From Pleurocapsales cyanobacterium LEGE 06147 (GTDB lineage Bacteria > Cyanobacteriota > Cyanobacteriia > Cyanobacteriales > Xenococcaceae), in NCBI GenBank assembly GCA_015207585.1, contig JADEWQ010000023.1, forward strand, positions 1 to 59,495: a DNA stretch of 59,495 bases. Reading direction: 5' to 3'. Below are positions 1-59,495 of the stretch, piece by piece. Made by a program: the position numbers and the translations under genes. Every line of letters begins with the position of its first letter. Position 1 is the stretch's first letter. The notes beneath the pieces are model-generated. The model saw only the letters and a list, made by a program, of their open reading frames with translations. It ran no database searches and was not told where the DNA came from.

Positions 1-2
1 CT

Positions 3-812
3 AAAGCACACAGACCTATCGAAGGGAAGATTAAGACAGTTACTCTATCAATGAGCTGTAGCGGTCAATATTTTGCTTCTATTCTCTTTGAGGATGGTAA
101 ATCCCCCCCAGCCCCCCTTATTAAGGGGGGTGCCGAAGGCGGGGGGATTGAGGGTAAAGCTATCGGAGTTGACCTTGGACTAACTCATTTTGCTCTTACC
201 AGTGATGGGAGTAAGTTTGATAATCCTCGATGGTTGGCTAAACACGAGCGTAACCTTAAGAAGAAACAGCAACAGCTTTCACGCAAGAAGAAAGGTTCTA
301 ACAACCGCAATAAGTCGAGGCTTAAGGTTGCTCGAGTGCATAACAAAATAACAAGATGCAGGGAAGATTTTCACCATAAGCTATCACGTAGGATAGTTGA
401 CGAAAATCAAGTCATAGTGGTAGAAAATCTAAATGTTAAAGGCATGGTAAGAAACCGCAATCTAGCTAAAGCCATTAACAGTGTAGGTTGGGGTCAATTC
501 TGTACCATGTTGAAATATAAAGCTGAAAACGAAGGTAAAGTTTATCTGGAAGTAGACCGTTTCTTTGCTTCTAGTAAAACTTGTAATAACTGCCTGTATC
601 AAGTAAGCGACCTTCCACTTGAGCTCAGATTCTGGGAATGTCCTAGCTGTGGTACTAAACATGATAGAGATATCAATGCAGCTAAGAATATAAGAGACGA
701 AGGACTGCGAATATTAAAGACCTCGGGAAGCGGGGAAAAAGCCTACTGTCCAGACGTAAGACGCAGTAATAGAGGACGAAAGAAATCTACTACTGTGCTG
801 TCTGCTGGGTAG
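3..812 (+). CDS. tnpB: TnpB, IS200/IS605-family RNA-guided nuclease (5' end outside window)
   Basis: The frame is open to the left edge, reading ...HRPIEGKIKTVTLS before the first ATG at 51, so that ATG is internal and the N-terminus lies outside the window. RuvC-like residues are present: GVDLGLT (Asp), VVENLNVKGM (Glu) and HDRDINAAKNI (Asp). Between the last two lies a zinc ribbon, CNNC and CPSC. TnpB proteins are known to be guided by an omega RNA made from the 3' end of the element. No tnpA is visible. The catalytic half looks intact, so this copy may still be active. A GC-rich inverted repeat is embedded in frame (residues KSPPAPLIKGG). Confidence 0.9.
   Translation, partial: KAHRPIEGKIKTVTLSMSCSGQYFASILFEDGKSPPAPLIKGGAEGGGIEGKAIGVDLGLTHFALTSDGSKFDNPRWLAKHERNLKKKQQQLSRKKKGSNNRNKSRLKVARVHNKITRCREDFHHKLSRRIVDENQVIVVENLNVKGMVRNRNLAKAINSVGWGQFCTMLKYKAENEGKVYLEVDRFFASSKTCNNCLYQVSDLPLELRFWECPSCGTKHDRDINAAKNIRDEGLRILKTSGSGEKAYCPDVRRSNRGRKKSTTVLSAG
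100..149. repeat. C6/G6 inverted repeat embedded in tnpB
   Basis: The segment begins AATCCCCCC, has an inner CCCCCCTTATTAAGGGGGG palindrome and ends GGGGGGATT. It adds about 16 residues in frame, without a stop, to the linker just before the first RuvC motif (GVDLG). This C/G-run palindrome type is common as a dispersed repeat in cyanobacterial genomes. Confidence 0.75.
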
Positions 813-820
813 GAAGCCTA

Positions 821-841
821 CGGTTACTCGCAAGAGAACCG
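821..841 (+). other. Foldback near IS605 right end, downstream of tnpB
   Basis: A short hairpin (CGGTT-A-CTC, loop GCAA, GAG-A-ACCG) lies 9 bases after the tnpB stop. IS605-type elements have a subterminal foldback at the right end, and the omega RNA scaffold covers this region. The exact element end is not visible. Confidence 0.45.
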
Positions 842-959
842 CTAGGTACTTCACATTTGTTCGCATTTTATAGCAGTCCTAAATTATTTGTGAAAACTTA
901 TTACACCTAAAACCTAAAACCCAACACCTAACATCTGATCTCCACCACTTAATTTACAA

Positions 960-1175
960 CTAAAATAAATCGGGTCGGGTACTGAGTAGTTGACCAAACT
1001 TAATATAAAAAGGTCCTAATTCAGTCAGAATTTTCCGCAGTACTGCTGGAGCTGGTAATCGGGGTTCGTCAGCTTTACCTCTAGTCAATAATCCCCGCAT
1101 ATAACCCCAGCCATTACTGAGAACAATTTCAATAATTTCTCGCTGACGGGTACTAGTTTTGGTTAACGAAAACAC
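960..1175 (-). pseudogene. 5' fragment of an ABC1/AarF (UbiB) kinase-like gene
   Basis: The 71 residues match the N-terminal part of cyanobacterial ABC1/AarF kinases, with the hallmark LGPFYIKFGQLLSTRPDL near the end. Family members are usually over 500 residues. Here the reading stops (TAG) directly after RPDLF, before the kinase core, so the product cannot be a kinase. The break faces the tnpB element, 150 bp away, and deletion linked to that element is a plausible cause (inference). The 3' part is not in the window. Confidence 0.8.
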
Positions 1176-1259
1176 TTTTAGTGAGATAGTTAAGAAAAGA
1201 GGAAGAAATTGGTAATTGCTCTGTGTATCTTATCAATTACCAATCGCCCATCACTGGTA

Positions 1260-2321
1260 TCAGAGTAAGTGTTTGAATTGAGAGTTTTTTTGCAGGGACT
1301 TGACTATCTGTTTAATTTCTTGAGTTCGGTCTTTGTGAACTACCAGGGTAACGTTGCGATCGCGCACGATCACGATGTCATCTAATCCAATCGTAACAAT
1401 TACTTCATCATCATCGGTCGCATAGAGAATTGCTCCCTTAGTATCTCTTCCGATATGGGTAGCCAACTCCACATTTTGGTTCTTTCCTTTCAGTAGTCGT
1501 TCAACCCCATTCCAGTCACCAAGATCGTCCCAGCCAAAGTTAGCAGGCAACACATATGCTAATTTTGTTTTTTCCATTAAAGCATAGTCAATACTTTTCT
1601 TTTCTAACTGAGGATAAGCTGCTGTTCCGTGCTCTAGTAAAGGCTGAATTATTTCCGGTGCGTAAGCTGCCAACTCCTCCAAAACCGTACTTGCTCTAAA
1701 GATAAACATTCCACTATTCCAACTAAATGTTCCCATCTTTAGAAAAGATTTAGCCGTTTTTTTGTCTGGTTTTTCGGTAAACCGATTGACTTTGTAGATG
1801 GGTAAACCATCAAAGCTAGCTTTTTTTTCTCCTTGTTCGATATAGCCATAGCCTGTAGAGGGATGACTCGGCTGAATGCCCAGGGTAACGATCGCTCTTT
1901 CTTTGGCGGCGATTTTACTAGCTACTTTAAGAGTTTGTTCGTATGCTTGGCGATCGCCAATCCAATGATCGGCAGGAAAGAACCCTAAAATCGCTTCTTT
2001 GCCATGACGCCTTGAAGCTTCCAAACTAGCCCAAGCTACGGCAGGAGCAGTATCTTTTCCTTCCGGTTCGATTAACAAATTCGTTTCCAGTAAATTTGGC
2101 AGTTGTTCTCTGACACCATCGGCAATGAGAGCAGAGGTAATCACCCACAACTGTTCCCATCCTCCAGCTAATTCTAGCAGCCGTTCGGCAGTTTCTTGTA
2201 GTAAGCTTTTTCCACTACCATCCAGACATAAAAATTGTTTGGGTCGTTTCTTGCGGCTGAGAGGCCAAAAACGCTCTCCTTTACCGCCAGCCAGGATTAT
2301 GGGGATTAAGGTCGTACTCAT
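1260..2321 (-). CDS. manC: Mannose-1-phosphate guanylyltransferase
   Basis: Makes GDP-mannose from mannose-1-phosphate and GTP, the donor for mannose, fucose and related sugars in surface polysaccharides. The 353-residue protein has the nucleotidyltransferase signature LAGGKGERFWPLSR near the N-terminus followed by KRPKQFL, then FFPADHWI, FTEKPDKKTA and WNSGMFIF in the expected order. The length is that of the single-domain guanylyltransferase, without the C-terminal isomerase domain of bifunctional ManC/AlgA. It stands alone on the minus strand. The hps cluster at 9.4-14.7 kb may use its product (inference). Confidence 0.93.
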   Translation of the reverse strand: MSTTLIPIILAGGKGERFWPLSRKKRPKQFLCLDGSGKSLLQETAERLLELAGGWEQLWVITSALIADGVREQLPNLLETNLLIEPEGKDTAPAVAWASLEASRRHGKEAILGFFPADHWIGDRQAYEQTLKVASKIAAKERAIVTLGIQPSHPSTGYGYIEQGEKKASFDGLPIYKVNRFTEKPDKKTAKSFLKMGTFSWNSGMFIFRASTVLEELAAYAPEIIQPLLEHGTAAYPQLEKKSIDYALMEKTKLAYVLPANFGWDDLGDWNGVERLLKGKNQNVELATHIGRDTKGAILYATDDDEVIVTIGLDDIVIVRDRNVTLVVHKDRTQEIKQIVKSLQKNSQFKHLL

Positions 2322-2487
2322 TCAATCACTTCTCGTCTGAAATAATCCTATCTTCGCCTGTAATTCTAATTTCGTCTGTTCTTTAGTCGGTTATTAACAA
2401 AGCAGAATCGACAACAATAGCGATCGAGCGGTTAAAATTCATCATAATTTAATAATTATTTAATTTTTTATTTCGCCCGCAATAGCT

Positions 2488-3177
2488 ATGGAACATAGTA
2501 GTAACAAGAAATTCAAGAAACTTCCTAGAGTTAAAAGCGAGAGTAACTCCTCTCAGAAAGCTTCTACAATTGCAGCACAATCTAATTGTCTATCTCTATT
2601 TTCTCTCTGGTATTCTCAATTATCTCCTTTTGAAAATGGTTTGTTTTGGGGTACATTAGTCTCGCTTACCGCGACAGTTTCAGCAACTATAGGAGCAACT
2701 CTAACTTTAATTAGTCCAGTCTCCAATGTCATTGGTGCTTTTGTCGACGAAGTCGATCTAGAAGATACGGCAATTTTTCCTGACTCGCAACTCAGTCTAG
2801 AACAAAAGCAGGATAATTGGAATGGTTCTAGAGAGGGAAAAATACTCTCTTTGTCAAATTTGTCAGCTTTGCAGTACACTGCGATCGCGGTGCAAAATAC
2901 GACAAATCGACCGAAGTTAGCTATGGAGGTGCTATCTTATCTAACCGAACGTAATTTGAATAACGTGTATCTGAGCAGTAGCTTATCGCTAGAATTGAAA
3001 GAAACCGAGATTATTTTCTCGTCTGGAAATTTCAAAGCCGCTAAAAATTTGCAAAAAATGCTAGGTATAGGTCGATTAAAACCATCTACTATCGGTGATT
3101 TAAACTCAGACGTAATTATTCGTCTGGGAGAAGATGCCCAATTTCTTTCTCAAGAAGATAGTTTTATTCGTGACTAG
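2488..3177 (+). CDS. Membrane-anchored protein with LytR C-terminal (LytR_C) domain
   Basis: The 229 residues begin with a polar stretch of about 50, then one hydrophobic segment around residues 55-80 ([20 protein letters not shown]). The C-terminal third, from [14 protein letters not shown] to [14 protein letters not shown], resembles the LytR_C domain found after the catalytic domain in LytR-CpsA-Psr (LCP) proteins of cyanobacteria. No LCP phosphotransferase domain is present, so it is not itself a ligase of polymers to peptidoglycan. It may bind cell-wall or polymer material outside the membrane (inference). Its 3' end lies 37 bp before the next gene on the same strand, suggesting cotranscription. 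Confidence 0.65.
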
Positions 3178-3214
3178 CTTTGATTTAGTGACAAAAGTAG
3201 TTGAGAAATCAAAA

Positions 3215-3724
3215 ATGGGTGCTAAACTTTGGCGACGTTTGCTAACCTTACTGGCTATACTTTCGCTAGCAGTAATCTGGATACTACTAGATGCTCGTAT
3301 GGCTATAGCTCAAGATAGTGCCGTTAACTATACCTACAGCGAACTTCGTAACCAAGATTTTTCCCATAAAGATTTAGTGGGAGCGGTTTTCGCTGCTGCC
3401 GATGCCAGAGGAGCAAACTTTGAAGAGTCAGATCTCACTAACTCGATTCTGACTAAAGCCATTTTTTTAGATGCTAATTTGAAGGGAGCCAATCTCACCA
3501 ACGCCTTCATGGATCGAGTGGCATTAGATAACGCCAATTTGACCGATGCGATTTTAGTAGATGCTGTCGCTACCAGCACTACCTTCGACGGTGCTATTGT
3601 CACCGGAGCCGACTTTTCTAACGCTATTTTAGACCGCTACCAAACCTATCTGTTATGTCAGAGAGCGGACGGTATTAATCCGGTTACGGGAATTTCTACC
3701 AGAGACAGTCTTGGCTGTAAGTAA
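3215..3724 (+). CDS. Secreted/lumenal pentapeptide-repeat protein
   Basis: The ATG at 3215 gives [10 protein letters not shown] followed by a hydrophobic core and AIAQ, a clear signal peptide. An upstream in-frame start at 3134 would overlap the previous gene and bury this signal. The mature part carries tandem A(D/N)LXX pentapeptides ([30 protein letters not shown]), which fold as a right-handed quadrilateral beta helix. The C-terminal cysteine pair ([14 protein letters not shown]...LGCK) is typical of the thylakoid-lumen/periplasm subgroup of cyanobacteria. The biochemical role is unknown. Confidence 0.85.
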
Positions 3725-3739
3725 AATTAAAGTTGACAA

Positions 3740-4493
3740 CTAATAATTAACTACGTGGCTAAATCGATCGCTGGCTTGTAACTGAGTCATTGGCTGCCAC
3801 TTCAAAATATCTGCCAACAGAGTTTGGTAACCTCGGACATTGGGATGAAGTCCATCATCACCAAGCTGCGATCGCAGCCACTCCGTTCCTCTTGCCAGCC
3901 AAAGTTCGAAAATATCTAGATAAGGAATCTGACGTTGTTGACAAGCTAATTTAGTCGCTTCTTTATAAAGATATTGGTCGCGATGGTTGAAATAAAAACA
4001 ATCCAAAAAAGGCATTTTAGCCTCATCTACCGGAACCATTCCCACAAATATTACCGGACATAGACTTTGAGCCAAATCGAGTAGCTCGTCCATTTGTTGG
4101 CTAAATGTAGGCAAATCAGTACATAATTTTCCTTCTGCTTTACCTAAACGTGGGGAATCATTTACTCCTACCGACAAAATAATTAAATCGGGTAAGCTAT
4201 TGCGTAGTTCTCCTCTACAGCGAAATTCGTTCTCCTCTACAGCGAAATTCTTGTTCGAGACGCTGGATAACTTGATGTAGGCGATCGCCACGAACGCCCA
4301 AATTATAGAGAACGTGACCGGAACTGCCTGCAGACATCCAGCTACGCCGAAGTCTTTCAACCCAGCCTCCACCTACAGGATCGCCAAAACCATAAACGAG
4401 ACTATCGCCCAAAGCAACTACTTTTAATGGTTGCTGCTTTTTTAGAGAAGAGATGCTGCTATAGTTTGGTCTAATTAATGAAATAGTTTGCAT
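3740..4493 (-). pseudogene. SGNH/GDSL hydrolase, split by a 22-bp tandem duplication
   Basis: The 5' frame (4493 to about 4215) has block I, ALGDSLVYGFGD, and block II, LGVRGD. The 3' frame (to 3740) has block III, SVGVNDSP, and block V, DGLHPN. All SGNH catalytic blocks exist but in two frames. The frames change exactly at a tandem duplication of 22 bp at 4208-4251. Removing one copy restores one frame of 243 codons, running ...EQEFRCRGELRNSLPDL. The family comprises esterases and lipases. The gene is off in this sequence unless slippage restores it or the assembly is in error here. Confidence 0.88.
4208..4251. repeat. 22-bp direct tandem duplication
   Basis: The unit TTCTCCTCTACAGCGAAATT plus CG occurs at 4208-4229 and again at 4230-4251 with one mismatch at the last base. 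As 22 is not a multiple of three it shifts the frame of the SGNH hydrolase. Confidence 0.95.
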
Positions 4494-4612
4494 AAAGCCG
4501 TTATTCTTACATTAACCAATCGCTATATATTTTTTATATCCACATATCTTTACATTTCTATATATATCGATACAATATCTCGTTTTAGCTCAAAACACAA
4601 CTATACCCAAAC

Positions 4613-4644
4613 AATAAAAAACAGAAGGTATCTTTTCCTTCTGT
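4613..4644 (-). terminator. Rho-independent terminator after psb27
   Basis: On the minus strand an 8-bp perfect stem (ACAGAAGG/CCTTCTGT, 8-nt loop) is followed by TTTTTATT. It lies 40 bp after the psb27 stop. Confidence 0.85.
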
Positions 4645-4684
4645 CTTGATTACCCGATTTGATTATTACCTAAAGGGGCTATAG

Positions 4685-5089
4685 CTAAACGCCTCGCTTG
4701 ATGGCTACTTCCACTTGGTTAAATTCTTGTTTGAGACGTTTTTTCATCTTCTCTGGTAAAGGACGAATGCCATAGGAGCTATAGTAGCCGGCTAAAGCGT
4801 TGAGTGCTGTCTGCATGGTAGTAAAAGAACGAAGTCCGGCAGTTTTGTCGTTACGCCTATAGCGCGAAACATAATCATTGATTTGTTGGCGTGCCAGAGC
4901 AACAGTTTCTGGTTTATCAGGTGCATTATCGGGCAACTCAATCGCTGTTTTTAAATTGTTTACTACAGCTAATGTATCTTGGCTGTAGTTACCAGTCAGT
5001 CCACTAGGATTGGCACCACAGCCCATTAAGCCAATTATGACTACTAAAACAAGAGCAATTATACGCGAAAAGTATTTTTGGAAAAACAT
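4685..5089 (-). CDS. psb27: Photosystem II lipoprotein Psb27
   Basis: Psb27 binds the lumenal side of CP43 during photosystem II assembly and repair and keeps the manganese cluster site unloaded. The 134 residues have a lipoprotein signal peptide ending in GLMGC, so the protein is anchored at the lumenal face of the thylakoid. Conserved features are TGNYSQDTLAVVNNLKTAI, the helix with ARQQINDYVSRYRR and SFTTMQTALNALAGYY. Length is normal. The gene is monocistronic, with its own terminator. Confidence 0.95.
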   Translation of the reverse strand: MFFQKYFSRIIALVLVVIIGLMGCGANPSGLTGNYSQDTLAVVNNLKTAIELPDNAPDKPETVALARQQINDYVSRYRRNDKTAGLRSFTTMQTALNALAGYYSSYGIRPLPEKMKKRLKQEFNQVEVAIKRGV

Positions 5090-5208
5090 AATTTACTTTA
5101 AACGATCCCGGGTTCAACTTATCCTATCAAGAATTGGGAATGAACTACTAGCTGCTACTCCGCTTCGCTACGACTGAGAAAGAGGGACACTTATAAATTG
5201 TTTAATTT

Positions 5209-6579
5209 CTAATTTGAAGAGTCGAGCAATTTTGTTACCAAACAGTGAGCAATTCGTCCCGCTGCACCAGCAGTTCCCATCCGCCTTTTACCATTTTCAG
5301 CAATCTGCTGTCTTAGTTGGGAATTATTCAAAACCGATTGAATCGTCTCTGCTACTCGTTCGGGATTTTCAACTAAAATAACAGAGCATCCGAGTAAACG
5401 AGTCTGTGCTTCGGCAAAAGCGTAGGTAAATTGTGGTCCTTCGCCTGGAATAGTTATCGCTGGTTTACCCAAACCAACAAATTGTTCGGTTGCCGTTCCT
5501 GCCATTGCGATCGCTACATCGGCTCGTTGCAAACATTCTGCATAGGCATTCTGCGTCAAGATTAAAGTTCCATTCTGCCAGCTAAAAGCGGTGCGGCAGC
5601 ACCCGCAAAGCGGGATCGCCTCTGCATCTTTGACTGGTTCGGTAAAGGCTGCTAGAGAAGTAGAATTCCAGCCTTGGGATAAAAGAAGCCGCGCAAAAGG
5701 TTCGAGAGTTAAACTAGGAGCGATCGCAGCTAAAAATACCACCGAATAATAACCAAAAGTAGATGCTATTTCTCGTACTGCCTCAATAATGAGTTGCCAA
5801 TTTCTTTCTGCTTCCGGCATTCTCGATCCAGGCAGCAGTAAGATATAAAGATTTTTTTTCTCGTAAGGAGTCGTCTCCGCCACGGACACCTCAAGCGTCA
5901 GAGATGAACTCCGACGACGTGTCCTCCTCGAAGGGCGAACGGGGTTCTCAAGACTATATCCTACACTCCCCATTCTATCCTCTGTCTCTAAACCATCCAT
6001 CATCGGATTGCCCAGATCGAAAGCAGGAATCGACCATTGTTGTAAAATTTGAGTTGTTAAACTATCTCTAGGAAAAACGGCTTTGCAACGAGGATGACTC
6101 ATTAACCAACGTTCCCAGGGCAAATAAACCGAACCAAACTGACGTTCTAACCAAGAAGTTTGCGGTAACCATCCTCGTTCGTCCCGTAAGTAATACTCTG
6201 ATTTAGCAGTTCCGACAAAAGCGTAATCCGCACCACTTATCCAAGCAAATAAAAGAGGAACGATATCTCCTACCGCCAAGATCGAACCACCATTTTTTCC
6301 CCACTGGCACACAACTTTTAGTTGTTCTCGACTCAACTGTAATAAGCCACCTCGGACATCTCGCCATAGCTGAGTGCTATCCATATAAATAAAACCCCCA
6401 GAAGGCATTTGTCGTACTTTACCTAAAATAGAAATATTCAATTGACGATAAGCATTGCCTTTACCAACTAGAGGCAATGCCACTAATTCTGTTACATTGA
6501 AATGACATTGCAATTGTTCGATAATACGGACAGCAATAATATCTTCTCCATGACCATTGCTGAGAACTAGTAATTTCAT
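5209..6579 (-). CDS. Lipid-A-disaccharide synthase-related protein (LpxB-like)
   Basis: The start MKLLVLSNGHGED and the later blocks PLVGKGNAYR, DLGNPMMDGL, LLLPGSRMPEA and MAGTATEQFVGLGKPA are those of the cyanobacterial LpxB-related family, glycosyltransferases of GT-B fold. True LpxB joins UDP-diacylglucosamine and lipid X; the substrate of this family in cyanobacteria is not established. Two segments look inserted in frame compared with the family core: about 35 residues rich in R/S/T (RPSRRTRRRSSS) between NPMMDGL and LLLPGSR, and AEAIPLCGCCRTAF further on. Both correspond to palindromic repeats in the DNA. It starts 2 bp from the divergent gene at 6582. Confidence 0.82.
   Translation of the reverse strand: MKLLVLSNGHGEDIIAVRIIEQLQCHFNVTELVALPLVGKGNAYRQLNISILGKVRQMPSGGFIYMDSTQLWRDVRGGLLQLSREQLKVVCQWGKNGGSILAVGDIVPLLFAWISGADYAFVGTAKSEYYLRDERGWLPQTSWLERQFGSVYLPWERWLMSHPRCKAVFPRDSLTTQILQQWSIPAFDLGNPMMDGLETEDRMGSVGYSLENPVRPSRRTRRRSSSLTLEVSVAETTPYEKKNLYILLLPGSRMPEAERNWQLIIEAVREIASTFGYYSVVFLAAIAPSLTLEPFARLLLSQGWNSTSLAAFTEPVKDAEAIPLCGCCRTAFSWQNGTLILTQNAYAECLQRADVAIAMAGTATEQFVGLGKPAITIPGEGPQFTYAFAEAQTRLLGCSVILVENPERVAETIQSVLNNSQLRQQIAENGKRRMGTAGAAGRIAHCLVTKLLDSSN
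5588..5619. repeat. GCGGTGCGGCAGCACCCGC hairpin repeat, copy 1
   Basis: A 32-bp element with a CCCGC-aaa-GCGGG hairpin sits inside the LpxB-like gene. A second copy is at 53600-53632, in which only the hairpin loop differs (attc). Confidence 0.85.
5869..5950. repeat. GC-rich dispersed repeat inside the LpxB-like gene
   Basis: The stretch with TCTCCGCC and CCTCGAAGGGCGAACGGGG is much more GC-rich than its surroundings and encodes the low-complexity R/S/T insert. The words TCTCCGCC and CTCGAAGGGC recur in the repeat between psbB and psbT (20436-20560). The borders are approximate. Confidence 0.55.
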
Positions 6580-6581
6580 AA

Positions 6582-6872
6582 ATGATTGTTTTTGTTATTG
6601 TGGTGAATTTATGTATTACTGTAGTTAATTTCTATTTAGCAGTAAAAATTTGGCAATTACGGCGGTGGCTGATTTGCGCGACCAAAACTCTGATAGATTG
6701 TGAATATTCAATTCAGACTTTATTCTATTCAGGACAAACAATTTTAGATCGAAAACAAAAGAATATTAACCAATTACGACAACGTTATCAAATACTACAA
6801 TTACAATGGCAAAGAATTAGGCAAATTTTATTTTTGTTAAACTTAACCGTTCGCCTTTGGCGCAAATTTTGA
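6582..6872 (+). CDS. Conserved small cyanobacterial protein with N-terminal membrane helix
   Basis: The 96 residues start MIVFVIVVNLCITVVNFYLA, one membrane helix, followed by a basic QLRRWL and a long amphipathic, Q/R-rich helix (NINQLRQRYQILQLQWQRIRQ) that could form a coiled coil. I recall homologues of this size in other cyanobacteria, but no function. It is divergent from the LpxB-like gene with only 2 bp between start codons, so the two promoters must overlap the coding sequences. The pairing suggests a shared role at the envelope (inference). Confidence 0.65.
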   Translation: MIVFVIVVNLCITVVNFYLAVKIWQLRRWLICATKTLIDCEYSIQTLFYSGQTILDRKQKNINQLRQRYQILQLQWQRIRQILFLLNLTVRLWRKF

Positions 6873-6921
6873 ATAGTACAAAATCGGATTTGGAAACCAT
6901 TCTGCTGTACAGTACATAGTA

Positions 6922-7509
6922 TTAAACAATTGTCGGTGGCTCTTGTTTATTCCAATTTCGCAGTCGGAAAGCAAAAATTATTAAAAGCACGCCGAAAATA
7001 ATGGCATAAACTCCAATTACCCACACAATCGCTAATGCGCCAGCAACAGGACGGATTGCCAAGAGTAAACCAAACAGTAACGAGGCAATGCCAGCCGCTG
7101 CCAACAGCCACTCATTTTCTATCTGCCTGCGTAATTGGATAGCGGCAATCAACTCGAAAATACCAGACACGATTGCCCAAGCTGCAATTAAATATAGTAA
7201 GAATAATCCAGTAGCCTCAGGCCACACGAAGGCAATTATACCTATGGCAATGCCAATTAATCCTTCTAGCAATAGTAGCCACCAAGGTTCATCTGCACGA
7301 CGCTCACTTAAGGCCGCAATTACGACAAAAATTCCTCCCAACAACGCGAAGATGCCAAAGAGAGTCAGCAATACTATTAAAGTAATACCAGGCCAAACCA
7401 AAACTGCCACGCCAAAAAGCACCGCCACTAGTCCTCGCAATAACAATGTCCACCAATTCCGAGCTAGCAAAGTTCCCATTCTCAGTGTTCTGTTAGAGTT
7501 TGGTCTCAT
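6922..7509 (-). CDS. HdeD family membrane protein (DUF308)
   Basis: The 195-residue protein is almost wholly hydrophobic, with six predicted membrane helices in three helical pairs, each pair containing a motif such as GVAVLVWPGITL, GIIAFVWPEATG and GLLLAIRPVAGAL. This triple pattern is typical of the HdeD/DUF308 family. HdeD is linked to acid resistance in enterobacteria; its cyanobacterial role is not known. The N-terminus (RNWWTLLLRGL) is also family-like. It stands alone on the minus strand. Confidence 0.85.
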   Translation of the reverse strand: MRPNSNRTLRMGTLLARNWWTLLLRGLVAVLFGVAVLVWPGITLIVLLTLFGIFALLGGIFVVIAALSERRADEPWWLLLLEGLIGIAIGIIAFVWPEATGLFLLYLIAAWAIVSGIFELIAAIQLRRQIENEWLLAAAGIASLLFGLLLAIRPVAGALAIVWVIGVYAIIFGVLLIIFAFRLRNWNKQEPPTIV

Positions 7510-7857
7510 TAGTTAAATTCCCCACGTAAGGTAAGATAATTGATTTAGCGTTCCTAATGTTGTGGATTTCTTTTTGGTAGCAACGGTACTCGGATTGAAA
7601 AAAGTTGCGATAACCTGAACTAATCGTGCTTTTTTATCCTTTGGCTTGCCTCTATCTTAAGAAGTAAATTTTGAGTATTGAAACGACAATGAGCTATTGG
7701 CTCGAGCGGACAATTTTCAAATATATATATAATTAATATCTCAAAACAGCAAAATAATCAGCTAAAATTCTCTGACCATAGATGGATTAGCTCAGTGCTA
7801 ATTTTTTACTAAGATGATGATAGATGAGCAGTAACGTAGCAGGGGAGGAGTCCACTT
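7510..7857. other. Intergenic region between two divergent genes
   Basis: This 348-bp AT-rich gap separates the divergent HdeD-like gene and the small gene at 7858. The only strong signal is the ribosome-binding site AGGGGAGGAG just before the ATG at 7858. No RNA gene or repeat was recognised. Confidence 0.5.
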
Positions 7858-8112
7858 ATGGCATCATCAGCACCTCTTCACGGCAGCGAATTAATTGATT
7901 GTGCTAGAGCAAACGCAAACAAAGGAATTGAAGTTGCATCACAACGATGTGGTTATGGGGACGATATCTCTACCTTCGAGAGTGAGTTAAAGAAAGCTTG
8001 CGCTTCTATTGGTGTAGAAATTGAAAGTTTTAAAGATTTAACTGAAGATGGAGCGTACAGCAACAAAGAACAAGGAGTTGAAATTGCTCCAGACACACCA
8101 AATCAATTATAA
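7858..8112 (+). CDS. Conserved small soluble cyanobacterial protein
   Basis: The 84 residues begin MASSAPLHGSELIDCARAN, followed by KGIEVASQRCGYGDDISTFESELKKAC and an acidic tail. It has no membrane segment or signal peptide. Three cysteines are present (CARAN, RCGYG, KACAS). Proteins with the same GSELIDCAKAN and CGYG blocks occur in other cyanobacteria, as far as I recall, without assigned function. A very strong Shine-Dalgarno (GGGGAGGAG) 8 bases before the ATG supports the start and suggests high expression. Confidence 0.7.
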   Translation: MASSAPLHGSELIDCARANANKGIEVASQRCGYGDDISTFESELKKACASIGVEIESFKDLTEDGAYSNKEQGVEIAPDTPNQL

Positions 8113-8430
8113 TAAGCTGCCTAGCTGTTACACAAACCCTTTCGATATATCGCGACCGAGCTAATTAATTTATAAATAAAGAATAAAAAATATGTTAAAT
8201 CAGTGTTGATACTCTGGAGCTAAAAAAAGAAGGTATGTTTTCTCAACTACAATAGCTTAGAGTTACATAAAAACTTCCCCTGGATTGATAAATCCACAGG
8301 GTAGTTAATAAGAAAGACTAATTTAATTTATTTCTAATACATTCGTGCAGAAATAAAGCTGCCATTGCGAATGAACGAAAGGCTTATAAAATGAGCGTTT
8401 TTAGTTTTTATTGCCGCGCAGCAGTACTAG
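8113..8430. other. Intergenic region between convergent genes
   Basis: This 318-bp gap holds the terminator-like hairpin listed at 8267-8301. Nothing else was recognised. Confidence 0.5.
8267..8301 (-). terminator. Probable terminator of the cysteine-motif protein gene
   Basis: On the minus strand, CCCTG-TGGATT and AATCCA-GGGG form a stem with a 4-nt loop, followed by AAGTTTTTATG. The distance to the stop at 8431 is about 130 bp. Confidence 0.55.
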
Positions 8431-8868
8431 CTAGTTCTCGCTTTTTTTCTGTTGACAAGGTTGGTAGTCAGGGCAATTTTTGGCTTCTGGAGTCAAAACT
8501 GTAGAAGGATTTACTGCACACTTAAGATATGGATTGTTATTAAAAAATCGACATTGGTAACAAGCCGTTTGATGAAAGCATTCTGTTTTATGGGAAATTA
8601 AGGAGTTATCCAAATTTTTCCAATATTGCAATCGCTTGAGCCAAACCACAATCAAAGTAGTAGCAAAAAAACTAGCTATAATTGCTAAACCAGTAGGAAA
8701 TAACCACAACTCTTGATTTGATGGGGTATCGCCAATGATGGGGGTATCGCTTTGGGTTGACTGATTTGAGACAGTTTGACTCCAATTTGCTTCTCCCAAA
8801 TATTGCTCGTTTACGACAGATTGAGCCAAATATTCATCTGTATGCATGTCACTTATTTCTAAACCCAT
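8431..8868 (-). CDS. Single-pass membrane protein with C-terminal four-cysteine motif
   Basis: The 145-residue protein has a polar N-terminal half, one membrane helix at about 53-77 (LWLFPTGLAIIASFFATTLIVVWL) and a cytoplasmic or lumenal tail with CxxC at CYQC, then RFFNNNPYLKCAVNPS and NCPDYQP. The module CRFF-x-NNPYLKCAV-P-x4-A-NC-DY is conserved in many short cyanobacterial proteins, as I recall. The spacing suggests a metal or disulfide site. Function unknown. It has no operon partner. Confidence 0.7.
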   Translation of the reverse strand: MGLEISDMHTDEYLAQSVVNEQYLGEANWSQTVSNQSTQSDTPIIGDTPSNQELWLFPTGLAIIASFFATTLIVVWLKRLQYWKNLDNSLISHKTECFHQTACYQCRFFNNNPYLKCAVNPSTVLTPEAKNCPDYQPCQQKKSEN

Positions 8869-9405
8869 CTTTGATGAAAGACTAATTTATTTGTTTTCTT
8901 ACCGCGAGCTTATCCAAATCAAGACAATTCGCGGTCGCCGCTACTCCTCCACCTCTTTCTATTCTGTCGATCCTTATCGATTTAGATCTAAGTCAGCTCT
9001 AGTGCCGCCTTGTCCGGCATAACAAAACGACCTTATTTATTTTAAATATAGAGAATTAGCAAGTAAAAGTACGTCTATCTGTCGAAAGAAAATATAAATC
9101 TATAAATACAGCGATCGCTCTACAGGTAAAGTGTCGTATAATAGCGGCTCAAATTAATATACTGTCATTACAAGCAATACAAGCTGCAATCTAATTACCA
9201 GATCGAGAGTACTCAGACCGAGTTGCACTGGAAATATATGAACCGCTCCAGTTAATCGATAATTATCTTTTAAAAAATTTCAGCGATCTTTTGGTTGGCA
9301 TTGCAAAAAACCTAAGACAAGATTGAGAAAACTGTTTCTGGGCAACTAGGGATTATTTTATCTCTTCACCAGTAACTCATATTCTAAGTAATTAGCTACT
9401 CTATC
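8869..9405. other. Intergenic region upstream of the hps cluster
   Basis: This 537-bp gap lies between divergent genes and should carry the promoter of the hps cluster. It contains a HIP1-like GCGATCGC at 9111. I see no RNA gene, no repeat and no convincing promoter. Confidence 0.5.
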
Positions 9406-11157
9406 ATGGTGAGAGCAAAGCGTCGCCCGAACAAAAAATCTCAGACTAAAAAATCAATCTTAACCCTAAAAGAACGTCTAGCTCAAAAGCGCAAAGCAAA
9501 AGAAGAATTTAAAAAGCTAATTACATTAGCTGTTATTTGTTTTTTCTTTAGTTTAGTAATTGGTCTACCCATAGCATTAACAGTAAATATTAATGCAGGC
9601 TTGCTAGTCATTTTCGTAATCCCTTCTTTAATCGTTTCTTTCTCTTATCCTCGTCAAGCTCTCTGGTTTTTTCTTATTTATATGCCATTTAGTGGCACCG
9701 TTACTTATTGGATTGGTGGTGGTAATGCTTTGTTTCAAATCAGTAAAGACGTATTTTATTTGCCTGCCCTGATTGCGTTAGTTATAGAGTGCGGACGGAG
9801 AAAAAAGCCACTTATCATTGCTAAAGAATTAATTCCTACTTTCTTGGTTTTGCTACTATTTTCCTTAATGACATTGTTAATAGTTAATGGAGGACAGCAA
9901 TTTACTTTACCCTATTGTGACAGTTTGAGCGAATACGATCGATTTCTTCGCGCTCCCGATGGGACACTTCTTGTTAATCCAGTAACGAATATAGCGATAA
10001 AAACTCCCTGTAAAGAAGGGGTTCCATTACTGCAAGGAATTTTAGGGCTAAAAGTTTTAGTTGGTTATGTTCCTCTGATTTTTTGCGCTTACTATCTCAT
10101 TGAAGATAAACAAAAATTAGTTTTTTTGGGAAGACTATTAGTAGTGCTAGCTATTATCTGCTGCATACTGGGTATAATTCAATACCTCATGTTATTTAAG
10201 GGAATTTGTGCTGGAACTCGCGAAGCAGTAGGTGAAAATTTATTCAAAGCCAGCTTAGAAGCAAAGTGTTTTGTAGGAGGTTCTTTATTATACAGTCCCG
10301 AGCAGGGGCAAATTCGTTTACCAGGCACTTTTGTCTCTCCTTGGCACTGGGCATGGTTTCTCATTGCCAATAGTTTTATAACTTTTACTGTTGCATTTAG
10401 CGATCCATCTTTTATTTGGCGAACAGCAGGTTTAGGGAGTTTAGCATTGGTATTTATCAATGCTGTTATTTGCGGACAGAGAATTGCTCTTGCTTTTGTT
10501 CCTGTCGCCGTTATTATTTCACTGATTCTTACCGGACAATTAGCAAATCTCAAGCGATTTATTCCTGCTGCTATTGGATTAGCTTTAATTATCGGAATTG
10601 CGGTAGCAAATAACCCAGCTATAGTTGAGCAGAGAGTTGATAGTCTCGTAGAGCGTTGGAATGTTGCGCCTCCCCATCTATTTATTGAGAGGCAATTTGA
10701 ATTTTCTATCAATCAACAAAGAGGAATTTTGGGAAGAGGCTTAGGTAAAGCGACTAACTCCACTCGTTCTTTTGGTCCGACCGTCTTAGTAGAAACATAT
10801 CATCCCAAACTACTCTATGAAATAGGTTACTTAGGTTTGTTAACTTTTATGATTTTTGTGTCCCATCTAGCCATAGTTGCTTTTAAAAGTTATCGTTCGG
10901 TCAAAATTCCTAGTATCCGTAGCTTTGGCTCTAGTTTTTGGGTATTTATTTTAATCATTACTTATTTTCCTTACTGGTATCCCTTAGATACCGATCCAGT
11001 AGCAGTTTATTACTGGTTATTTGCAGGAGTACTGTTGAAGCTACCGAGTATCGAGAGGCAAGAGCAAAAAAAATGGGAATTGGAGTCGGATCGTGAAGCT
11101 CAAAGTTCGCGAAAACGTACACCAAAAAAATGGAGGCGACATCCTTTAAATATTTAA
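9406..11157 (+). CDS. hpsL: HpsL-type polysaccharide polymerase/O-antigen-ligase-like membrane protein
   Basis: The 583-residue protein has a basic, lysine-rich N-terminus (LKERLAQKRKAKEEFKKL) and about ten membrane helices, with a large loop around residues 160-200 and another before the last helices. The segment YMPFSGTVTYWIGGGN and the length match the HpsL family, named for hormogonium polysaccharide synthesis in Nostoc. The fold is that of Wzy polymerases and O-antigen ligases, so the likely role is polymerising or transferring lipid-linked glycans at the plasma membrane. It heads a four-gene cluster on the plus strand with three glycosyltransferases. Confidence 0.8.
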   Translation: MVRAKRRPNKKSQTKKSILTLKERLAQKRKAKEEFKKLITLAVICFFFSLVIGLPIALTVNINAGLLVIFVIPSLIVSFSYPRQALWFFLIYMPFSGTVTYWIGGGNALFQISKDVFYLPALIALVIECGRRKKPLIIAKELIPTFLVLLLFSLMTLLIVNGGQQFTLPYCDSLSEYDRFLRAPDGTLLVNPVTNIAIKTPCKEGVPLLQGILGLKVLVGYVPLIFCAYYLIEDKQKLVFLGRLLVVLAIICCILGIIQYLMLFKGICAGTREAVGENLFKASLEAKCFVGGSLLYSPEQGQIRLPGTFVSPWHWAWFLIANSFITFTVAFSDPSFIWRTAGLGSLALVFINAVICGQRIALAFVPVAVIISLILTGQLANLKRFIPAAIGLALIIGIAVANNPAIVEQRVDSLVERWNVAPPHLFIERQFEFSINQQRGILGRGLGKATNSTRSFGPTVLVETYHPKLLYEIGYLGLLTFMIFVSHLAIVAFKSYRSVKIPSIRSFGSSFWVFILIITYFPYWYPLDTDPVAVYYWLFAGVLLKLPSIERQEQKKWELESDREAQSSRKRTPKKWRRHPLNI

Positions 11158-11294
11158 CTAATAATTTCCCTATTAATGTTGTTTTCAAGGGACGATTAGG
11201 GAATATTACATTTAACTTATTCAATTAAATAGATGAAACTGGCAAGTTCTTCAAAAAAAGAGCTTGCTTGGATTGTGTCAAATTTTAATTATTT
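11158..11294. other. Gap with two hairpins between hpsL and the GT2 gene
   Basis: TTCCCTA/TAGGGAA arms (11166-11200) and GCAAGTTC/GAGCTTGC arms around an A-rich loop (11240-11270) can pair. Neither is followed by a convincing T run, so they could be RNA processing or attenuation structures inside the operon rather than terminators. Confidence 0.35.
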
Positions 11295-12293
11295 ATGAGC
11301 TTACCTTTAATTTCCGCAATCGTTCCTACTTATGAAAGAGAAGAACCGTTACGAGATACGATTGAAGATCTTCTCAAACAAGATTATCCCTTACTTGAAA
11401 TTTTAGTTATCGATCAAACATTAATTCATAAACCAGAAATACAGACATATTTAGAAAATTTAGCCAAAGAAAATAAAATAAACTGGTTTCGCGTAGATTG
11501 GGCAAGTTTGCCAGGAGCAAGAAATTACGGGATTAGACGAGCGAAGGGAGAAATTATTATTTTTATTGATGATGATGTTAAGTTACCAAAAAGTTACTTA
11601 AAAGCTCATATAAAAAACTATCAAAAAAATCCTGCAATTGGTGCAGTAGCAGGGCGAGTTTTCGATCGTATGAAATTAGCAGATTTTAGTAACAAAGGGC
11701 AAAATGATTCTCTGTTTACTATAAAATATTTGCCTCCAGAAGCAATGGACCCTGGAATTGCTTGGTATCACATCGATCTGGTGCATACAACCGAACCCCA
11801 AAGGGTAATCTCTGCTAGAGGTTGCAATATGTCTTTTCGTAGAGAAATTTTCACCAAACACAATATTTGGTTTGATGAACGATTTCGCGGTAGTGCAGTG
11901 CGAGAGGAATCAGATTTTTGTTTGCGGTTGCGTCGAACAGGATACCAGATTTGGTACGACCCCGAAGCAAATCTAATCCATTTAGGAGAAGAAACCGGAG
12001 GATGTCACGATATTAGTACGCGATCGCTTCAATACCAATTTACTTTTTATCACAATCATTTTTTGATGGCACTGAAAAATCTTACTTTGAGCCAACAATT
12101 ACATCTTTATATCAAATTATTTGATTGTCATGTTTTAGGTAATCCACCCTGTAATAAAAGTGGTTCTCCAGTCAAAATCTTAACCCGTGGACTTTTTTAC
12201 TGTTTGGGTTTTTTAAATGCTCTCTGGACTCAAATTAAAAAATTGTGGGATGACGGACAAATTTATACTCGTATAGATTTAGAAACGAAATAA
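11295..12293 (+). CDS. hpsN: Family 2 glycosyltransferase, HpsN-type
   Basis: The start SLPLISAIVPTYEREEPLRDTI is the nucleotide-binding strand of a GT-A fold. The DXD-type motif FIDDDVKLP is at about residue 90, WASLPGARNYGIRRAKGE precedes it, and RGCNMSFRREIF followed by EESDFCLRLRR is the acceptor and catalytic-base region. No membrane helices, so it acts at the cytoplasmic face. The order HpsL, GT2, GT4, GT4 agrees with hpsL-N-O-P of other cyanobacteria as I recall; the exact sugar is unknown. It is 33 bp from the next gene, so cotranscription is likely. Confidence 0.75.
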   Translation: MSLPLISAIVPTYEREEPLRDTIEDLLKQDYPLLEILVIDQTLIHKPEIQTYLENLAKENKINWFRVDWASLPGARNYGIRRAKGEIIIFIDDDVKLPKSYLKAHIKNYQKNPAIGAVAGRVFDRMKLADFSNKGQNDSLFTIKYLPPEAMDPGIAWYHIDLVHTTEPQRVISARGCNMSFRREIFTKHNIWFDERFRGSAVREESDFCLRLRRTGYQIWYDPEANLIHLGEETGGCHDISTRSLQYQFTFYHNHFLMALKNLTLSQQLHLYIKLFDCHVLGNPPCNKSGSPVKILTRGLFYCLGFLNALWTQIKKLWDDGQIYTRIDLETK

Positions 12294-12326
12294 GTATCGA
12301 ACAAGGATTATTTAAATTTAATTAAT

Positions 12327-13499
12327 ATGCGAATTTTAGTAGCTAGTCATACCTATATAGTCGAGCTTAATCGTGCTAAATTAAGAGAATTAACCAAACT
12401 AAAACCAGATATAGAGGTACTCGTGGTCGTTCCTAAACGATGGTGCCCCGGTGGAGTTCAACATCAAATTATTGAATCTCAAGAAAAAGATGAGGGCAGA
12501 TTTCGAGTAGTACCTATTTCTAACTTCAGTAATAATAATCAGGGTTTACTTGTTTTTGGAATCGATATTATTAATTTATTAACAACTTTTAAGCCTCAAA
12601 TTATTCAAGTAGAGCAAGGAGCAAAAGCTTTAAGCTATGCTCAATTAATTGTTCTAAATCATGTTTTTAATCTCAACGCAAAAAATATTTTTTTTACTTG
12701 GTGGAATTTACCATATAAAAATGAGTTTCCCATCTCTTGGTTAGAAAAATATAATCTCAGAAATACTCATGGCTTAATTGCAGGTAATCAGGATGGAGCA
12801 GATATTCTTAAAGAACACGGATATCGTAAAAAAATCAAAATCATGCCTCAACTAGGAGTAGACGAACAGCTATTTTCTCCTCGTCTTCAACCAGAATTAG
12901 CTGCAGAATTAGGTATCAAATCTGATGAGTTTGTTGTAGGTTTCGTCGGTAGATTCGTACCAGAAAAGGGTATCTTAACTTTAATCAAAGCCCTTGCTGG
13001 CTTAACTGAATTATCTTGGAAGTTATTGTTATTAGGTCGCGGAATTCTTCAAGAGAAAATTCACCAAACCTCGCTCGAAGCAGGAATTGAAAGCAGATTA
13101 ATTATAGTCGAAAGCGTTCCTCATCATGAAGTTCCTCGCTACATTAATTTGATGAATACTTTAATTTTGCCTTCCGAAACTACTTATCAGTTTAAAACCC
13201 TGACTGCGGTTGGTTGGAAAGAACAATTCGGTCATGTATTAATCGAAGCCATGGCTTGTCGCGTACCAGTAATTGGTTCTGATTCTGGAGAAATTCCTAA
13301 TGTAATTGGCGATGCTGGATTAGTGTTTCCAGAAGGAGATGCAGAAGCTTTACGTAATTGCTTGCAGCAGTTGATGGAGAAACCAGAATTGGCTCAACAA
13401 TTGGCGCAAAAAGGTTATGAGAGGACGATAGAAAAATATACGAATAAAGCTTTAGCCAAGCAGCAGTTGGAGTTTTATCAAGAATTACTTTTTAGTTAA
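12327..13499 (+). CDS. hpsO: Family 4 glycosyltransferase, HpsO-type
   Basis: GT-B fold enzyme of 390 residues: N-terminal domain starting MRILVASHTYIVELNRAKL, C-terminal nucleotide-sugar domain with VGFVGRFVPEKGILTLI, the E-x7-E type block FGHVLIEAMACRVPVIGSDSGEIPNVIGDAGLVF. The N-terminal block NIFFTWWNLPYKNEFPIS and GLIAGNQDGADILKEHGY are typical of the HpsO group. It should transfer a sugar from a nucleotide donor to the growing lipid-linked repeat unit. The stop is followed after 11 bp by the next gene, which supports an operon. Confidence 0.78.
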   Translation: MRILVASHTYIVELNRAKLRELTKLKPDIEVLVVVPKRWCPGGVQHQIIESQEKDEGRFRVVPISNFSNNNQGLLVFGIDIINLLTTFKPQIIQVEQGAKALSYAQLIVLNHVFNLNAKNIFFTWWNLPYKNEFPISWLEKYNLRNTHGLIAGNQDGADILKEHGYRKKIKIMPQLGVDEQLFSPRLQPELAAELGIKSDEFVVGFVGRFVPEKGILTLIKALAGLTELSWKLLLLGRGILQEKIHQTSLEAGIESRLIIVESVPHHEVPRYINLMNTLILPSETTYQFKTLTAVGWKEQFGHVLIEAMACRVPVIGSDSGEIPNVIGDAGLVFPEGDAEALRNCLQQLMEKPELAQQLAQKGYERTIEKYTNKALAKQQLEFYQELLFS

Positions 13500-13510
13500 T
13501 TTGGACAAGA

Positions 13511-14695
13511 ATGCGCATTATTCAAATAGTTCCTTCAGTTTCTTTAGTTTATGGCGGTCCCAGTCAGATGGTGTTGGGACTGTCTCAAGCTTTGGCAGCA
13601 GAAGGAGTAGAAATAACGTTACTAACCACCAATACAAATGGAGATATGGGACAACCTCTCTTAGATGTTCCCATCGCCAAACCAGTTAAACGAGATGGCT
13701 ACGAAATAATTTATTTTCCTTGTTCTCCTTTTCGACGCTATAAGTTTTCTCTAGGCTTACTTCAGTGGCTAGCTAACCATGCTAAAGATTATCATTTAGC
13801 TCATATCCATGCTTTATTTTCTCCAGTAAGTACTGCTGCAGCAACTCTAGCCCGATATCGAAGTTTACCTTATATATTGCGCCCTCTGGGAACTCTCGAT
13901 CCAGCTGACTTACGCAAAAAAAGACAATTAAAAAAAATCTATGGTTTACTTCTGGAAAAGCCGAATTTAGCTGGTGCAGCAGGAGTTCACTTCACGAGCG
14001 AAGAAGAAGCCAAAATATCAGAAAGATTTGGCATCTACACAAAAGATTTAGTGATTCCTTTAGGAGTCGATTTACCTGGAAATTTACCAAAGAAAGGAAC
14101 AGCGCGTCAGCAATTAGGGATAAGTAGCGATCGCCCTCTTATTTTATTCATGTCTCGTATCGATCCCAAAAAAGGTCTGGACTTGCTCATTCCCGCTTTG
14201 GAAGCATTACAGGAACAAGGATTGGATTTTCAGTTTGTTTTAGCAGGAGCAAACCCTCAAGATCTAGCTTATGAAACCAAAATTAGAGACAGACTAAAAA
14301 CTTCTAAACTGCAACAACGGACAATTGTCACGGGTTTTGTTCGAGGAGAATTCAAACTAGGATTGCTAGCAGATGCAGATATTTTTATTTTACCCTCTTA
14401 CTACGAAAACTTTGGCATTGCAGTAGCCGAAGCAATGGCTGTAGGTACGCCTGTAATCATCTCGAATCGCGTCCATATTTGGCAAGAGATAGAAGCAGCC
14501 GTAGCAGGATGGGTAACTCCCTGTGAACTAGATCGATTAACTAAGGTATTGCGATTAGCATTAAAACAACCTCTTGAGCGGGAACAAAGAGGGAAAAATG
14601 CACGTATATTAGTACAGCAAAAATATAGTTGGAGGGCGATCGCGCAACAAATGATAGAGGCTTATCGAGATATTATTAACGATAAAAATAGATAA
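13511..14695 (+). CDS. hpsP: Family 4 glycosyltransferase, HpsP-type
   Basis: The 394-residue GT-B enzyme begins MRIIQIVPSVSLVYGGPSQM, with the glycine loop for donor binding, and carries LFMSRIDPKKGLDLLI, PSYYENFGIAVAEAMAVGTPVI (the E-x7-E motif) in the C-terminal domain. FSPVSTAAATLARYRSLPYILRPLGTLDP is characteristic of the HpsP group. It is the last gene of the polysaccharide cluster. The second GT4 differs from the first in its N-terminal domain, so each probably adds a different sugar (inference). Confidence 0.8.
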   Translation: MRIIQIVPSVSLVYGGPSQMVLGLSQALAAEGVEITLLTTNTNGDMGQPLLDVPIAKPVKRDGYEIIYFPCSPFRRYKFSLGLLQWLANHAKDYHLAHIHALFSPVSTAAATLARYRSLPYILRPLGTLDPADLRKKRQLKKIYGLLLEKPNLAGAAGVHFTSEEEAKISERFGIYTKDLVIPLGVDLPGNLPKKGTARQQLGISSDRPLILFMSRIDPKKGLDLLIPALEALQEQGLDFQFVLAGANPQDLAYETKIRDRLKTSKLQQRTIVTGFVRGEFKLGLLADADIFILPSYYENFGIAVAEAMAVGTPVIISNRVHIWQEIEAAVAGWVTPCELDRLTKVLRLALKQPLEREQRGKNARILVQQKYSWRAIAQQMIEAYRDIINDKNR

Positions 14696-14816
14696 TGCAT
14701 TACAAATACTTTTTCAAAGTACTTATTTGATAAATGATTGAAAAGATAACTAAATAATTACAAAAATTACCCTTAGATAATTTTTAACCCTTAGTCTGGT
14801 TTACGCTCATAAAATT

Positions 14817-15248
14817 ATGTCTAACAAAATCCTATCTCTCGGACTTGCCGCGATCGCCCTTTTAATCCTTCCTGGTATTGCTCGCGCTCAACAAGTAATC
14901 TTTCAACAAAGTCGGGCTACTGCTACTGCTGTAGGAGACAATAACTTTGCCGCCAGTCGCGTTCGTCAATCTGCCTCTCAGAATCAATTTAGCAATTCAA
15001 ATAATCCACAAAATCAAATTATAATTCAACGAGCTGAGGGTAACGCCACTGCCATTGGTAGTAACAATAGAGTAATTAGCAAGATCGACCAGTCTAGCTT
15101 CCAGAATCAGTTTGCTAACCCCAATGGTTACTCAGGAAATACCCAAAACCAAATCTCTATTCAGAAAGCTACTAGCAATCTTACCGCGATCGGACAAAAC
15201 AATACAGCGATCGGCAATATTAAACAGTCCAATCTTCAAAACCAGTAG
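14817..15248 (+). CDS. Secreted protein with three curlin-like repeats
   Basis: A signal peptide (MSNKILSLGLAAIALLILP...ARAQQ) is followed by three repeats of about 38 residues. Each holds the pattern A-x-G-x-N-N-x-A/V-x4-I/V-x-Q-S followed by Q-N-Q, seen as AVGDNNFAASRVRQS, AIGSNNRVISKIDQS and AIGQNNTAIGNIKQS. Regular G, N and Q at fixed spacing are the mark of curli-type and other amyloid or beta-solenoid proteins. The exact CsgA spacing (G-x2-N-x-A-x3-Q) is not kept. It begins 121 bp after hpsP on the same strand and ends at a terminator, so it may be an extracellular matrix component acting with the polysaccharide (inference). Confidence 0.6.
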   Translation: MSNKILSLGLAAIALLILPGIARAQQVIFQQSRATATAVGDNNFAASRVRQSASQNQFSNSNNPQNQIIIQRAEGNATAIGSNNRVISKIDQSSFQNQFANPNGYSGNTQNQISIQKATSNLTAIGQNNTAIGNIKQSNLQNQ

Positions 15249-15360
15249 AATTTTAAATCCTGTTTTGGTGGCAGGGTTTAACTAGTACAAGTCGGCCCAA
15301 ATACAGCTACCATTCCAGAGCAACGAAATGCTTATATTAACTATAATAAGTCAGTTATCA

Positions 15361-15388
15361 GTAGGGGCAAACGACCGTTTGCCCCTAC
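15361..15388. repeat. Perfect palindromic repeat (GTAGGGGC...GCCCCTAC)
   Basis: Arms GTAGGGGCAAACG and CGTTTGCCCCTAC are perfectly complementary around a 2-base centre. This palindrome family is widely dispersed between genes in cyanobacteria. Confidence 0.8.
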
Positions 15389-15467
15389 TGGTGACTGTTC
15401 CCTGTTCCCGACCTTACGTAAGAAGCCTAATGTGTTTTAATCTTTTTGACTTCTACGCAACTATCTC

Positions 15468-15511
15468 AGTAAAAAACTTCCTATCTACTTAAAGATAGAA
15501 AGTTTTTTACT
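15468..15511. terminator. Bidirectional terminator between the curlin-like gene and metK
   Basis: Arms AGTAAAAAACTT-c-CTATCT and AGATAG-AAGTTTTTTACT pair with a short loop. T runs flank the stem on both strands, so it can end both convergent transcripts. Confidence 0.8.
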
Positions 15512-15575
15512 TGCCAAAGAATAAAGCATGATAAATGCGATCGCTTTAGCAATTAAATTTTGCTAAAAATTAAGT

Positions 15576-16829
15576 TCAGACCAAAGCATTAGACAAAGAA
15601 TATTCTTTTAACAGTGCCGCTTTGTCCGTTTGTTCCCAAGGCAAGTCTAGATCGGTTCTGCCGAAATGACCGTAAGCAGCTACATCCTGATAGAAGCGAC
15701 CGCCTCTTTTTGCTGGCAAACTACAGAGATTTAGAGTCTGAATTATGCCTGCCGGGCGCAGCTCAAAATGCTCTCTAACTAAGGCTAATAGTTTGTCTTC
15801 TTTTATCTTGCCAGTACCAAAAGTTTCGACAAATATACTCACTGGTCTAGCTACACCAATAGCGTAACTTACCTGTACTTCACACTTATCTGCTAAACTA
15901 GCTGCAACAATATTTTTTGCCACATAACGACAAGCATAAGAAGCACTGCGGTCTACTTTGGTAGGGTCTTTACCGGAGAAAGCACCGCCACCGTGACGGG
16001 AATAACCTCCATAAGTATCGACAATAATTTTTCTGCCTGTCAAACCCGAGTCTCCTTGAGGTCCGCCAATGACAAACTTACCCGTAGGATTGACCAAGAA
16101 GCGAGTTTCTCGATCTGGTTTGATGTCTAAATCAGTAAAAATTGGCTGGACAACTGTTTCCCAAAGGTCGGCTTTAATTTTTTTCTGTACCGCACTACCC
16201 TCGCTAATATCACCAATTGTTTCTGTATGCTGAGTGGAAACTAAAATGGTATCAATTCCTACTGGCTTGCCATCTTCGTAAATAACAGAAACCTGGGTTT
16301 TCCCATCAGGACGCAGGTAAGACAGTTCTCCTGTTTTTCTGACGGCTGCTAAACGGCGGGATATTCGATGAGCCAAACTGATAGGCATGGGCATCAATTC
16401 TGGGGTTTCGTTACAAGCAAAACCAAACATAATTCCTTGGTCGCCGGCACCAATCTGGTCGAGTTCATCGTCGCTGAGCTGTTCTCTATGTTCGTGAGCT
16501 TTACTCACGCCTTGAGCAATGTCAGAGGATTGTTCGTCTAGTGCCACCAAAACAGAGCAGCTATTAGCAGAGAATCCGTTCTCGGCATAGTTGTAACCAA
16601 TCTCAGCAATTTTTTTTCTGGCTAGATCGACATAATTGACCTGAGCTTGAGTACTAATTTCTCCAGTAATGAGAACTAAGCCAGTATTAACTACTACTTC
16701 TGCCGCAATACGACTATATTCATCTTCAGATAGCAAAGCATCTACAATCGTATCAGAAATCTGATCGCAGATTTTATCGGGATGACCCTCAGTAACTGAC
16801 TCAGAGGTGAATAAGTAACGATGAGACAA
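15576..16829 (-). CDS. metK: S-adenosylmethionine synthetase
   Basis: Makes S-adenosylmethionine from methionine and ATP. The 417-residue protein has [17 protein letters not shown] at the N-terminus (ATP and Mg binding), [10 protein letters not shown] (methionine loop), and [19 protein letters not shown] (P-loop-like signature). Length is that of cyanobacterial MetK. A long AT-rich leader of 372 bp precedes it on the minus strand; I could not identify a SAM riboswitch there. It is transcribed alone and ends at the bidirectional terminator. Confidence 0.97.
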
Positions 16830-17201
16830 TTTTAAATATTCCTCCCTAATAACTTAAGTAAAAATTACTTAGATTAACTTACTATCATAAACAATTGAAA
16901 ATTAAAAATTCACTCTTCACAAACAATTCAAAATTGATAATATATTTTTATGTTAATAAAGTATATTATAGTAACAAAAATTATAGGCATTGAAAAGATA
17001 TTGATTGTTCGAGCGGTAGGATGATACTAAAATTAGAACCAATACTCTTTAACCTCGTCCATTGGTTAGCAGCCAATTTTGAGTAAATATAATTTGAAAA
17101 AGAAACGAGTAAGGTAAAAATAAGCTCGTTTTAACTTGACTCTATCGCCTCATTAATATTAACTGAAATTATCAAAATAATAAAGCTTAATAATGCGATT
17201 G
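16830..17201. other. Intergenic region upstream of metK
   Basis: The 372-bp gap is very AT-rich and contains runs such as TATATTATAG. It should hold the metK promoter. No RNA motif or repeat was recognised. Confidence 0.45.
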
Positions 17202-17942
17202 CTAAGTTGCCAAAATTTTAATTTCATCGAGTTGAGCGATCGCTACATCTGCTTCTGCTAAGCGCTCGCTTTGAGAAGCTTCCCAGCAAATACCAATCGT
17301 TCCCGCTGCACCCGCCGCTTTTGCCATTTCAATATCGTCTCGAGCATCTCCTATCATCAAAGTATGAGCGGGTTCAACGTCTAAAGCCTGACAAGCTCGG
17401 ATAAAAAATGTTGGATCGGGTTTACTTCCGAGATCGGCTCCCATAGTAAGTTGGATATAGGCTCTAAGCCTATGACGCTCGACAAAAGCTTCTACCCCAG
17501 CTGTCAAATCAGCTGAAAGAATACCTAGTTTTAGACCAGCATTAGCAAAATATTCGAGTACTTCAAGGCTACCAGTAAACAGCGGCGAAGATTCTGCCGT
17601 TCTAGTTAAATATTTATTTGCTTCTTCAAAAGCGTTGCGAGCAATTTCTTTTGATTCAAACCAACTACGTCCTGTTTCGGCAATATAAGCAGCAGCAGCA
17701 ATTTCGTTTTCTTGGCGGCTTCCCACTGCCATTAATCCTGTCGGATTGAGAGTGTCATCTTGGATTCCGAATGCCATGAGTAAAGGCTCGCCAATACCAG
17801 GTATTTGAGCATCAATTAAGCGCGCTCTTTTAACACCTAACTCTCGCAAGAAAGTTTGTGAATTTTCCAAAGTACCATCTTTATCAAAGAGGATGGCTTT
17901 AATATTGGTAAATTTAGCGTTTTTGCAACCAATCGTTATCAA
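17202..17942 (-). CDS. HAD-superfamily phosphatase (phosphoglycolate phosphatase-like)
   Basis: All four HAD motifs are seen: I, AILFDKDGTL; II, GILSADLT; III, GSKPDPTFF; IV, MIGDARDDIEMAKAAGA. The C1 cap domain between motifs I and II is alpha-helical. Such enzymes remove phosphate from small metabolites through an aspartyl-phosphate; phosphoglycolate is one candidate in a photorespiring organism, but substrate cannot be read from the sequence. It follows rpsA on the same strand, but a strong terminator lies between them. Confidence 0.85.
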   Translation of the reverse strand: MITIGCKNAKFTNIKAILFDKDGTLENSQTFLRELGVKRARLIDAQIPGIGEPLLMAFGIQDDTLNPTGLMAVGSRQENEIAAAAYIAETGRSWFESKEIARNAFEEANKYLTRTAESSPLFTGSLEVLEYFANAGLKLGILSADLTAGVEAFVERHRLRAYIQLTMGADLGSKPDPTFFIRACQALDVEPAHTLMIGDARDDIEMAKAAGAAGTIGICWEASQSERLAEADVAIAQLDEIKILAT

Positions 17943-17988
17943 ATCATTTTCCTCCCGGCTTTATTACTTTAAGTTCAATAATAAAAAT

Positions 17989-18017
17989 AAAAAAAGAGGG
18001 CTATTCCCCCTTTTTTT
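17989..18017 (-). terminator. Terminator of rpsA
   Basis: Arms A7-G-A-GGG and CCC-C-C-T7 form a hairpin with a 5-nt loop. It lies 25 bp after the rpsA stop and has T runs on both strands. Confidence 0.88.
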
Positions 18018-18041
18018 GCACAAATTATCCCTGCAAACACT

Positions 18042-19034
18042 TTATTCTTCTGTAGCAGTTACCATTTCTTCTTCAGGGATTTCCTCTGTAGCCCCTACAG
18101 CAGCAGCTTCTTCTTCCGTAGAGAGTCCTTCAGCTTCTGCTAGTAATTTCTGACGATATTTTTCAGCCATTTCTTCTGCTTTTTCAAAGACTAATTGCCT
18201 ATTTTTTAACATATCGCCAGGTTCTGGTTCGAGTTGTTTAGTAGATAGGGAAATTCGACCTCTTTCTGCATCTAGGTCGATAATCATTACTTTCAACTCA
18301 TCGTTAACACCAAAAACACTATGAGGGGTATCAATATGCTCGTGAGAAATTTCTGAAATGTGAAGCAATCCACTCACTCCGCCAATATCAATGAAGGCAC
18401 CATAAGGCTTAATACCTCTTACGTAACCTCTAACTACTTGACCTACCTCCAAACCGCTCATCTTACGCTCTACTAAAGCGCGGCGATGGCTGAGAACCAA
18501 GCGGTTACGCTCTTCATCTACCTCCAAAAACTTAAGCGGTAAATCTTGACCGACTAAATCTTCCTTAGCTTCGCGAGCACTGATGTGAGAACCTGGGATA
18601 AAGCCGCGCAATCCTTCAATGCGTACTAATGCACCCCCACGGTTAGTAGCAAAAACTTCAGAGCGTACAGTAGCATCTTCTTGCTGCAGTTGTCTGACTC
18701 TTTCCCATGCTCGCATATACTCGATGCGGCGAATTGATAAAGTAAGCTGCCCGTCTTCATTTTCATCAGTTAAAATGAAAAACTCTCTTGTCTCATTTGG
18801 CTCTAAAACTTCGAGGGGATCGTCAACGCGATTAATCGACATTTCCTGTATGGGAATGTAGGCGGCTGTTTTTGCACCAATGTCAATCAGAGCCCCTTTT
18901 GGTTCCACGCTAAATACTGTTCCAGCAACGATATCCCCAGGACTAAAATGATAGTCATATCGATCGAGAAGGGCAGCAAAATCCTCGTGGGTAAAACCAA
19001 TATCTTTCGTATCTTTTTCTTTCTGATTGACCAT
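18042..19034 (-). CDS. rpsA: 30S ribosomal protein S1
   Basis: S1 helps the small subunit bind and unfold mRNA. The 330-residue protein has three S1 (OB-fold) domains at about residues 30-100, 115-185 and 200-270: GDIVAGTVFSVEPKGALIDIGAKTAAYIP, GGALVRIEGLRGFIPGSHIS and GQVVRGYVRGIKPYGAFIDIGGVSGLLHIS. Three domains, rather than six as in Escherichia coli, is the normal form in cyanobacteria and chloroplasts. The tail is acidic (EEEAAAVGATEE). The gene has a 398-bp upstream gap that contains a long inverted repeat. Confidence 0.95.
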   Translation of the reverse strand: MVNQKEKDTKDIGFTHEDFAALLDRYDYHFSPGDIVAGTVFSVEPKGALIDIGAKTAAYIPIQEMSINRVDDPLEVLEPNETREFFILTDENEDGQLTLSIRRIEYMRAWERVRQLQQEDATVRSEVFATNRGGALVRIEGLRGFIPGSHISAREAKEDLVGQDLPLKFLEVDEERNRLVLSHRRALVERKMSGLEVGQVVRGYVRGIKPYGAFIDIGGVSGLLHISEISHEHIDTPHSVFGVNDELKVMIIDLDAERGRISLSTKQLEPEPGDMLKNRQLVFEKAEEMAEKYRQKLLAEAEGLSTEEEAAAVGATEEIPEEEMVTATEE

Positions 19035-19432
19035 GTACTTACTAATTCCTAGTTTTGCTTTCGCGTTTTTTTAACTATTTTGCCTCCTGTTGATGTACAC
19101 TCACTTTAGATTGTGCAGCCTACACCTACATCATAACTATCTACTCATCCAATTACTCAGAAAAGGAATGCTTTGTTAGGATGAGCATCTGCCTCAACAA
19201 GACAAGTTGCTTTTCTATTTAACTCTAGCTTGTTTATTTTACCTTTTTTCAGGCTTAATAAAAGCAACTTAATTTACTCGACCTTCGGTCATTGTTTTGC
19301 CTCTCTTGGATTGAAGTAGTTTAATCTGAAGAAGCTTCGACTCCGGGATAGGAAAACTGGAGTACAGACACATTATCTTACTATAACAAAGAGTAATATT
19401 TCAAAACTTTTTATCTCGACTTAAATTGTTTT
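19035..19432. other. Long leader of rpsA / region downstream of nrdR
   Basis: The 398-bp gap has no gene. An 11-bp inverted repeat is listed at 19204-19270. The rest may include a long 5' untranslated leader of rpsA, a ribosomal protein gene type that often autoregulates through its leader (inference). Confidence 0.45.
19204..19270. other. 11-bp inverted repeat with 45-nt loop
   Basis: Arms AAGTTGCTTTT (19204-19214) and AAAAGCAACTT (19260-19270) are perfect complements. They could end nrdR transcripts or form part of the rpsA leader. Confidence 0.6.
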
Positions 19433-19993
19433 TTAATCAGACTTTATTGATTCGGCAGCAATCGAGCGGGAAAAACAATCAAGAACAGGTGGTGAAAATG
19501 CTTCCCCTTTAGACCAGCTATCAGAATTATTTATCTGGATGCTATCATTTTTTAGGCGGTCTAGAGCTTCGACAAAATCCTTGATGCCTTGAAACTTGCG
19601 ATAAACTGAAGCAAAGCGAACGTAAGCTACCTCATTTTCTTGACGTAAATATTTAAGAACCAACTCCCCAATTTCATTACTAGTGAATTCCCGCTCTTGA
19701 CTTTGTTGTAGTTGAGCTTCAATTTCATCTACTAAAGCTTCCAGCCGTTGATAAGATACTCCTGTTTTTTCACAAGCACGTACTATTCCTCGCAGTAATT
19801 TAGAGCGATCGAAAGATTCTTTACTTCCATCTCTTTTGATGACCGTAATTGGCACAAATTCGATTCGCTCGTAAGTTGTAAAACGATGCTTGCAGCGCAG
19901 GCATTCTCTTCGCCTGCGAATGCTATGTCCTGCTTCTGTGGAACGAGACTCTAGTACTCTACTATTGGTATGCTGACAGTATGGACATTGCAT
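19433..19993 (-). CDS. nrdR: Transcriptional repressor NrdR
   Basis: NrdR represses ribonucleotide reductase genes when dATP is high. The N-terminal zinc ribbon is [15 protein letters not shown] then [13 protein letters not shown]; the following ATP-cone runs from [20 protein letters not shown] to [14 protein letters not shown]. The protein is 186 residues, about 30 longer than many NrdR proteins because of a polar C-terminal tail. It is the next gene downstream of psbT on the same strand, about 200 bp away, with a hairpin in the gap. Confidence 0.95.
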
Positions 19994-20086
19994 AACACTA
20001 AAGATAAATCGGGAATTGGTTTAGTGGGTAAATTGTGCGAGCTCCTTCAATGAATCGATGAATCACTGAAAAAAATTAAACAGAAA

Positions 20087-20147
20087 TCTGAGCCGTTTTT
20101 TTATCTTAGTTTGCCATTAAACATGGTTACTATTAAAACGGCTCAGA
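20087..20147 (-). terminator. Probable terminator of psbB-psbT
   Basis: Perfect 13-bp arms TCTGAGCCGTTTT and AAAACGGCTCAGA flank a 35-nt loop. On the minus strand the second arm is followed by a T-rich stretch including T7. It lies 46 bp after the psbT stop. Confidence 0.6.
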
Positions 20148-20192
20148 AATACTTAGAAATTAACAAATATTTACTTTTTATGGGTTTTTATT

Positions 20193-20288
20193 TTATTTTT
20201 CAATGCGAGGAGGTTCCCGAAATGCTACAGCGAAGAAAAGCACCGCAAGTGCCATCGTTAATACCAAAATGTAAGCAACGCTCTCCAT
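20193..20288 (-). CDS. psbT: Photosystem II protein T
   Basis: Minus-strand translation from the ATG at 20288 gives 31 residues: [19 protein letters not shown], then [12 protein letters not shown] and a stop. This is the standard PsbT sequence: a single membrane helix at the photosystem II dimer interface. It lies downstream of psbB on the same strand, the usual cyanobacterial and chloroplast order, although the gap to psbB is widened to about 300 bp by a repeat. Confidence 0.97.
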
Positions 20289-20590
20289 TTTTTAAGTACC
20301 TAAAACTGCTTCAATATCTAGTTTATCAAGAAAAGGAGCGAGACAGTTAAATTTTTAGCGGTGTTTAAAAGCAGGAGGTAAGAATAAATACTAGCTGCTC
20401 TGCTCTTAAAAGACAGAGCCTGCTTGCACTTTACAAGGGGCTGTCTCCGCCCTCGAAGGGCAAGGGGTGTCCCTGGAGAAAACCTTCAGGCGAGAGCCTA
20501 GCACCCTCTTGGCTTGTGAACCCCCTGGAGCTTGTACGCCCCCTCAATCTTTTTCCTCCCGCTTCTTCAAAAATTAACCCTTAAAAAAGT
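20289..20590. other. Gap between psbB and psbT with GC-rich repeat
   Basis: About 125 bp of GC-rich, hairpin-prone sequence (roughly 20436-20560, with TCTCCGCCCTCGAAGGGC and CCCCTGGAG) lie in this AT-rich gap. It shares words with the repeat inside the LpxB-like gene. psbB and psbT must be cotranscribed through it or separately expressed. Confidence 0.55.
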
Positions 20591-22123
20591 TTAAACAGCC
20601 TCTTTCCGACGGGTGGACTTATCACCAACTTTTTGATAAAAGCCCCATTCTACTTGTTCTTCTTCTAAGTCGGGGTCAATTCCAGCAAATACATCTCGAA
20701 AGAGAGTACGAGAACCGTGCCAGATATGACCGAAGAAAAAGAGTAGAGCAAACACTGCGTGTGCAAAGGTAAACCATCCTCTGGGACTGGTGCGGAATAC
20801 ACCATCAGAGTTTAAGGTTTCTGTATCAAAAGCAAAAGGTTCGCCTAACAGGGCTTTACGAGCATATTTCTTGACGTCTAGTGGATCGTCAAAAGTTTGT
20901 CCGTCAAGAGCACCACCATAGAAGCTTACGGTGACGCCACTCTGTTCGATACTTAGTTTAGATTCGGCTCGACGGAAAGGAATATCAGCCCGAACTACCC
21001 CTTCTGAATCGGTTAGAACTACAGGGAAAGTTTCAAAGAAATTAGGCATCCGGCGAACTGATAATTCGCGACCTTCTTTATCTTTAAAGACAGGGTGTCC
21101 CAACCATTCTTGAGCGATTCCATCGCCGCTATTCATCGCTCCCGTCCGGAAAAGACCTCCTTTAGCAGGACTATTACCCACATAGTCGTAGAAAGCTAGT
21201 TTTTCAGGAATTTTTGACCATGCTTCGGAGCGACTATCGCCAGCTGCCATATTGGCTTCGACACGACGTTGAATTTCTTGTTGGTAATATCCCTGATCCC
21301 ATTGATAGCGAGTAGGACCAAATAATTCTACCGGTGTAGTCGCGCTACCGTACCACATCGTTCCGGCAACAACGAAAGCAGCAAAAAATACTGCGGCAAT
21401 GCTGCTGGAGAGTACGGTTTCGATATTACCCATTCTCAAAGCTCTGTAGAGCCGTTCGGGCGGACGAACGCTGAGGTGGAATAGACCAGCAATAATCCCG
21501 ACGACCCCGGCGGCAATATGGTGGGCAACCACTCCCCCTGGGTTAAATGGGTTGAATCCAGCCGGTCCCCACTCCGGTGCGACTGGTTCCACGTGACCGG
21601 TCAGACTGTAAGCATCCGATACCCACATACCCGGACCCCAAAGTCCAGTCAAGTGAAAAGCACCGAAACCGAAACAAAGAAGACCAGACAAGAATAGGTG
21701 AATACCAAACATCTTTGGTAAATCTAAGGCTGGCTGACCGGTACGGGAATCGATAAACAATTCCAAATCCCAGTAAACCCAGTGCCAGACGGCTGCTAAA
21801 AAGAGCAAACCGGATAAGACAATGTGAGCGATCGCCACACCTTCAAATGACCAGAAACCGGGGTTAACGCCAGTTTCTCCCGTAACGCTCCAGCCACCCC
21901 ACGAGCCAGTTACACCCAAACGTGCCATGAAGGGCAATACGAACATGCCTTGCCGCCACATTGGATTGAGAACGGGATCGCTAGGATCGAAAACAGCTAG
22001 CTCAAATAGAGCCATAGAACCTGCCCATCCTGCTACTAAAGCAGTATGCATCAGGTGTACGGAAATTAGACGACCTGGATCGTTCAGGACGACTGTATGA
22101 ACTCGATACCAAGGTAGTCCCAT
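20591..22123 (-). CDS. psbB: Photosystem II CP47 chlorophyll apoprotein
   Basis: CP47 is the inner antenna of photosystem II. The 510-residue protein begins [19 protein letters not shown] and has six membrane helices with paired histidines for chlorophyll binding ([77 protein letters not shown]), plus the large lumenal loop between helices V and VI. Length and ends are normal. psbT follows downstream. Confidence 0.99.
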
Positions 22124-22385
22124 TGACTACGCTCCTCCTGTTGATGATGAATGAATATATAGTGTCTACTTCGACCTTCGTTTTTTATTTTGTATTGGAT
22201 ATACGTGCTAACCTCTTTCCCATTCAAAAAGTTTTTGACAATTAAAGCGGAAGAGTTAGACTCAATCAAAGATGGGTTGAAGTTGCCGTTTATTTAAAGA
22301 AGTGTAACTATTGTTAGAACCTATTGCAAGAGTTCTCGAGCGGGATTAGCAAAAGTAAATAATTATTACAACAATTAAATTTAGC

Positions 22386-22727
22386 TCACTTTTTATCCTT
22401 GTTTAATGTTGGATTAATAACAATTTCTGATTGGGTTAAGACTTCAATTACTTGTTCGGCATCAATTAAACGTTTTAGAACAACTTGTCCTATATTTTTA
22501 TTCTGTGCCGAGAGATCGACTTCGCTAGTTGGTTTAACTTCAATCATCAGGACGGCATCTTCTACCTGGTAAAGCCAGAGAATTTCACCTTGCTCGACAA
22601 TGCCACAATTAAGACGTTTAATTTCTGGTTTGCGCCTCCAAGTGCTTTCATCCCATAGTCCACCAAACTCCCAAACTCGACTATAAGTCCATCCATCTGA
22701 TAAAAAGAAGTATTTCACTTTAGTCAT
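22386..22727 (-). CDS. Conserved cyanobacterial protein of unknown function
   Basis: The 113 residues begin MTKVKYFFLSDGWTYSRVWEFGGLWDES, an aromatic-rich block that I recall from similar short proteins in other cyanobacteria, followed by WRRKPEIKRLNCGI and a mixed alpha/beta part with WLYQVEDAVLMIEV. No signal peptide or membrane helix. It is 27 bp downstream of the aldo/keto reductase reading direction partner (both minus), so they could be read together. Function unknown. Confidence 0.7.
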   Translation of the reverse strand: MTKVKYFFLSDGWTYSRVWEFGGLWDESTWRRKPEIKRLNCGIVEQGEILWLYQVEDAVLMIEVKPTSEVDLSAQNKNIGQVVLKRLIDAEQVIEVLTQSEIVINPTLNKDKK

Positions 22728-22754
22728 TAGTAATTGGTCATTGGTTGTTTGTAA

Positions 22755-23339
22755 TTACCAATTCCACATTACCGGATCGGAATCGAGATAATCGCTCACC
22801 TGACGACCAATTTGGTCTATTTGGTGGAGTTCTGCCTCAGAAAGCCGAACTTCGGCGGCTTTAGCGTTAGCCATGGCTTGTTCTGCGTTGCGCGCGCCAG
22901 CAATAGCATTGGTCTGAGGTTGAGCAATTAACCAAGCCAAAGATAATTGAGCTAGGCTACATTGGTGACGAGCAGCAGGCCAATGAATTTGATAGAGATC
23001 GATGTAATCAGTATCGAGATTTTTAAGAGAGCGATCGCAAGCCTCGATTACTAAATCGTATTTGAGGTGATTGGCAAATACCTTAGAAAATACCTTAGAA
23101 GCATAGACCACGCGAGCGCGAACATCGGCTAAAGCCTTAGCGACAATTCTTTCTGAATGTCCCTCACCGTAAACTTCTGCTGTATCAATAGTAGTTATAC
23201 CTGCTTCATAAGCAGCTCGAATTGCTTGAATACTTTCTTCGTCTTCAATTCCTACCCACATTTTTTTGCCGGCTTGCCAAGTTCCCATAATAATTGGGGT
23301 GATTTTTACATCGGATAATCCTAGGGGTCGTTTGTCCAT
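22755..23339 (-). pseudogene. Aldo/keto reductase with internal deletion
   Basis: The family is usually about 310 residues; this frame has 194. Residues 1-121 run normally to DLYQIHWPA, and after a join at about residue 122 the sequence resumes as RHQCSLAQLSLAWLIAQPQTNAI of the C-terminal part. About 120 residues, forming the middle of the TIM barrel, are missing in frame. The catalytic tetrad Asp (IDTAEVYG), Tyr, Lys (ASKV) and His (QIHW) all lie before the gap, yet the barrel cannot close. There is also a perfect 12-bp tandem duplication giving KVFSKVF. Confidence 0.82.
23077..23100. repeat. 12-bp tandem duplication in the aldo/keto reductase
   Basis: AATACCTTAGAA occurs twice in tandem and adds four residues in frame after the catalytic lysine. 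Confidence 0.95.
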
Positions 23340-23457
23340 GTTTTGTTTCTCCCGATAACGTCATTTTTTTATGGTTAATGCAATTTAAATAATAGAAGCA
23401 AAAACAACATCAAATTATTGTTATTACAGTAGTATGGGGATGATTTAGGGGGATAAA

Positions 23458-24546
23458 ATGGAAATAGGTGTTCCAAAAGAGACTAAAGACCAAGAATTTC
23501 GGGTTGGATTGACTCCTAGTAGCGTTCGCGTGCTGTCTGACAAAGATCATGTCGTATTTGTCGAAACCAATGCAGGTGTAGGGGCAGGTTTTAGCGATCG
23601 AGATTATCAGAAAGCCGGAGCTAAAATTGTCGCGACTGCGGCAGAAGCTTGGGAAAGAGAGTTAGTAGTTAAAGTCAAAGAACCCCTAAAGACAGAATAT
23701 CAGTACCTTCAAAAAGGACAGTTACTATTTACTTATTTACATCTAGCTGCCGATCGCTGTTTAACCGAATCTTTAATCGAATCTGGAGCAACTGCGATCG
23801 CCTACGAAACCGTAGAATTGCCCGATGGGAAATTGCCCTTACTCACACCAATGAGTATTATAGCCGGACGCTTATCCGTGCAGTTTGGTGCGAGGTATTT
23901 AGAAAAACAACAAGGAGGAAGAGGTGTATTGCTAGGTGGCGTTCCTGGAGTACAACCTGGCAAAGTAGTAATTCTTGGCGGTGGCGTAGTCGGGACAGAA
24001 GCAGCCAAGATTGCTGTAGGTATGGGAGCTAGGGTTCAGATTTTTGATATCAATGTCGAGCGTTTAGTCTATTTAGAAACTTTATTTGGTTCGAGAGTAG
24101 AATTTTTATATAGCAGTCCGGCACAAATTGAAGCAGCCGTTCCCGAAGCCGATTTACTTATTGGTGCAGTTTTGGTAGTAGGAAGAAAAGCCCCTATTTT
24201 AGTTTCGCGGGATTTAGTCAAACAAATGCGTTCTGGCTCAGTAATTATCGATGTCGCGGTCGATCAAGGGGGTTGTGTAGAAACTCTACGCCCAACTTCT
24301 CATACCAATCCGACTTACGTAGAAGAAGGAGTAGTTCATTTTGGCGTTCCCAACATGCCGGGATCTGTTCCTTGGACAGCTACTCAAGCTCTAAATAATA
24401 GTACCCTTCCTTATGTGCTGAAGTTGGCTAACTACGGTTTAGAAGCTCTCAATCTGGATACGGCTCTGGCTAAAGGTTTGAACGTAAAAAATCATCAAAT
24501 CGTTCATCCAGCAGTACAGCAAGTATTCCCCGATTTAACCCAATAA
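23458..24546 (+). CDS. ald: Alanine dehydrogenase
   Basis: NAD-dependent conversion between L-alanine and pyruvate plus ammonia. The 362-residue protein starts MEIGVPKETKDQEFRVGLTP, then VVKVKEP and FTYLHLAADR (substrate-binding Lys and catalytic His), and the Rossmann motif VVILGGGVVGTEAAKIAVGMGA. The C-terminal HFGVPNMPGSVPWTATQAL block is also diagnostic. Length is normal. It is transcribed away from the reductase remnant. GGGGGATAAAATG precedes the start. Confidence 0.96.
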   Translation: MEIGVPKETKDQEFRVGLTPSSVRVLSDKDHVVFVETNAGVGAGFSDRDYQKAGAKIVATAAEAWERELVVKVKEPLKTEYQYLQKGQLLFTYLHLAADRCLTESLIESGATAIAYETVELPDGKLPLLTPMSIIAGRLSVQFGARYLEKQQGGRGVLLGGVPGVQPGKVVILGGGVVGTEAAKIAVGMGARVQIFDINVERLVYLETLFGSRVEFLYSSPAQIEAAVPEADLLIGAVLVVGRKAPILVSRDLVKQMRSGSVIIDVAVDQGGCVETLRPTSHTNPTYVEEGVVHFGVPNMPGSVPWTATQALNNSTLPYVLKLANYGLEALNLDTALAKGLNVKNHQIVHPAVQQVFPDLTQ

Positions 24547-24795
24547 TTCCGAGCGTTTTGCTTAAACAAAGTATGCTCGTGCTAAATAGTATAATTAGCT
24601 GCAGCGATCGCAGTTGCCTGGATAAATTTAGCTCAATCTTTAGTAATTCAGTCGAGTATCTTTAGTTTCTAGGTTGACTCGAGCATCTCTCACATCTGCT
24701 ATAAGTCTTCTAGCGTCTCGAAAGCAGATATTTTCATGCTTATATATTTCTTGTCCGAGGCGATCGCGCACTAGACGTAAAACTGCTCTTATCTT

Positions 24796-24836
24796 TTTGA
24801 CGCTCCCATCGACGGAGTCGAGGGATTCTCAGTTCA
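24796..24836 (-). repeat. IS605-type right-end foldback, copy A
   Basis: The 41-bp segment, with CCC-a-TCGAC/GTCGA-GGG foldback, lies at the 3' end of the TnpB remnant and abuts the CHAD gene. It matches 36880-36920 at 39 of 41 positions by eye. Confidence 0.85.
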
Positions 24837-25148
24837 CTCGCTCCTGCTTACCGAAGTAAGTCTTACAGTGCGTCCCTGAGCAGTACGGAGGTTACTATGC
24901 GCCGTACGACGGCGCGTAACTCCTCTATCGGTGCGTCCCACCGACAATATCCGCAGACCCTCATCCCTGATGTTGATCGAAGCGTTGATGTCTCTGTCAT
25001 GATGCGTATTGCATCTCTGGCAAGTCCAGCTTCTTATATTCAGGGGTAATTCTTCTACTTTGTGATAGCAATGACTACAAGTTTTAGAAGAAGGGAAAAA
25101 TCTATCTATTTCCAAGTAGACTTTGCCCGCCCATTCTGCCTTGTAGTT
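24834..25148 (-). mobile_element. TnpB C-terminal remnant fused to CHAD start
   Basis: The segment begins at NYKAEWAGKVYLEIDRFFPSSKTC and holds the zinc ribbon (CSHC, CQRC) and the last RuvC Asp (HDRDINASINI), but lacks the first Asp and the Glu, so it cannot cut DNA. It is in frame with the first 49 CHAD residues, giving one open chimeric frame of 153 residues from 25295 to 24834. The segment after RILSVG is the 3' end that in intact elements also encodes omega RNA. Confidence 0.85.
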
Positions 25149-25479
25149 AAATCTTTTGCGAGCAACATGAACGGCTTCATCGCTACTCTTGTTAGTTTGT
25201 CCTGTCAATTGCTTGATGGCACCGTCTATTTCTTCGCAGGTGATTCGCTTAATTCCTACTGATAATTTTTCGTCAGCTTTTAGTTGATATCCCATTTAAA
25301 TATTATGTTGTTATACCTCTGTTGCGCTTATGTACTAGATATTTACTCTTGCTCAAAGCTTATAAACTCTTGCGGTAATTATTCATCAATCTAGGGATAT
25401 ATTACCTATCTTCAGTTTTATAAATCACAACATACATCTAAAATTGACAATTTATAATTGGTTAGTTTGTTAAATAAAT

Positions 25480-26220
25480 TTAGATAAGTTTATCCTGAAA
25501 AGCTTTAGCATCAAAACGATATAAACTTGCCGGGCGACCAGCACCACGACATACTTTTACCCCCGTATCTAATAAAAATCCTAGCTTTAATAACCGAGCG
25601 CGAAAATTAGAATAATCGGCAAAATTTTCTCCCAAAACTGTACAGTATAGTTGATAAACATCATTAAGCGTAAACTCTTCTGGCAAAACATCAAAGGCAA
25701 TAGGACTATACTCTAATTTATTCTTCAGCCGTTGATAACCATATTCTAAAATTTGATTGTGCTCGAAAGCTAACTTAGGTACTTCTTTGACTTGATACCA
25801 AGAAATATTACTTACTGGTCGAGCAATTAATTCTGCTTCTTCATAGCGCACTAAAGCAAAATAACTAACCGATAAATATCTAACCCCAAAACTTTCCGGT
25901 GCTTCTCTGGGATCTCTTCTCGGTCCCCCAAAGGTATAAAGTTGTTCTAAGTATAAATTATTAACTCTAATTTTTTCAGCCAAAATGCGATAGGCAGCAT
26001 CTTGAAGAGATTCGCCTTGGCGGACTAAAGTGCCGGGTAAACTCCAGTAATTAGCAAAAGGTTCTTCTTTTCTTTTTAAGAGTAAAACTAATAGACGATT
26101 TAATTGAGTATCGACGGAGAAAATAACGTTATCTACTCCAACTTTAAAGTTTGCTAAGGCTTTATTCACTAAAGGATTTCGTTCGCTCGGTTCTGTATTA
26201 ATTGTGGGTTTACATTTCAT
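25480..26220 (-). CDS. nrtR: NrtR, Nudix-type repressor of NAD metabolism
   Basis: NrtR proteins have a Nudix-like sensor domain for ADP-ribose and a C-terminal winged helix. Here the Nudix region (residues 25-165) starts VGVDNVIFSVDTQLNRLLVLLL, and has a degenerate Nudix box, GTLVRQGESLQDAAYRILAEKI, in place of GX5EX7REUXEEXGU, consistent with loss of catalysis. The C-terminal part, EEFTLNDVYQLYCTVLGE to GRPASLYRF, is the winged helix. It ends the pncB-nadD-nrtR operon, 17 bp from nadD. It probably binds the two operators upstream of pncB. Confidence 0.9.
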   Translation of the reverse strand: MKCKPTINTEPSERNPLVNKALANFKVGVDNVIFSVDTQLNRLLVLLLKRKEEPFANYWSLPGTLVRQGESLQDAAYRILAEKIRVNNLYLEQLYTFGGPRRDPREAPESFGVRYLSVSYFALVRYEEAELIARPVSNISWYQVKEVPKLAFEHNQILEYGYQRLKNKLEYSPIAFDVLPEEFTLNDVYQLYCTVLGENFADYSNFRARLLKLGFLLDTGVKVCRGAGRPASLYRFDAKAFQDKLI

Positions 26221-26237
26221 GGTTTGATAGTTTTGTT

Positions 26238-26825
26238 TTAGTTCTGGCTATCGGTAAATGCGGAATACAAATGGTTTTGAGAAATATAATTTTGCACTGC
26301 TGGCGTAATTAATTCGCTGTCTTTCTCCTGACGATATGTAGTTGAAGAAACCGGGGGTGCATCGAGATTGGCGATCGCATATTTACCACCCAAACTTGTC
26401 AATGCCTCTAAATCCTTTTGGGCAATAGTATAACCAGGACGAGGTACGATTAAAATCTTCACCTGTTTTAATAAATCTTCGATGCGGTACCACTTGCGAA
26501 TCTGTGAGACTAGATCGGAACCGATAACAACGGTAAATTCGGCATCACTTCCCCAAATTTCTCTTGCTTTTTGAACGGTAATCAAGGTGCGGCGATCGCT
26601 TAGTTCTTCGCGGAGGCTAATATTATTTCTAGACGGCTCGATCTCTTCAATGAGTAAACGCAACATCTGGGTACGCCGTTTCAGGGTAGCTTGGTGATCT
26701 TTAAAAGGATTATCAGATGCCCAAACCACTACCAAATCGTAATGATCTGATAACCAGCGCAAAATAGTTTGATGTCCTGCCGTTGGCGGATCGGCACTTG
26801 TCCCAAAGAGTGCTATTGTTTTCAT
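26238..26825 (-). CDS. nadD: Nicotinate-nucleotide adenylyltransferase
   Basis: Joins nicotinate mononucleotide and ATP to deamido-NAD. The motif ALFGTSADPPTAGH is the (H/T)xGH nucleotidyltransferase signature, and PPVSSTTYR near the end is the ISSTxxR motif. VIGSDLVSQIRKW is also conserved. I chose the ATG at 26825 (MKTIALFG) because the motif normally starts within ten residues of the N-terminus; an in-frame ATG at 26852 directly abuts the pncB stop and would add nine residues. Middle gene of the NAD operon. Confidence 0.9.
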   Translation of the reverse strand: MKTIALFGTSADPPTAGHQTILRWLSDHYDLVVVWASDNPFKDHQATLKRRTQMLRLLIEEIEPSRNNISLREELSDRRTLITVQKAREIWGSDAEFTVVIGSDLVSQIRKWYRIEDLLKQVKILIVPRPGYTIAQKDLEALTSLGGKYAIANLDAPPVSSTTYRQEKDSELITPAVQNYISQNHLYSAFTDSQN

Positions 26826-26852
26826 TGGTAACCGCGAGTGTTCAATTATCAA

Positions 26853-28220
26853 TTACTGGAAAGATTGATTTTTTTCCTCTATCGATAGCCGAAGAGATTC
26901 TAAGAAATCGGAGATTGTTACTTTTACTGGCGTTGGCTTATTTAGTTGACGAGTCGCCACAGCAAGACTGGCAACTGAGGCAGTCGTACGCTGGCGAATC
27001 GCTTCTAGTGATTGGGGTGCTTGTATTCTTTTACCTTCTTGCATCACTAAATGCAACAAAGGTTGTTCGCCATTTTGAGGTTTTTCTTCAGCTAATCCCA
27101 ATCTATCTTGCTGAATTTGAGAGTCAGCTAGAGTGCGAAAAATTTGTTTGCGACCCGGATAAGTAACCTTACTGCTAGATTCTTTCATGGTGGGAATGCC
27201 GTCAATTTCCACCAGTTTATAGACTCCATTTACTGGCGAACCAGTTACCAATTTTGTTCCTATACCATAGCCATCAATCGATGCACCAGCCTCGCACAAG
27301 CGTTTGACTTCCCATTCATCTATGTCGCCACTGGCAAAAATAGTAATATTGGGTAAAAGCGATCGCACTTTTTGGGACAATTCAACTAAGTCTCCAGAAT
27401 CTAAGCGTACTCCGGTAACTTGCCTCTCGCCAGTTTTAACTCGTGTTGCTAAACGTTCGGCAGCAGTCACGGTATCGTAAGTATCGATTAACAAAGGTGC
27501 AGTAGGAAAATAACGCTCAAAGGCTTTAAAAGCTTCGTCTTCGCTTCCAGCTAAAGCACTGATTGCCATGACGAGAGAATGTGCCATCGTTCCACTCGGT
27601 TGCTGACCTAATTTAAGAGCGGCTAAAACATTAGAGGTACTGTCCAAACCTGCAGCTAAGGCTGCTCTAGCTGCCCACATGGAGCCTTGAGGACTAAAAG
27701 CCCTTCTCGTTCCAAATTCGAGTAGTTTGGCTTTTTCGCCCGCTACATCTCTAATCCGTGCGGCTTTGGTAGCCACTAGAGTTTGATAGTTAATCGTGTT
27801 GAGTACGTAGGTTTCTACCAATTGCGCCTGCCACAGAGGAGCATCTACTCTAAGGAATGGTTCGTTAGCAAACACCGCCGTTCCCTCTGGTACTGCCCAT
27901 ACATCACCAATAAATCGAGAAGATTCTAGCAAAGACCAAAATTTGGCTGGCGCACGGTTAAAAATTCCTGTTTCTTGCAATGCTTCTAACTGACTACTGG
28001 TAAATCTAAATTGTTCCAAATATTCCAGTACCTGAGTTAGTCCCATCGCGATTAAATAACCAAAATCTTCCGGTAGATGGCGCACAAATAATTCAAAACT
28101 GGCTGGTTTAGCCTCTATTTCTTCCCCTACGTAGCAGGCTGCCATGGTTAGTTCATAAAGATCGGTTAGCAAACCGTACTCGTCAGGGAATATAATCAGT
28201 TCTTGCTTTGAAAATGTCAT
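26853..28220 (-). CDS. pncB: Nicotinate phosphoribosyltransferase
   Basis: Makes nicotinate mononucleotide from nicotinate and PRPP, the first step of NAD salvage. The 455-residue protein has LTDLYELTMAACY at the N-terminus, LLEFGTRRAFSPQGSMWAARA (substrate binding), GVRLDSGDLVELS, FASGDIDEW and SIDGYGIGTKLVTG, all family blocks. It is the first gene of pncB-nadD-nrtR; the stop is next to the nadD region. Two inverted-repeat operators lie 29-72 bp upstream. Confidence 0.95.
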   Translation of the reverse strand: MTFSKQELIIFPDEYGLLTDLYELTMAACYVGEEIEAKPASFELFVRHLPEDFGYLIAMGLTQVLEYLEQFRFTSSQLEALQETGIFNRAPAKFWSLLESSRFIGDVWAVPEGTAVFANEPFLRVDAPLWQAQLVETYVLNTINYQTLVATKAARIRDVAGEKAKLLEFGTRRAFSPQGSMWAARAALAAGLDSTSNVLAALKLGQQPSGTMAHSLVMAISALAGSEDEAFKAFERYFPTAPLLIDTYDTVTAAERLATRVKTGERQVTGVRLDSGDLVELSQKVRSLLPNITIFASGDIDEWEVKRLCEAGASIDGYGIGTKLVTGSPVNGVYKLVEIDGIPTMKESSSKVTYPGRKQIFRTLADSQIQQDRLGLAEEKPQNGEQPLLHLVMQEGKRIQAPQSLEAIRQRTTASVASLAVATRQLNKPTPVKVTISDFLESLRLSIEEKNQSFQ

Positions 28221-28248
28221 GGCTTCGATCCATGGTGTTGACTCTAAT

Positions 28249-28269
28249 TTATGGTGAATTTTACCATAA
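28249..28269. promoter_or_regulatory. NrtR-type operator, proximal
   Basis: Perfect 7-bp arms TTATGGT-N7-ACCATAA, 29 bp upstream of the pncB start. The arms match the half-sites of the second copy exactly, while the 7-base centres differ. Confidence 0.8.
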
Positions 28270-28271
28270 TA

Positions 28272-28292
28272 TTATGGTAGGGCAAACCATAA
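28272..28292. promoter_or_regulatory. NrtR-type operator, distal
   Basis: Perfect 7-bp arms TTATGGT-N7-ACCATAA, centred 23 bp from the proximal operator, about two helical turns away. This allows cooperative binding of two dimers on the same face (inference). Confidence 0.8.
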
Positions 28293-28574
28293 CTTGGAAT
28301 ATAACAAGGCATTTTTGTCAAAGGCGAGCGCCAAACTTATTCATATAAAGAGAGCAAACGATCCCAAGCTTTAAAACTAAAGTATTGGTTGGTGAGATAA
28401 AAGTTAGAAAAAAACAGAAAACGAAAAAAAACTAAATAAAGATTACTAAGAAGATTCAACAATTATGTCGATCTTCCCAAATTATAATTTAAGCAGATAA
28501 TAATTGAAGTATCTACCTTGTATCGAGTCTTCTCTAAAGTTAGATTATCGGCAGCTTATCAGAGGTTAGCTATT
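28293..28574. other. Intergenic region beyond the NrtR operators
   Basis: AT-rich DNA between divergent genes; it carries the promoter of the 50-residue gene. No other feature was recognised. Confidence 0.4.
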
Positions 28575-28727
28575 ATGATTGTTAACAGAACTTTGAAAGA
28601 TATAATTCAGTATGTAACTGAAGCATTTGCCCGTATTTTCAGTCCTAATAATGATGAGTATCCAGCGATTGGTCTACAGCCTTTTGAAGGTGAAATTCAT
28701 CTTCCCCACTCAGGAACAGATTGGTAG
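28575..28727 (+). CDS. Small conserved cyanobacterial protein (50 residues)
   Basis: The ATG at 28575, with AGAGG eight bases before, gives MIVNRTLKDIIQYVTEAFAR followed by IFSPNNDEYPAIGLQPFEG. The core FARIFSP-x2-D-x-YP-x-G-QPF-G is one I recall in other cyanobacterial small proteins. A longer start at 28518 is TTG and adds unrelated residues. A strong terminator follows within 45 bp, so it is an independent short transcript. Function unknown; no membrane helix. Confidence 0.7.
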   Translation: MIVNRTLKDIIQYVTEAFARIFSPNNDEYPAIGLQPFEGEIHLPHSGTDW

Positions 28728-28769
28728 AAGATGGTTGCAAATTTAAATTTTTTAATTAAATCAAAAAAT

Positions 28770-28816
28770 AGACAGTGAAAAAAAACGAATATTATCATCA
28801 CTGTCTTTATTTTTTT
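28770..28816 (+). terminator. Terminator of the 50-residue gene
   Basis: Perfect 9-bp arms AGACAGTGA/TCACTGTCT are followed by TTATTTTTTT. The loop is 19 nt. It ends just before the ribosome-binding site of the next gene. Confidence 0.88.
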
Positions 28817-28837
28817 AAGCTAATTATAAAAAGGTTA

Positions 28838-29194
28838 ATGTCAATTCACATTTACGGAATACCCAATTGCGGAACCTGCAAGAATGCTTTCAAATGGCTT
28901 AAATTTAATAATGTCGAATATAAATTTATCAATATCAAAGAAGATCCGCCCAAGCGTGAGACAATTCAAAATTGGGCAAATTCTCTTGGCACAAAGTCTA
29001 TGCGTAACACTTCAGGTGGATCGTATCGTGCGCTGGGTGAAGATAAGAAAATCTGGACGGATGAGGAGTGGATAGATGCTTTTGCTAAAGACCCCATGCT
29101 TCTCAAGCGTCCATTGTTTGTTAAAGATGGGAAAGCAGTACTAGTTGGCTTCAGAGCTTCAGAAGAAGTAATTCGAGAAAAGTTGGGGTTGTAA
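28838..29194 (+). CDS. ArsC/Spx-family thioredoxin-fold protein
   Basis: The 118 residues from ATG 28838 begin MSIHIYGIPNCGTCKNAFKWL, with the redox pair in CGTC (N-terminal CxxC) as in Spx/MgsR and ArsC-like proteins. IKEDPPKRETIQNWANSLGT and RPLFVKDGKAVLVGFRASEEV complete the fold. ArsC enzymes reduce arsenate; Spx proteins bind RNA polymerase. No arsenic genes lie nearby, so arsenate reductase is not certain. An upstream start at 28775 lies inside the terminator and is rejected. AAAAAGG precedes the chosen ATG. Confidence 0.85.
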   Translation: MSIHIYGIPNCGTCKNAFKWLKFNNVEYKFINIKEDPPKRETIQNWANSLGTKSMRNTSGGSYRALGEDKKIWTDEEWIDAFAKDPMLLKRPLFVKDGKAVLVGFRASEEVIREKLGL

Positions 29195-29556
29195 TGTCAC
29201 AACTGGACTATTGGAAATAAAAACTTTTTAGCAGGTTTGTCGTGCTACTTCTACTCTTAAAAGCGATCGCACATTTTCAATCTGGTTGATAATAGTTGCG
29301 ACGAACGATCTTATCTGAAGTCCGTTTGAATAGTTACATTTAAATTAAAATTAAAACTGACGAAGTACCAAGCAGGCAAGGGACCGTGTGCGGAGGTCTC
29401 CTCCGCACCTTGTGAGCCTTGTTCGCCGTGAGACGGCGGAGTACCTCGGACTCGAAATATTGCTTAAGCTAACCCATTTCAATGGGTTTGAGCTTTGAGC
29501 CGGAACTTTAGTTCACGGCAAACTAAAGATTGGTGTTTACCCGTTCTTAAATTTGC
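29195..29556. other. Intergenic region with hairpin array
   Basis: This 362-bp gap between convergent genes holds the hairpin array at 29388-29528, listed separately, and a HIP1-like GCGATCGC at 29262. Confidence 0.5.
29388..29528. repeat. Array of four hairpins, IS/repeat-derived
   Basis: Four perfect stems follow each other: GTGCGGAGG/CCTCCGCAC (3-nt loop), CGCCGT/ACGGCG (3-nt loop), AACCCATT/AATGGGTT (2-nt loop) and CTTTAGTT/AACTAAAG (7-nt loop). GC content is above the flanks. The layout resembles the structured 3' end of IS605-type elements, but no TnpB residues remain. Confidence 0.7.
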
Positions 29557-30954
29557 TCAACTAGCTTCCCCTCCAACCACTACATTTTTAATTCTCAGAC
29601 TCGGTCCACCACAACCTACAGCTAAGCCACTCTGTCCTCCTTTACCGCAACCACCGGACTCATCCCAGTAAAAATCATCACCGATCGCTTCTATATTGGC
29701 TAAAGTTTTAAATACATTTCCCGACAGAGTCACATCCCTTACTTGTTCGGCTAATTCACCGTTACGAATTATCCATGCTTCTCCCGCACTGAAAGTAAAC
29801 ATTTCCCCATTGGTCATGCCTCCCAGCCAATTGCGAGCATAAACTCCTTCTTTAAGATCTTTAAATAAATCTCGAACAGGTGTTTTACCTCGCTCGATCC
29901 AAGTATTGGTCATGCGTACGATTGGGGGATAGTGATAATTCAAACAACGGGCGTTACCAGTAGGTTTTTCTCCTAATTTTCCTGCTGTCTCGCGGGAATG
30001 TAAACGTCCTACCAACACCCCGCTTTCAATTAATTGGGTAGTCGTGGCTGGCGTTCCTTCATCGTCATAATAATAACTACCTCTATGTCCTTCTGGAGCG
30101 GCACCGTCAAAAATTTGTAATTCGGGTGGACCAAAACGTTTCCCCATGCTCATCACTTCCAGTAAGTCGGGGTTTTCATATGCCATGTCGGCTTCTGAGA
30201 GGTGTCCAAAAGCTTCGTGAACGAATAAGCCTGTCAGGATGGGGTCAATGACTACCGTATAAGTATTGCCTTTAATGGTAGGTAAAGACAGCGCGTTTAC
30301 CGCTTGTTTGGCAGCATCCTGTATCTGTTCGTCCAATTCCAGCAGATCTTCGTAAGCTTTGCGCGATCCGATAGTTTCTCTGCCAGTTTGTACCGTTTCA
30401 CCGTTTCTAGCGGTAGCAGAAAAACGCATCTCCATATCCGACCAAGATTGTTCGATCGCGGTTCCTTCAGAAGTAACCAGAATAATTCTTTGGGTGCTAT
30501 CGCTATAGCGAACAGAAGTAGAGGTTATGCGATCGCTATAGCTACGGAGAATTTGATTGTAGCGATCGCACAGTGCTTTTTTGTCTGCCAAGAGAACTTG
30601 ACGGGGATCGGTTCCCTTTAAGGGCAGTTTACAGATAGCTCGAACTGGCTTGACAGGTGCTAGTAAAGTTTCTTCTTCTCCAACAATTCTAGCAGCAGAG
30701 GTAGCTTCTTCTACTCTTTCTTTGAGAGTAGATAGATCGTTGAAAGCGGCAAACCCCCAACCTCCTTTATAACAAGCTCTTACTTGTCCACCCAGGGAAA
30801 TACCTTCACTGAGGGTTTCCACTTTTTCGCCTCGCAGTAAGATATTTGTGTCTTCTGCTTGTTCGAGACGGATAGTTAAAAAATCAACGCGATCGCGATA
30901 ACGAGTAATTAAGTCAGTTAGAAAATCGGTTTGCTTAGTAAGTAGATCGGACAT
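29557..30954 (-). CDS. tldD: TldD metalloprotease
   Basis: TldD, with TldE (PmbA), trims unfolded or leader peptides and is used in ripening microcin-type peptides. The 465-residue protein has the HEAFGH zinc motif (HExxxH) at about residue 245 and GG-rich C-terminal part (ESGGCGKGGQSGLAVGCGGPSLRI). VRMTNTWIERG and NWLGGMTNGEMFTFSAGEAW are conserved. No tldE lies in the window. It is transcribed alone. Confidence 0.93.
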   Translation of the reverse strand: MSDLLTKQTDFLTDLITRYRDRVDFLTIRLEQAEDTNILLRGEKVETLSEGISLGGQVRACYKGGWGFAAFNDLSTLKERVEEATSAARIVGEEETLLAPVKPVRAICKLPLKGTDPRQVLLADKKALCDRYNQILRSYSDRITSTSVRYSDSTQRIILVTSEGTAIEQSWSDMEMRFSATARNGETVQTGRETIGSRKAYEDLLELDEQIQDAAKQAVNALSLPTIKGNTYTVVIDPILTGLFVHEAFGHLSEADMAYENPDLLEVMSMGKRFGPPELQIFDGAAPEGHRGSYYYDDEGTPATTTQLIESGVLVGRLHSRETAGKLGEKPTGNARCLNYHYPPIVRMTNTWIERGKTPVRDLFKDLKEGVYARNWLGGMTNGEMFTFSAGEAWIIRNGELAEQVRDVTLSGNVFKTLANIEAIGDDFYWDESGGCGKGGQSGLAVGCGGPSLRIKNVVVGGEAS

Positions 30955-31023
30955 ATAGATAGCACAGTCGCCTTTTTATTCTTATTGTGCCTTTATCTGT
31001 CCTTTTACTTCCAAGAGAAAAGA

Positions 31024-31485
31024 TTAATTTTTTAGTAGGGAAAGACAATCGTTTAACTGTCTATCTAGATAAATAACGTCGCGATCGTTATTAGTGTAGT
31101 CAATCGCATCAATGATTACCTCTGGCTGACTACTCTTGAAGCAAAAGTACCTAACTCCTAAAAAATAGAGCATTTCCAGTGCTTCTGGTTGTTTGCATTT
31201 GCTCCAATTGACTAAACGAACTGTTGGGATGATTGCTTTAATTAAAGCTAAATTATTAATTTTCACTTCAGTTTCTATATCAAAGAAAATTAAATCGAGA
31301 GGAATTTCTTCATATATTACTGAAAAAGCATGCTCTAGTTTTTCTCCTTCTAAGATCTTATGATAGGGACGATATTGTTTAATAAGTATTTTTAGATAAT
31401 CTCGTTTTATTGGATTGGGATCGATGACTAATATGTTAAAAGGTTGATGGATTAGTCTTTTAGTAGAAAATAATTTGTTTAACAT
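31024..31485 (-). CDS. Orphan response-regulator receiver domain
   Basis: The 153 residues fold as a CheY-like receiver: FNILVIDPNPIKRDYLKIL (acidic pocket, with DP instead of the usual DD), LDLIFFDIET (phospho-acceptor Asp) and GVRYFCFKSS (conserved Lys). No output domain follows and no kinase gene is adjacent. The loss of one acid may affect phosphorylation. The N-terminal 17 residues are basic. Role unknown. Confidence 0.7.
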   Translation of the reverse strand: MLNKLFSTKRLIHQPFNILVIDPNPIKRDYLKILIKQYRPYHKILEGEKLEHAFSVIYEEIPLDLIFFDIETEVKINNLALIKAIIPTVRLVNWSKCKQPEALEMLYFLGVRYFCFKSSQPEVIIDAIDYTNNDRDVIYLDRQLNDCLSLLKN

Positions 31486-32097
31486 AAAATTTTATTTATA
31501 AAAAGTTAAGCTTGCTTATACTATTAAACCCAAGTTCAATAAAAATTTGAAAATATTTTAAGCATTTGCGGCTAACTTGATTGAATTTTAATATACAAAG
31601 GCGGTCATTTAAAGAACAGTTAAAGTTAACTGAAAAATCAATTCTAGATTACAAAAAAAAGTAACTTGATAAAAAAAATTAAAGTCTTGCGGAAGTCAAA
31701 AGTCAAAAGGCTTGTCCTGAGAGAACGCGAAGGAATGCACTTTGCGCAAGCGAATGGAGCAAAAAATTTTTCAATAAGGAGACAACAATTCTGGAAACAG
31801 GATAATTAATTCCTCTTATTCTTACTCCTATACAGGCGATGGTGTCTCCAGCAGTGCAAAGAGGGTGCGCAAGTGGAGCGAGCAAATCTCTTCGCCCCTA
31901 CTGACTCCTGACATTGTTATGTAGTGTATAACTTGGACTAACATTGCGAACGATTCTCCTCGCTCTTGTCACATGAGGATTTTCCAAGTGAGAATTGCTG
32001 CAACTAAATAATACAAGATAAAGAAAAGAATCGAGGGAATGTCTTAAAATATATAAATTGTATCAAAGTTAGCTTAAATCCCATTATCTATATACTT
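31486..32097. other. Intergenic region upstream of rseP
   Basis: A 612-bp gap between divergent genes. I see AGTCAAAAG twice in tandem near 31695 and GC-richer repeat-like pieces at about 31700-31900 (GGTGTCTCCAGCAGTGCAAAG, TTCGCCCCTACTGACTCCTG), typical dispersed non-coding repeats. No RNA gene was recognised. Confidence 0.45.
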
Positions 32098-33189
32098 ATG
32101 TCAGTTCTGGCGGCGATCGCAGTCTTAGCTTTACTAATCGTAGTTCACGAATTAGGTCATTTTGCTGCAGCACGGTTACAAGGAATTCACGTTAATCGTT
32201 TCTCTATCGGTTTTGGTCCATCGCTCTTAAAGTATCAAGGTTCAGAAACTGAATATGCCATTAGAGCTTTTCCTTTAGGAGGTTATGTCGGCTTTCCCGA
32301 TGACGATCCCGATAGTTCAATTGCTCCTGACGATCCCAATTTACTACGCAATCGACCCGTTTTAGACCGCGCGATCGTAATCAGCGCTGGAGTGATTGCC
32401 AATCTAGTTTTTGCTTACCTGCTTCTAGTCGCTCAATCAGCAACTATTGGTTTTCAAGACATTCAATATCAACCTGGAGTATTAGTACCGCAAATCATTG
32501 CTGAAGAAAATTCTGCTGCAGCCCGAGCGGGAATACAAGCAGGAGATGTTATTCTATCAGTGAACGAGCAAGAATTAGGTGCATCGCCAGAAGCTCTTAA
32601 CTTATTGAGAAAAAAGATTCGAAACTCCCCCAATGAGACGCTTCAAATGACTGTTGAGCGAGAGGGAACCACTATTCCTATCAAAATAACACCTCAGTCA
32701 GACAAAGATGGAAAAGGTAAAATTGGCGTGATGCTTGCCCCCAATGGTGAGATAATTCGTCAGCGTGCCAACAATATCATTGAGGCTTTTAGTGCTGGTG
32801 CAGCAGAATATCAAAAAATTGCACAACTGACGGCTAGAGGTTTTTGGCAATTAGTGAGTAATTTTGGCGAAAATGCCGAACAAGTAGCTGGTCCAGTCGC
32901 CATTGTTGCTGTTGGGGCAGAATTGGCACGCAGCGATCTCGGTAATTTGTTTCAATTTGGCGCTTTGATTAGTATTAACTTGGCGATTATTAATATTTTG
33001 CCTTTGCCAGCTCTCGATGGCGGTCAATTAGCCTTTCTATTGATTGAGGGAGTACGGGGGAAACCTTTACCTAGTAGAGTTCAAGAGAGTATTATGCAAA
33101 CTGGTTTAGTCCTACTGTTGGGTTTAGGTGTATTTTTAATCGTGCGAGATACGGTTAACTTGGCTTTCTTTCAAGAACTTTTTCAATAG
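32098..33189 (+). CDS. rseP: Site-2 (RseP-type, M50) intramembrane metalloprotease
   Basis: The zinc motif HELGH is at residues 18-22 in the first membrane helix and LDGGQ is near residue 304 in the third, the standard M50B arrangement. A PDZ domain lies between (about residues 125-215: AARAGIQAGDVILSVN). Four membrane helices. Such proteases release membrane-bound regulators such as anti-sigma factors. The substrate here is unknown; the anti-sigma next to sigG at 45.8 kb is one candidate (inference). nth follows 35 bp later. Confidence 0.94.
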   Translation: MSVLAAIAVLALLIVVHELGHFAAARLQGIHVNRFSIGFGPSLLKYQGSETEYAIRAFPLGGYVGFPDDDPDSSIAPDDPNLLRNRPVLDRAIVISAGVIANLVFAYLLLVAQSATIGFQDIQYQPGVLVPQIIAEENSAAARAGIQAGDVILSVNEQELGASPEALNLLRKKIRNSPNETLQMTVEREGTTIPIKITPQSDKDGKGKIGVMLAPNGEIIRQRANNIIEAFSAGAAEYQKIAQLTARGFWQLVSNFGENAEQVAGPVAIVAVGAELARSDLGNLFQFGALISINLAIINILPLPALDGGQLAFLLIEGVRGKPLPSRVQESIMQTGLVLLLGLGVFLIVRDTVNLAFFQELFQ

Positions 33190-33224
33190 AATGCCATTGG
33201 CCAATAACTGAATTTTTGTTAGCT

Positions 33225-33884
33225 GTGAGCATCACTACTCAATCATCGGTCAAAAAAAAGCGATCGCAGGAAATTTTAGTGTTATTAAAACATCTTTATC
33301 CCGATGCTACTTGCAGTCTCAGCTATGAAACCCCCGTTCAACTCTTAGTAGCAACTATCCTATCCGCTCAGTGTACCGATGAGCGAGTTAATCTAGTAAC
33401 TCCTGCCCTATTTAAACGTTTTCCCGACGCTCCATCTCTAGCTGCTGCGGATCGCCAAGAACTGGAAACACTGATCCGTTCTACTGGTTTTTATCGCAAT
33501 AAAGCCAAAAATATTCAGGGTGCTTGTCAAAAGATTGTCGAGAATTTTGGCGGTCAAGTACCCAAACGAATGGAAGATTTATTGCAATTACCGGGAGTTG
33601 CTCGCAAGACTGCCAATGTAATACTAGCACATGCCTACGGAATCGTTGAAGGGGTAACCGTAGATACTCACGTTAAACGTCTCAGCGGTAGATTAGGACT
33701 GACAGAACATACTGATCCCGTACGTATTGAAAGAGATTTAATGACTCTTCTCCCCCAATCTGATTGGGAAAACTTTTCTATTCGTCTTATTTATCATGGC
33801 AGGGCTGTATGTAAAGCTCGTCAGCCTATCTGCCATAGCTGTCAGTTAGCCCATCTGTGTCCCTCTGCGGCAATTGTGTCATAA
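33225..33884 (+). CDS. nth: Endonuclease III
   Basis: DNA glycosylase/AP-lyase that removes oxidised pyrimidines. HhH-GPD motif LPGVARKTANVILAHAYG, catalytic Lys in that helix and Asp in VTVDTHVKRLSGRLGL. The iron-sulfur loop CKARQPICHSCQLAHLC has the C-x6-C-x2-C-x5-C spacing. I chose GTG at 33225 (VSITTQSSVKKKR); the TTG at 33216 is less likely. Length is then 219. It follows rseP closely and may be cotranscribed. Confidence 0.94.
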   Translation: MSITTQSSVKKKRSQEILVLLKHLYPDATCSLSYETPVQLLVATILSAQCTDERVNLVTPALFKRFPDAPSLAAADRQELETLIRSTGFYRNKAKNIQGACQKIVENFGGQVPKRMEDLLQLPGVARKTANVILAHAYGIVEGVTVDTHVKRLSGRLGLTEHTDPVRIERDLMTLLPQSDWENFSIRLIYHGRAVCKARQPICHSCQLAHLCPSAAIVS

Positions 33885-33938
33885 AACTCGAGTTCGAGGT
33901 ATACTAGTAAATTGTGTATTTAGCAATTAAGGATAAGT

Positions 33939-34241
33939 ATGGCTAAAAAAAGTATGATTGAGCGAGAAAAAAAACGCGCTCATTTAGTTGAAAAATATGC
34001 TGCTAAAAGAGCAGAGTTAAAAGAACAGTTTCGTCAAGCTTCCTCTCCTGCAGAGAAACTGGAAATCCATCTTCAATTGCAACAATTGCCTAGAAACAGC
34101 GCACCCAACCGAAAACGGAATCGCTGTTGGGTAACTGGTAGACCGAGAGGTTATTATCGGGATTTTGGTTTATCGCGTAATGTAATGCGAGAATGGGCAC
34201 ACGAAGGTTTATTGCCAGGAGTGGTTAAATCGAGTTGGTAA
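33939..34241 (+). CDS. rpsN: 30S ribosomal protein S14
   Basis: The 100-residue protein begins [21 protein letters not shown] and ends [17 protein letters not shown], the standard long S14 without zinc cysteines. [21 protein letters not shown] is the core motif. As is usual in cyanobacteria it is outside the main ribosomal operon. AAGGATAAGT precedes the start. Confidence 0.97.
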
Positions 34242-34306
34242 TTTTTCAGCCATCGTAGAGTCGATAAACTCTGGTAACTGATAATTGATAACTCATAACT
34301 GAATAC

Positions 34307-34987
34307 TCATACTGGCAAAAATAATTCTAAATCCAAGTTAGAAGCAACTCGGGTCAGCTTTCTTGTATCGGTAAGCTCGCTGATATAAGGGAGGATGCCC
34401 AAAACCGGAATTTGTGTAAGAGATTGAATTAGACTAACTGGGGCTAAATCTGCCAACTGACCTTCAGATTCAGCATTGGAGCAACTGAGAATAATTCCTC
34501 GAAGATTTATTCCTAAGCTGCGTGCAAAAGCTACATTGGCGACAGCTTGCGCGATCGCTCCCAACCTTACAGGAACCACTAGCACTGTCGGTAAGTGCCA
34601 ATCTGCTGCCAGATGAGCTACCGTTAACTCCTCAGTCACGGGCGAACCCAAACCGCCCAAACCTTCTACCAAAACAAAATCTTGTTGTTGTTGTAAATTG
34701 CATAAAGCTTCCCATACTATTTTAAGGTCAACAGCTTGTCCTTCTTTAGCTGCAGCTAGGGGTGGAGCGATAGGAGTTGAATAGCATAAAGGGTTCGAGA
34801 TGGTTAGCGAATCCTCATGACCAAATAGTCGCGAATAAAGTTCGCGATCGCCTTCTCCTGTTTGCATTAGCTTCATTAAACCCAAACGGTTACAGAAGCG
34901 ATAAGTTTGCCAATAAGCAGTTAAAGAAATAGTGAGAACAGTTTTACCTACACCTGTATCAGTTCCTACGATCAGTAATGTTTGCAT
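34307..34987 (-). CDS. bioD: Dethiobiotin synthetase
   Basis: Closes the ureido ring of dethiobiotin with CO2 and ATP in biotin synthesis. The P-loop LIVGTDTGVGKTVLT opens the protein, followed by a magnesium- and substrate-binding part with LVEGLGGLGSPVTEELTVAHLA and VVPVRLGAIAQAVANVAFARS. The 226-residue length fits the family. The usual MKPVQTG substrate block reads LMKLMQTGEG here. It stands alone on the minus strand. Confidence 0.92.
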   Translation of the reverse strand: MQTLLIVGTDTGVGKTVLTISLTAYWQTYRFCNRLGLMKLMQTGEGDRELYSRLFGHEDSLTISNPLCYSTPIAPPLAAAKEGQAVDLKIVWEALCNLQQQQDFVLVEGLGGLGSPVTEELTVAHLAADWHLPTVLVVPVRLGAIAQAVANVAFARSLGINLRGIILSCSNAESEGQLADLAPVSLIQSLTQIPVLGILPYISELTDTRKLTRVASNLDLELFLPV

Positions 34988-35105
34988 ATTCTAGTTATTT
35001 TTAGAGCTAAAAGTTGAGCATTAACAGATTAAATCTTATGTTGTTAAGGTCGCTCTCGGACACATAATTATATTACTTAAGCCAGATCTACATAGCTCTA
35101 ATAAT

Positions 35106-35852
35106 TTAAGTCCGGTAGTTTCCTAAGCTCCCAGACTTAAACTTATAGTAGAGCTGACCGAAATACTCTTGGAGTTTTTGAGGATCTTTAGTCGCTCCAA
35201 TTTCAGTGAAGATAGTATTTACCTTGTTGTGATCCAGCCGGATGAGAGTCTGGATGTTCATATCTTGTTTGTCAGTGTTTTGGGTGGTTATGCTGCCAGC
35301 AACACCAGATAGTGCTGCGATCGCATCTTGCACCCGTGCCCAAAGTCCCTGATCTGCGTCTTGTCCAGTCATCTCGCGGACGCCCACCTGTTCGAGCATC
35401 CTTTTGAGCTGTTCCTGATGAGCGCGACCCTCAAAATTGACAGTATTCAAAGGTCCGATTGCCACTTCAATATCAGCCCCTACTTGCTGAGCCGCCTTGT
35501 GGATAACAATTCCACTCATAGACTGACCATGCTTCATTAATTCATGGTGAATGAGTTTCTGATAGAAGGTAAACTCATCCCCTGACATCATCTGCTCAAA
35601 CTGCGGAATAAATGTCTTGGTTGCAGCACTAGGTTCAGATTGAATGCCGTATTGAATGATGACAGTCTCTATAATGCCTAAATTTTTCCGATCGTCCTCA
35701 AGCATATTTTGGAGACGCTCGCGAATATCTTCATAAGGGCAGGCATCTATTAGTTTTTGATCGTTAGAAATAATTAAATTTTGAAATTCTCTCAGGTCTG
35801 CCAATCTTTCGGCGATTGTAAGTCTTTTAGTATCATCTAGCGTTGTAACCAT
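35106..35852 (-). CDS. Hemerythrin HHE-like protein, 3'-truncated
   Basis: Residues 8-125 and 130-235 resemble cyanobacterial hemerythrin HHE-domain proteins (LREFQNLIISNDQKLIDACP, QYGIQSEPS, HHELMKHGQSMSG, GVREMTGQDADQGLWARVQDAIAALSG, IRLDHNKVNTIFTEI). In the homologues I recall, after YFGQLYKDL follows a second HHE helix pair with HAEAEEQVVYP; here the reading changes to YKFKSGSLGNYRT and stops at residue 248. The C-terminal iron-binding helices are lost, so binding of a diiron or heme centre is doubtful. Listed as CDS because the frame is intact and long. Confidence 0.72.
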   Translation of the reverse strand: MVTTLDDTKRLTIAERLADLREFQNLIISNDQKLIDACPYEDIRERLQNMLEDDRKNLGIIETVIIQYGIQSEPSAATKTFIPQFEQMMSGDEFTFYQKLIHHELMKHGQSMSGIVIHKAAQQVGADIEVAIGPLNTVNFEGRAHQEQLKRMLEQVGVREMTGQDADQGLWARVQDAIAALSGVAGSITTQNTDKQDMNIQTLIRLDHNKVNTIFTEIGATKDPQKLQEYFGQLYYKFKSGSLGNYRT

Positions 35853-36193
35853 GTTTAGTTCTCCTCTATAAAAATAATTTAATCGATACCCGAGTTACCG
35901 CAGAGGTAACGTAGCTAAACACGAATGCCGCCAATATTCCTCATCCAATTCTTAGAAAAGTTGTTTACGCTTCCCTTTAAGAACCCAAACGCACACAATT
36001 ACTTTAGTTATGATGCGCTCATTAACTAATCCTGATAGAGGCATAAGGGGCAACGAGTAAAAGCTACATTGGGTTCTATTTCAAGCCACAAAAAGCTTTA
36101 ATATTTTTATCTAAGTAGCCAGAATTGCGAGAAAGACCTAAAATAAGCAACGTCGAGACGAGAAGATTGAAATCAATTAATCAATCTAGATCC
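35853..36193. other. Intergenic region between divergent genes
   Basis: A 341-bp gap. One small hairpin, GTTACC-gcaga-GGTAAC at 35894-35910, lies in the leader of the hemerythrin-like gene. No other feature was recognised. Confidence 0.4.
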
Positions 36194-36877
36194 ATGTTCG
36201 AGCAACAACCAGAGTCACTGCGAGAGAAGATTCAATCCCTGGCAGCCGAATCGGTGCGTCAAGGAGATCCATCGGGATGGTTTGAAACATTATATGCCCA
36301 AGCAGAGGGAGATTCTGCAAGAGTTCCGTGGGCAAAGAATTTAACTCATCCCTATTTTCAGGATTGGTTAGAACGCTATGCACCTCAAGGGAAGGGTAAA
36401 TCTGCTCTAGTCATTGGATGTGGATTGGGAGATGATGCCGAAGCATTAGCTCAACATGGGTTTCAGGTAACTGCGTTCGATATTTCCCCGACAGCGATCG
36501 CTTGGTGTCAGCAACGATTTCCCGACTCGTCAGTAAATTATCTAGTCGCCGATTTGTTTACCTTAGATCCTCGATGACATCGTCACTTCAATTTAGTATA
36601 TGAATGTCGCAACATTCAAGCCCTACCTCTAAGTGTAAGGTCAAAGGCAATTGGTGCGATCGCGCCTTTAGTGTCAGAAGGAGGAACTCTTGTGGTCATT
36701 ACTCGCTTCCGCGATACCGACACCGAATCCGACGGTCCTCCCTGGCCTTTGTCTGAGAAAGAACTAGCTCAGTTCGAGCGACTGGGATTACGGGAAATCC
36801 GCCGCGATGTCTTCCTAGAAACAGGCGATAACGTTACTATAAAACAGCTTCGGCTTGAATATCGCTTACAAAAGTAA
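36194..36877 (+). pseudogene. SAM-dependent methyltransferase with one in-frame TGA
   Basis: From ATG 36194 (MFEQQPESLREKIQ) the frame is open to a TGA at 36575-36577 and then continues in the same frame, without shift, to 36877. SAM-binding motif I is ALVIGCGLGDDAEALA; VTAFDISPTAIAWCQQRF follows. After the stop come HRHFNLVYECRNIQALPL and GGTLVVITRFRDTD. Homologues I recall have Trp at the TGA (DPSWHR-type block), so a single TGG to TGA change explains it. The family is thiopurine-methyltransferase-like. Inactive unless the stop is read through. Confidence 0.83.
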
Positions 36878-36879
36878 GC

Positions 36880-37070
36880 TTTGACACTCCCATCGACTGA
36901 GTCGAGGGATTCTCAGTTCAACGAGTCTCCGTTAGACATCAGGATTTCAAGGGGCTGTCATCTGAGGGAACCTCAGATGTATTGCATCATTACCCTTCTC
37001 AAAGTTGAATAAGAAGGGACTCTAGCTTGAGGAATTTCTAGAAGTTGAATTCACGCTCTACGGTAAAAAG
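36880..37070 (-). mobile_element. IS605-type right-end remnant without tnpB
   Basis: Positions 36880-36920 repeat the right-end foldback of the TnpB remnant at 24796-24836, with two mismatches. Beyond it are further hairpins: TCTGAGG/CCTCAGA around 36964-36980 and CCCTTCT/AGAAGGG around 36992-37020. It begins 3 bp after the methyltransferase stop. No TnpB residues could be read. Confidence 0.65.
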
Positions 37071-37103
37071 TTTTTGTTATCAAAGCGATCGCCCCTACAG
37101 TAA

Positions 37104-37631
37104 CTATTGTGATAAATCCTCAACTAACTTGGTCCAACTCCCATGAGAGAGAATAACTTTGATCTGTAGTTGCTGTTGGGGATCGCGCAATAACAATAAA
37201 TAATTATCTCCTACATTAGTTGCTGCTACTTGCGGATTAGTTAATTCGATAGTTTGATAAATAATTTCTGGCTTACTGACGCGAATGACGACCTGAGGTT
37301 GCAATTGCGGATAAATATATATCTGTTGCTTGGCAAGATCTAGTTCTAGTTTTTTGACCGTAATATTGAGTTCTCGCTCTGAGTCGGGTTTTTGCCAATA
37401 GATTGTAATTCCCCGTAGTTGGGGTTCTTTTAAAGAAAATTTTTCGTCAAATCGCTGTTGTTCCCAGTTAATTTCGTCCAGTTTACCGTTTGAGGGAATT
37501 AATCTTTGTTTCCAAACAATTTCTTTATCTTTTAGACTTGCCCACCACTGACCGATCTTAGCTAAATTATTAGCATTTTCGGGATTGCTCGTGTCTTGCT
37601 GCCAGATTATTTTAGTTTCCATCGCACCCAT
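37104..37631 (-). CDS. Conserved hypothetical protein
   Basis: The 175 residues are soluble, rich in Q, W and beta-prone segments (KIIWQQDTSNPENANNLAKI, RGITIYWQKPDSEREL, NYLLLLRDPQQQLQIKVIL). No signal peptide, membrane helix or known motif. The likely start is MGAMETKI or the second ATG three codons on. Similar proteins exist in other cyanobacteria as far as I recall. Function unknown. Confidence 0.6.
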   Translation of the reverse strand: MGAMETKIIWQQDTSNPENANNLAKIGQWWASLKDKEIVWKQRLIPSNGKLDEINWEQQRFDEKFSLKEPQLRGITIYWQKPDSERELNITVKKLELDLAKQQIYIYPQLQPQVVIRVSKPEIIYQTIELTNPQVAATNVGDNYLLLLRDPQQQLQIKVILSHGSWTKLVEDLSQ

Positions 37632-38273
37632 CTCATATAAGTCTACTATGCACGATCGACTAATTAATATTTTTGCAAAATTGGCATGCTCCCGTATAGT
37701 TTTAGTTATCTCGGCGGGAAGCCCCGCTCTATAGGCGCAGCCTTAGAGTCGGGACGGGGCTTTCCGGGTAGCGAAATGAATACGGACCCTGCAGGAACGC
37801 CCCGCCGCCACACAGCCCCTCCCGAGTCAGGGATTGATAAAATAGATACCGAATCTTTATAGAGCAGAGGCTTGAACTGTTGTACTATATGTTTGAGCGT
37901 GTCAATGGGTCGCTAGTTACCGAAGACCGGAAAACAAAAAACTAAATCTGGCAAGCACCTTGACAATCGAACATAGGGGGTTGCAACTAAGAAATAGTCT
38001 CGATTGGGGACTCGGTAGTTGCGTAAAATGTTCGCCGTGCAAAGGAAGCATTTTAAAAAACTCGTACCCGTGGACTGCGGGGAATGGAAACTGCCTGGGC
38101 AATCAGAGCGTCGGGGATATGGAGCAACTTGTTGTTTCATGTCTAGATGGTGGGTGAAAAACCAGAAATGGGAATAACCAGGAAAGCCATGCCGTGAGGT
38201 ATGGAAGCCCGCGCTGTACCATAGGTCAGCGTTGGGAGAGGTCACTTAAAACAGGACTTTGACCCAACTATCT
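37632..38273. other. Structured, IS-derived intergenic region before the aminotransferase
   Basis: A 642-bp gap, GC-richer than its flanks. It contains a GAAGCCCCG/CGGGGCTTT stem (37718-37764) and the IS-like remnant at 37900-38240. The promoter of the aminotransferase must lie in or beyond this inserted DNA. Confidence 0.5.
37900..38240 (+). mobile_element. Degenerate tnpB-type 3' end with right-end hairpins
   Basis: Frames with RGLQLRNSLDWGLG and VPVDCGEWKLPGQSE resemble the divergent C-terminal tails of some cyanobacterial TnpB proteins, but with frameshifts and no zinc ribbon. Two stems close the region: CCATGCC-gtga-GGTATGG (38187-38204) and CCCGCGCTG/CAGCGTTGGG (38208-38236), the style of an IS605 right end. 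An alternative is a structured RNA of another kind. Confidence 0.45.
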
Positions 38274-39734
38274 ATGAGCATCCTGGAACTGATAGAACAA
38301 AGACTTAGAGAAAACTTTGCGTTGCACGAACAATACCTGAACCCGCAGATGGTTAAGGTACTGAGAACGATTGGATACGATCGCCAGTATGTTAAGGCTG
38401 AAGGTCCATATTTATTTGACGATCGCGGTGAATGTTATCTGGATCTGCTCAGTGGCTTTGGAGTATTTGCGTTAGGGCGCAATCATCCTAAGATTATTCA
38501 AGCAATACAGGACGTTCTAACAGCAGAATTACCCAATCTCGTTCAACTGGATGCCTCTCTCTTAGCTGGGTTGCTGGCAGAGCGTCTCGTCGCGATCGCA
38601 CCTCCTGGATTGGAACGAGTCTTCTTCGCCAACTCTGGTACGGAAACTGTAGAAGCGGCAATCAAATTTAGTCGTTATGCAACTGGAAGAAGCAAGATTG
38701 TTTACTGTCAGGGGGGATACCACGGACTCACGCTGGGATCTTTATCGGCAACGGGCGAATCCCATTATCGTGAGGGATTTGGACCGTTTGTACCCGACTT
38801 CATCGAGATTCCCTTTGGCGAGCTCGCGGCACTGGAACAAGCCCTTGCAGGTAAAGACGTTGCTGCCTTCATTACCGAACCGATTCAGGGTCATGGGGTA
38901 CGGATTCCCGATGATACCTATCTACCCACGGCAGCAGCACTTTGTCGTCAGTATGGAACGTTGTTTATTGCCGATGAAGTACAGACTGGACTGGGGCGTA
39001 CGGGCAAATTCTGGGCGGTAGAACATTGGGCGGTAGAACCCGACATTTTATGTGTTGCCAAAGCTCTTTCTGGCGGTTTTGTCCCTGTGGGTGCCGTTCT
39101 CTGTCGCGGCTGGATCTTTGACAGAGTTTTTAACCGGATGGATCGCTCTGTCGTTCACGGCAATACTTTTGGCAAGAACAATCTGGCGATGGCTGCTGGT
39201 ATTGCAACCCTAGAGGCGATCGAGTCTGAAAAATTGGTAGAACGAGCGGCTTTTATGGGGCAACAGATCGTCACAGATCTCAAGCCACTAGTGAAACAGT
39301 ACGAGTATTTGAAGGAGGTGCGGGGACTGGGTATGATGATGGCACTGGAGTTTGCCGAGCCGAAGAGTTGGTCATTAAAGGCAGCGTGGAAGATGTTAGA
39401 GACAGCCAATAAAGGACTATTTTCGCAACTAATCGTTGTCCCCCTATTTACTCGTCATCGCATCTTGTCGCAGGTTTCCGGACATGGAATGAATGTGGTG
39501 AAGTTCATCCCGCCGCTGACCCTTACAGATAAAGACTGCCGCTGGATTGTTGAGGCAGTCCGTGATGTGGTAGCCGATGCCCACCGTGTTCCTGGAGCCG
39601 CCTGGGAATTCGGCAAAACCTTAGCAACTCAGGCCCTCCGTATGAAAACCGCGAGAGATACTCCTGTCCCACTGCAAGATTATCAAAATACTTACAGACG
39701 CGGGGACGCAGCGACAGGGGGACGCGGAGAATAG
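38274..39734 (+). CDS. Class III PLP aminotransferase
   Basis: Moves an amino group to a keto or aldehyde acceptor with pyridoxal phosphate. ATG 38274 gives 486 residues; a TTG at 38259 is less likely. Family blocks: LLSGFGVFALGRNHPKI, FFANSGTETVEAAIKF, CQGGYHGLTLGSL, FIADEVQTGLGRTG (Asp for the pyridine N) and CVAKALSGGFVPVGA (Schiff-base Lys), then VHGNTFGKNNLAMAAG. Similar to ornithine/acetylornithine-type enzymes, but neighbours suggest a lipid or secondary-metabolite role. The C-terminal 30 residues are polar and may be extra. Followed 50 bp later by a sulfotransferase. Confidence 0.9.
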   Translation: MSILELIEQRLRENFALHEQYLNPQMVKVLRTIGYDRQYVKAEGPYLFDDRGECYLDLLSGFGVFALGRNHPKIIQAIQDVLTAELPNLVQLDASLLAGLLAERLVAIAPPGLERVFFANSGTETVEAAIKFSRYATGRSKIVYCQGGYHGLTLGSLSATGESHYREGFGPFVPDFIEIPFGELAALEQALAGKDVAAFITEPIQGHGVRIPDDTYLPTAAALCRQYGTLFIADEVQTGLGRTGKFWAVEHWAVEPDILCVAKALSGGFVPVGAVLCRGWIFDRVFNRMDRSVVHGNTFGKNNLAMAAGIATLEAIESEKLVERAAFMGQQIVTDLKPLVKQYEYLKEVRGLGMMMALEFAEPKSWSLKAAWKMLETANKGLFSQLIVVPLFTRHRILSQVSGHGMNVVKFIPPLTLTDKDCRWIVEAVRDVVADAHRVPGAAWEFGKTLATQALRMKTARDTPVPLQDYQNTYRRGDAATGGRGE

Positions 39735-39783
39735 GGAAAACAAAAATCATCGGTAATCTTAAAGCAGGAAGGGAACATCTAGC

Positions 39784-40899
39784 ATGTCCAGTTTGTTTCA
39801 TCCGCTCTGCGGCAGCAATCTCAGTACTTTGTTGAGGTTGCTATTTACCAATGGAGCGATCGACCGCAAACACTTAACTCAAGCGAGTATCGCTCTAGGA
39901 TTTACCCTGGCGCGTTTGCCCTTTTCTACCTTAGAACGAGTGTTGATGGAATGGTTCTATGAATGTCAAACATCGATAAAATCGCCAATTTTTATTGTTG
40001 GCTATTGGCGTAGCGGCACTACCCATCTGCACAACCTTCTCAGCCAATCCGATGACTTCGGCTGCATCTCACCTTTAGCGGTAGGATTACCATGGGATCT
40101 TCTGGGCATCGTGCGGCTATTTCAACCCCTGATGGAGTTAGCCCTTCCTAGCGATCGCTATGTCGATAACGTCGCTGTCAAACCAGATTCGCCTCAGGAA
40201 GATTCGATCGCCCTGGCAAGTATGATTCCCCTTTCTTACTATCACGGTCTTTATTTTCCCAAACGCTTTAAATACCATTTCAATCGAGGCGTATTTTTCG
40301 ACGGATGCAGTACCCAAGAAATTGAGCGGTGGCGACGCTGGCACAGTCATCTGTTGAAAAAGGTCTCTATCCATCAGGGCGGCAAACAGTTGCTGATTAA
40401 GAATCCTGTATATACTGCTCACATTGCTAAATTACGAGCAATCTGGCAGGATGCAAAGTTTATTCATATTTATCGCAACCCTTATGTGGTGTTTCAATCG
40501 ACACGCCACTTTTTTACTCGACTTTTACCGGAACTTGCCCTACAAACTTACGAGAATTTATCAACCGATGAAATCGAGCGATCGATTTTGGAAAGCTATC
40601 CACGCATGATGAATTCTCTTTTGTTAGATAGTGTGGATTTACCTGCTGAAAGCTTCGTGGAAATTTGTTTTGAAGACCTCGAAACCGATCCATTCAAACA
40701 AATTCAAAAAATTTACCAACAGCTAGAACTTCCAGGATTTGAATCAGCACGTCCTCACTTCGAGAACTATCTAACTAGCCTTCAAGGATATCGGAAGAAT
40801 AATTATCCCTTCGAGCCAAAAGCCATCGAGCTGGTTGAATCCCACTGGATGTCATTCATTCAGCGATGGAAATACCGTTCGCCTCACTCGATAAACTGA
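39784..40899 (+). CDS. Sulfotransferase
   Basis: Transfers sulfate from PAPS to an acceptor. The 5'-phosphosulfate loop is FIVGYWRSGTTHLHNLL (residues 63-79) and the 3'-phosphate block is FIHIYRNPYVVFQSTRHFF. Length 371 fits the large sulfotransferase_3 type. The acceptor is unknown. It sits between an aminotransferase and a flippase-like membrane protein on the same strand, with 49 bp and 63 bp gaps, so the three look like one transcription unit. No signal peptide: cytoplasmic action. Confidence 0.9.
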   Translation: MSSLFHPLCGSNLSTLLRLLFTNGAIDRKHLTQASIALGFTLARLPFSTLERVLMEWFYECQTSIKSPIFIVGYWRSGTTHLHNLLSQSDDFGCISPLAVGLPWDLLGIVRLFQPLMELALPSDRYVDNVAVKPDSPQEDSIALASMIPLSYYHGLYFPKRFKYHFNRGVFFDGCSTQEIERWRRWHSHLLKKVSIHQGGKQLLIKNPVYTAHIAKLRAIWQDAKFIHIYRNPYVVFQSTRHFFTRLLPELALQTYENLSTDEIERSILESYPRMMNSLLLDSVDLPAESFVEICFEDLETDPFKQIQKIYQQLELPGFESARPHFENYLTSLQGYRKNNYPFEPKAIELVESHWMSFIQRWKYRSPHSIN

Positions 40900-40962
40900 T
40901 TTTTAGAAGAAAAAAAGCTCAACACTCAAAACTTTTTAGGGAAATTCCTCTATAGCAGTTGA

Positions 40963-41958
40963 ATGAAATATCTCAAATTTCTATTTCTGGGTCTTGGGTT
41001 TGTCTTACTCGGTTTAATTTTGCGCCGAACTGACCTCAAAGAGGTTTGGCACCATATCACCCTTGTCGGTTGGGTGGGAATGGCAGTTGTCATCATTTTT
41101 TATTTCCTAGAATTTCTCTCGGATGTTTGTGCTTGGCTGCTTACCTTTAAAAGTATTCCCATGACCCCGAAATGGACATCCCGTCTTTTTCTAATTTATA
41201 TGATAGGAGCAGCGTTCAATCGCGTTACTCCTTTAGCTTCTCTAGGAGGGGAAAGCTTTAAGGCAGTTATACTGAAAACTCACTATCAGATTGGCTATCA
41301 AGAAACGGGTGCTTCGATAATTCTCACCAAGACCTTAAACACGATGTCTCTGGTGTTATTTGTGGCGATCGGTTTTTTTCCTTTGTTGGTTTCCGAGCAG
41401 TTTTCTACTTCGTTTAAGACAGTCACGGGATTAAGCTTCGCCGTATTCGCCTTTTGTATCGCCATGTTTTTCCTAGTACAGCGATTTCGTTTAGCCTCCT
41501 GGATAACTTATCGGCTCGGACATTTTCCTTTAGGCGAGCGCTTGGCTAAACTCCTGCACAATCTCCGCAGTGTGGACGATCGCTTAGTCGAGTTTTATAC
41601 CAATCCATCGCGGATGAGAAATGGACTAATCGTGGCATTTCTCAATTGGCCGCTCGGTGCTTTGGAAATTTATTTTTTGATGCAGTTCCTCCGGCATCCC
41701 ATTACTCTTGCCGATGCCTGGCTATTAGATTCTGTAGCTCAATTAGTGCGTGCCGGAACGTTTTTCATTCCAGCTAACATCGGTACGTTAGAGGGGTCTT
41801 TGGTGGTGCTTGGTGCAGCCATTACAGGCAGTCCAGAGTTAGGGTTAACAATTTCTGTAATTCGGCGGTTCAAAGACATTCTTTGGATTTTGCTGGGTCT
41901 GCTGATCTGGTGGTTGTTTTCATTCAAGCCAACTTTACCAGATCGCTCCGCAAGGTAA
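40963..41958 (+). CDS. Flippase-like membrane protein (LPG synthase TM domain, UPF0104)
   Basis: The 331-residue protein has about eight membrane helices and the family blocks GAAFNRVTPLASLGGESFKAV and RAGTFFIPANIGTLEGSLVVLG. These are the membrane part of MprF/lysylphosphatidylglycerol synthase and of the UPF0104 family, thought to move lipids across the membrane. There is no soluble synthase domain. Third gene of the aminotransferase-sulfotransferase unit; it may flip a sulfated amino-lipid or related product (inference). Confidence 0.88.
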   Translation: MKYLKFLFLGLGFVLLGLILRRTDLKEVWHHITLVGWVGMAVVIIFYFLEFLSDVCAWLLTFKSIPMTPKWTSRLFLIYMIGAAFNRVTPLASLGGESFKAVILKTHYQIGYQETGASIILTKTLNTMSLVLFVAIGFFPLLVSEQFSTSFKTVTGLSFAVFAFCIAMFFLVQRFRLASWITYRLGHFPLGERLAKLLHNLRSVDDRLVEFYTNPSRMRNGLIVAFLNWPLGALEIYFLMQFLRHPITLADAWLLDSVAQLVRAGTFFIPANIGTLEGSLVVLGAAITGSPELGLTISVIRRFKDILWILLGLLIWWLFSFKPTLPDRSAR

Positions 41959-42030
41959 GTAGGGCTGTTTCATTTTTAGTTAAAGCAGAGAGGGAGTTAG
42001 GGAGCTAGGGAAATGGAGAGAATTTTTGAC

Positions 42031-42876
42031 TTAATTCAAGTAGCTACCAGTAAATACCTTCTCGGCAGGACCAGTCATGTAAACCCGTCCATCTAGTTCG
42101 GACCATTCGATTTGCAAACAACCTCCTGGTAACTCAACCGTGCAGAGGCGATCGCATTTATCATTAAGCACGCCAGCAACTACAGAAGCACAGGCTCCCG
42201 TGCCGCAAGCAAGAGTAATACCGGCTCCTCTCTCCCAAACCCGCATTTTCAAATAATTCGGTTTAATCACTTGAATAAACTCTGTATTGGTTCGCTGGGG
42301 AAAGGCGGGATGATGCTCGAATTGAGGACCTATTTTTGTTAAGAGAATAGCGTCAACATCTTCTACAAAAATAATACAGTGAGGATTGCCCATGCTCACA
42401 CAAGTAACAGACCAGGATTTGCCAGTGACTTGTAGGGGTTGAGCGATAACTTTTGCTTCTGGAGAACCAAGATTAGTGGGAATCTCTGAGGCTGTTAACT
42501 GGGGAGCGCCCATGTCTACAGTCACCTGACCGTCACTTTCCAGTTTTGGGGTAATTACTCCGGCCAGGGTGTGAATCTTATAAGATTTGTTAACTCGCTC
42601 CGTTCCTTCGAGATCGGCGATAAACTTGGCAAGACAGCGAATACCATTACCGCACATTTCTGGTTCGGAACCATCGGAATTATAGATTTTCATGGTGTAG
42701 TCAGTGCCATCTCGACCGGGAAGAGCAAAAATAACACCATCCGCGCCAATGCCAAAATGGCGATCGCACATTTTTACTGCTGTTTCTGGAGCGAGCGCGG
42801 GTTCGGGAGAATGACGGTTGTCAATCAGAATAAAATCGTTGCCCAATCCGTGATATTTGCTAAACTCGATTACCAT
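42031..42876 (-). CDS. dapF: Diaminopimelate epimerase
   Basis: Converts LL- to meso-diaminopimelate for lysine and peptidoglycan. The two catalytic cysteines are in [13 protein letters not shown] and [14 protein letters not shown]. The start [20 protein letters not shown] and the middle block [11 protein letters not shown] are standard. 281 residues. It is divergent from hfq with 35 bp between starts, an arrangement seen in other cyanobacteria. Confidence 0.96.
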
Positions 42877-42911
42877 CCCACTCTTAATTCTTTATCAATA
42901 GTCTTTTAATT

Positions 42912-43124
42912 ATGACGGAATTTGACACGGGTTTGCCTAGCGTTCGCCAAGTTCAAACCTATATCAAAGACCAACAAGAGGTTGAATTAAAACTTAGTAC
43001 AGACGACCTACTCATTGGTAAAATTATCTGGCAAGACTCTTACTGTCTCTGTTTAGTAGATCATTACAATCAGCCTACTATAATCTGGCGACAAGCTATT
43101 GTCTATCTCAAACAAAAAGCGTGA
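42912..43124 (+). CDS. hfq: RNA chaperone Hfq, cyanobacterial type
   Basis: The 70 residues contain the Sm1 part (LPSVRQVQTYIKDQQEVELKL) and Sm2 part (IIWRQAIVYLKQ). As in other cyanobacteria the YKHA motif is replaced (IWRQAI), and RNA affinity is weak; the protein is known to act with the pilus machinery and phototaxis in Synechocystis. It overlaps the dapF promoter region by divergent arrangement. Followed by a TnpB remnant. Confidence 0.92.
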   Translation: MTEFDTGLPSVRQVQTYIKDQQEVELKLSTDDLLIGKIIWQDSYCLCLVDHYNQPTIIWRQAIVYLKQKA

Positions 43125-43141
43125 ACTACCGCTCATCACTG

Positions 43142-43299
43142 CTAGACAGTAGATAAGCGGCTTCTCAATTCATCGGGAATTGCGTCTAGTAGAACCGAAG
43201 TTTTACTGACCCGTCTTACATTCCCTCCAAGGGCAGTATCGCTGGTTCCCAACGATAATATCCGTAAGGCTTCATTTTTAATGTTTATTGATGCATTTA
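43142..43299 (-). mobile_element. TnpB C-terminal remnant
   Basis: On the minus strand the frame reads NASINIKNEALRILSLGTSDTALGG, then NVRRVSKTSVLLDAIPDEL and a TAG at 43142-43144. This is the last Asp block (shortened) and tail of a TnpB of IS200/IS605 type. The zinc ribbon and everything before is absent; the left break is at about 43299. It lies between hfq and the M23 peptidase and may have displaced the latter's promoter. Confidence 0.75.
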
Positions 43300-43323
43300 C
43301 AGTAAACAAACTGATTCGAGACT

Positions 43324-44202
43324 ATGTTTGAGGTTTTTAAACACAATTGTGCTTGGGCAACTACGATAGCCTTGATGGCACTGGCAGAACCTTTAGCCGC
43401 ACTGGAAGTGCAAATCTTACCAAACAATCCTCAGTTGGGAGATACCATTTCTGTAATTGTTACCACCGAAGACAAAGAGTCTCAACCCACAGTTACTCTA
43501 GAACAAAAAGATTATCCTGTTTTTGCTGTTGGCGATCGCGACCGAAGAGAGCGAACCTCTCGCTATCGGGCTTTATTACCCACTTCTCCTTTAAACCAAC
43601 CGGGCAAATTAACTATCCAAGTTAAAGGAGACGGACAAGCAAAAAATATTGGTGTCTGGCTCAAAAATCGTTTCTTTCCCACCCAAAGAATTACCCTAAC
43701 TGGAAAAGCCAGCAGTTCGGCTACCCAATTAGAATTAGATCGAGTAGCCGCCTTCAAGGAATTAGTCACAGCAGACAAGTTTTGGCATGGTTCTTTTGTA
43801 CGTCCCAATACGGGAAGGATATCCACTGGCTTTGGCGTGCGTCGCTACTACAATGGCGTATTTGCCCAAGATTATTATCACAGAGGCGTAGATTATGCTG
43901 GTGGGGCTGGTTCTGCTGTAATGGCACCAGCTGCAGGATACATTAAGCTAGTTGGCAGAGAAGCAGAAGGCTTTCGCGTTCACGGCAATACCATTGGCAT
44001 CGACCACGGTCAGGGAGTATTGAGTGTGTTGCTACATCTCCAAGATATCTATGTGAAAGAAGGCGATTTTGTTCAAGCGGGTCAAACCATTGGAACTGTA
44101 GGCTCAACGGGTGCTTCTACTGGTTCTCACTTACACTGGGGTCTGTATGTTCACGGAGTATCGGTCGATCCCGTTCCCTGGAGACTCAGTGATATCGACT
44201 AG
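43324..44202 (+). CDS. M23 family (LytM/peptidoglycan) endopeptidase
   Basis: A signal-like N-terminus (MFEVFKHNCAWATTIALMALAEP) is followed by a beta-rich domain and, from about residue 155, the LytM domain: GRISTGFGVRRYYNG, YHRGVDYAGGAGSAV (HxxxD zinc ligands), LHLQ and STGSHLHWGLYVHG (HxH). All zinc ligands are present. Cuts peptide cross-links of peptidoglycan or supports amidases outside the plasma membrane. The start is 25 bp from the TnpB remnant, so the 5' region is of interest. Confidence 0.9.
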   Translation: MFEVFKHNCAWATTIALMALAEPLAALEVQILPNNPQLGDTISVIVTTEDKESQPTVTLEQKDYPVFAVGDRDRRERTSRYRALLPTSPLNQPGKLTIQVKGDGQAKNIGVWLKNRFFPTQRITLTGKASSSATQLELDRVAAFKELVTADKFWHGSFVRPNTGRISTGFGVRRYYNGVFAQDYYHRGVDYAGGAGSAVMAPAAGYIKLVGREAEGFRVHGNTIGIDHGQGVLSVLLHLQDIYVKEGDFVQAGQTIGTVGSTGASTGSHLHWGLYVHGVSVDPVPWRLSDID

Positions 44203-44367
44203 ATATTGGCTAGTTTTTAAGACTTCGAAACAAAAAGAATCAGTAATATCAACCAAATCCTAAATTTTTGATGAAAATCGATCGGATTTGAGTGTTATTT
44301 TCGGCTTAGTGGGGAATTATAAAGATAGGTTATATAGTCAATAGAGGTATGGCTAGAGCTATTGGTT

Positions 44368-44922
44368 ATGAGTATTAAAAATATTGTCGAACAAGCCCTA
44401 CAAGATGGCTATCTTACTCCCACTATGGAAGCAGAAGTAGGACGCATTTGCGACACGGCGGCAGAACTGTCTCTGGACGAATACATGGCTCTGGATAAGC
44501 TAATGGGTGCCTTACTCTCTGGAGATGTGGTTGCTGTTCCCCGCAAACAGTTCATTAACGTGATGGAAGAGTTGGTCTTGAGCGAAGCTATTACCCGCGT
44601 AGCCGAAATCGAACAAACCAGCGACACTTCTCTCGATGTAGGAGATATTGCTGCCTATGCACTCAATCGTCTACCTCCTTTGTATGCGACCACAGAAGAA
44701 GGAGCCAATTACCAGCGTCAAAGAGCCAAAGAAGAATTACAGGAATTAATTAATCGACAGGTCAATGAAGCGCTCGCTCGTTACTTGGATCGACCAGAAT
44801 TTTTCCCTGAAAGACAGGCTTTGGGCAAGAGCGGTGGTTCCGATATCGCCGGTCAGCTCAGCAGTTTATTGAAAGATTACGCTCCCGGTTACGAGCAACA
44901 ATCGAGTCAAAAGCTTTTGTAA
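44368..44922 (+). CDS. ComFB-family protein
   Basis: The 184 residues have the ComFB core KNIVEQALQDGYLTPTMEAEV to LSLDEYMALDKLMGALLSGDV and VMEELVLSEAI followed by DVGDIAAYALNRLPPLYATTEEG, the most conserved block. Cyanobacterial ComFB-type proteins have been described as cyclic di-nucleotide receptors affecting cell size and competence or motility. The ATG at 44368 is preferred over a TTG two codons earlier. sigG follows on the same strand after 125 bp. Confidence 0.85.
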   Translation: MSIKNIVEQALQDGYLTPTMEAEVGRICDTAAELSLDEYMALDKLMGALLSGDVVAVPRKQFINVMEELVLSEAITRVAEIEQTSDTSLDVGDIAAYALNRLPPLYATTEEGANYQRQRAKEELQELINRQVNEALARYLDRPEFFPERQALGKSGGSDIAGQLSSLLKDYAPGYEQQSSQKLL

Positions 44923-45047
44923 TGGTTTAAACAGAAGCATTGCGCCTATATTAATTGAACAATTATAAACTGTCTAAATGGAACTTTTTCAGCAAACCCT
45001 AGGTCTCAAAAGAAAAGCAAATCAACTATATTGTTGTAGGTAGGTTC

Positions 45048-45707
45048 ATGAGTCAATCTCTTCCTGTATCATGGTCAAGAGTTGAGGTGACCAAGACTAA
45101 AAGTTTAGTGTCTCCGGAAAAGCTCTCTAACTATGATTTGATTTTGCGTTGTCAGGAAGGCATGCAGCCAGATCGTGCTGCCTTTGCCGAACTTCTGCGG
45201 CGATACCAATCTCATGTGGACAGGTTATTGTATCACCTAGCTCCTGACTGGGAAGAAAGGGCCGATCTAGCCCAAGAAGTTTGGATTCGCGTCTATCGCC
45301 ATATTAAGCGTCTTAATGAACCATTAAAGTTTCGCGGTTGGTTAAGTCGAATTACCACCAATCTTTTTTACGATGAATTGCGCAAGCGCAAACGCGGTGC
45401 AGAATCATTATCCTTGGATGCACCGCGCCAAATGAAAGACGGAGAGGTCAGCTGGGAATTACCCTCTGATACTCCTAGTCCCGATGATAGTTTGGCGACA
45501 CGAGAGTTTTACGAACAATTGAGAAAGGCGATCGCCGACCTTCCCGAATCATTTCGTACGACAATCGTCTTACGAGAAATAGAGGGCATGGCTTATGAAG
45601 AAATTGCTGAAATTACTGGAGTTTCTCTCGGCACAGTAAAATCTAGAATAGCCAGAGCAAGATTAAAACTACAATCGGTCTTGCAAAACTATATGGATGG
45701 AGAGTAA
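45048..45707 (+). CDS. sigG: ECF-type sigma factor SigG
   Basis: Region 2 runs from AAFAELLRRYQSHVDRLLYHL to FRGWLSRITTNLFYDELRKRKR and region 4 from LRKAIADLPESFRTTIVLREIEGMAYEEIAEITGVSLGTVKSRI. No region 1.1 or 3, as in ECF sigmas. Length, N-terminal extension and the downstream anti-sigma gene match SigG of cyanobacteria, an extracytoplasmic-stress sigma factor. Release of its anti-sigma factor may involve site-2 proteolysis. Confidence 0.9.
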   Translation: MSQSLPVSWSRVEVTKTKSLVSPEKLSNYDLILRCQEGMQPDRAAFAELLRRYQSHVDRLLYHLAPDWEERADLAQEVWIRVYRHIKRLNEPLKFRGWLSRITTNLFYDELRKRKRGAESLSLDAPRQMKDGEVSWELPSDTPSPDDSLATREFYEQLRKAIADLPESFRTTIVLREIEGMAYEEIAEITGVSLGTVKSRIARARLKLQSVLQNYMDGE

Positions 45708-45820
45708 TTTGATAGTAGGAGAAAGATCGCGACCCAAATTGCCTCGTTCTTTCTTTAGTCGCGAACCCTATTATTTATAGTTGTAAGTTTATTTAAGTTT
45801 AACTAAGTGGTGATGTCCGA

Positions 45821-46375
45821 ATGACCCCTAAGTTCCCCTCCTCTGACCGCAACTATTCTCCCAACTCAAGCGCTCGAGAACTCGATGTTCCGTCAGAGAA
45901 AGCTCTAACGGCTACATCGAGCAAGCTCAATTATACTGAGGAAGATTGCTTTGAATTATTAAGTGCTTACTTGGATGGAGAAGCAACGCCACAAGAACGC
46001 CAACAGGTGCAACAGTGGCTCGATTGCGATCCAGAAATTAAAAAAATTTATCTTCAGTTACGTCGATTACACGACGACCTTCAGAATTTAGCTGCACCCA
46101 TAACCAGCACTCCCGCCGAACATGTTTCAGCCAAAGTTTTTGAATGTATCGACCGCTCTCAACGGAGACGGAGAACACTCTTGTGGGGTAGTGGTGCAAT
46201 CGCTGCTCTCTTCGTGGCTGCTCTATCTAACTTCTTTTCTACTAGCTCGCCTACTTTTAAACTCGTGCAATCTCCCGAGTTAGATTCGGCAAGTCAGACA
46301 TTAATGGTTGCCGTTGCAGTTAATAAACCAGCAGTAAGAATTCCAAAAACAGCAGTAGCCTCTCCCCAAAGATAA
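45821..46375 (+). CDS. Anti-sigma factor (partner of SigG)
   Basis: Residues 43-80 (CFELLSAYLDGEATPQERQQVQQWL) are the anti-sigma binding helices, residues 125-145 (LLWGSGAIAALFVAALSNFF) a single membrane helix, and the tail is outside. Position just after sigG, 113 bp away, and this topology support the role. The zinc-anti-sigma His/Cys motif is incomplete (one Cys). Confidence 0.85.
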   Translation: MTPKFPSSDRNYSPNSSARELDVPSEKALTATSSKLNYTEEDCFELLSAYLDGEATPQERQQVQQWLDCDPEIKKIYLQLRRLHDDLQNLAAPITSTPAEHVSAKVFECIDRSQRRRRTLLWGSGAIAALFVAALSNFFSTSSPTFKLVQSPELDSASQTLMVAVAVNKPAVRIPKTAVASPQR

Positions 46376-46586
46376 GTTTTTATAGTTAACTGTATACGAC
46401 TCAGAGAGTAGCATAATTATTTTGACCTGGCAAGTTAAAAAAAATAAAATTTTAAATTCAATTCTGTTTTGTAGTCCAAATCCATACAATACACATAACT
46501 ACACAATCACCACTAGTCATTGATAACTCGCAGAATGATAAGCTAGCAATTGCGTTAAAAAATGCTTATAAGAAGGGAAAGCGATT

Positions 46587-47651
46587 ATGACCGAGGTTCG
46601 GGAAACACCGTTACTTTTAAGAGCTGCTCGTGGTGAAAAATTAGAACGTCCTCCTGTGTGGTTGATGCGCCAAGCAGGTAGATATATGAAAGTGTACAGA
46701 GACTTAAGAGAAAAGTATCCGGGTTTTCGGGAACGTTCAGAAAATCCTGACATTGCCATAGAAATTTCGTTGCAACCCTGGCACGCTTTTCAACCGGATG
46801 GAGTGATCATGTTTTCAGATATTCTCACTCCCCTGCCAGGAATAGGTATTGATTTTGATATCATTGAAAGTAAGGGTCCTTTGTTTGAAAAGCCGATTCG
46901 TACTCAAGCACAGATTGATGAACTCTATCCTCTAGATCCAGCAAAATCTTTACCCTTTATCAAAACTATTTTACAAAGTCTACGGCAAGAGGTAGGCGAT
47001 CGATCTACCGTTTTAGGTTTTGTCGGCGCACCTTGGACGCTAGCTGCTTATGCCATTGAGGGTAAGAGTTCTAAGAGTTACGCCAATATTAAGGGGATGG
47101 CGTTTTCTGAACCGGCAATGCTCCATCAGTTTCTCAGCAAGCTAGCTGATGCGATCGCTATCTATGTCCGCTATCAGATCGATTGCGGCGCGCAAGTAGT
47201 ACAAATGTTCGACTCTTGGGCAGGAGAACTCAGCCCTCAAGATTACGAAACCTTTGCCCTACCCTATCAACAACAAGTCGTCCGTCAAGTAAAACAAACC
47301 CATCCCGATACTCCTCTAATTCTCTACATCAGTGGTAGTGCTGGAGTACTGGAGAGAATGGGTAGATCTGGCGTAGATATCGTTAGCGTTGACTGGACGG
47401 TAGATATGGCAGAAGCTAGACAAAGACTGGGTAAAGAAATGAAAGTGCAGGGGAATGTCGATCCTGGAGTTTTGTTTGGTTCTCAAGAGTTCATTTGCGA
47501 TCGCATTCTCGATACGATTCGTAAAGCTGGAAATCAGGGACATATACTTAACCTCGGACACGGGGTATTAGTCGGTACTCCAGAAGACAATGTTCGCTTT
47601 TTCTTTGAAACTGCCAAACAAGCCGATCGACTACTAGCAGTTTATGCCTAA
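46587..47651 (+). CDS. hemE: Uroporphyrinogen decarboxylase
   Basis: Converts uroporphyrinogen III to coproporphyrinogen III, a shared step to heme and chlorophyll. The N-terminal [25 protein letters not shown] and [20 protein letters not shown] are signatures; [18 protein letters not shown] closes. 354 residues, normal. AAGGGAAAGCG precedes the start. Independent transcript. Confidence 0.97.
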
Positions 47652-47868
47652 ATTAAGCTAAAACTTTTAAGGAAAAAGACAAAACTTACGATGACTATTG
47701 AGTGCGCTGAAAAAGGGAATTTATCAAATTAGGAGTTAGAATACAGAATTCATCGAATCAGGAATATTTATTCTGACTCCTGACTCGGTGACTTCTGGCT
47801 CCTGACTCCTTCTTCAATTTATTGACTTTTTCCTTTTTAGTTCTTTTTTTTGTGGTTTTTTAGTTTTC

Positions 47869-48834
47869 ATGAAGCGAATTTTTGTCACTGGAGCTAGTGG
47901 CTGTATCGGACACTATATTGCCGAAGCTTTAATTCAAGGAACCGAACACGAGTTATTTTTGTTAGTCAGGAATCCAGATAAGCTCCAGTTCGATTATCAA
48001 GCTCGTTCTGGAGTCAATATTTTACAAGGAGATTTGCAACACATAGAAGAATTTAGTAAGCTGCTGCATCAAGAAATTGATGTTACTATTTTAGCTGCTA
48101 CTGCCTGGGGAGGAACAGAAGAGTCGTATGAAATAAATATAGTTAAAACTTTGACATTATTAAAGTTACTCGATCCCCAAATTTGTGAACAAGTAATTTA
48201 TTTTTCTACTGCTAGTATTCTCGATCGCCACAATCAATTATTGCCTGAAGCAGAGCAACTAGGCACAGATTATATTAAAACTAAATATCAGTGTTTTACT
48301 CAATTATCTCAACTGCCCATAGCCGATCGCCTTACTGTTTTATTTCCCACTTTAGTATTTGGTGGAGATAAAAATAAACCCCTATCTCATCTTTCTTCTG
48401 GTTGGTCAGAAGTAGTTAAATGGATTGATTTAATTCGTTGGTTAAAAGCTGATGGTAGTTTTCATTTTATTCATGCCCGAGATATAGCTCAAATAGTTTG
48501 TTATTTAATAGAGAATCCTCCTAATCTTTCTGTAGAGCGCAAACAAGAACAGTTAATTGAAAAATTAGTTTTAGGTAATGCGCCTATTACAGTTAACGAA
48601 GCAATAGAAGAGATTTGTAATTATTTAAACAAGAAAAGTTATCTACGCATTCCCTTATCTATTGGACTGACTAATTTATTAATTAAAATTTTTCGAATTC
48701 AAATGGACTCTTGGAGTCGATTTGCTTTAAATTATCGTCATTTTGTGCATCAAAAACCAGTAAATCCAGCCAGCTTGGGTTTAGATAATTACTGCTCTAC
48801 CCTAACAGATATCATGCAAGCTGCCGATCTTTAA
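47869..48834 (+). CDS. NAD-dependent epimerase/dehydratase (SDR)
   Basis: An extended SDR of 321 residues: MKRIFVTGASGCIGHYIAEAL is the TGxxGxxG cofactor site, and DYIKTKYQCF provides the YxxxK catalytic pair with Ser in YFSTASIL. VLFPTLVFGG and HFIHARDIAQIVCYLIE are conserved. Substrate unknown; sugar-nucleotide or steroid-like ketone are possible. The 217-bp upstream gap holds TGACTCCTGACTC-type short repeats. It is the last clearly chromosomal gene before the accessory region. Confidence 0.85.
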   Translation: MKRIFVTGASGCIGHYIAEALIQGTEHELFLLVRNPDKLQFDYQARSGVNILQGDLQHIEEFSKLLHQEIDVTILAATAWGGTEESYEINIVKTLTLLKLLDPQICEQVIYFSTASILDRHNQLLPEAEQLGTDYIKTKYQCFTQLSQLPIADRLTVLFPTLVFGGDKNKPLSHLSSGWSEVVKWIDLIRWLKADGSFHFIHARDIAQIVCYLIENPPNLSVERKQEQLIEKLVLGNAPITVNEAIEEICNYLNKKSYLRIPLSIGLTNLLIKIFRIQMDSWSRFALNYRHFVHQKPVNPASLGLDNYCSTLTDIMQAADL

Positions 48835-49085
48835 TAGAGAGATTAAGTAGTCTTCAGGGAAAATTAATTATACAAAAAGAGTTTAAAGGGGCGTAGGTTG
48901 TGGTAGTGATTTGAGCATTACTTGTTGGTGTTCAAGGTTAAGCAAGTTTGAGATAAGTTAGTAGAGCATTAGATTAAGGTTATTGGCTGCGAACAATCGC
49001 ACAATGAGAAAATTGAGCCGTTAAACTGCCAAGATTGCGAAAACTATGACTATTCCAGATTGCTACATTGAAAAGATTCGGACTG
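48835..49085. other. Region left of the inverted-repeat unit
   Basis: A 251-bp stretch without a convincing gene. Sequence near 49030-49080 may be transposase debris, but frames are broken. Together with the flanking repeat it marks the border of the accessory region. Confidence 0.4.
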
Positions 49086-49331
49086 TTGACAGGGTGACAA
49101 GCGACACAAAAAGCTTACATGATATAGATGGCAGCAAAAAATGAGCTAAAAAAATGGACTTTGTTGATCGACAAGCCCAGTTAGTTGAAAATGTTGCCTC
49201 AATTCTATCAAACCTGCTTGCAAAAATAGCTCACTCCATCTCAATTAGTTACCTGAGAAATGCTGGTTTGGCTTTTACAAGTTCATAAGCAAATCAAACT
49301 TGAAAGGCTCGCAGCTAATTTACCCTAAGAT
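49086..49331 (+). repeat. 246-bp inverted repeat, left arm
   Basis: From TTGACAGGGTGACAAGCGAC to TTTACCCTAAGAT this arm is the reverse complement of 52161-52406; I found no mismatch reading base by base. It contains an open frame of 44 residues (MDFVDRQAQLVENVASILSN, at 49154) present in both arms. Confidence 0.92.
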
Positions 49332-49344
49332 CATTGGTAATAAC

Positions 49345-50016
49345 TTAAGCTTGAATCCCTGTTGTCAAGAGAGTTTGAGAACTCGCCTCAAAGAAAAAAT
49401 CTTCCGAGTTTTTTTGACGAGTAGGGAATGGGGCAATAATAAGTCGAACCCGAGGTTTTCTTATCGATTTAACTATTCCTAAATCTCGGTTCTCTGGTGC
49501 AGCAAAATACGTAATTGGGTTATCAGTTAAACCCTTTTGACCAGCTACAGAAAAATGATAAAGACCACGATAAATCATCTCAATTGAAATGCGGTCAACA
49601 GGTAAAGCCAACTCATCAGCGACAGCATCACCTAAGTCTATTAACACGGCATAGAACAACCAAGTAGCCCAAATCTGTAACTTAATCCCGTTAATTGAAC
49701 CAGTCCATAAATAACTTAAACCGAGTAACCTTTTAACAGTATTAAAAGCCTTTTCAATCCGCCACCGTTTATGATACAAATCAGCAACAACATAGGGAGG
49801 TAAAATCTTTGGGTCAAGAACACTAGTGACGTAAGAATGCCAAGTTTTTGAGGAACAAACTTCAATTAAACGAACTGTGACCTAGGGAGTGCGTTTAGTC
49901 CCAGACCCAAGACGAATCAAACGGTCGCGTAGAGAATAGCTATCAGTAAAGACCTGTTCTACTTTAATCGACGCACCTTTCTTTAGACGACTAATAAAAT
50001 GGATTTTTTGCTGGTG
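49345..50016 (-). pseudogene. IS4-like transposase C-terminal fragment with nonsense codon
   Basis: The C-terminal part has the YHKRWRIEKAFNTVKRLLGL block with the catalytic Glu of DDE transposases. Upstream in the same frame, HQQKIHFISRLKKGASIKVEQ, VFTDSYSLRDRLIRLGSG and VTVRLIEV surround a TAG at 49882-49884. Before 50017 the frame is closed by TGA. The N-terminal part with the first Asp is absent from this strand. Confidence 0.8.
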
Positions 50017-50211
50017 TCAATAATGCTTCTAGTTGATTGGCTATAACTCCGTCTTCGCTCATTGGACGTTGAGTTGTTTTAGCATGGTCTCGGTTTAGTT
50101 TTTTGCTTTTACTCATGGAGAAACTGAATCGCTCAATTGCTTGTCTATCTTGAGTTTCACCCGATTTTAAATTTTTCTTGACTTTTTTCTGATTTCCTTA
50201 ACTTGTGACCA

Positions 50212-50406
50212 ATGGTCTATAACAAACTAAATGCAATGGAGCCTAATGTCAGTGCTGAATTAGTGAGGAATACGGGAGCTTCAATGGAAGCGATTGTTCG
50301 GCATTTAAACGGAAGCTTACCTGATTGGCTACCTGGTTATCGGCTCAAAATTTTAGATGGTAATGCAATAGCTGCAAGTGAACATCGTCTGAGAGTTCGG
50401 AGTTAG
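50212..50406 (+). pseudogene. IS4-like transposase N-terminal-half fragment
   Basis: MVYNKLNAMEPNVSAELVRN and PGYRLKILDGNAIAASEHRL correspond to the part around the first catalytic Asp (LDGN) of IS4-like transposases, lost in the minus-strand fragment to the left. It ends at a TAG after 64 residues. Opposite orientation to the C-terminal fragment. Confidence 0.75.
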
Positions 50407-50435
50407 GAGTTAGTAGTAACGAGTGTGTAACTCAG

Positions 50436-50978
50436 TTGACCAATAAAGCGATCGCCCATTCCAATAAACTCAAAAAACTAGATGAAAAGATTGCTCTAAT
50501 TGACCAGAGGTTAGAGTTGATGGAAGATCGCATTGCCTACAGCCAGAAGAAAACCTGGACTAACTACGTCACCCTCGACCCAGTGAAGCTGCTACAAAAC
50601 CTCTTCGGCGGCGGAGATGTTCAAAGAGATAGGATAGCCATTGCCGACCTTGAAATCAAGACAGCAGATTTACTCGCTGCTAAAGCGGAGTTAGAGCGTC
50701 AGCAGGAAGAAGAGAAAGTAAGGTTAGGAGATAAGGTTCTGCGACTACTGCTCGATTATGAAGCAGCGAACCGCAGACACCAGTTACTCTCATCTCAGTT
50801 AGAGACATTAGAGCAGCAACGAGAAGTTACCAGGATTGCTTATAAGTTCGATCGTGGTAGTACCAATCAGATTTTGGGGATGGAGGATAAGCGCGATCGC
50901 ATCCAAGAACAGTTAGTTAATGCTGAGATTGAGAGAGATGAGGCAGTGAGGGAGCTAATTCAACTGATTAAGGACTGA
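50436..50978 (+). CDS. Coiled-coil protein, TolC-like helix pattern, probably 5'-truncated
   Basis: The first start is TTG; the frame is open further upstream into transposase debris, so the original N-terminus is probably lost. The 180 residues are helical and charged, with LKKLDEKIALIDQRLELMEDR and LAAKAELERQQEEE heptads. The part QREVTRIAYKFDRGSTNQILG followed by AEIERDEAVRELIQL resembles the last helices of TolC-type outer membrane efflux proteins. No signal peptide is seen. Confidence 0.5.
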   Translation: MTNKAIAHSNKLKKLDEKIALIDQRLELMEDRIAYSQKKTWTNYVTLDPVKLLQNLFGGGDVQRDRIAIADLEIKTADLLAAKAELERQQEEEKVRLGDKVLRLLLDYEAANRRHQLLSSQLETLEQQREVTRIAYKFDRGSTNQILGMEDKRDRIQEQLVNAEIERDEAVRELIQLIKD

Positions 50979-51067
50979 CCGCTCTGAGAGCTTCTCGATC
51001 TGCTTTTGAGAAAAAAATCGACAAAATTGTCTGGAGATAGACTTTCTCTTGATTTATTTACTAAATC

Positions 51068-51280
51068 TTACGGCTCTGTGAATTCTCCTAAACTCAAATC
51101 CAAATTCTCTTGAGAAAGTAATACTCTAGGAATACCATTATCACTAAATAAAACCCTTTCTACCTCATAGAAAAAACCATCTAACTGTAATAAGTCACCT
51201 TTAACAGGTATTCTTTCTACTGCCATGCGGTAACGAAAACTGCCGTCGTTGTTATAAATCTGGATTTCTGGTTTAAACAT
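51068..51280 (-). CDS. Small protein of unknown function (third gene of DUF6883 operon)
   Basis: The ATG at 51280 gives MFKPEIQIYNNDGSFRYRMA and GDLLQLDGFFYEVERVLFSD, a compact beta-rich protein of 70 residues ending in an acidic tail. A start five codons upstream (51295) is also in frame. It lies 36 bp after the DUF4926 gene in the same direction. Confidence 0.6.
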   Translation of the reverse strand: MFKPEIQIYNNDGSFRYRMAVERIPVKGDLLQLDGFFYEVERVLFSDNGIPRVLLSQENLDLSLGEFTEP

Positions 51281-51316
51281 TTTTGTCAATCCCACTAATC
51301 CAACTCGCTCAACGCC

Positions 51317-51565
51317 CTATGCCGTAACCATTTGTGACGTTGAATTAGGTGAGGCCGGCTCGAAGCGTAAAACCATAATCTGTTCGGGACGCAAACCTAG
51401 AGATTCATAGGTACGTCCTTGCTTATCGCTAAACTCAACTTCCATCGCTCTACCATCAGCCAAAATTTCTACTACAGTTCCCACTTGACCCCGCCACAGG
51501 TTGTATTCGGGTAGGTCAACTGTTAACGCAACTACATCGAGTAGCTTAATATTATTGGTCGTCAT
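51317..51565 (-). CDS. DUF4926-family protein
   Basis: The 82 residues hold the DUF4926 pattern: LLDVVALTVDLPEYNLWRGQ, VGTVVEIL and VEFSDKQGRTYESLGLRPEQI. The fold is a small beta barrel. Function not established. It lies 19 bp after the DUF6883 gene, so the two are surely cotranscribed. Such pairs occur together in cyanobacterial accessory regions as I recall and look like a toxin-antitoxin or immunity arrangement (inference). Confidence 0.78.
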   Translation of the reverse strand: MTTNNIKLLDVVALTVDLPEYNLWRGQVGTVVEILADGRAMEVEFSDKQGRTYESLGLRPEQIMVLRFEPASPNSTSQMVTA

Positions 51566-51584
51566 TTTAGGAAAACCTCCTTCT

Positions 51585-51941
51585 TCAAGCGAGCGGATAA
51601 CAACTGGTCAATCGGGGAATTTCAGAATCAGTCTCAATAATCCAGCTACTACGTATGACTGCACTTTTATTTTGCCATTCAAGAGTAAAATCTAGAGTGT
51701 AACGCTGTCCAAACTCATCTGTTCGTCCCAACTTAGCTTCATGGGTTTTGACGACTTCCAGCAGGATTTGACGTAACTGGGGTGCATTTTCTGCCGTCAT
51801 CCCCAGTATCGAACTAAAAAGTCGCGCTTTATGTTTGCCCGTACTATGTTCTGGACTGAGACAGTAATCGCGCAGCTTGCGAAGATCGACAACTGCATTT
51901 TCTGCATTGGGTATAAGCTTGGTTGAATTAGATTCTTCCAT
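51585..51941 (-). CDS. DUF6883-family protein
   Basis: The 118 residues contain IPNAENAVVDLRKLRDYCLS and GKHKARLFSSILGMTAENAPQLRQ, then a C-terminal half with GQRYTLDFTLEWQNKSAVIRSSWII and PRLTSCY. This is the DUF6883 pattern, which also occurs at the C-terminus of large polymorphic-toxin-like proteins as I recall. Conserved charged residues (K, R, H in GKHKAR; W, R in VIRSSWI) suggest a nuclease-like site, unproved. First gene of a three-gene operon. Confidence 0.75.
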   Translation of the reverse strand: MEESNSTKLIPNAENAVVDLRKLRDYCLSPEHSTGKHKARLFSSILGMTAENAPQLRQILLEVVKTHEAKLGRTDEFGQRYTLDFTLEWQNKSAVIRSSWIIETDSEIPRLTSCYPLA

Positions 51942-52160
51942 CGGATTTTTTGCTCAGTCGCTCCCACTAATCGAGATCGATAAACTTACTTCTTAACTCC
52001 GACGGCTGAACATGCAGATAACGAGAAGTTACCGCCAGAGAAGCATTCAGATATTAATAAACTGACTAGAATAGGAGTCAGGATTGATATGCAGATAACG
52101 TTCTGTCGTCTCCAATTTGCTAGTTCGACGCTTCTAAATTCTCGGTCGCCTAGTCTGACT
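51942..52160. other. Upstream region of the DUF6883 operon
   Basis: A 219-bp stretch between the operon start and the right arm. CATGCAGATAACG and ATATGCAGATAACGTT (around 52013 and 52088) share the direct repeat ATGCAGATAACG, about 76 bp apart. Confidence 0.45.
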
Positions 52161-52406
52161 ATCTTAGGGTAAATTAGCTGCGAGCCTTTCAAGTTTGATT
52201 TGCTTATGAACTTGTAAAAGCCAAACCAGCATTTCTCAGGTAACTAATTGAGATGGAGTGAGCTATTTTTGCAAGCAGGTTTGATAGAATTGAGGCAACA
52301 TTTTCAACTAACTGGGCTTGTCGATCAACAAAGTCCATTTTTTTAGCTCATTTTTTGCTGCCATCTATATCATGTAAGCTTTTTGTGTCGCTTGTCACCC
52401 TGTCAA
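52161..52406 (-). repeat. 246-bp inverted repeat, right arm
   Basis: Reverse complement of 49086-49331, apparently without mismatch. Outside the arm the sequence changes at once (AGCGATCGCC here against GTC at the left). Confidence 0.92.
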
Positions 52407-52893
52407 GCGATCGCCACAAACAAAACGCTTTTATCCAAAGAAATAATAATTAGACTTTTGTTAATGAATTTAGATAGAAGTAATTTAAGAAAGAAAAATT
52501 TTGAGATAAAAATACTCATTTAGAAAGAGCGACATAATGTTGCAATGACCTAAAATTAAAGCAGGAAACTCAATCAAAAAAATAGACTTATGTGGTTACA
52601 ACCAGTTCAAAATCAACCAATTCATAATTCATCATGTACAGTTCCTGCACTGCTATCGCCTCGTCAGGGTCATACCCAGGAAGAGATAGTAAATCAACTG
52701 GAAAAGTTGGAAGCTGAAAATTTGCAATTTCCTGCTGATGGGTTTATATCTGCTGAAATCAAACCTAATTCTGTAAAAGACCTTGAATCCGTAGCGATCG
52801 TAGAAATTAAACATCGCTATCAAATGCATAACAGGCAATCAGAACAAAAAAATTTTTAATTCTTTTGCTCATTTTTCAGGCAAGATTAAGGAT
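52407..52893. other. AT-rich region right of the inverted repeat
   Basis: Contains one weak frame of 89 residues (52590-52859, plus; MWLQPVQNQPIHNSSCTVPA ... VAIVEIKHRYQMHN), which I list here because it has no recognisable motif or ribosome-binding site. Otherwise nothing was recognised. Confidence 0.35.
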
Positions 52894-53535
52894 TTAAATT
52901 TGATTTAGAGCAGCGATAATATCAAGTTTTCCATATCCATAAGCAGTCGTCCAAGTACTACTTTGAGTATGACTATCTTTCTTGGCTGTGTTTTGCAGAA
53001 TATCTTTGATTTGTATAGGTGTTAAGGTCGGTTTTTTTTGCAGCATTAATGCGATTGCTCCAGTAACTACAGGAGCAGCCATACTAGTCCCTTCTATCGT
53101 CAGCAAACGTGAAGAAACTTTAGCTCGTTCACTTATTCTTGATAACTCTGATGCATCAGCAAGAGCAGCAGTGAGGTACTGACCAGGAGCAGAAATTTCG
53201 GGTTTCCAACGACCGTCTCTGGTTGGACCTAAACTACTAAAAAGACTAGAACGTCTCACAACTGCTCTGAGATCCTGTTGTCCTCCATCATCACTATCCC
53301 AACTATTTTTAGAAACATAACTAGCTACTGCGATACAGCCATCTGAAGTTGCAGGTATACCAATCGTACCTTCGGATTTAACTAAAGGATGGGGTCGAAA
53401 AAGAGCGAATCCTGAATTATTAAACCAGGCATCAAATTTGCCAACGGTAGCTGAAAGGCAATGAATACGAAAACGCCAATTCCTTAAATTATTGGTAGGA
53501 ACGTTAAAACTGTTAAAGCTAATAATAACTTCATA
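52894..53535 (-). pseudogene. Subtilase (S8) C-terminal fragment
   Basis: The catalytic Ser block is present, IEGTSMAAPVVTGAIALMLQ, followed by the C-terminal helix. Upstream the frame continues past the first Met at 53259 without a start up to 53535 (YEVIISFNSFNVPTNNL, HCLSATVGKFDAWF, EGTIGIPATSDGCIAVASYVS, GPTRDGRWKPEISAPGQYL), closed there by TAA. Asp and His blocks are absent. The full family protein is several hundred residues longer. Confidence 0.82.
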
Positions 53536-53845
53536 AAATTATCTCCTCCCGTAATTCTCTACATTTTTAACTTCAATTCAAATGAGTTTTGGCAAGATGG
53601 CGGTGCGGCAGCACCCGCATTCGCGGGATCGCTACTGTAAAAAGTCTCGCTATATCCCCAAACGGTTATTGGCAAGGGTGGAGAAGTTGGAGGCGGAGAA
53701 AGCACCAGTGAGGGAAATTTTAGAGGTGTTGGGGGTTGAGGGGTAGGGCGGACTCAGTATAACGCTATTCTGGCAAGTCGATTAGAGTTGGGTTATTCTT
53801 TTTCCTTGGGACTGAGCTTTCTCGCGCGAGGATTTTGACCACCAT
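53536..53845. other. Gap with repeat and an ORF tail
   Basis: Holds the hairpin repeat at 53600-53632. A plus-strand frame without start reads RYIPKRLLARVEKLEAEKAP and ends at the TAG at 53744-53746; it looks like the last 35 residues of a coiled-coil or ATPase protein. Confidence 0.4.
53600..53632. repeat. GCGGTGCGGCAGCACCCGC hairpin repeat, copy 2
   Basis: Same as 5588-5619 except for the loop of the CCCGC/GCGGG hairpin, which is ATTC instead of AAA. Confidence 0.85.
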
Positions 53846-54673
53846 CTAGGAGCCAATATTAGACAAAATCGCTTTGATCAATCGGCTAACCAAGCCATCG
53901 TAGTAGAAAGCACAGATTTGGCTAATTTCAGCTTTTTTATCTTGAAAATGGCGACAGGAAATAATATTCCCATAAATGGAATTGGCTGGAAAAATCCCAT
54001 CTAAGTCCAGAGCAGATGCTTGTAAGTCAAAGATTAGCTCCTTAGCATCGGGAGCCGAGTCAATTATCACACTAAAGCCATAGCCACAATGCTTTAAGAC
54101 AGATAGACAATCTTTTGTTGCACTGAGAAATTGGGATGACCATCCTGCCTTACGACTCTGCTTATTAGCCCCGCCTCCATACTCAAACACGATCGCCATT
54201 GGCAGCGAAGATTCTGGTAATTCGGGAAACTGCTTAATAACTACAGACTCCCAGCCTTCAATGTCTAGTTTGAGACAGGTGATTTTTGGGGTGGTCAGCC
54301 TATCTAGCAAACTAGATAATGTCATTGATTGAACCTGTTTAGTTTGATTGGAAGCCCCAAACCAATTAGGGTCTAAGGAGCTAAAGTTCCGGTTGGAAAA
54401 GCCAGCGAATGTGCCAATATGTAAGTTTTGGCTTCCGTTAAGATCGGAAAGGCAACATTCAATCAAGTGGATTTGATAATTTTGGCAGACCCTAAGTAAT
54501 TTCTGGGAAGGAAGCGGCTCTATGGCTACGGTCTCAAATCCGAGACGGGCGAATCGCTCACAATAAAAAGCAAAAGTGCCTACACCCACGTCTAGACAAA
54601 TTCCTGTTTTTTCTCGATCTATTGCTGGCAAAATTTGCTCGAGCAAGGCTTGACAACAGGCTTCAACACGCAC
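53846..54673 (-). CDS. FkbM-family methyltransferase
   Basis: SAM-dependent O-methyltransferase of 275 residues. Motif I is GICLDVGVGTFAFYCERFA, motif II ETVAIEPLP, and FkbM block KITCLKLDIEGWESVVIKQFPELP is diagnostic. FkbM enzymes often methylate sugars or antibiotics. The start MRVEACCQALLEQI is within a GTG/ATG-rich stretch. No glycosyltransferases lie next to it. Confidence 0.88.
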   Translation of the reverse strand: MRVEACCQALLEQILPAIDREKTGICLDVGVGTFAFYCERFARLGFETVAIEPLPSQKLLRVCQNYQIHLIECCLSDLNGSQNLHIGTFAGFSNRNFSSLDPNWFGASNQTKQVQSMTLSSLLDRLTTPKITCLKLDIEGWESVVIKQFPELPESSLPMAIVFEYGGGANKQSRKAGWSSQFLSATKDCLSVLKHCGYGFSVIIDSAPDAKELIFDLQASALDLDGIFPANSIYGNIISCRHFQDKKAEISQICAFYYDGLVSRLIKAILSNIGS

Positions 54674-54932
54674 GGGTTAATTTCTCTGAAGATGTTATAG
54701 ATGCTTGAATTCAGCACGAACTTTATTATAGCTTGGCGGAACTGAGCTTGTTCTCTTGTCCTCATTGATAGAGCGATTCTCCGTAAAAATGTTAGGATTA
54801 GGGTCGAGAAAGAAGATTAATGATTAAGTTTTTATTCAGTATCGAAGGTTTTTTCCGTAAAGTATTGAGCTATTTCTTGTCCAATAATCTTGTCTCTCTA
54901 AACACAACACTCATTGAGAGAACAATTAATTT
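54674..54932. other. Intergenic region between divergent genes
   Basis: A 259-bp gap between FkbM and the RRM gene fragment. No feature was recognised. Confidence 0.4.
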
Positions 54933-55148
54933 ATGTCAATTTATGTAGGCAATTTATCTTACGAAGTCGATCGAGAAGACTTAAACGAAGTCTTTAGCGA
55001 GTATGGAACTGTTAAACGGGTTCATGTTCCTACCGACCGCGATACAGGTCGCGTCAGAGGATTTGCTTTTGTACTAATTGACTACTGTGTCCATGTAAAC
55101 TCTTGTTTAATTTTAGCGTTTAGCGATCGCGGTATAGTCAAAACATAG
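54933..55148 (+). pseudogene. RNA-binding protein (RRM, Rbp type) truncated inside RNP1
   Basis: The start MSIYVGNLSYEVDREDLNEVF, GTVKRVHVPTDRDTGRVRGFAFV is a cyanobacterial Rbp-type RRM: RNP2 is IYVGNL and RNP1 begins RGFAFV. Normal proteins continue EM... and end after 80-100 residues with Gly-rich tails. Here the reading turns at V46 to LIDYCVHVNSCLIL and stops. The second half of the RRM is lost, so RNA binding is unlikely. The cold-responsive type of leader upstream may still be active. Confidence 0.82.
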
Positions 55149-55319
55149 GTGCGATTGCCTCAAAACACGCTTCAGATACGCCTCAGAGAGATTGTACCCA
55201 GTAACGGGGTCTTTCAAAATTGATGGAAGCTCCTCTGGATAAGGCTTTCGTTGATTTTTCAATCTGAAAGTTCCGTAATAATTACTTGATGTGTTACAAA
55301 GAATCTTGCTCTTCGGCAA
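55113..55319 (-). CDS. Unrecognised small open frame, possibly a fragment
   Basis: The 68 residues (YYGTFRLKNQRKPYPEELPS, NLSEAYLKRVLRQSHLCFDY) show no known motif. It abuts the break in the RRM gene and may be the 3' end of a gene brought by the same rearrangement. Weak support. Confidence 0.3.
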   Translation of the reverse strand: MPKSKILCNTSSNYYGTFRLKNQRKPYPEELPSILKDPVTGYNLSEAYLKRVLRQSHLCFDYTAIAKR

Positions 55320-55341
55320 GAGCCAATGCTCTGTTAATTAA

Positions 55342-55818
55342 ATGTTAGAGTCCTTCTTATTGAGTTCTTTCCTAATCTCTCAATCATCGATTGCTGAACC
55401 AAAATTTCTTGCTTTGAAAAATCAACTAGAAAAATTCGGTTTTCAGGTGATAATTGCTCTTCCTCCACTTAAGCATTCTCCCCAGCAAAACATCGGTGGC
55501 AATCCTCCTTTGCCAAGACCTTATGGTTTATTAGAATCTTCCAAGAAAATAATCTGGATTAATCCAGTGGTTTTCGATTTACAAATTGCTACTCAAACTC
55601 TAATCCATGAATCAGTTCATGCAGCGCAAGTATGTGCTGGAGGAGGAAAATTAAAAACTTTAGGTCTAGACATTCAACCCATTAATTATGCTCGACCATT
55701 TTTCCTGCGTTATGCTGATGTCCACAGGCAGGATTTAGAAAGAGAAGCTTATGCAGTACAAACTCAGCCCAATAGTTTTGAATTAGCAACTTCTCTCCTC
55801 CAACAAAACTGTAAATAA
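55342..55818 (+). CDS. HExxH-type putative metallopeptidase/zincin fold
   Basis: The 158-residue protein has TLIHESVHAAQVCAGGG with a HExxH zinc motif (HESVH) at about residue 94, and an acidic block DLEREAYAVQTQP downstream whose Glu may be the third ligand. This looks like the many short cyanobacterial proteins with HESVHAAQ that I recall, function not established. The N-terminal hydrophobic stretch (MLESFLLSSFLISQSSIA) could be a signal peptide with cleavage near A18. Confidence 0.72.
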   Translation: MLESFLLSSFLISQSSIAEPKFLALKNQLEKFGFQVIIALPPLKHSPQQNIGGNPPLPRPYGLLESSKKIIWINPVVFDLQIATQTLIHESVHAAQVCAGGGKLKTLGLDIQPINYARPFFLRYADVHRQDLEREAYAVQTQPNSFELATSLLQQNCK

Positions 55819-55820
55819 AT

Positions 55821-56315
55821 TCAAGACTTTCTCACCCAACCTTCGCCCTTAACTTCCCATTGTTCGGTTAATGCTCTGGCTAAAGCTTGTCCTCTGGGTT
55901 TTTTCCCCTTAACTCGATAATCACGAATTAAGAGATTGCTGACACCTAAAAGCTCTGATAACTTCATGTCAGTTAGTATCTTCTCATCCTCTGTAGGATC
56001 TGATTCGACTCTAGGTGCAGTAACGTTAACTCCCGATAATTGATTTTCCACTTTTGTCAGTCGCGAGTCTAATTGCTCGATCGCTTGCCGTAACTCATCT
56101 GTTATCGTTTCATTGGTTACGGGTAAAGTCGAATCTATATGTGCAATACCAATTTTAATTAGTTCGAGGATGGTGGGGGTAACTTCTGGTTTATTACTGC
56201 GGTGATGAATTTTGGCATTGAAATGATGAATAGCGATCTCTCTTATTTGCTCATAAAGTTCATTGGGAATGCGAACATCAACCCTGGTAACATTTTCTGT
56301 CCTTCTGCTCGTCAT
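55821..56315 (-). CDS. Ribbon-helix-helix-type DNA-binding protein, plasmid-like
   Basis: Residues 10-60 (TRVDVRIPNELYEQIREIAI ... TPTILELIKIGIAHID) form a ribbon-helix-helix pattern. A coiled linker follows (LRQAIEQLDSRLTKVENQL). Residues 115-160 (MKLSELLGVSNLLIRDYRVKGKK) look like a second HTH. Three TATCGG repeats at exact 10-bp spacing overlap the start codon and are probable autoregulatory sites. Plasmid partition and copy-control proteins have this design. Confidence 0.65.
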   Translation of the reverse strand: MTSRRTENVTRVDVRIPNELYEQIREIAIHHFNAKIHHRSNKPEVTPTILELIKIGIAHIDSTLPVTNETITDELRQAIEQLDSRLTKVENQLSGVNVTAPRVESDPTEDEKILTDMKLSELLGVSNLLIRDYRVKGKKPRGQALARALTEQWEVKGEGWVRKS

Positions 56316-56344
56316 ATCGGATAGTATCGGTATTTATCGGATAG
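56315..56344. promoter_or_regulatory. Three phased TATCGG direct repeats
   Basis: TATCGG begins at 56315, 56325 and 56335, one per helical turn; the outer two extend to TATCGGATAG. They sit at the 5' end of the ribbon-helix-helix gene (start codon 56313-56315), a common place for RHH repressor operators. Confidence 0.7.
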
Positions 56345-56454
56345 AGCTAACCATACCATTAATAACCGTTTGTTATTTGAATACGTCGAGTTTTAAAGCT
56401 TGGGGATTCTTCAATTACTTAAGTATTTACTGCGTTACTTACTGCATTACTTAA

Positions 56455-56943
56455 TTACTTGCTTGTATTTTTGGGCTTCTTTAATAGTTGGAGTGTCCTA
56501 TCATCTCGATCGCCCTGAAAATACTGATCGAGGACACGGATAAATATAGGCTCTGCTGCAACTTCAGAAAATAATGTCATAGACGATTTAAGTTTGAGGT
56601 CATCGGGATAGCCAAAGATTTCTGAAACTGTTTTTCCTTCAATTGCAAAAATCGTATTCGCACACTCTCTCAATCTCCTTCCCAAAACGGGATGATTTAG
56701 ATAGGCGAGCGCTTCTTCTGGGCTTTTTATGGCGTAATATTTTGAAGTTGTACTTTGAGCTAATCCGTCAAGCTGAGGAAATATATACCACATCCAATGA
56801 GAACGCTTGCGACCATTTTTTAACTCTGCCAAAACGCGATTGTAGACTTTGTCTTGTGCGCTGATGAAACGAGTTAAGTCAAAATTTTCTTTCTTCTCGA
56901 CAACTGGTAAAGCTGATTTAACTTCAACGGCGAGAAGTCCCAC
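56455..56943 (-). CDS. DUF1810-family protein
   Basis: FDLTRFISAQDKVYNRVLAELKNGRKRSHWMWYIFPQL is the DUF1810 signature, followed by YAIKSPEEALAYLNHPVLGRRLRECANTI and FGYPDDLKLKSSMTLF. These proteins are about 140-150 residues; with the GTG start at 56943 it is 162, so the first residues may be extra. Function unknown. Found on plasmids and chromosomes of many bacteria. Confidence 0.85.
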   Translation of the reverse strand: MGLLAVEVKSALPVVEKKENFDLTRFISAQDKVYNRVLAELKNGRKRSHWMWYIFPQLDGLAQSTTSKYYAIKSPEEALAYLNHPVLGRRLRECANTIFAIEGKTVSEIFGYPDDLKLKSSMTLFSEVAAEPIFIRVLDQYFQGDRDDRTLQLLKKPKNTSK

Positions 56944-57333
56944 GCCATAACGTAGTTTGGCGCTGCGGATGAATCGCCGACCGGCTCTTTACTTTCCATG
57001 AAAATCATGTGATAATTGATACTGGACGTAAGGTTTGTACCTGAATTGATCCAAGGATTGGGAATCGCCCAACCAGATTGACACGAACGTACTGGGGAAC
57101 CAGGTGAACAGTGCAAACTCTGGGAAACGTAATGTAATTGAATAAGATCAAGACGACACTTAGTACCGCTGGTCTAGCGGGGAAAGAAATTGCCTGTCAA
57201 GTCGAGCGAGCGGGTGCGGAACCAAGTTCCGCACCATTCGAGTCGAGCGTCGAGCTGTCGGGGAACCAACGGTGGGAGCAGTCATGCGTTTGTACCAACG
57301 AGTTCTAGATAAGTGGCGCGGGGCAGGAAGCTC
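56944..57333. other. Gap with IS605-like remnant
   Basis: A 390-bp gap. The part 57133-57355 is listed as an IS remnant. No intact gene was recognised in 56944-57132. Confidence 0.4.
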
Positions 57334-57355
57334 TCAATCGTGAGGTTGAGAAGCC
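57133..57355 (+). mobile_element. Probable tnpB 3'-end remnant
   Basis: A frame reading STAGLAGKEIACQVERAGAE and ESSVELSGNQRWEQSC resembles the tail of a TnpB-type protein. A perfect 10-bp hairpin GGTGCGGAAC-caa-GTTCCGCACC (57213-57235) lies in it, and CTCTCAA/TTGAGAAG (57331-57353) may be the right-end foldback. No zinc ribbon, so the call is weak. Confidence 0.4.
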
Positions 57356-57549
57356 CATTCTATACTGCTTGCAGTTAGCGTTGGGAGGAAGTCACTTTCT
57401 TGCTTTGGTGGTAGCTCTGGAGTTTCTGGTTCTGGTAGCTGCTCCTGTTCAGACTCTTTTACCGTTTCAACCTTCGATTCGTCTGCACCATAGACAAACT
57501 GCTCGGCTAAGGTATCCTGAAGAGACTTACGTTGCTTCTTTTGATTCAT
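57334..57549 (-). CDS. Small hydrophilic plasmid-type protein
   Basis: 71 residues: MNQKKQRKSLQDTLAEQFVYG followed by an acidic, proline-rich tail (EQEQLPEPETPELPPKQ). The block KKQRKSLQD-L-EQFVYG recurs in small genes near parA in cyanobacterial plasmids as I recall. It overlaps the IS-like remnant by 22 bp. Function unknown. Confidence 0.55.
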   Translation of the reverse strand: MNQKKQRKSLQDTLAEQFVYGADESKVETVKESEQEQLPEPETPELPPKQESDFLPTLTASSIEWASQPHD

Positions 57550-57597
57550 GATTCGCTACGCTCCAGTTCGGAATTCGGAAAGACCTTCGGTAGTCGC

Positions 57598-57978
57598 TTA
57601 CGCGAACGGAGTTCGGAGTTTTTTTTCTTTGAGCTTTCTGGTGATGGTGACTAAGATTTTGATAATTTCATCGCTTTCTTGTTTCAAAGCTCTGACTTTC
57701 TCTTCTTTAATCACTTCAGCCTCAACTAAAATAATTAACCAGTATTCTGTTTCTCTGGCTTCTTTAAGGGCAATCTCTAATTTATGCAGAAAATCTCGAT
57801 CGCTTTGTGCCGATTGAGCTTCGCGAACATTTGCCCCGATTGATGTCCCTGAACGAATTAGTTGTTTACCTAGAACTCTGGCTACTCCACCAACTTCATC
57901 TAAAAACTTACAAAGTTTGACGATTCTAATGGCAAAACTAAGCGTCCTTTCTTGAATCTTTGCATTTTTACTATTCAT
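57598..57978 (-). CDS. Four-helix-bundle protein (S23/IVS type)
   Basis: The 126 residues have the family pattern AIRIVKLCKFL, VLGKQLIRSGTSIGANVREA and KLEIALKEARETEYWLIIL. This family includes the protein once found in 23S rRNA intervening sequences; its role is not clear. The gene is embedded in repeats (GGAGTTCGGAGTT, GAATTCCGAAC) on both sides, so it may be a mobile cassette. Confidence 0.85.
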   Translation of the reverse strand: MNSKNAKIQERTLSFAIRIVKLCKFLDEVGGVARVLGKQLIRSGTSIGANVREAQSAQSDRDFLHKLEIALKEARETEYWLIILVEAEVIKEEKVRALKQESDEIIKILVTITRKLKEKKLRTPFA

Positions 57979-58040
57979 AACTCCGAATTCCGAACTTCTA
58001 ACTCCGAACTCATTGATAATATTTCTTTGAACAATTTTTC

Positions 58041-58280
58041 CTATTCGGCGGCTGATTCAGAAGCTGGTTTACCTGGTAAATTCCATACAGTTGCAGATTG
58101 ACCAGAGGTATCGGCGATCACTTGTTTTTGGTGAATCACTGTATTGAGTAAAATCGCCCCTGGATTCTTACTAAGTAGGGCGATCGCTTCATCTTTTAAT
58201 TTCGTTCCTTTAACTGCGCGAGAAAGAAACAGTGCAGCTAAAGGTAATCCACCTCTGACTGATTGAGCTTGTTTAAGTAA
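58041..58280 (-). pseudogene. ParA-family partition ATPase, C-terminal fragment
   Basis: On the minus strand from 58280 the frame reads QSVRGGLPLAALFLSRAVKG, TKLKDEAIALLSKNPGAILL and TVIHQKQVIADTSGQSATVW, the C-terminal part of cyanobacterial plasmid ParA. It ends at TAG 58041-58043 where homologues continue (AAE-Y-EKLFKEIL), and the same frame resumes as EKLFKEILSM. The Walker A half is missing; the frame is closed by TAA at 58281. Confidence 0.75.
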
Positions 58281-58636
58281 TTAATGACTCATTTAATTAA
58301 GCAATTAATAACTGACTTACTGATTTTAAAAATGCCATCAGAAGAGCTATAAATGATTTTCCTAAAGGGAAATAAAACGGGAAAGATGAACTCGTCCAAT
58401 TTTGAATTGAGAATTGAAGCCAATTAATATCGAGACTCATAAACTCCGCTTCAACTTACAGCAACCAGATACTACCGCCTCAAGATTCGCGTTTCTACCT
58501 ACCCCTGCTCAAGCCGACACCTCAACAAGTAGATCGAACGAGTCTTTTCTTAAAGTAGTGGTTCACGGAATCTTTACAAACTTCCATGGAATTCCGCGAT
58601 CCGATCGTAGTTTTTTTTTCTATCCATGTTCATAAT
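58281..58636. other. Gap upstream of the HTH gene
   Basis: Contains a weak 73-residue frame (58414-58635, starting TTG) with no motif, a 10-bp palindrome TTCCATGGAA at 58582-58591 and TCCAT/ATGGA arms at 58623-58641 around the next start codon. These may be operators; unproved. Confidence 0.4.
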
Positions 58637-59218
58637 ATGGACAGTAAGAAAAAAAATTTTGCCATGAAAAAGGAGTATTCCACGGAAACCATGACAATCC
58701 GACCCGAAGAGTTGATGGAAGAACTAGGCATTAAAAAGTCAAAATACTACCAGGTTCTCAAGGAGTTAGAAATCAAGGCAGACAAGGATTCAACTGGTAA
58801 ATCCTATCTAACAGAGTCGCAAGCCGAACAAGTTAAAAGTTACTTATTAAATAATATGCATAAAGAAGAAAATCAAGATTTAAATAACAATTCAATAATC
58901 AAAGTCAATGATAGTAACTTAGCTACTTCAACTAATACTAATTCTGAAGAAAATATCTATGTAGAACCTGAAGATCCAATCGATAATTTCGATATCGATA
59001 AACTACTTCGCAAGGCAGCCCAACTGAAAGCTCGCGAACTGGCGACTCCCGATCTAGCCATCAGAGCGATCGCCGACCGGATGACTGAGGACGATCTACC
59101 AGAAGACTTAAAGCAGAAAGTATTCGCTGTGAGGGAAGCAGTCAACCCAAAGTGGACACCCGCCGAGCTAGCAGACAAAATACTAGCTCAACACCGCAGC
59201 AATCGAGGCGGGAGTTAG
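58637..59218 (+). CDS. Plasmid-type HTH protein
   Basis: The start at ATG 58637 (MDSKKKNFAMKKEYSTETMT) is uncertain; ATGs at 58664 and 58691 are also possible. Residues about 20-65 (RPEELMEELGIKKSKYYQVLKELEIKADKDSTGKSYLTESQAEQVKSYL) form a MerR-like or winged helix DNA-binding unit. The rest is acidic and N-rich, with a helical C-terminus (KAAQLKARELATPDLAIRAIADRM). Such genes often lie next to partition or replication genes. Confidence 0.6.
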   Translation: MDSKKKNFAMKKEYSTETMTIRPEELMEELGIKKSKYYQVLKELEIKADKDSTGKSYLTESQAEQVKSYLLNNMHKEENQDLNNNSIIKVNDSNLATSTNTNSEENIYVEPEDPIDNFDIDKLLRKAAQLKARELATPDLAIRAIADRMTEDDLPEDLKQKVFAVREAVNPKWTPAELADKILAQHRSNRGGS

Positions 59219-59385
59219 AAATTCAAAATTCAGAATTCAAAATTCAAAATTGGGAACAATTTGAGAAAGTCTGTGAAGCAGTCAGGGCTGGTAATTCTGT
59301 ATTAGTTCTCGGTGAAGCTGGTACGGGTACAGAAGAGTTTGCCCAAAATCTCTTTGAGGAAATGTCGGGGGATAGAAACAGTTAG
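59206..59385 (+). pseudogene. P-loop (AAA-type) ATPase, N-terminal fragment
   Basis: The frame reads FKIQNWEQFEKVCEAVRAGN, VLVLGEAGTGTEEFAQNLFEEM and then stops. GEAGTGTEE is a Walker A motif in which the Lys of GKT/S is replaced (GT-E). It overlaps the preceding gene in another frame if extended to GTG 59152, so I take it as a fragment. Preceded by ATTCAAAATT-type short tandem repeats. Confidence 0.55.
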
Positions 59386-59406
59386 CTAAAATCTAGTAAA
59401 ATCTGT

Positions 59407-59412
59407 TATAAT
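59407..59412 (+). promoter_or_regulatory. -10 box upstream of the last gene
   Basis: TATAAT lies 9 bp before the ATG at 59421, so the transcript would be nearly leaderless. No good -35 element was seen. Confidence 0.4.
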
Positions 59413-59420
59413 CTCTAACT

Positions 59421-59495
59421 ATGGAAAACAGATTTATCAAGATTGGAGCAGCAGCTAACTTGCTAGGCGTGTCAGTAGAAACGTTGCGTAAGTGG
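59421..59495 (+). CDS. MerR-type HTH protein, possibly IS607 TnpA (3' end outside window)
   Basis: The 25 residues visible are MENRFIKIGAAANLLGVSVE followed by TLRKW, a MerR-like helix-turn-helix. IS607-type serine recombinases begin in this way and have the same spacing, but a MerR regulator or other HTH protein cannot be excluded. Cut by the window end. Confidence 0.55.
   Translation, partial: MENRFIKIGAAANLLGVSVETLRKW

Follow-up and report, generated by a model that had tools for sequence, protein, structure and literature searches.

A candidate hopanoid tailoring operon that pairs an HpnO-like aminotransferase with a sulfotransferase in cyanobacteria

Three adjoining genes of Pleurocapsales cyanobacterium LEGE 06147 probably form a hopanoid tailoring operon, in which an HpnO-type aminotransferase (AT) would be followed by a sulfotransferase (ST) that sulfates an aminohopanoid and by an HpnL-like membrane protein that moves the product. 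The genes lie in a 59,495-nucleotide stretch of contig JADEWQ010000023.1, hereafter called the window. Hopanoids correspond in bacteria to sterols such as cholesterol; they leave molecular fossils that are used in reading early Earth history, and their known head groups are of polyol, amino, aminoacyl, sugar and cyclitol types. An initial annotation of this DNA had proposed a pathway to a sulfated amino-lipid, perhaps with acyl or polyketide synthase (PKS) genes nearby in relatives. Its direction holds as the likely output of the cassette. A hopanoid is the likeliest lipid, rather than an acyl or polyketide one, because the neighbours of AT and ST in relatives are hopanoid genes; on the same ground we rejected an acyl or PKS pathway, for which these relatives gave no support.

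The existence of all three genes is confirmed. Their open reading frames share the + strand, with intergenic gaps of 49 bases (AT to ST) and 63 bases (ST to the HpnL-like gene), an operon-like order that the initial annotation had read correctly. It had also named the right gene types: Pfam models score above cut-off in each, with Aminotran_3 (PF00202) at 323.9 bits in AT (cut-off 30.5), Sulfotransfer_3 (PF13469) at 110.1 bits in ST (cut-off 27) and LPG_synthase_TM (PF03706) at 86.5 bits in the third gene (cut-off 33.4). AT occupies positions 38274..39734, ST 39784..40899 and the HpnL-like gene 40963..41958. A TTG at 38259 is an alternative start for AT, but most relatives align from residue 4-6 of the TTG-started frame (38259-39734), and we therefore favour the ATG at 38274, the start chosen originally. 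An Rfam scan of positions 36000-43000 returned no match.

AT is a class III aminotransferase with its candidate PLP lysine intact. This residue, Lys268 (numbered from the TTG; AAA codon at 39060..39062, + strand), aligns with a lysine of PigE; its candidate role in binding PLP is the one usual in the family. Among the matches listed (25 of 69 rows), AT has no NCBIfam match above cut-off and no match to an HpnO model. HpnO is described, in the excerpted text of two papers, as required to convert ribosylhopane to aminobacteriohopanetriol and as located in the Streptomyces cluster (PMC12583986, PMC9228677); excerpts of the former also call it difficult to distinguish from other aminotransferases of the same family (PMC12583986). 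In a search of 72,556 plasmid records, the closest relatives of AT were two Streptomyces proteins at 51% identity. The S. fungicidicus aminotransferase closes a cluster annotated hpnC, hpnD, hpnE, shc, hpnH, ispG and dxs, and tblastn found the same genes in the cluster that surrounds the second protein. The reverse search with the S. fungicidicus protein retrieved the window's AT first in the window's genome (53%, 496 bits; next 173). Identity is 51-53% to these two hpn-cluster enzymes and reaches about 42% at most for the other enzymes found. By reciprocal best match, then, AT is HpnO-like, a predicted ortholog of the aminotransferase of the Streptomyces hpn cluster. We relied on identities and the reciprocal search instead of an AT tree (19 of the 27 distinct AT proteins and one from genome G048, with eight near-duplicate or partial rows omitted), which was set aside because long branches dominate it. 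AT resembles HpnO in family and in its closest plasmid relative, a likeness judged against the Streptomyces hpn-cluster enzymes; it differs in being accompanied by a sulfotransferase in 21 of the 22 genomes in which AT was found.

ST carries two motifs that are kept across 26 aligned proteins. GYWRSGTT (40000..40023, + strand; G73 and R76-T80 invariant) and IYRNPYVVFQS (40468..40500, + strand; I229, R231, P233, V236 and S239 invariant) are presumably the 5'-phosphosulfate-binding loop and the 3'-phosphate-binding motif for PAPS. Between them lies a conserved acidic motif, SPQED (40189..40203, + strand), in which P137 and E139 are invariant and which may form the catalytic region. ST is thus a candidate PAPS-dependent sulfotransferase, and its phylogenetic profile and neighbourhoods make it a candidate hopanoid sulfotransferase. 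It has no NCBIfam match at all. The Sulfotransfer_3 enzymes STF1 and STF9 rank among its top PDB hits in both the sequence and the fold comparison; ST shares both candidate PAPS-binding motifs with this family, but is just 14-16% identical to the two and has relatives in hopanoid gene clusters, a setting that our search of the open-licence literature did not bring up for such enzymes. The predicted structure is weak (pLDDT 59.9; TM 0.45-0.52 for the two best Foldseek rows) and was used solely as agreement with the fold call.

The third gene has as its best NCBIfam match the HpnL model TIGR03476, over positions 1-314 of 318. Because the score, 160.7 bits, is under the curated cut-off of 195.65, we call the protein HpnL-like only and regard it as a candidate hopanoid flippase or transporter. 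It resembles HpnL in this match and in its place beside the genes for the HpnO-like enzyme and ST; it differs in that none of the loci examined has it adjoining an hpn core gene. The initial annotation had described an MprF-type domain that lacks the synthase. Only the domain description survives: the LPG_synthase_TM region is common to this protein and MprF (lysylphosphatidylglycerol synthase), and the Pfam scan found no synthase domain. We rejected a remnant of MprF, since the closest NCBIfam model is HpnL.

The company that these genes keep is not chance. A scan of public genomes for ST returned 20 loci, two of them copies from one Hyella isolate, with AT immediately upstream in 19 and an HpnL-like gene downstream in 8. 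We then consider an even sample of 291 cyanobacterial genomes (the class sample), searched at E<=1e-40 for ST, E<=1e-105 for AT and E<=1e-40 for the HpnL-like protein. Because only a few top-scoring candidates in each genome are evaluated by these searches, weak or disrupted copies may escape. ST was found in 32 of the 291 genomes: 15 at no less than 58% identity (ST-A), 8 at 50-53% (ST-B) and 9 at 30-37%. A ninth ST-B copy adjoins the ST-A of one genome (G239). In a tree of 57 ST proteins, from which those with an in-frame stop were excluded, ST-A forms a 32-row branch (support 100/99) and ST-B a 10-row branch (100/96); support is weaker for the positions of one further protein (locus L013 of G031) and of the Azospirillum rows. 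AT was detected in exactly the 15 ST-A genomes of the class sample and was not found in the 8 that hold ST-B without ST-A. The HpnL-like protein was detected in only 3 of the 291, all of which hold ST-A. In a second sample of 60 relatives, all 7 ST-A genomes, the window's own included, have AT. Over both samples AT is present in 21 of 21 ST-A genomes and adjacent to ST in 18; in the remaining three the genes are separated by 1.7 kb (G005) or lie on different contigs (G009 and G016). Negative AT-ST gaps are artefacts of alignments that extend beyond the AT stop and were not used. The initial annotation would have been refuted had the three genes kept company in no other genome; that refutation fails, given these adjacencies and the full AT-ST-HpnL order, which is retained in Microcystis and in a Xenococcaceae MAG.

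The neighbours of the pair point to hopanoids. At loci of Nodosilinea, Leptolyngbya and related genomes, AT and ST are embedded among hpn-type genes, as judged by NCBIfam: HpnH (554 bits, cut-off 225) and HpnB (577, cut-off 379) are above cut-off, and HpnG-like (77-91, under 187) and squalene-synthase-like (78, under 287) proteins are below it. The fullest order, SHC-HpnB-HpnG-RND-ABC-ST-AT-SQS-HpnH, occurs at four loci (L111, L114, L117 and L118). Of the 23 class loci, 13 have an hpn gene (SHC, HpnH, HpnB or HpnG-like) in the vicinity of ST, and these fall in 5 of the 13 genera; 7 of the 8 hpn-linked ST-A loci of the class sample share one genus label (g126). No hpn gene was found near ST at the other 10 loci, several of them on short contigs; these include the window, which contains no hpn gene. 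In the window's genome, SHC is on contig C65, HpnH on C200 and an HpnG-like/HpnB pair on C119.

Across genomes, SHC accompanies ST wherever ST-A or ST-B occurs in the class sample (23 of 23, that is 15 and 8; background 146 of 291). The hypergeometric probability is 5e-8 by genome and 6e-4 over 13 genera, the latter being the fairer figure because genomes are not independent. HpnH is present in 20 of the same 23 genomes (background 137 of 291) and was not found in G320, G251 and G166. Among the relatives, SHC occurs in 10 of 10 ST-A/ST-B genomes, the window's own included (background 40 of 60); the SHC of G036, in this sample, is in pieces and under cut-off. SHC is encoded by an uninterrupted reading frame in G315 (645 residues) and in G320 (648 residues), two genomes labelled with the same genus as the Microcystis-like carriers.

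A related linkage extends to a second phylum. The best plasmid matches to ST are from Azospirillum brasilense, A. argentinense and strain TSH58, at 47-49% identity. All seven Azospirillum loci with ST at 47% or above carry SHC (about 4 kb away) and HpnH (about 7 kb), both within 9 kb. An MMPL transporter lies between in both loci that were scanned (L140 and L143), an HpnG-like phosphorylase follows SHC in L140, and ST adjoins SHC in A. brasilense Sp 7. No AT match was found in the seven 25-kb stretches. ST-B likewise lies near HpnH, HpnG-like or SHC genes at six cyanobacterial loci (L119, L120, L121, L124, L126 and L062) where no AT was found. These AT-free settings raise the prospect that AT is HpnO, yet ST acts on a different hopanoid that the cell makes, for instance bacteriohopanetetrol or one of composite type, and not on aminotriol. 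Among the relatives, G048 carries an AT that is 60% identical, and no ST was found there, so the tie between AT and ST runs one way. The constant presence of AT beside ST-A, and its adjacency at most of these loci, argue against such a substrate for the window's branch, and we think it unlikely there.

More distant relatives of ST occur in other surroundings. At 34-41% identity, they lie in crtI-acyltransferase-glycosyltransferase clusters of Azospirillum oryzae, A. ramasamyi and Palleronia and in a PKS cluster of Gloeothece. The wider ST family therefore appears to be found often with terpenoid pathways, and the window's branch with hopanoids. Relatives of AT, PigE and a Methylocystis enzyme that adjoins a PKS, also work in other settings. 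AT and ST could accordingly produce a small molecule other than a hopanoid, such as a sulfated amine, with the hopanoid genes as mere neighbours. We consider this quite improbable: SHC accompanies every ST-A/ST-B genome of the class sample, whereas it is present in 5 of the 9 with ST at 30-37%, AT is nearest to the aminotransferase of Streptomyces hpn clusters, and the link to hpn genes is independent in two phyla. A low-identity control agrees. At seven loci (L064-L066 and L128-L131) from the 10 genomes with ST at 30-37% (nine of the class sample and G022), no hpn core gene was found. The control gives a Fisher p of 0.010, computed without L054, a locus (ST 33%) with a 93-residue HpnH match 1.2 kb from ST; the figure would weaken if L054 were included. 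Weak similarity of ST to the olefin-synthase domain of Synechococcus (4gox) and to the curacin domain (4gbm) might suggest a different reaction on hopanoids, or sulfate as a mere leaving group for elimination in the manner of those two systems, but the best structural matches are the stand-alone STF1 and STF9 and a Pfam scan of ten neighbouring window proteins found no thioesterase or PKS, which makes this highly improbable.

We thus return to the hopanoid tailoring operon, for which families, motifs, gene order, co-occurrence and neighbourhoods are read directly from sequence, and from which we infer the substrates, step order, product and transport. HpnH would convert diploptene to adenosylhopane, and the HpnG-like protein would yield ribosylhopane. 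AT would aminate the open-chain aldehyde of ribosylhopane to give 35-aminobacteriohopanetriol. ST would move sulfate from PAPS onto a hydroxyl (or the amine) of this compound, and the product would be an aminohopanoid that bears sulfate and is probably zwitterionic. The HpnL-like protein, which few lineages possess, may transfer the hopanoid to the other side of the membrane or release it from there; in Nodosilinea, ABC and RND proteins perhaps do so. For ST-B and the Azospirillum enzymes, whose AT partner was not found, the predicted acceptor is a hopanoid without an amino group.

We found no report of a sulfated hopanoid in the open-licence literature, a search to which subscription journals are mostly external, and the available text of open-licence papers that contain both 'hopanoid' and 'sulfotransferase' draws no connection between the two words. 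As excerpted, one account of the cyanobacterial hopanoid module lists HpnA, HpnB, HpnF, HpnH and a phosphorylase, without AT or ST (PMC5862535), and another, which sought extra genes beside alphaproteobacterial hpn clusters, names none beyond HpnA, B, L and M (PMC12583986); the word sulfotransferase is absent from the latter. Its excerpts give adenosylhopane as the only hopanoid reported from A. brasilense Sp 7 and explain the lack of Rohmer degradation products by adenosylhopane (PMC12583986). Unless the method overlooked it, a sulfated product is on these data unlikely to be abundant in Sp 7. In partial text, aminotriol is the second hopanoid in most of the cyanobacteria-dominated Antarctic mats studied, with no source assigned (PMC9232131), and the hopanoids most often reported in cyanobacteria are BHT, BHpentol and BHT cyclitol ether, aminotriol not being among them (PMC5642901).

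We lean slightly toward a broader proposal, in which sulfated hopanoids would be membrane lipids of a class so far overlooked in cyanobacteria, bloom-forming Microcystis included, and in Azospirillum, zwitterionic where HpnO is present. Their synthesis would fall to a sulfotransferase family devoted to hopanoids, one branch of which is coupled to HpnO and another active in its absence, and they would have been missed because standard hopanoid work-ups neither recover nor seek sulfate esters. Sterol sulfotransferases are a parallel in that they sulfate a polycyclic triterpenoid-type lipid, but their substrates are eukaryotic sterols and the enzymes are others; excerpts of one report attribute sterol sulfates to diatoms (PMC8172173).

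If our reading is correct, membrane lipids would gain a new type, the sulfated hopanoid, and a known pathway a new tailoring variant. In animals, sulfation of sterols and bile acids changes how the lipid sits in the membrane, and a charged sulfate would alter how a hopanoid does. ST, a gene of hpn clusters that lacks an assigned role, would gain one. A hopanoid dependent on both sulfur and nitrogen would be named for Microcystis, and its exact mass would be available for searching stored extracts.

The C-terminus of the HpnO-like aminotransferase encoded in the window (38274..39734, plus strand) extends approximately 25 residues beyond that of most relatives, which makes the 3' end of the gene a candidate site of repeat insertion. 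The segment at 39665-39761, comprising the 3' end of the gene and the gap that follows it, has a 76% match to another contig. Immediately 5' of the aminotransferase gene lies a 44-base sequence (38204-38247) with further copies on two other contigs, at 87% identity. This sequence recalls the ends of insertion sequences, a putative likeness, and an Rfam scan of positions 36000-43000 returned no match, the 44-base sequence included. The region at 36125-36877 contains a methyltransferase-like ORF of 150 aa that corresponds to part of thiopurine-methyltransferase-type profiles, ends prematurely and is followed by a second short ORF. The methyltransferase-like ORF may be a broken gene.

An aminotransferase relative with 60% identity (locus L152, genome G048) lies beside genes for a sigma factor and a DNA methyltransferase. 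We did not find the candidate hopanoid sulfotransferase in the G048 genome, and this relative is possibly an HpnO that acts without sulfation. At L109 (G239), two sulfotransferases approximately 1.4 kb apart adjoin the aminotransferase gene, and each of the two hopanoid-linked branches is represented once. In Azospirillum oryzae, A. ramasamyi and Palleronia (L138, L139 and L142), a sulfotransferase relative is the last gene of a series encoding crtI-crtI-acyltransferase-glycosyltransferase. The predicted products of these clusters might be sulfated C30 carotenoid glycosides.

The Nodosilinea-type hopanoid cluster (L111, L114, L117 and L118) regularly includes a TIGR01194-type ABC exporter together with AcrB-type RND relatives. 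These transporters may be candidate hopanoid exporters that replace HpnN.
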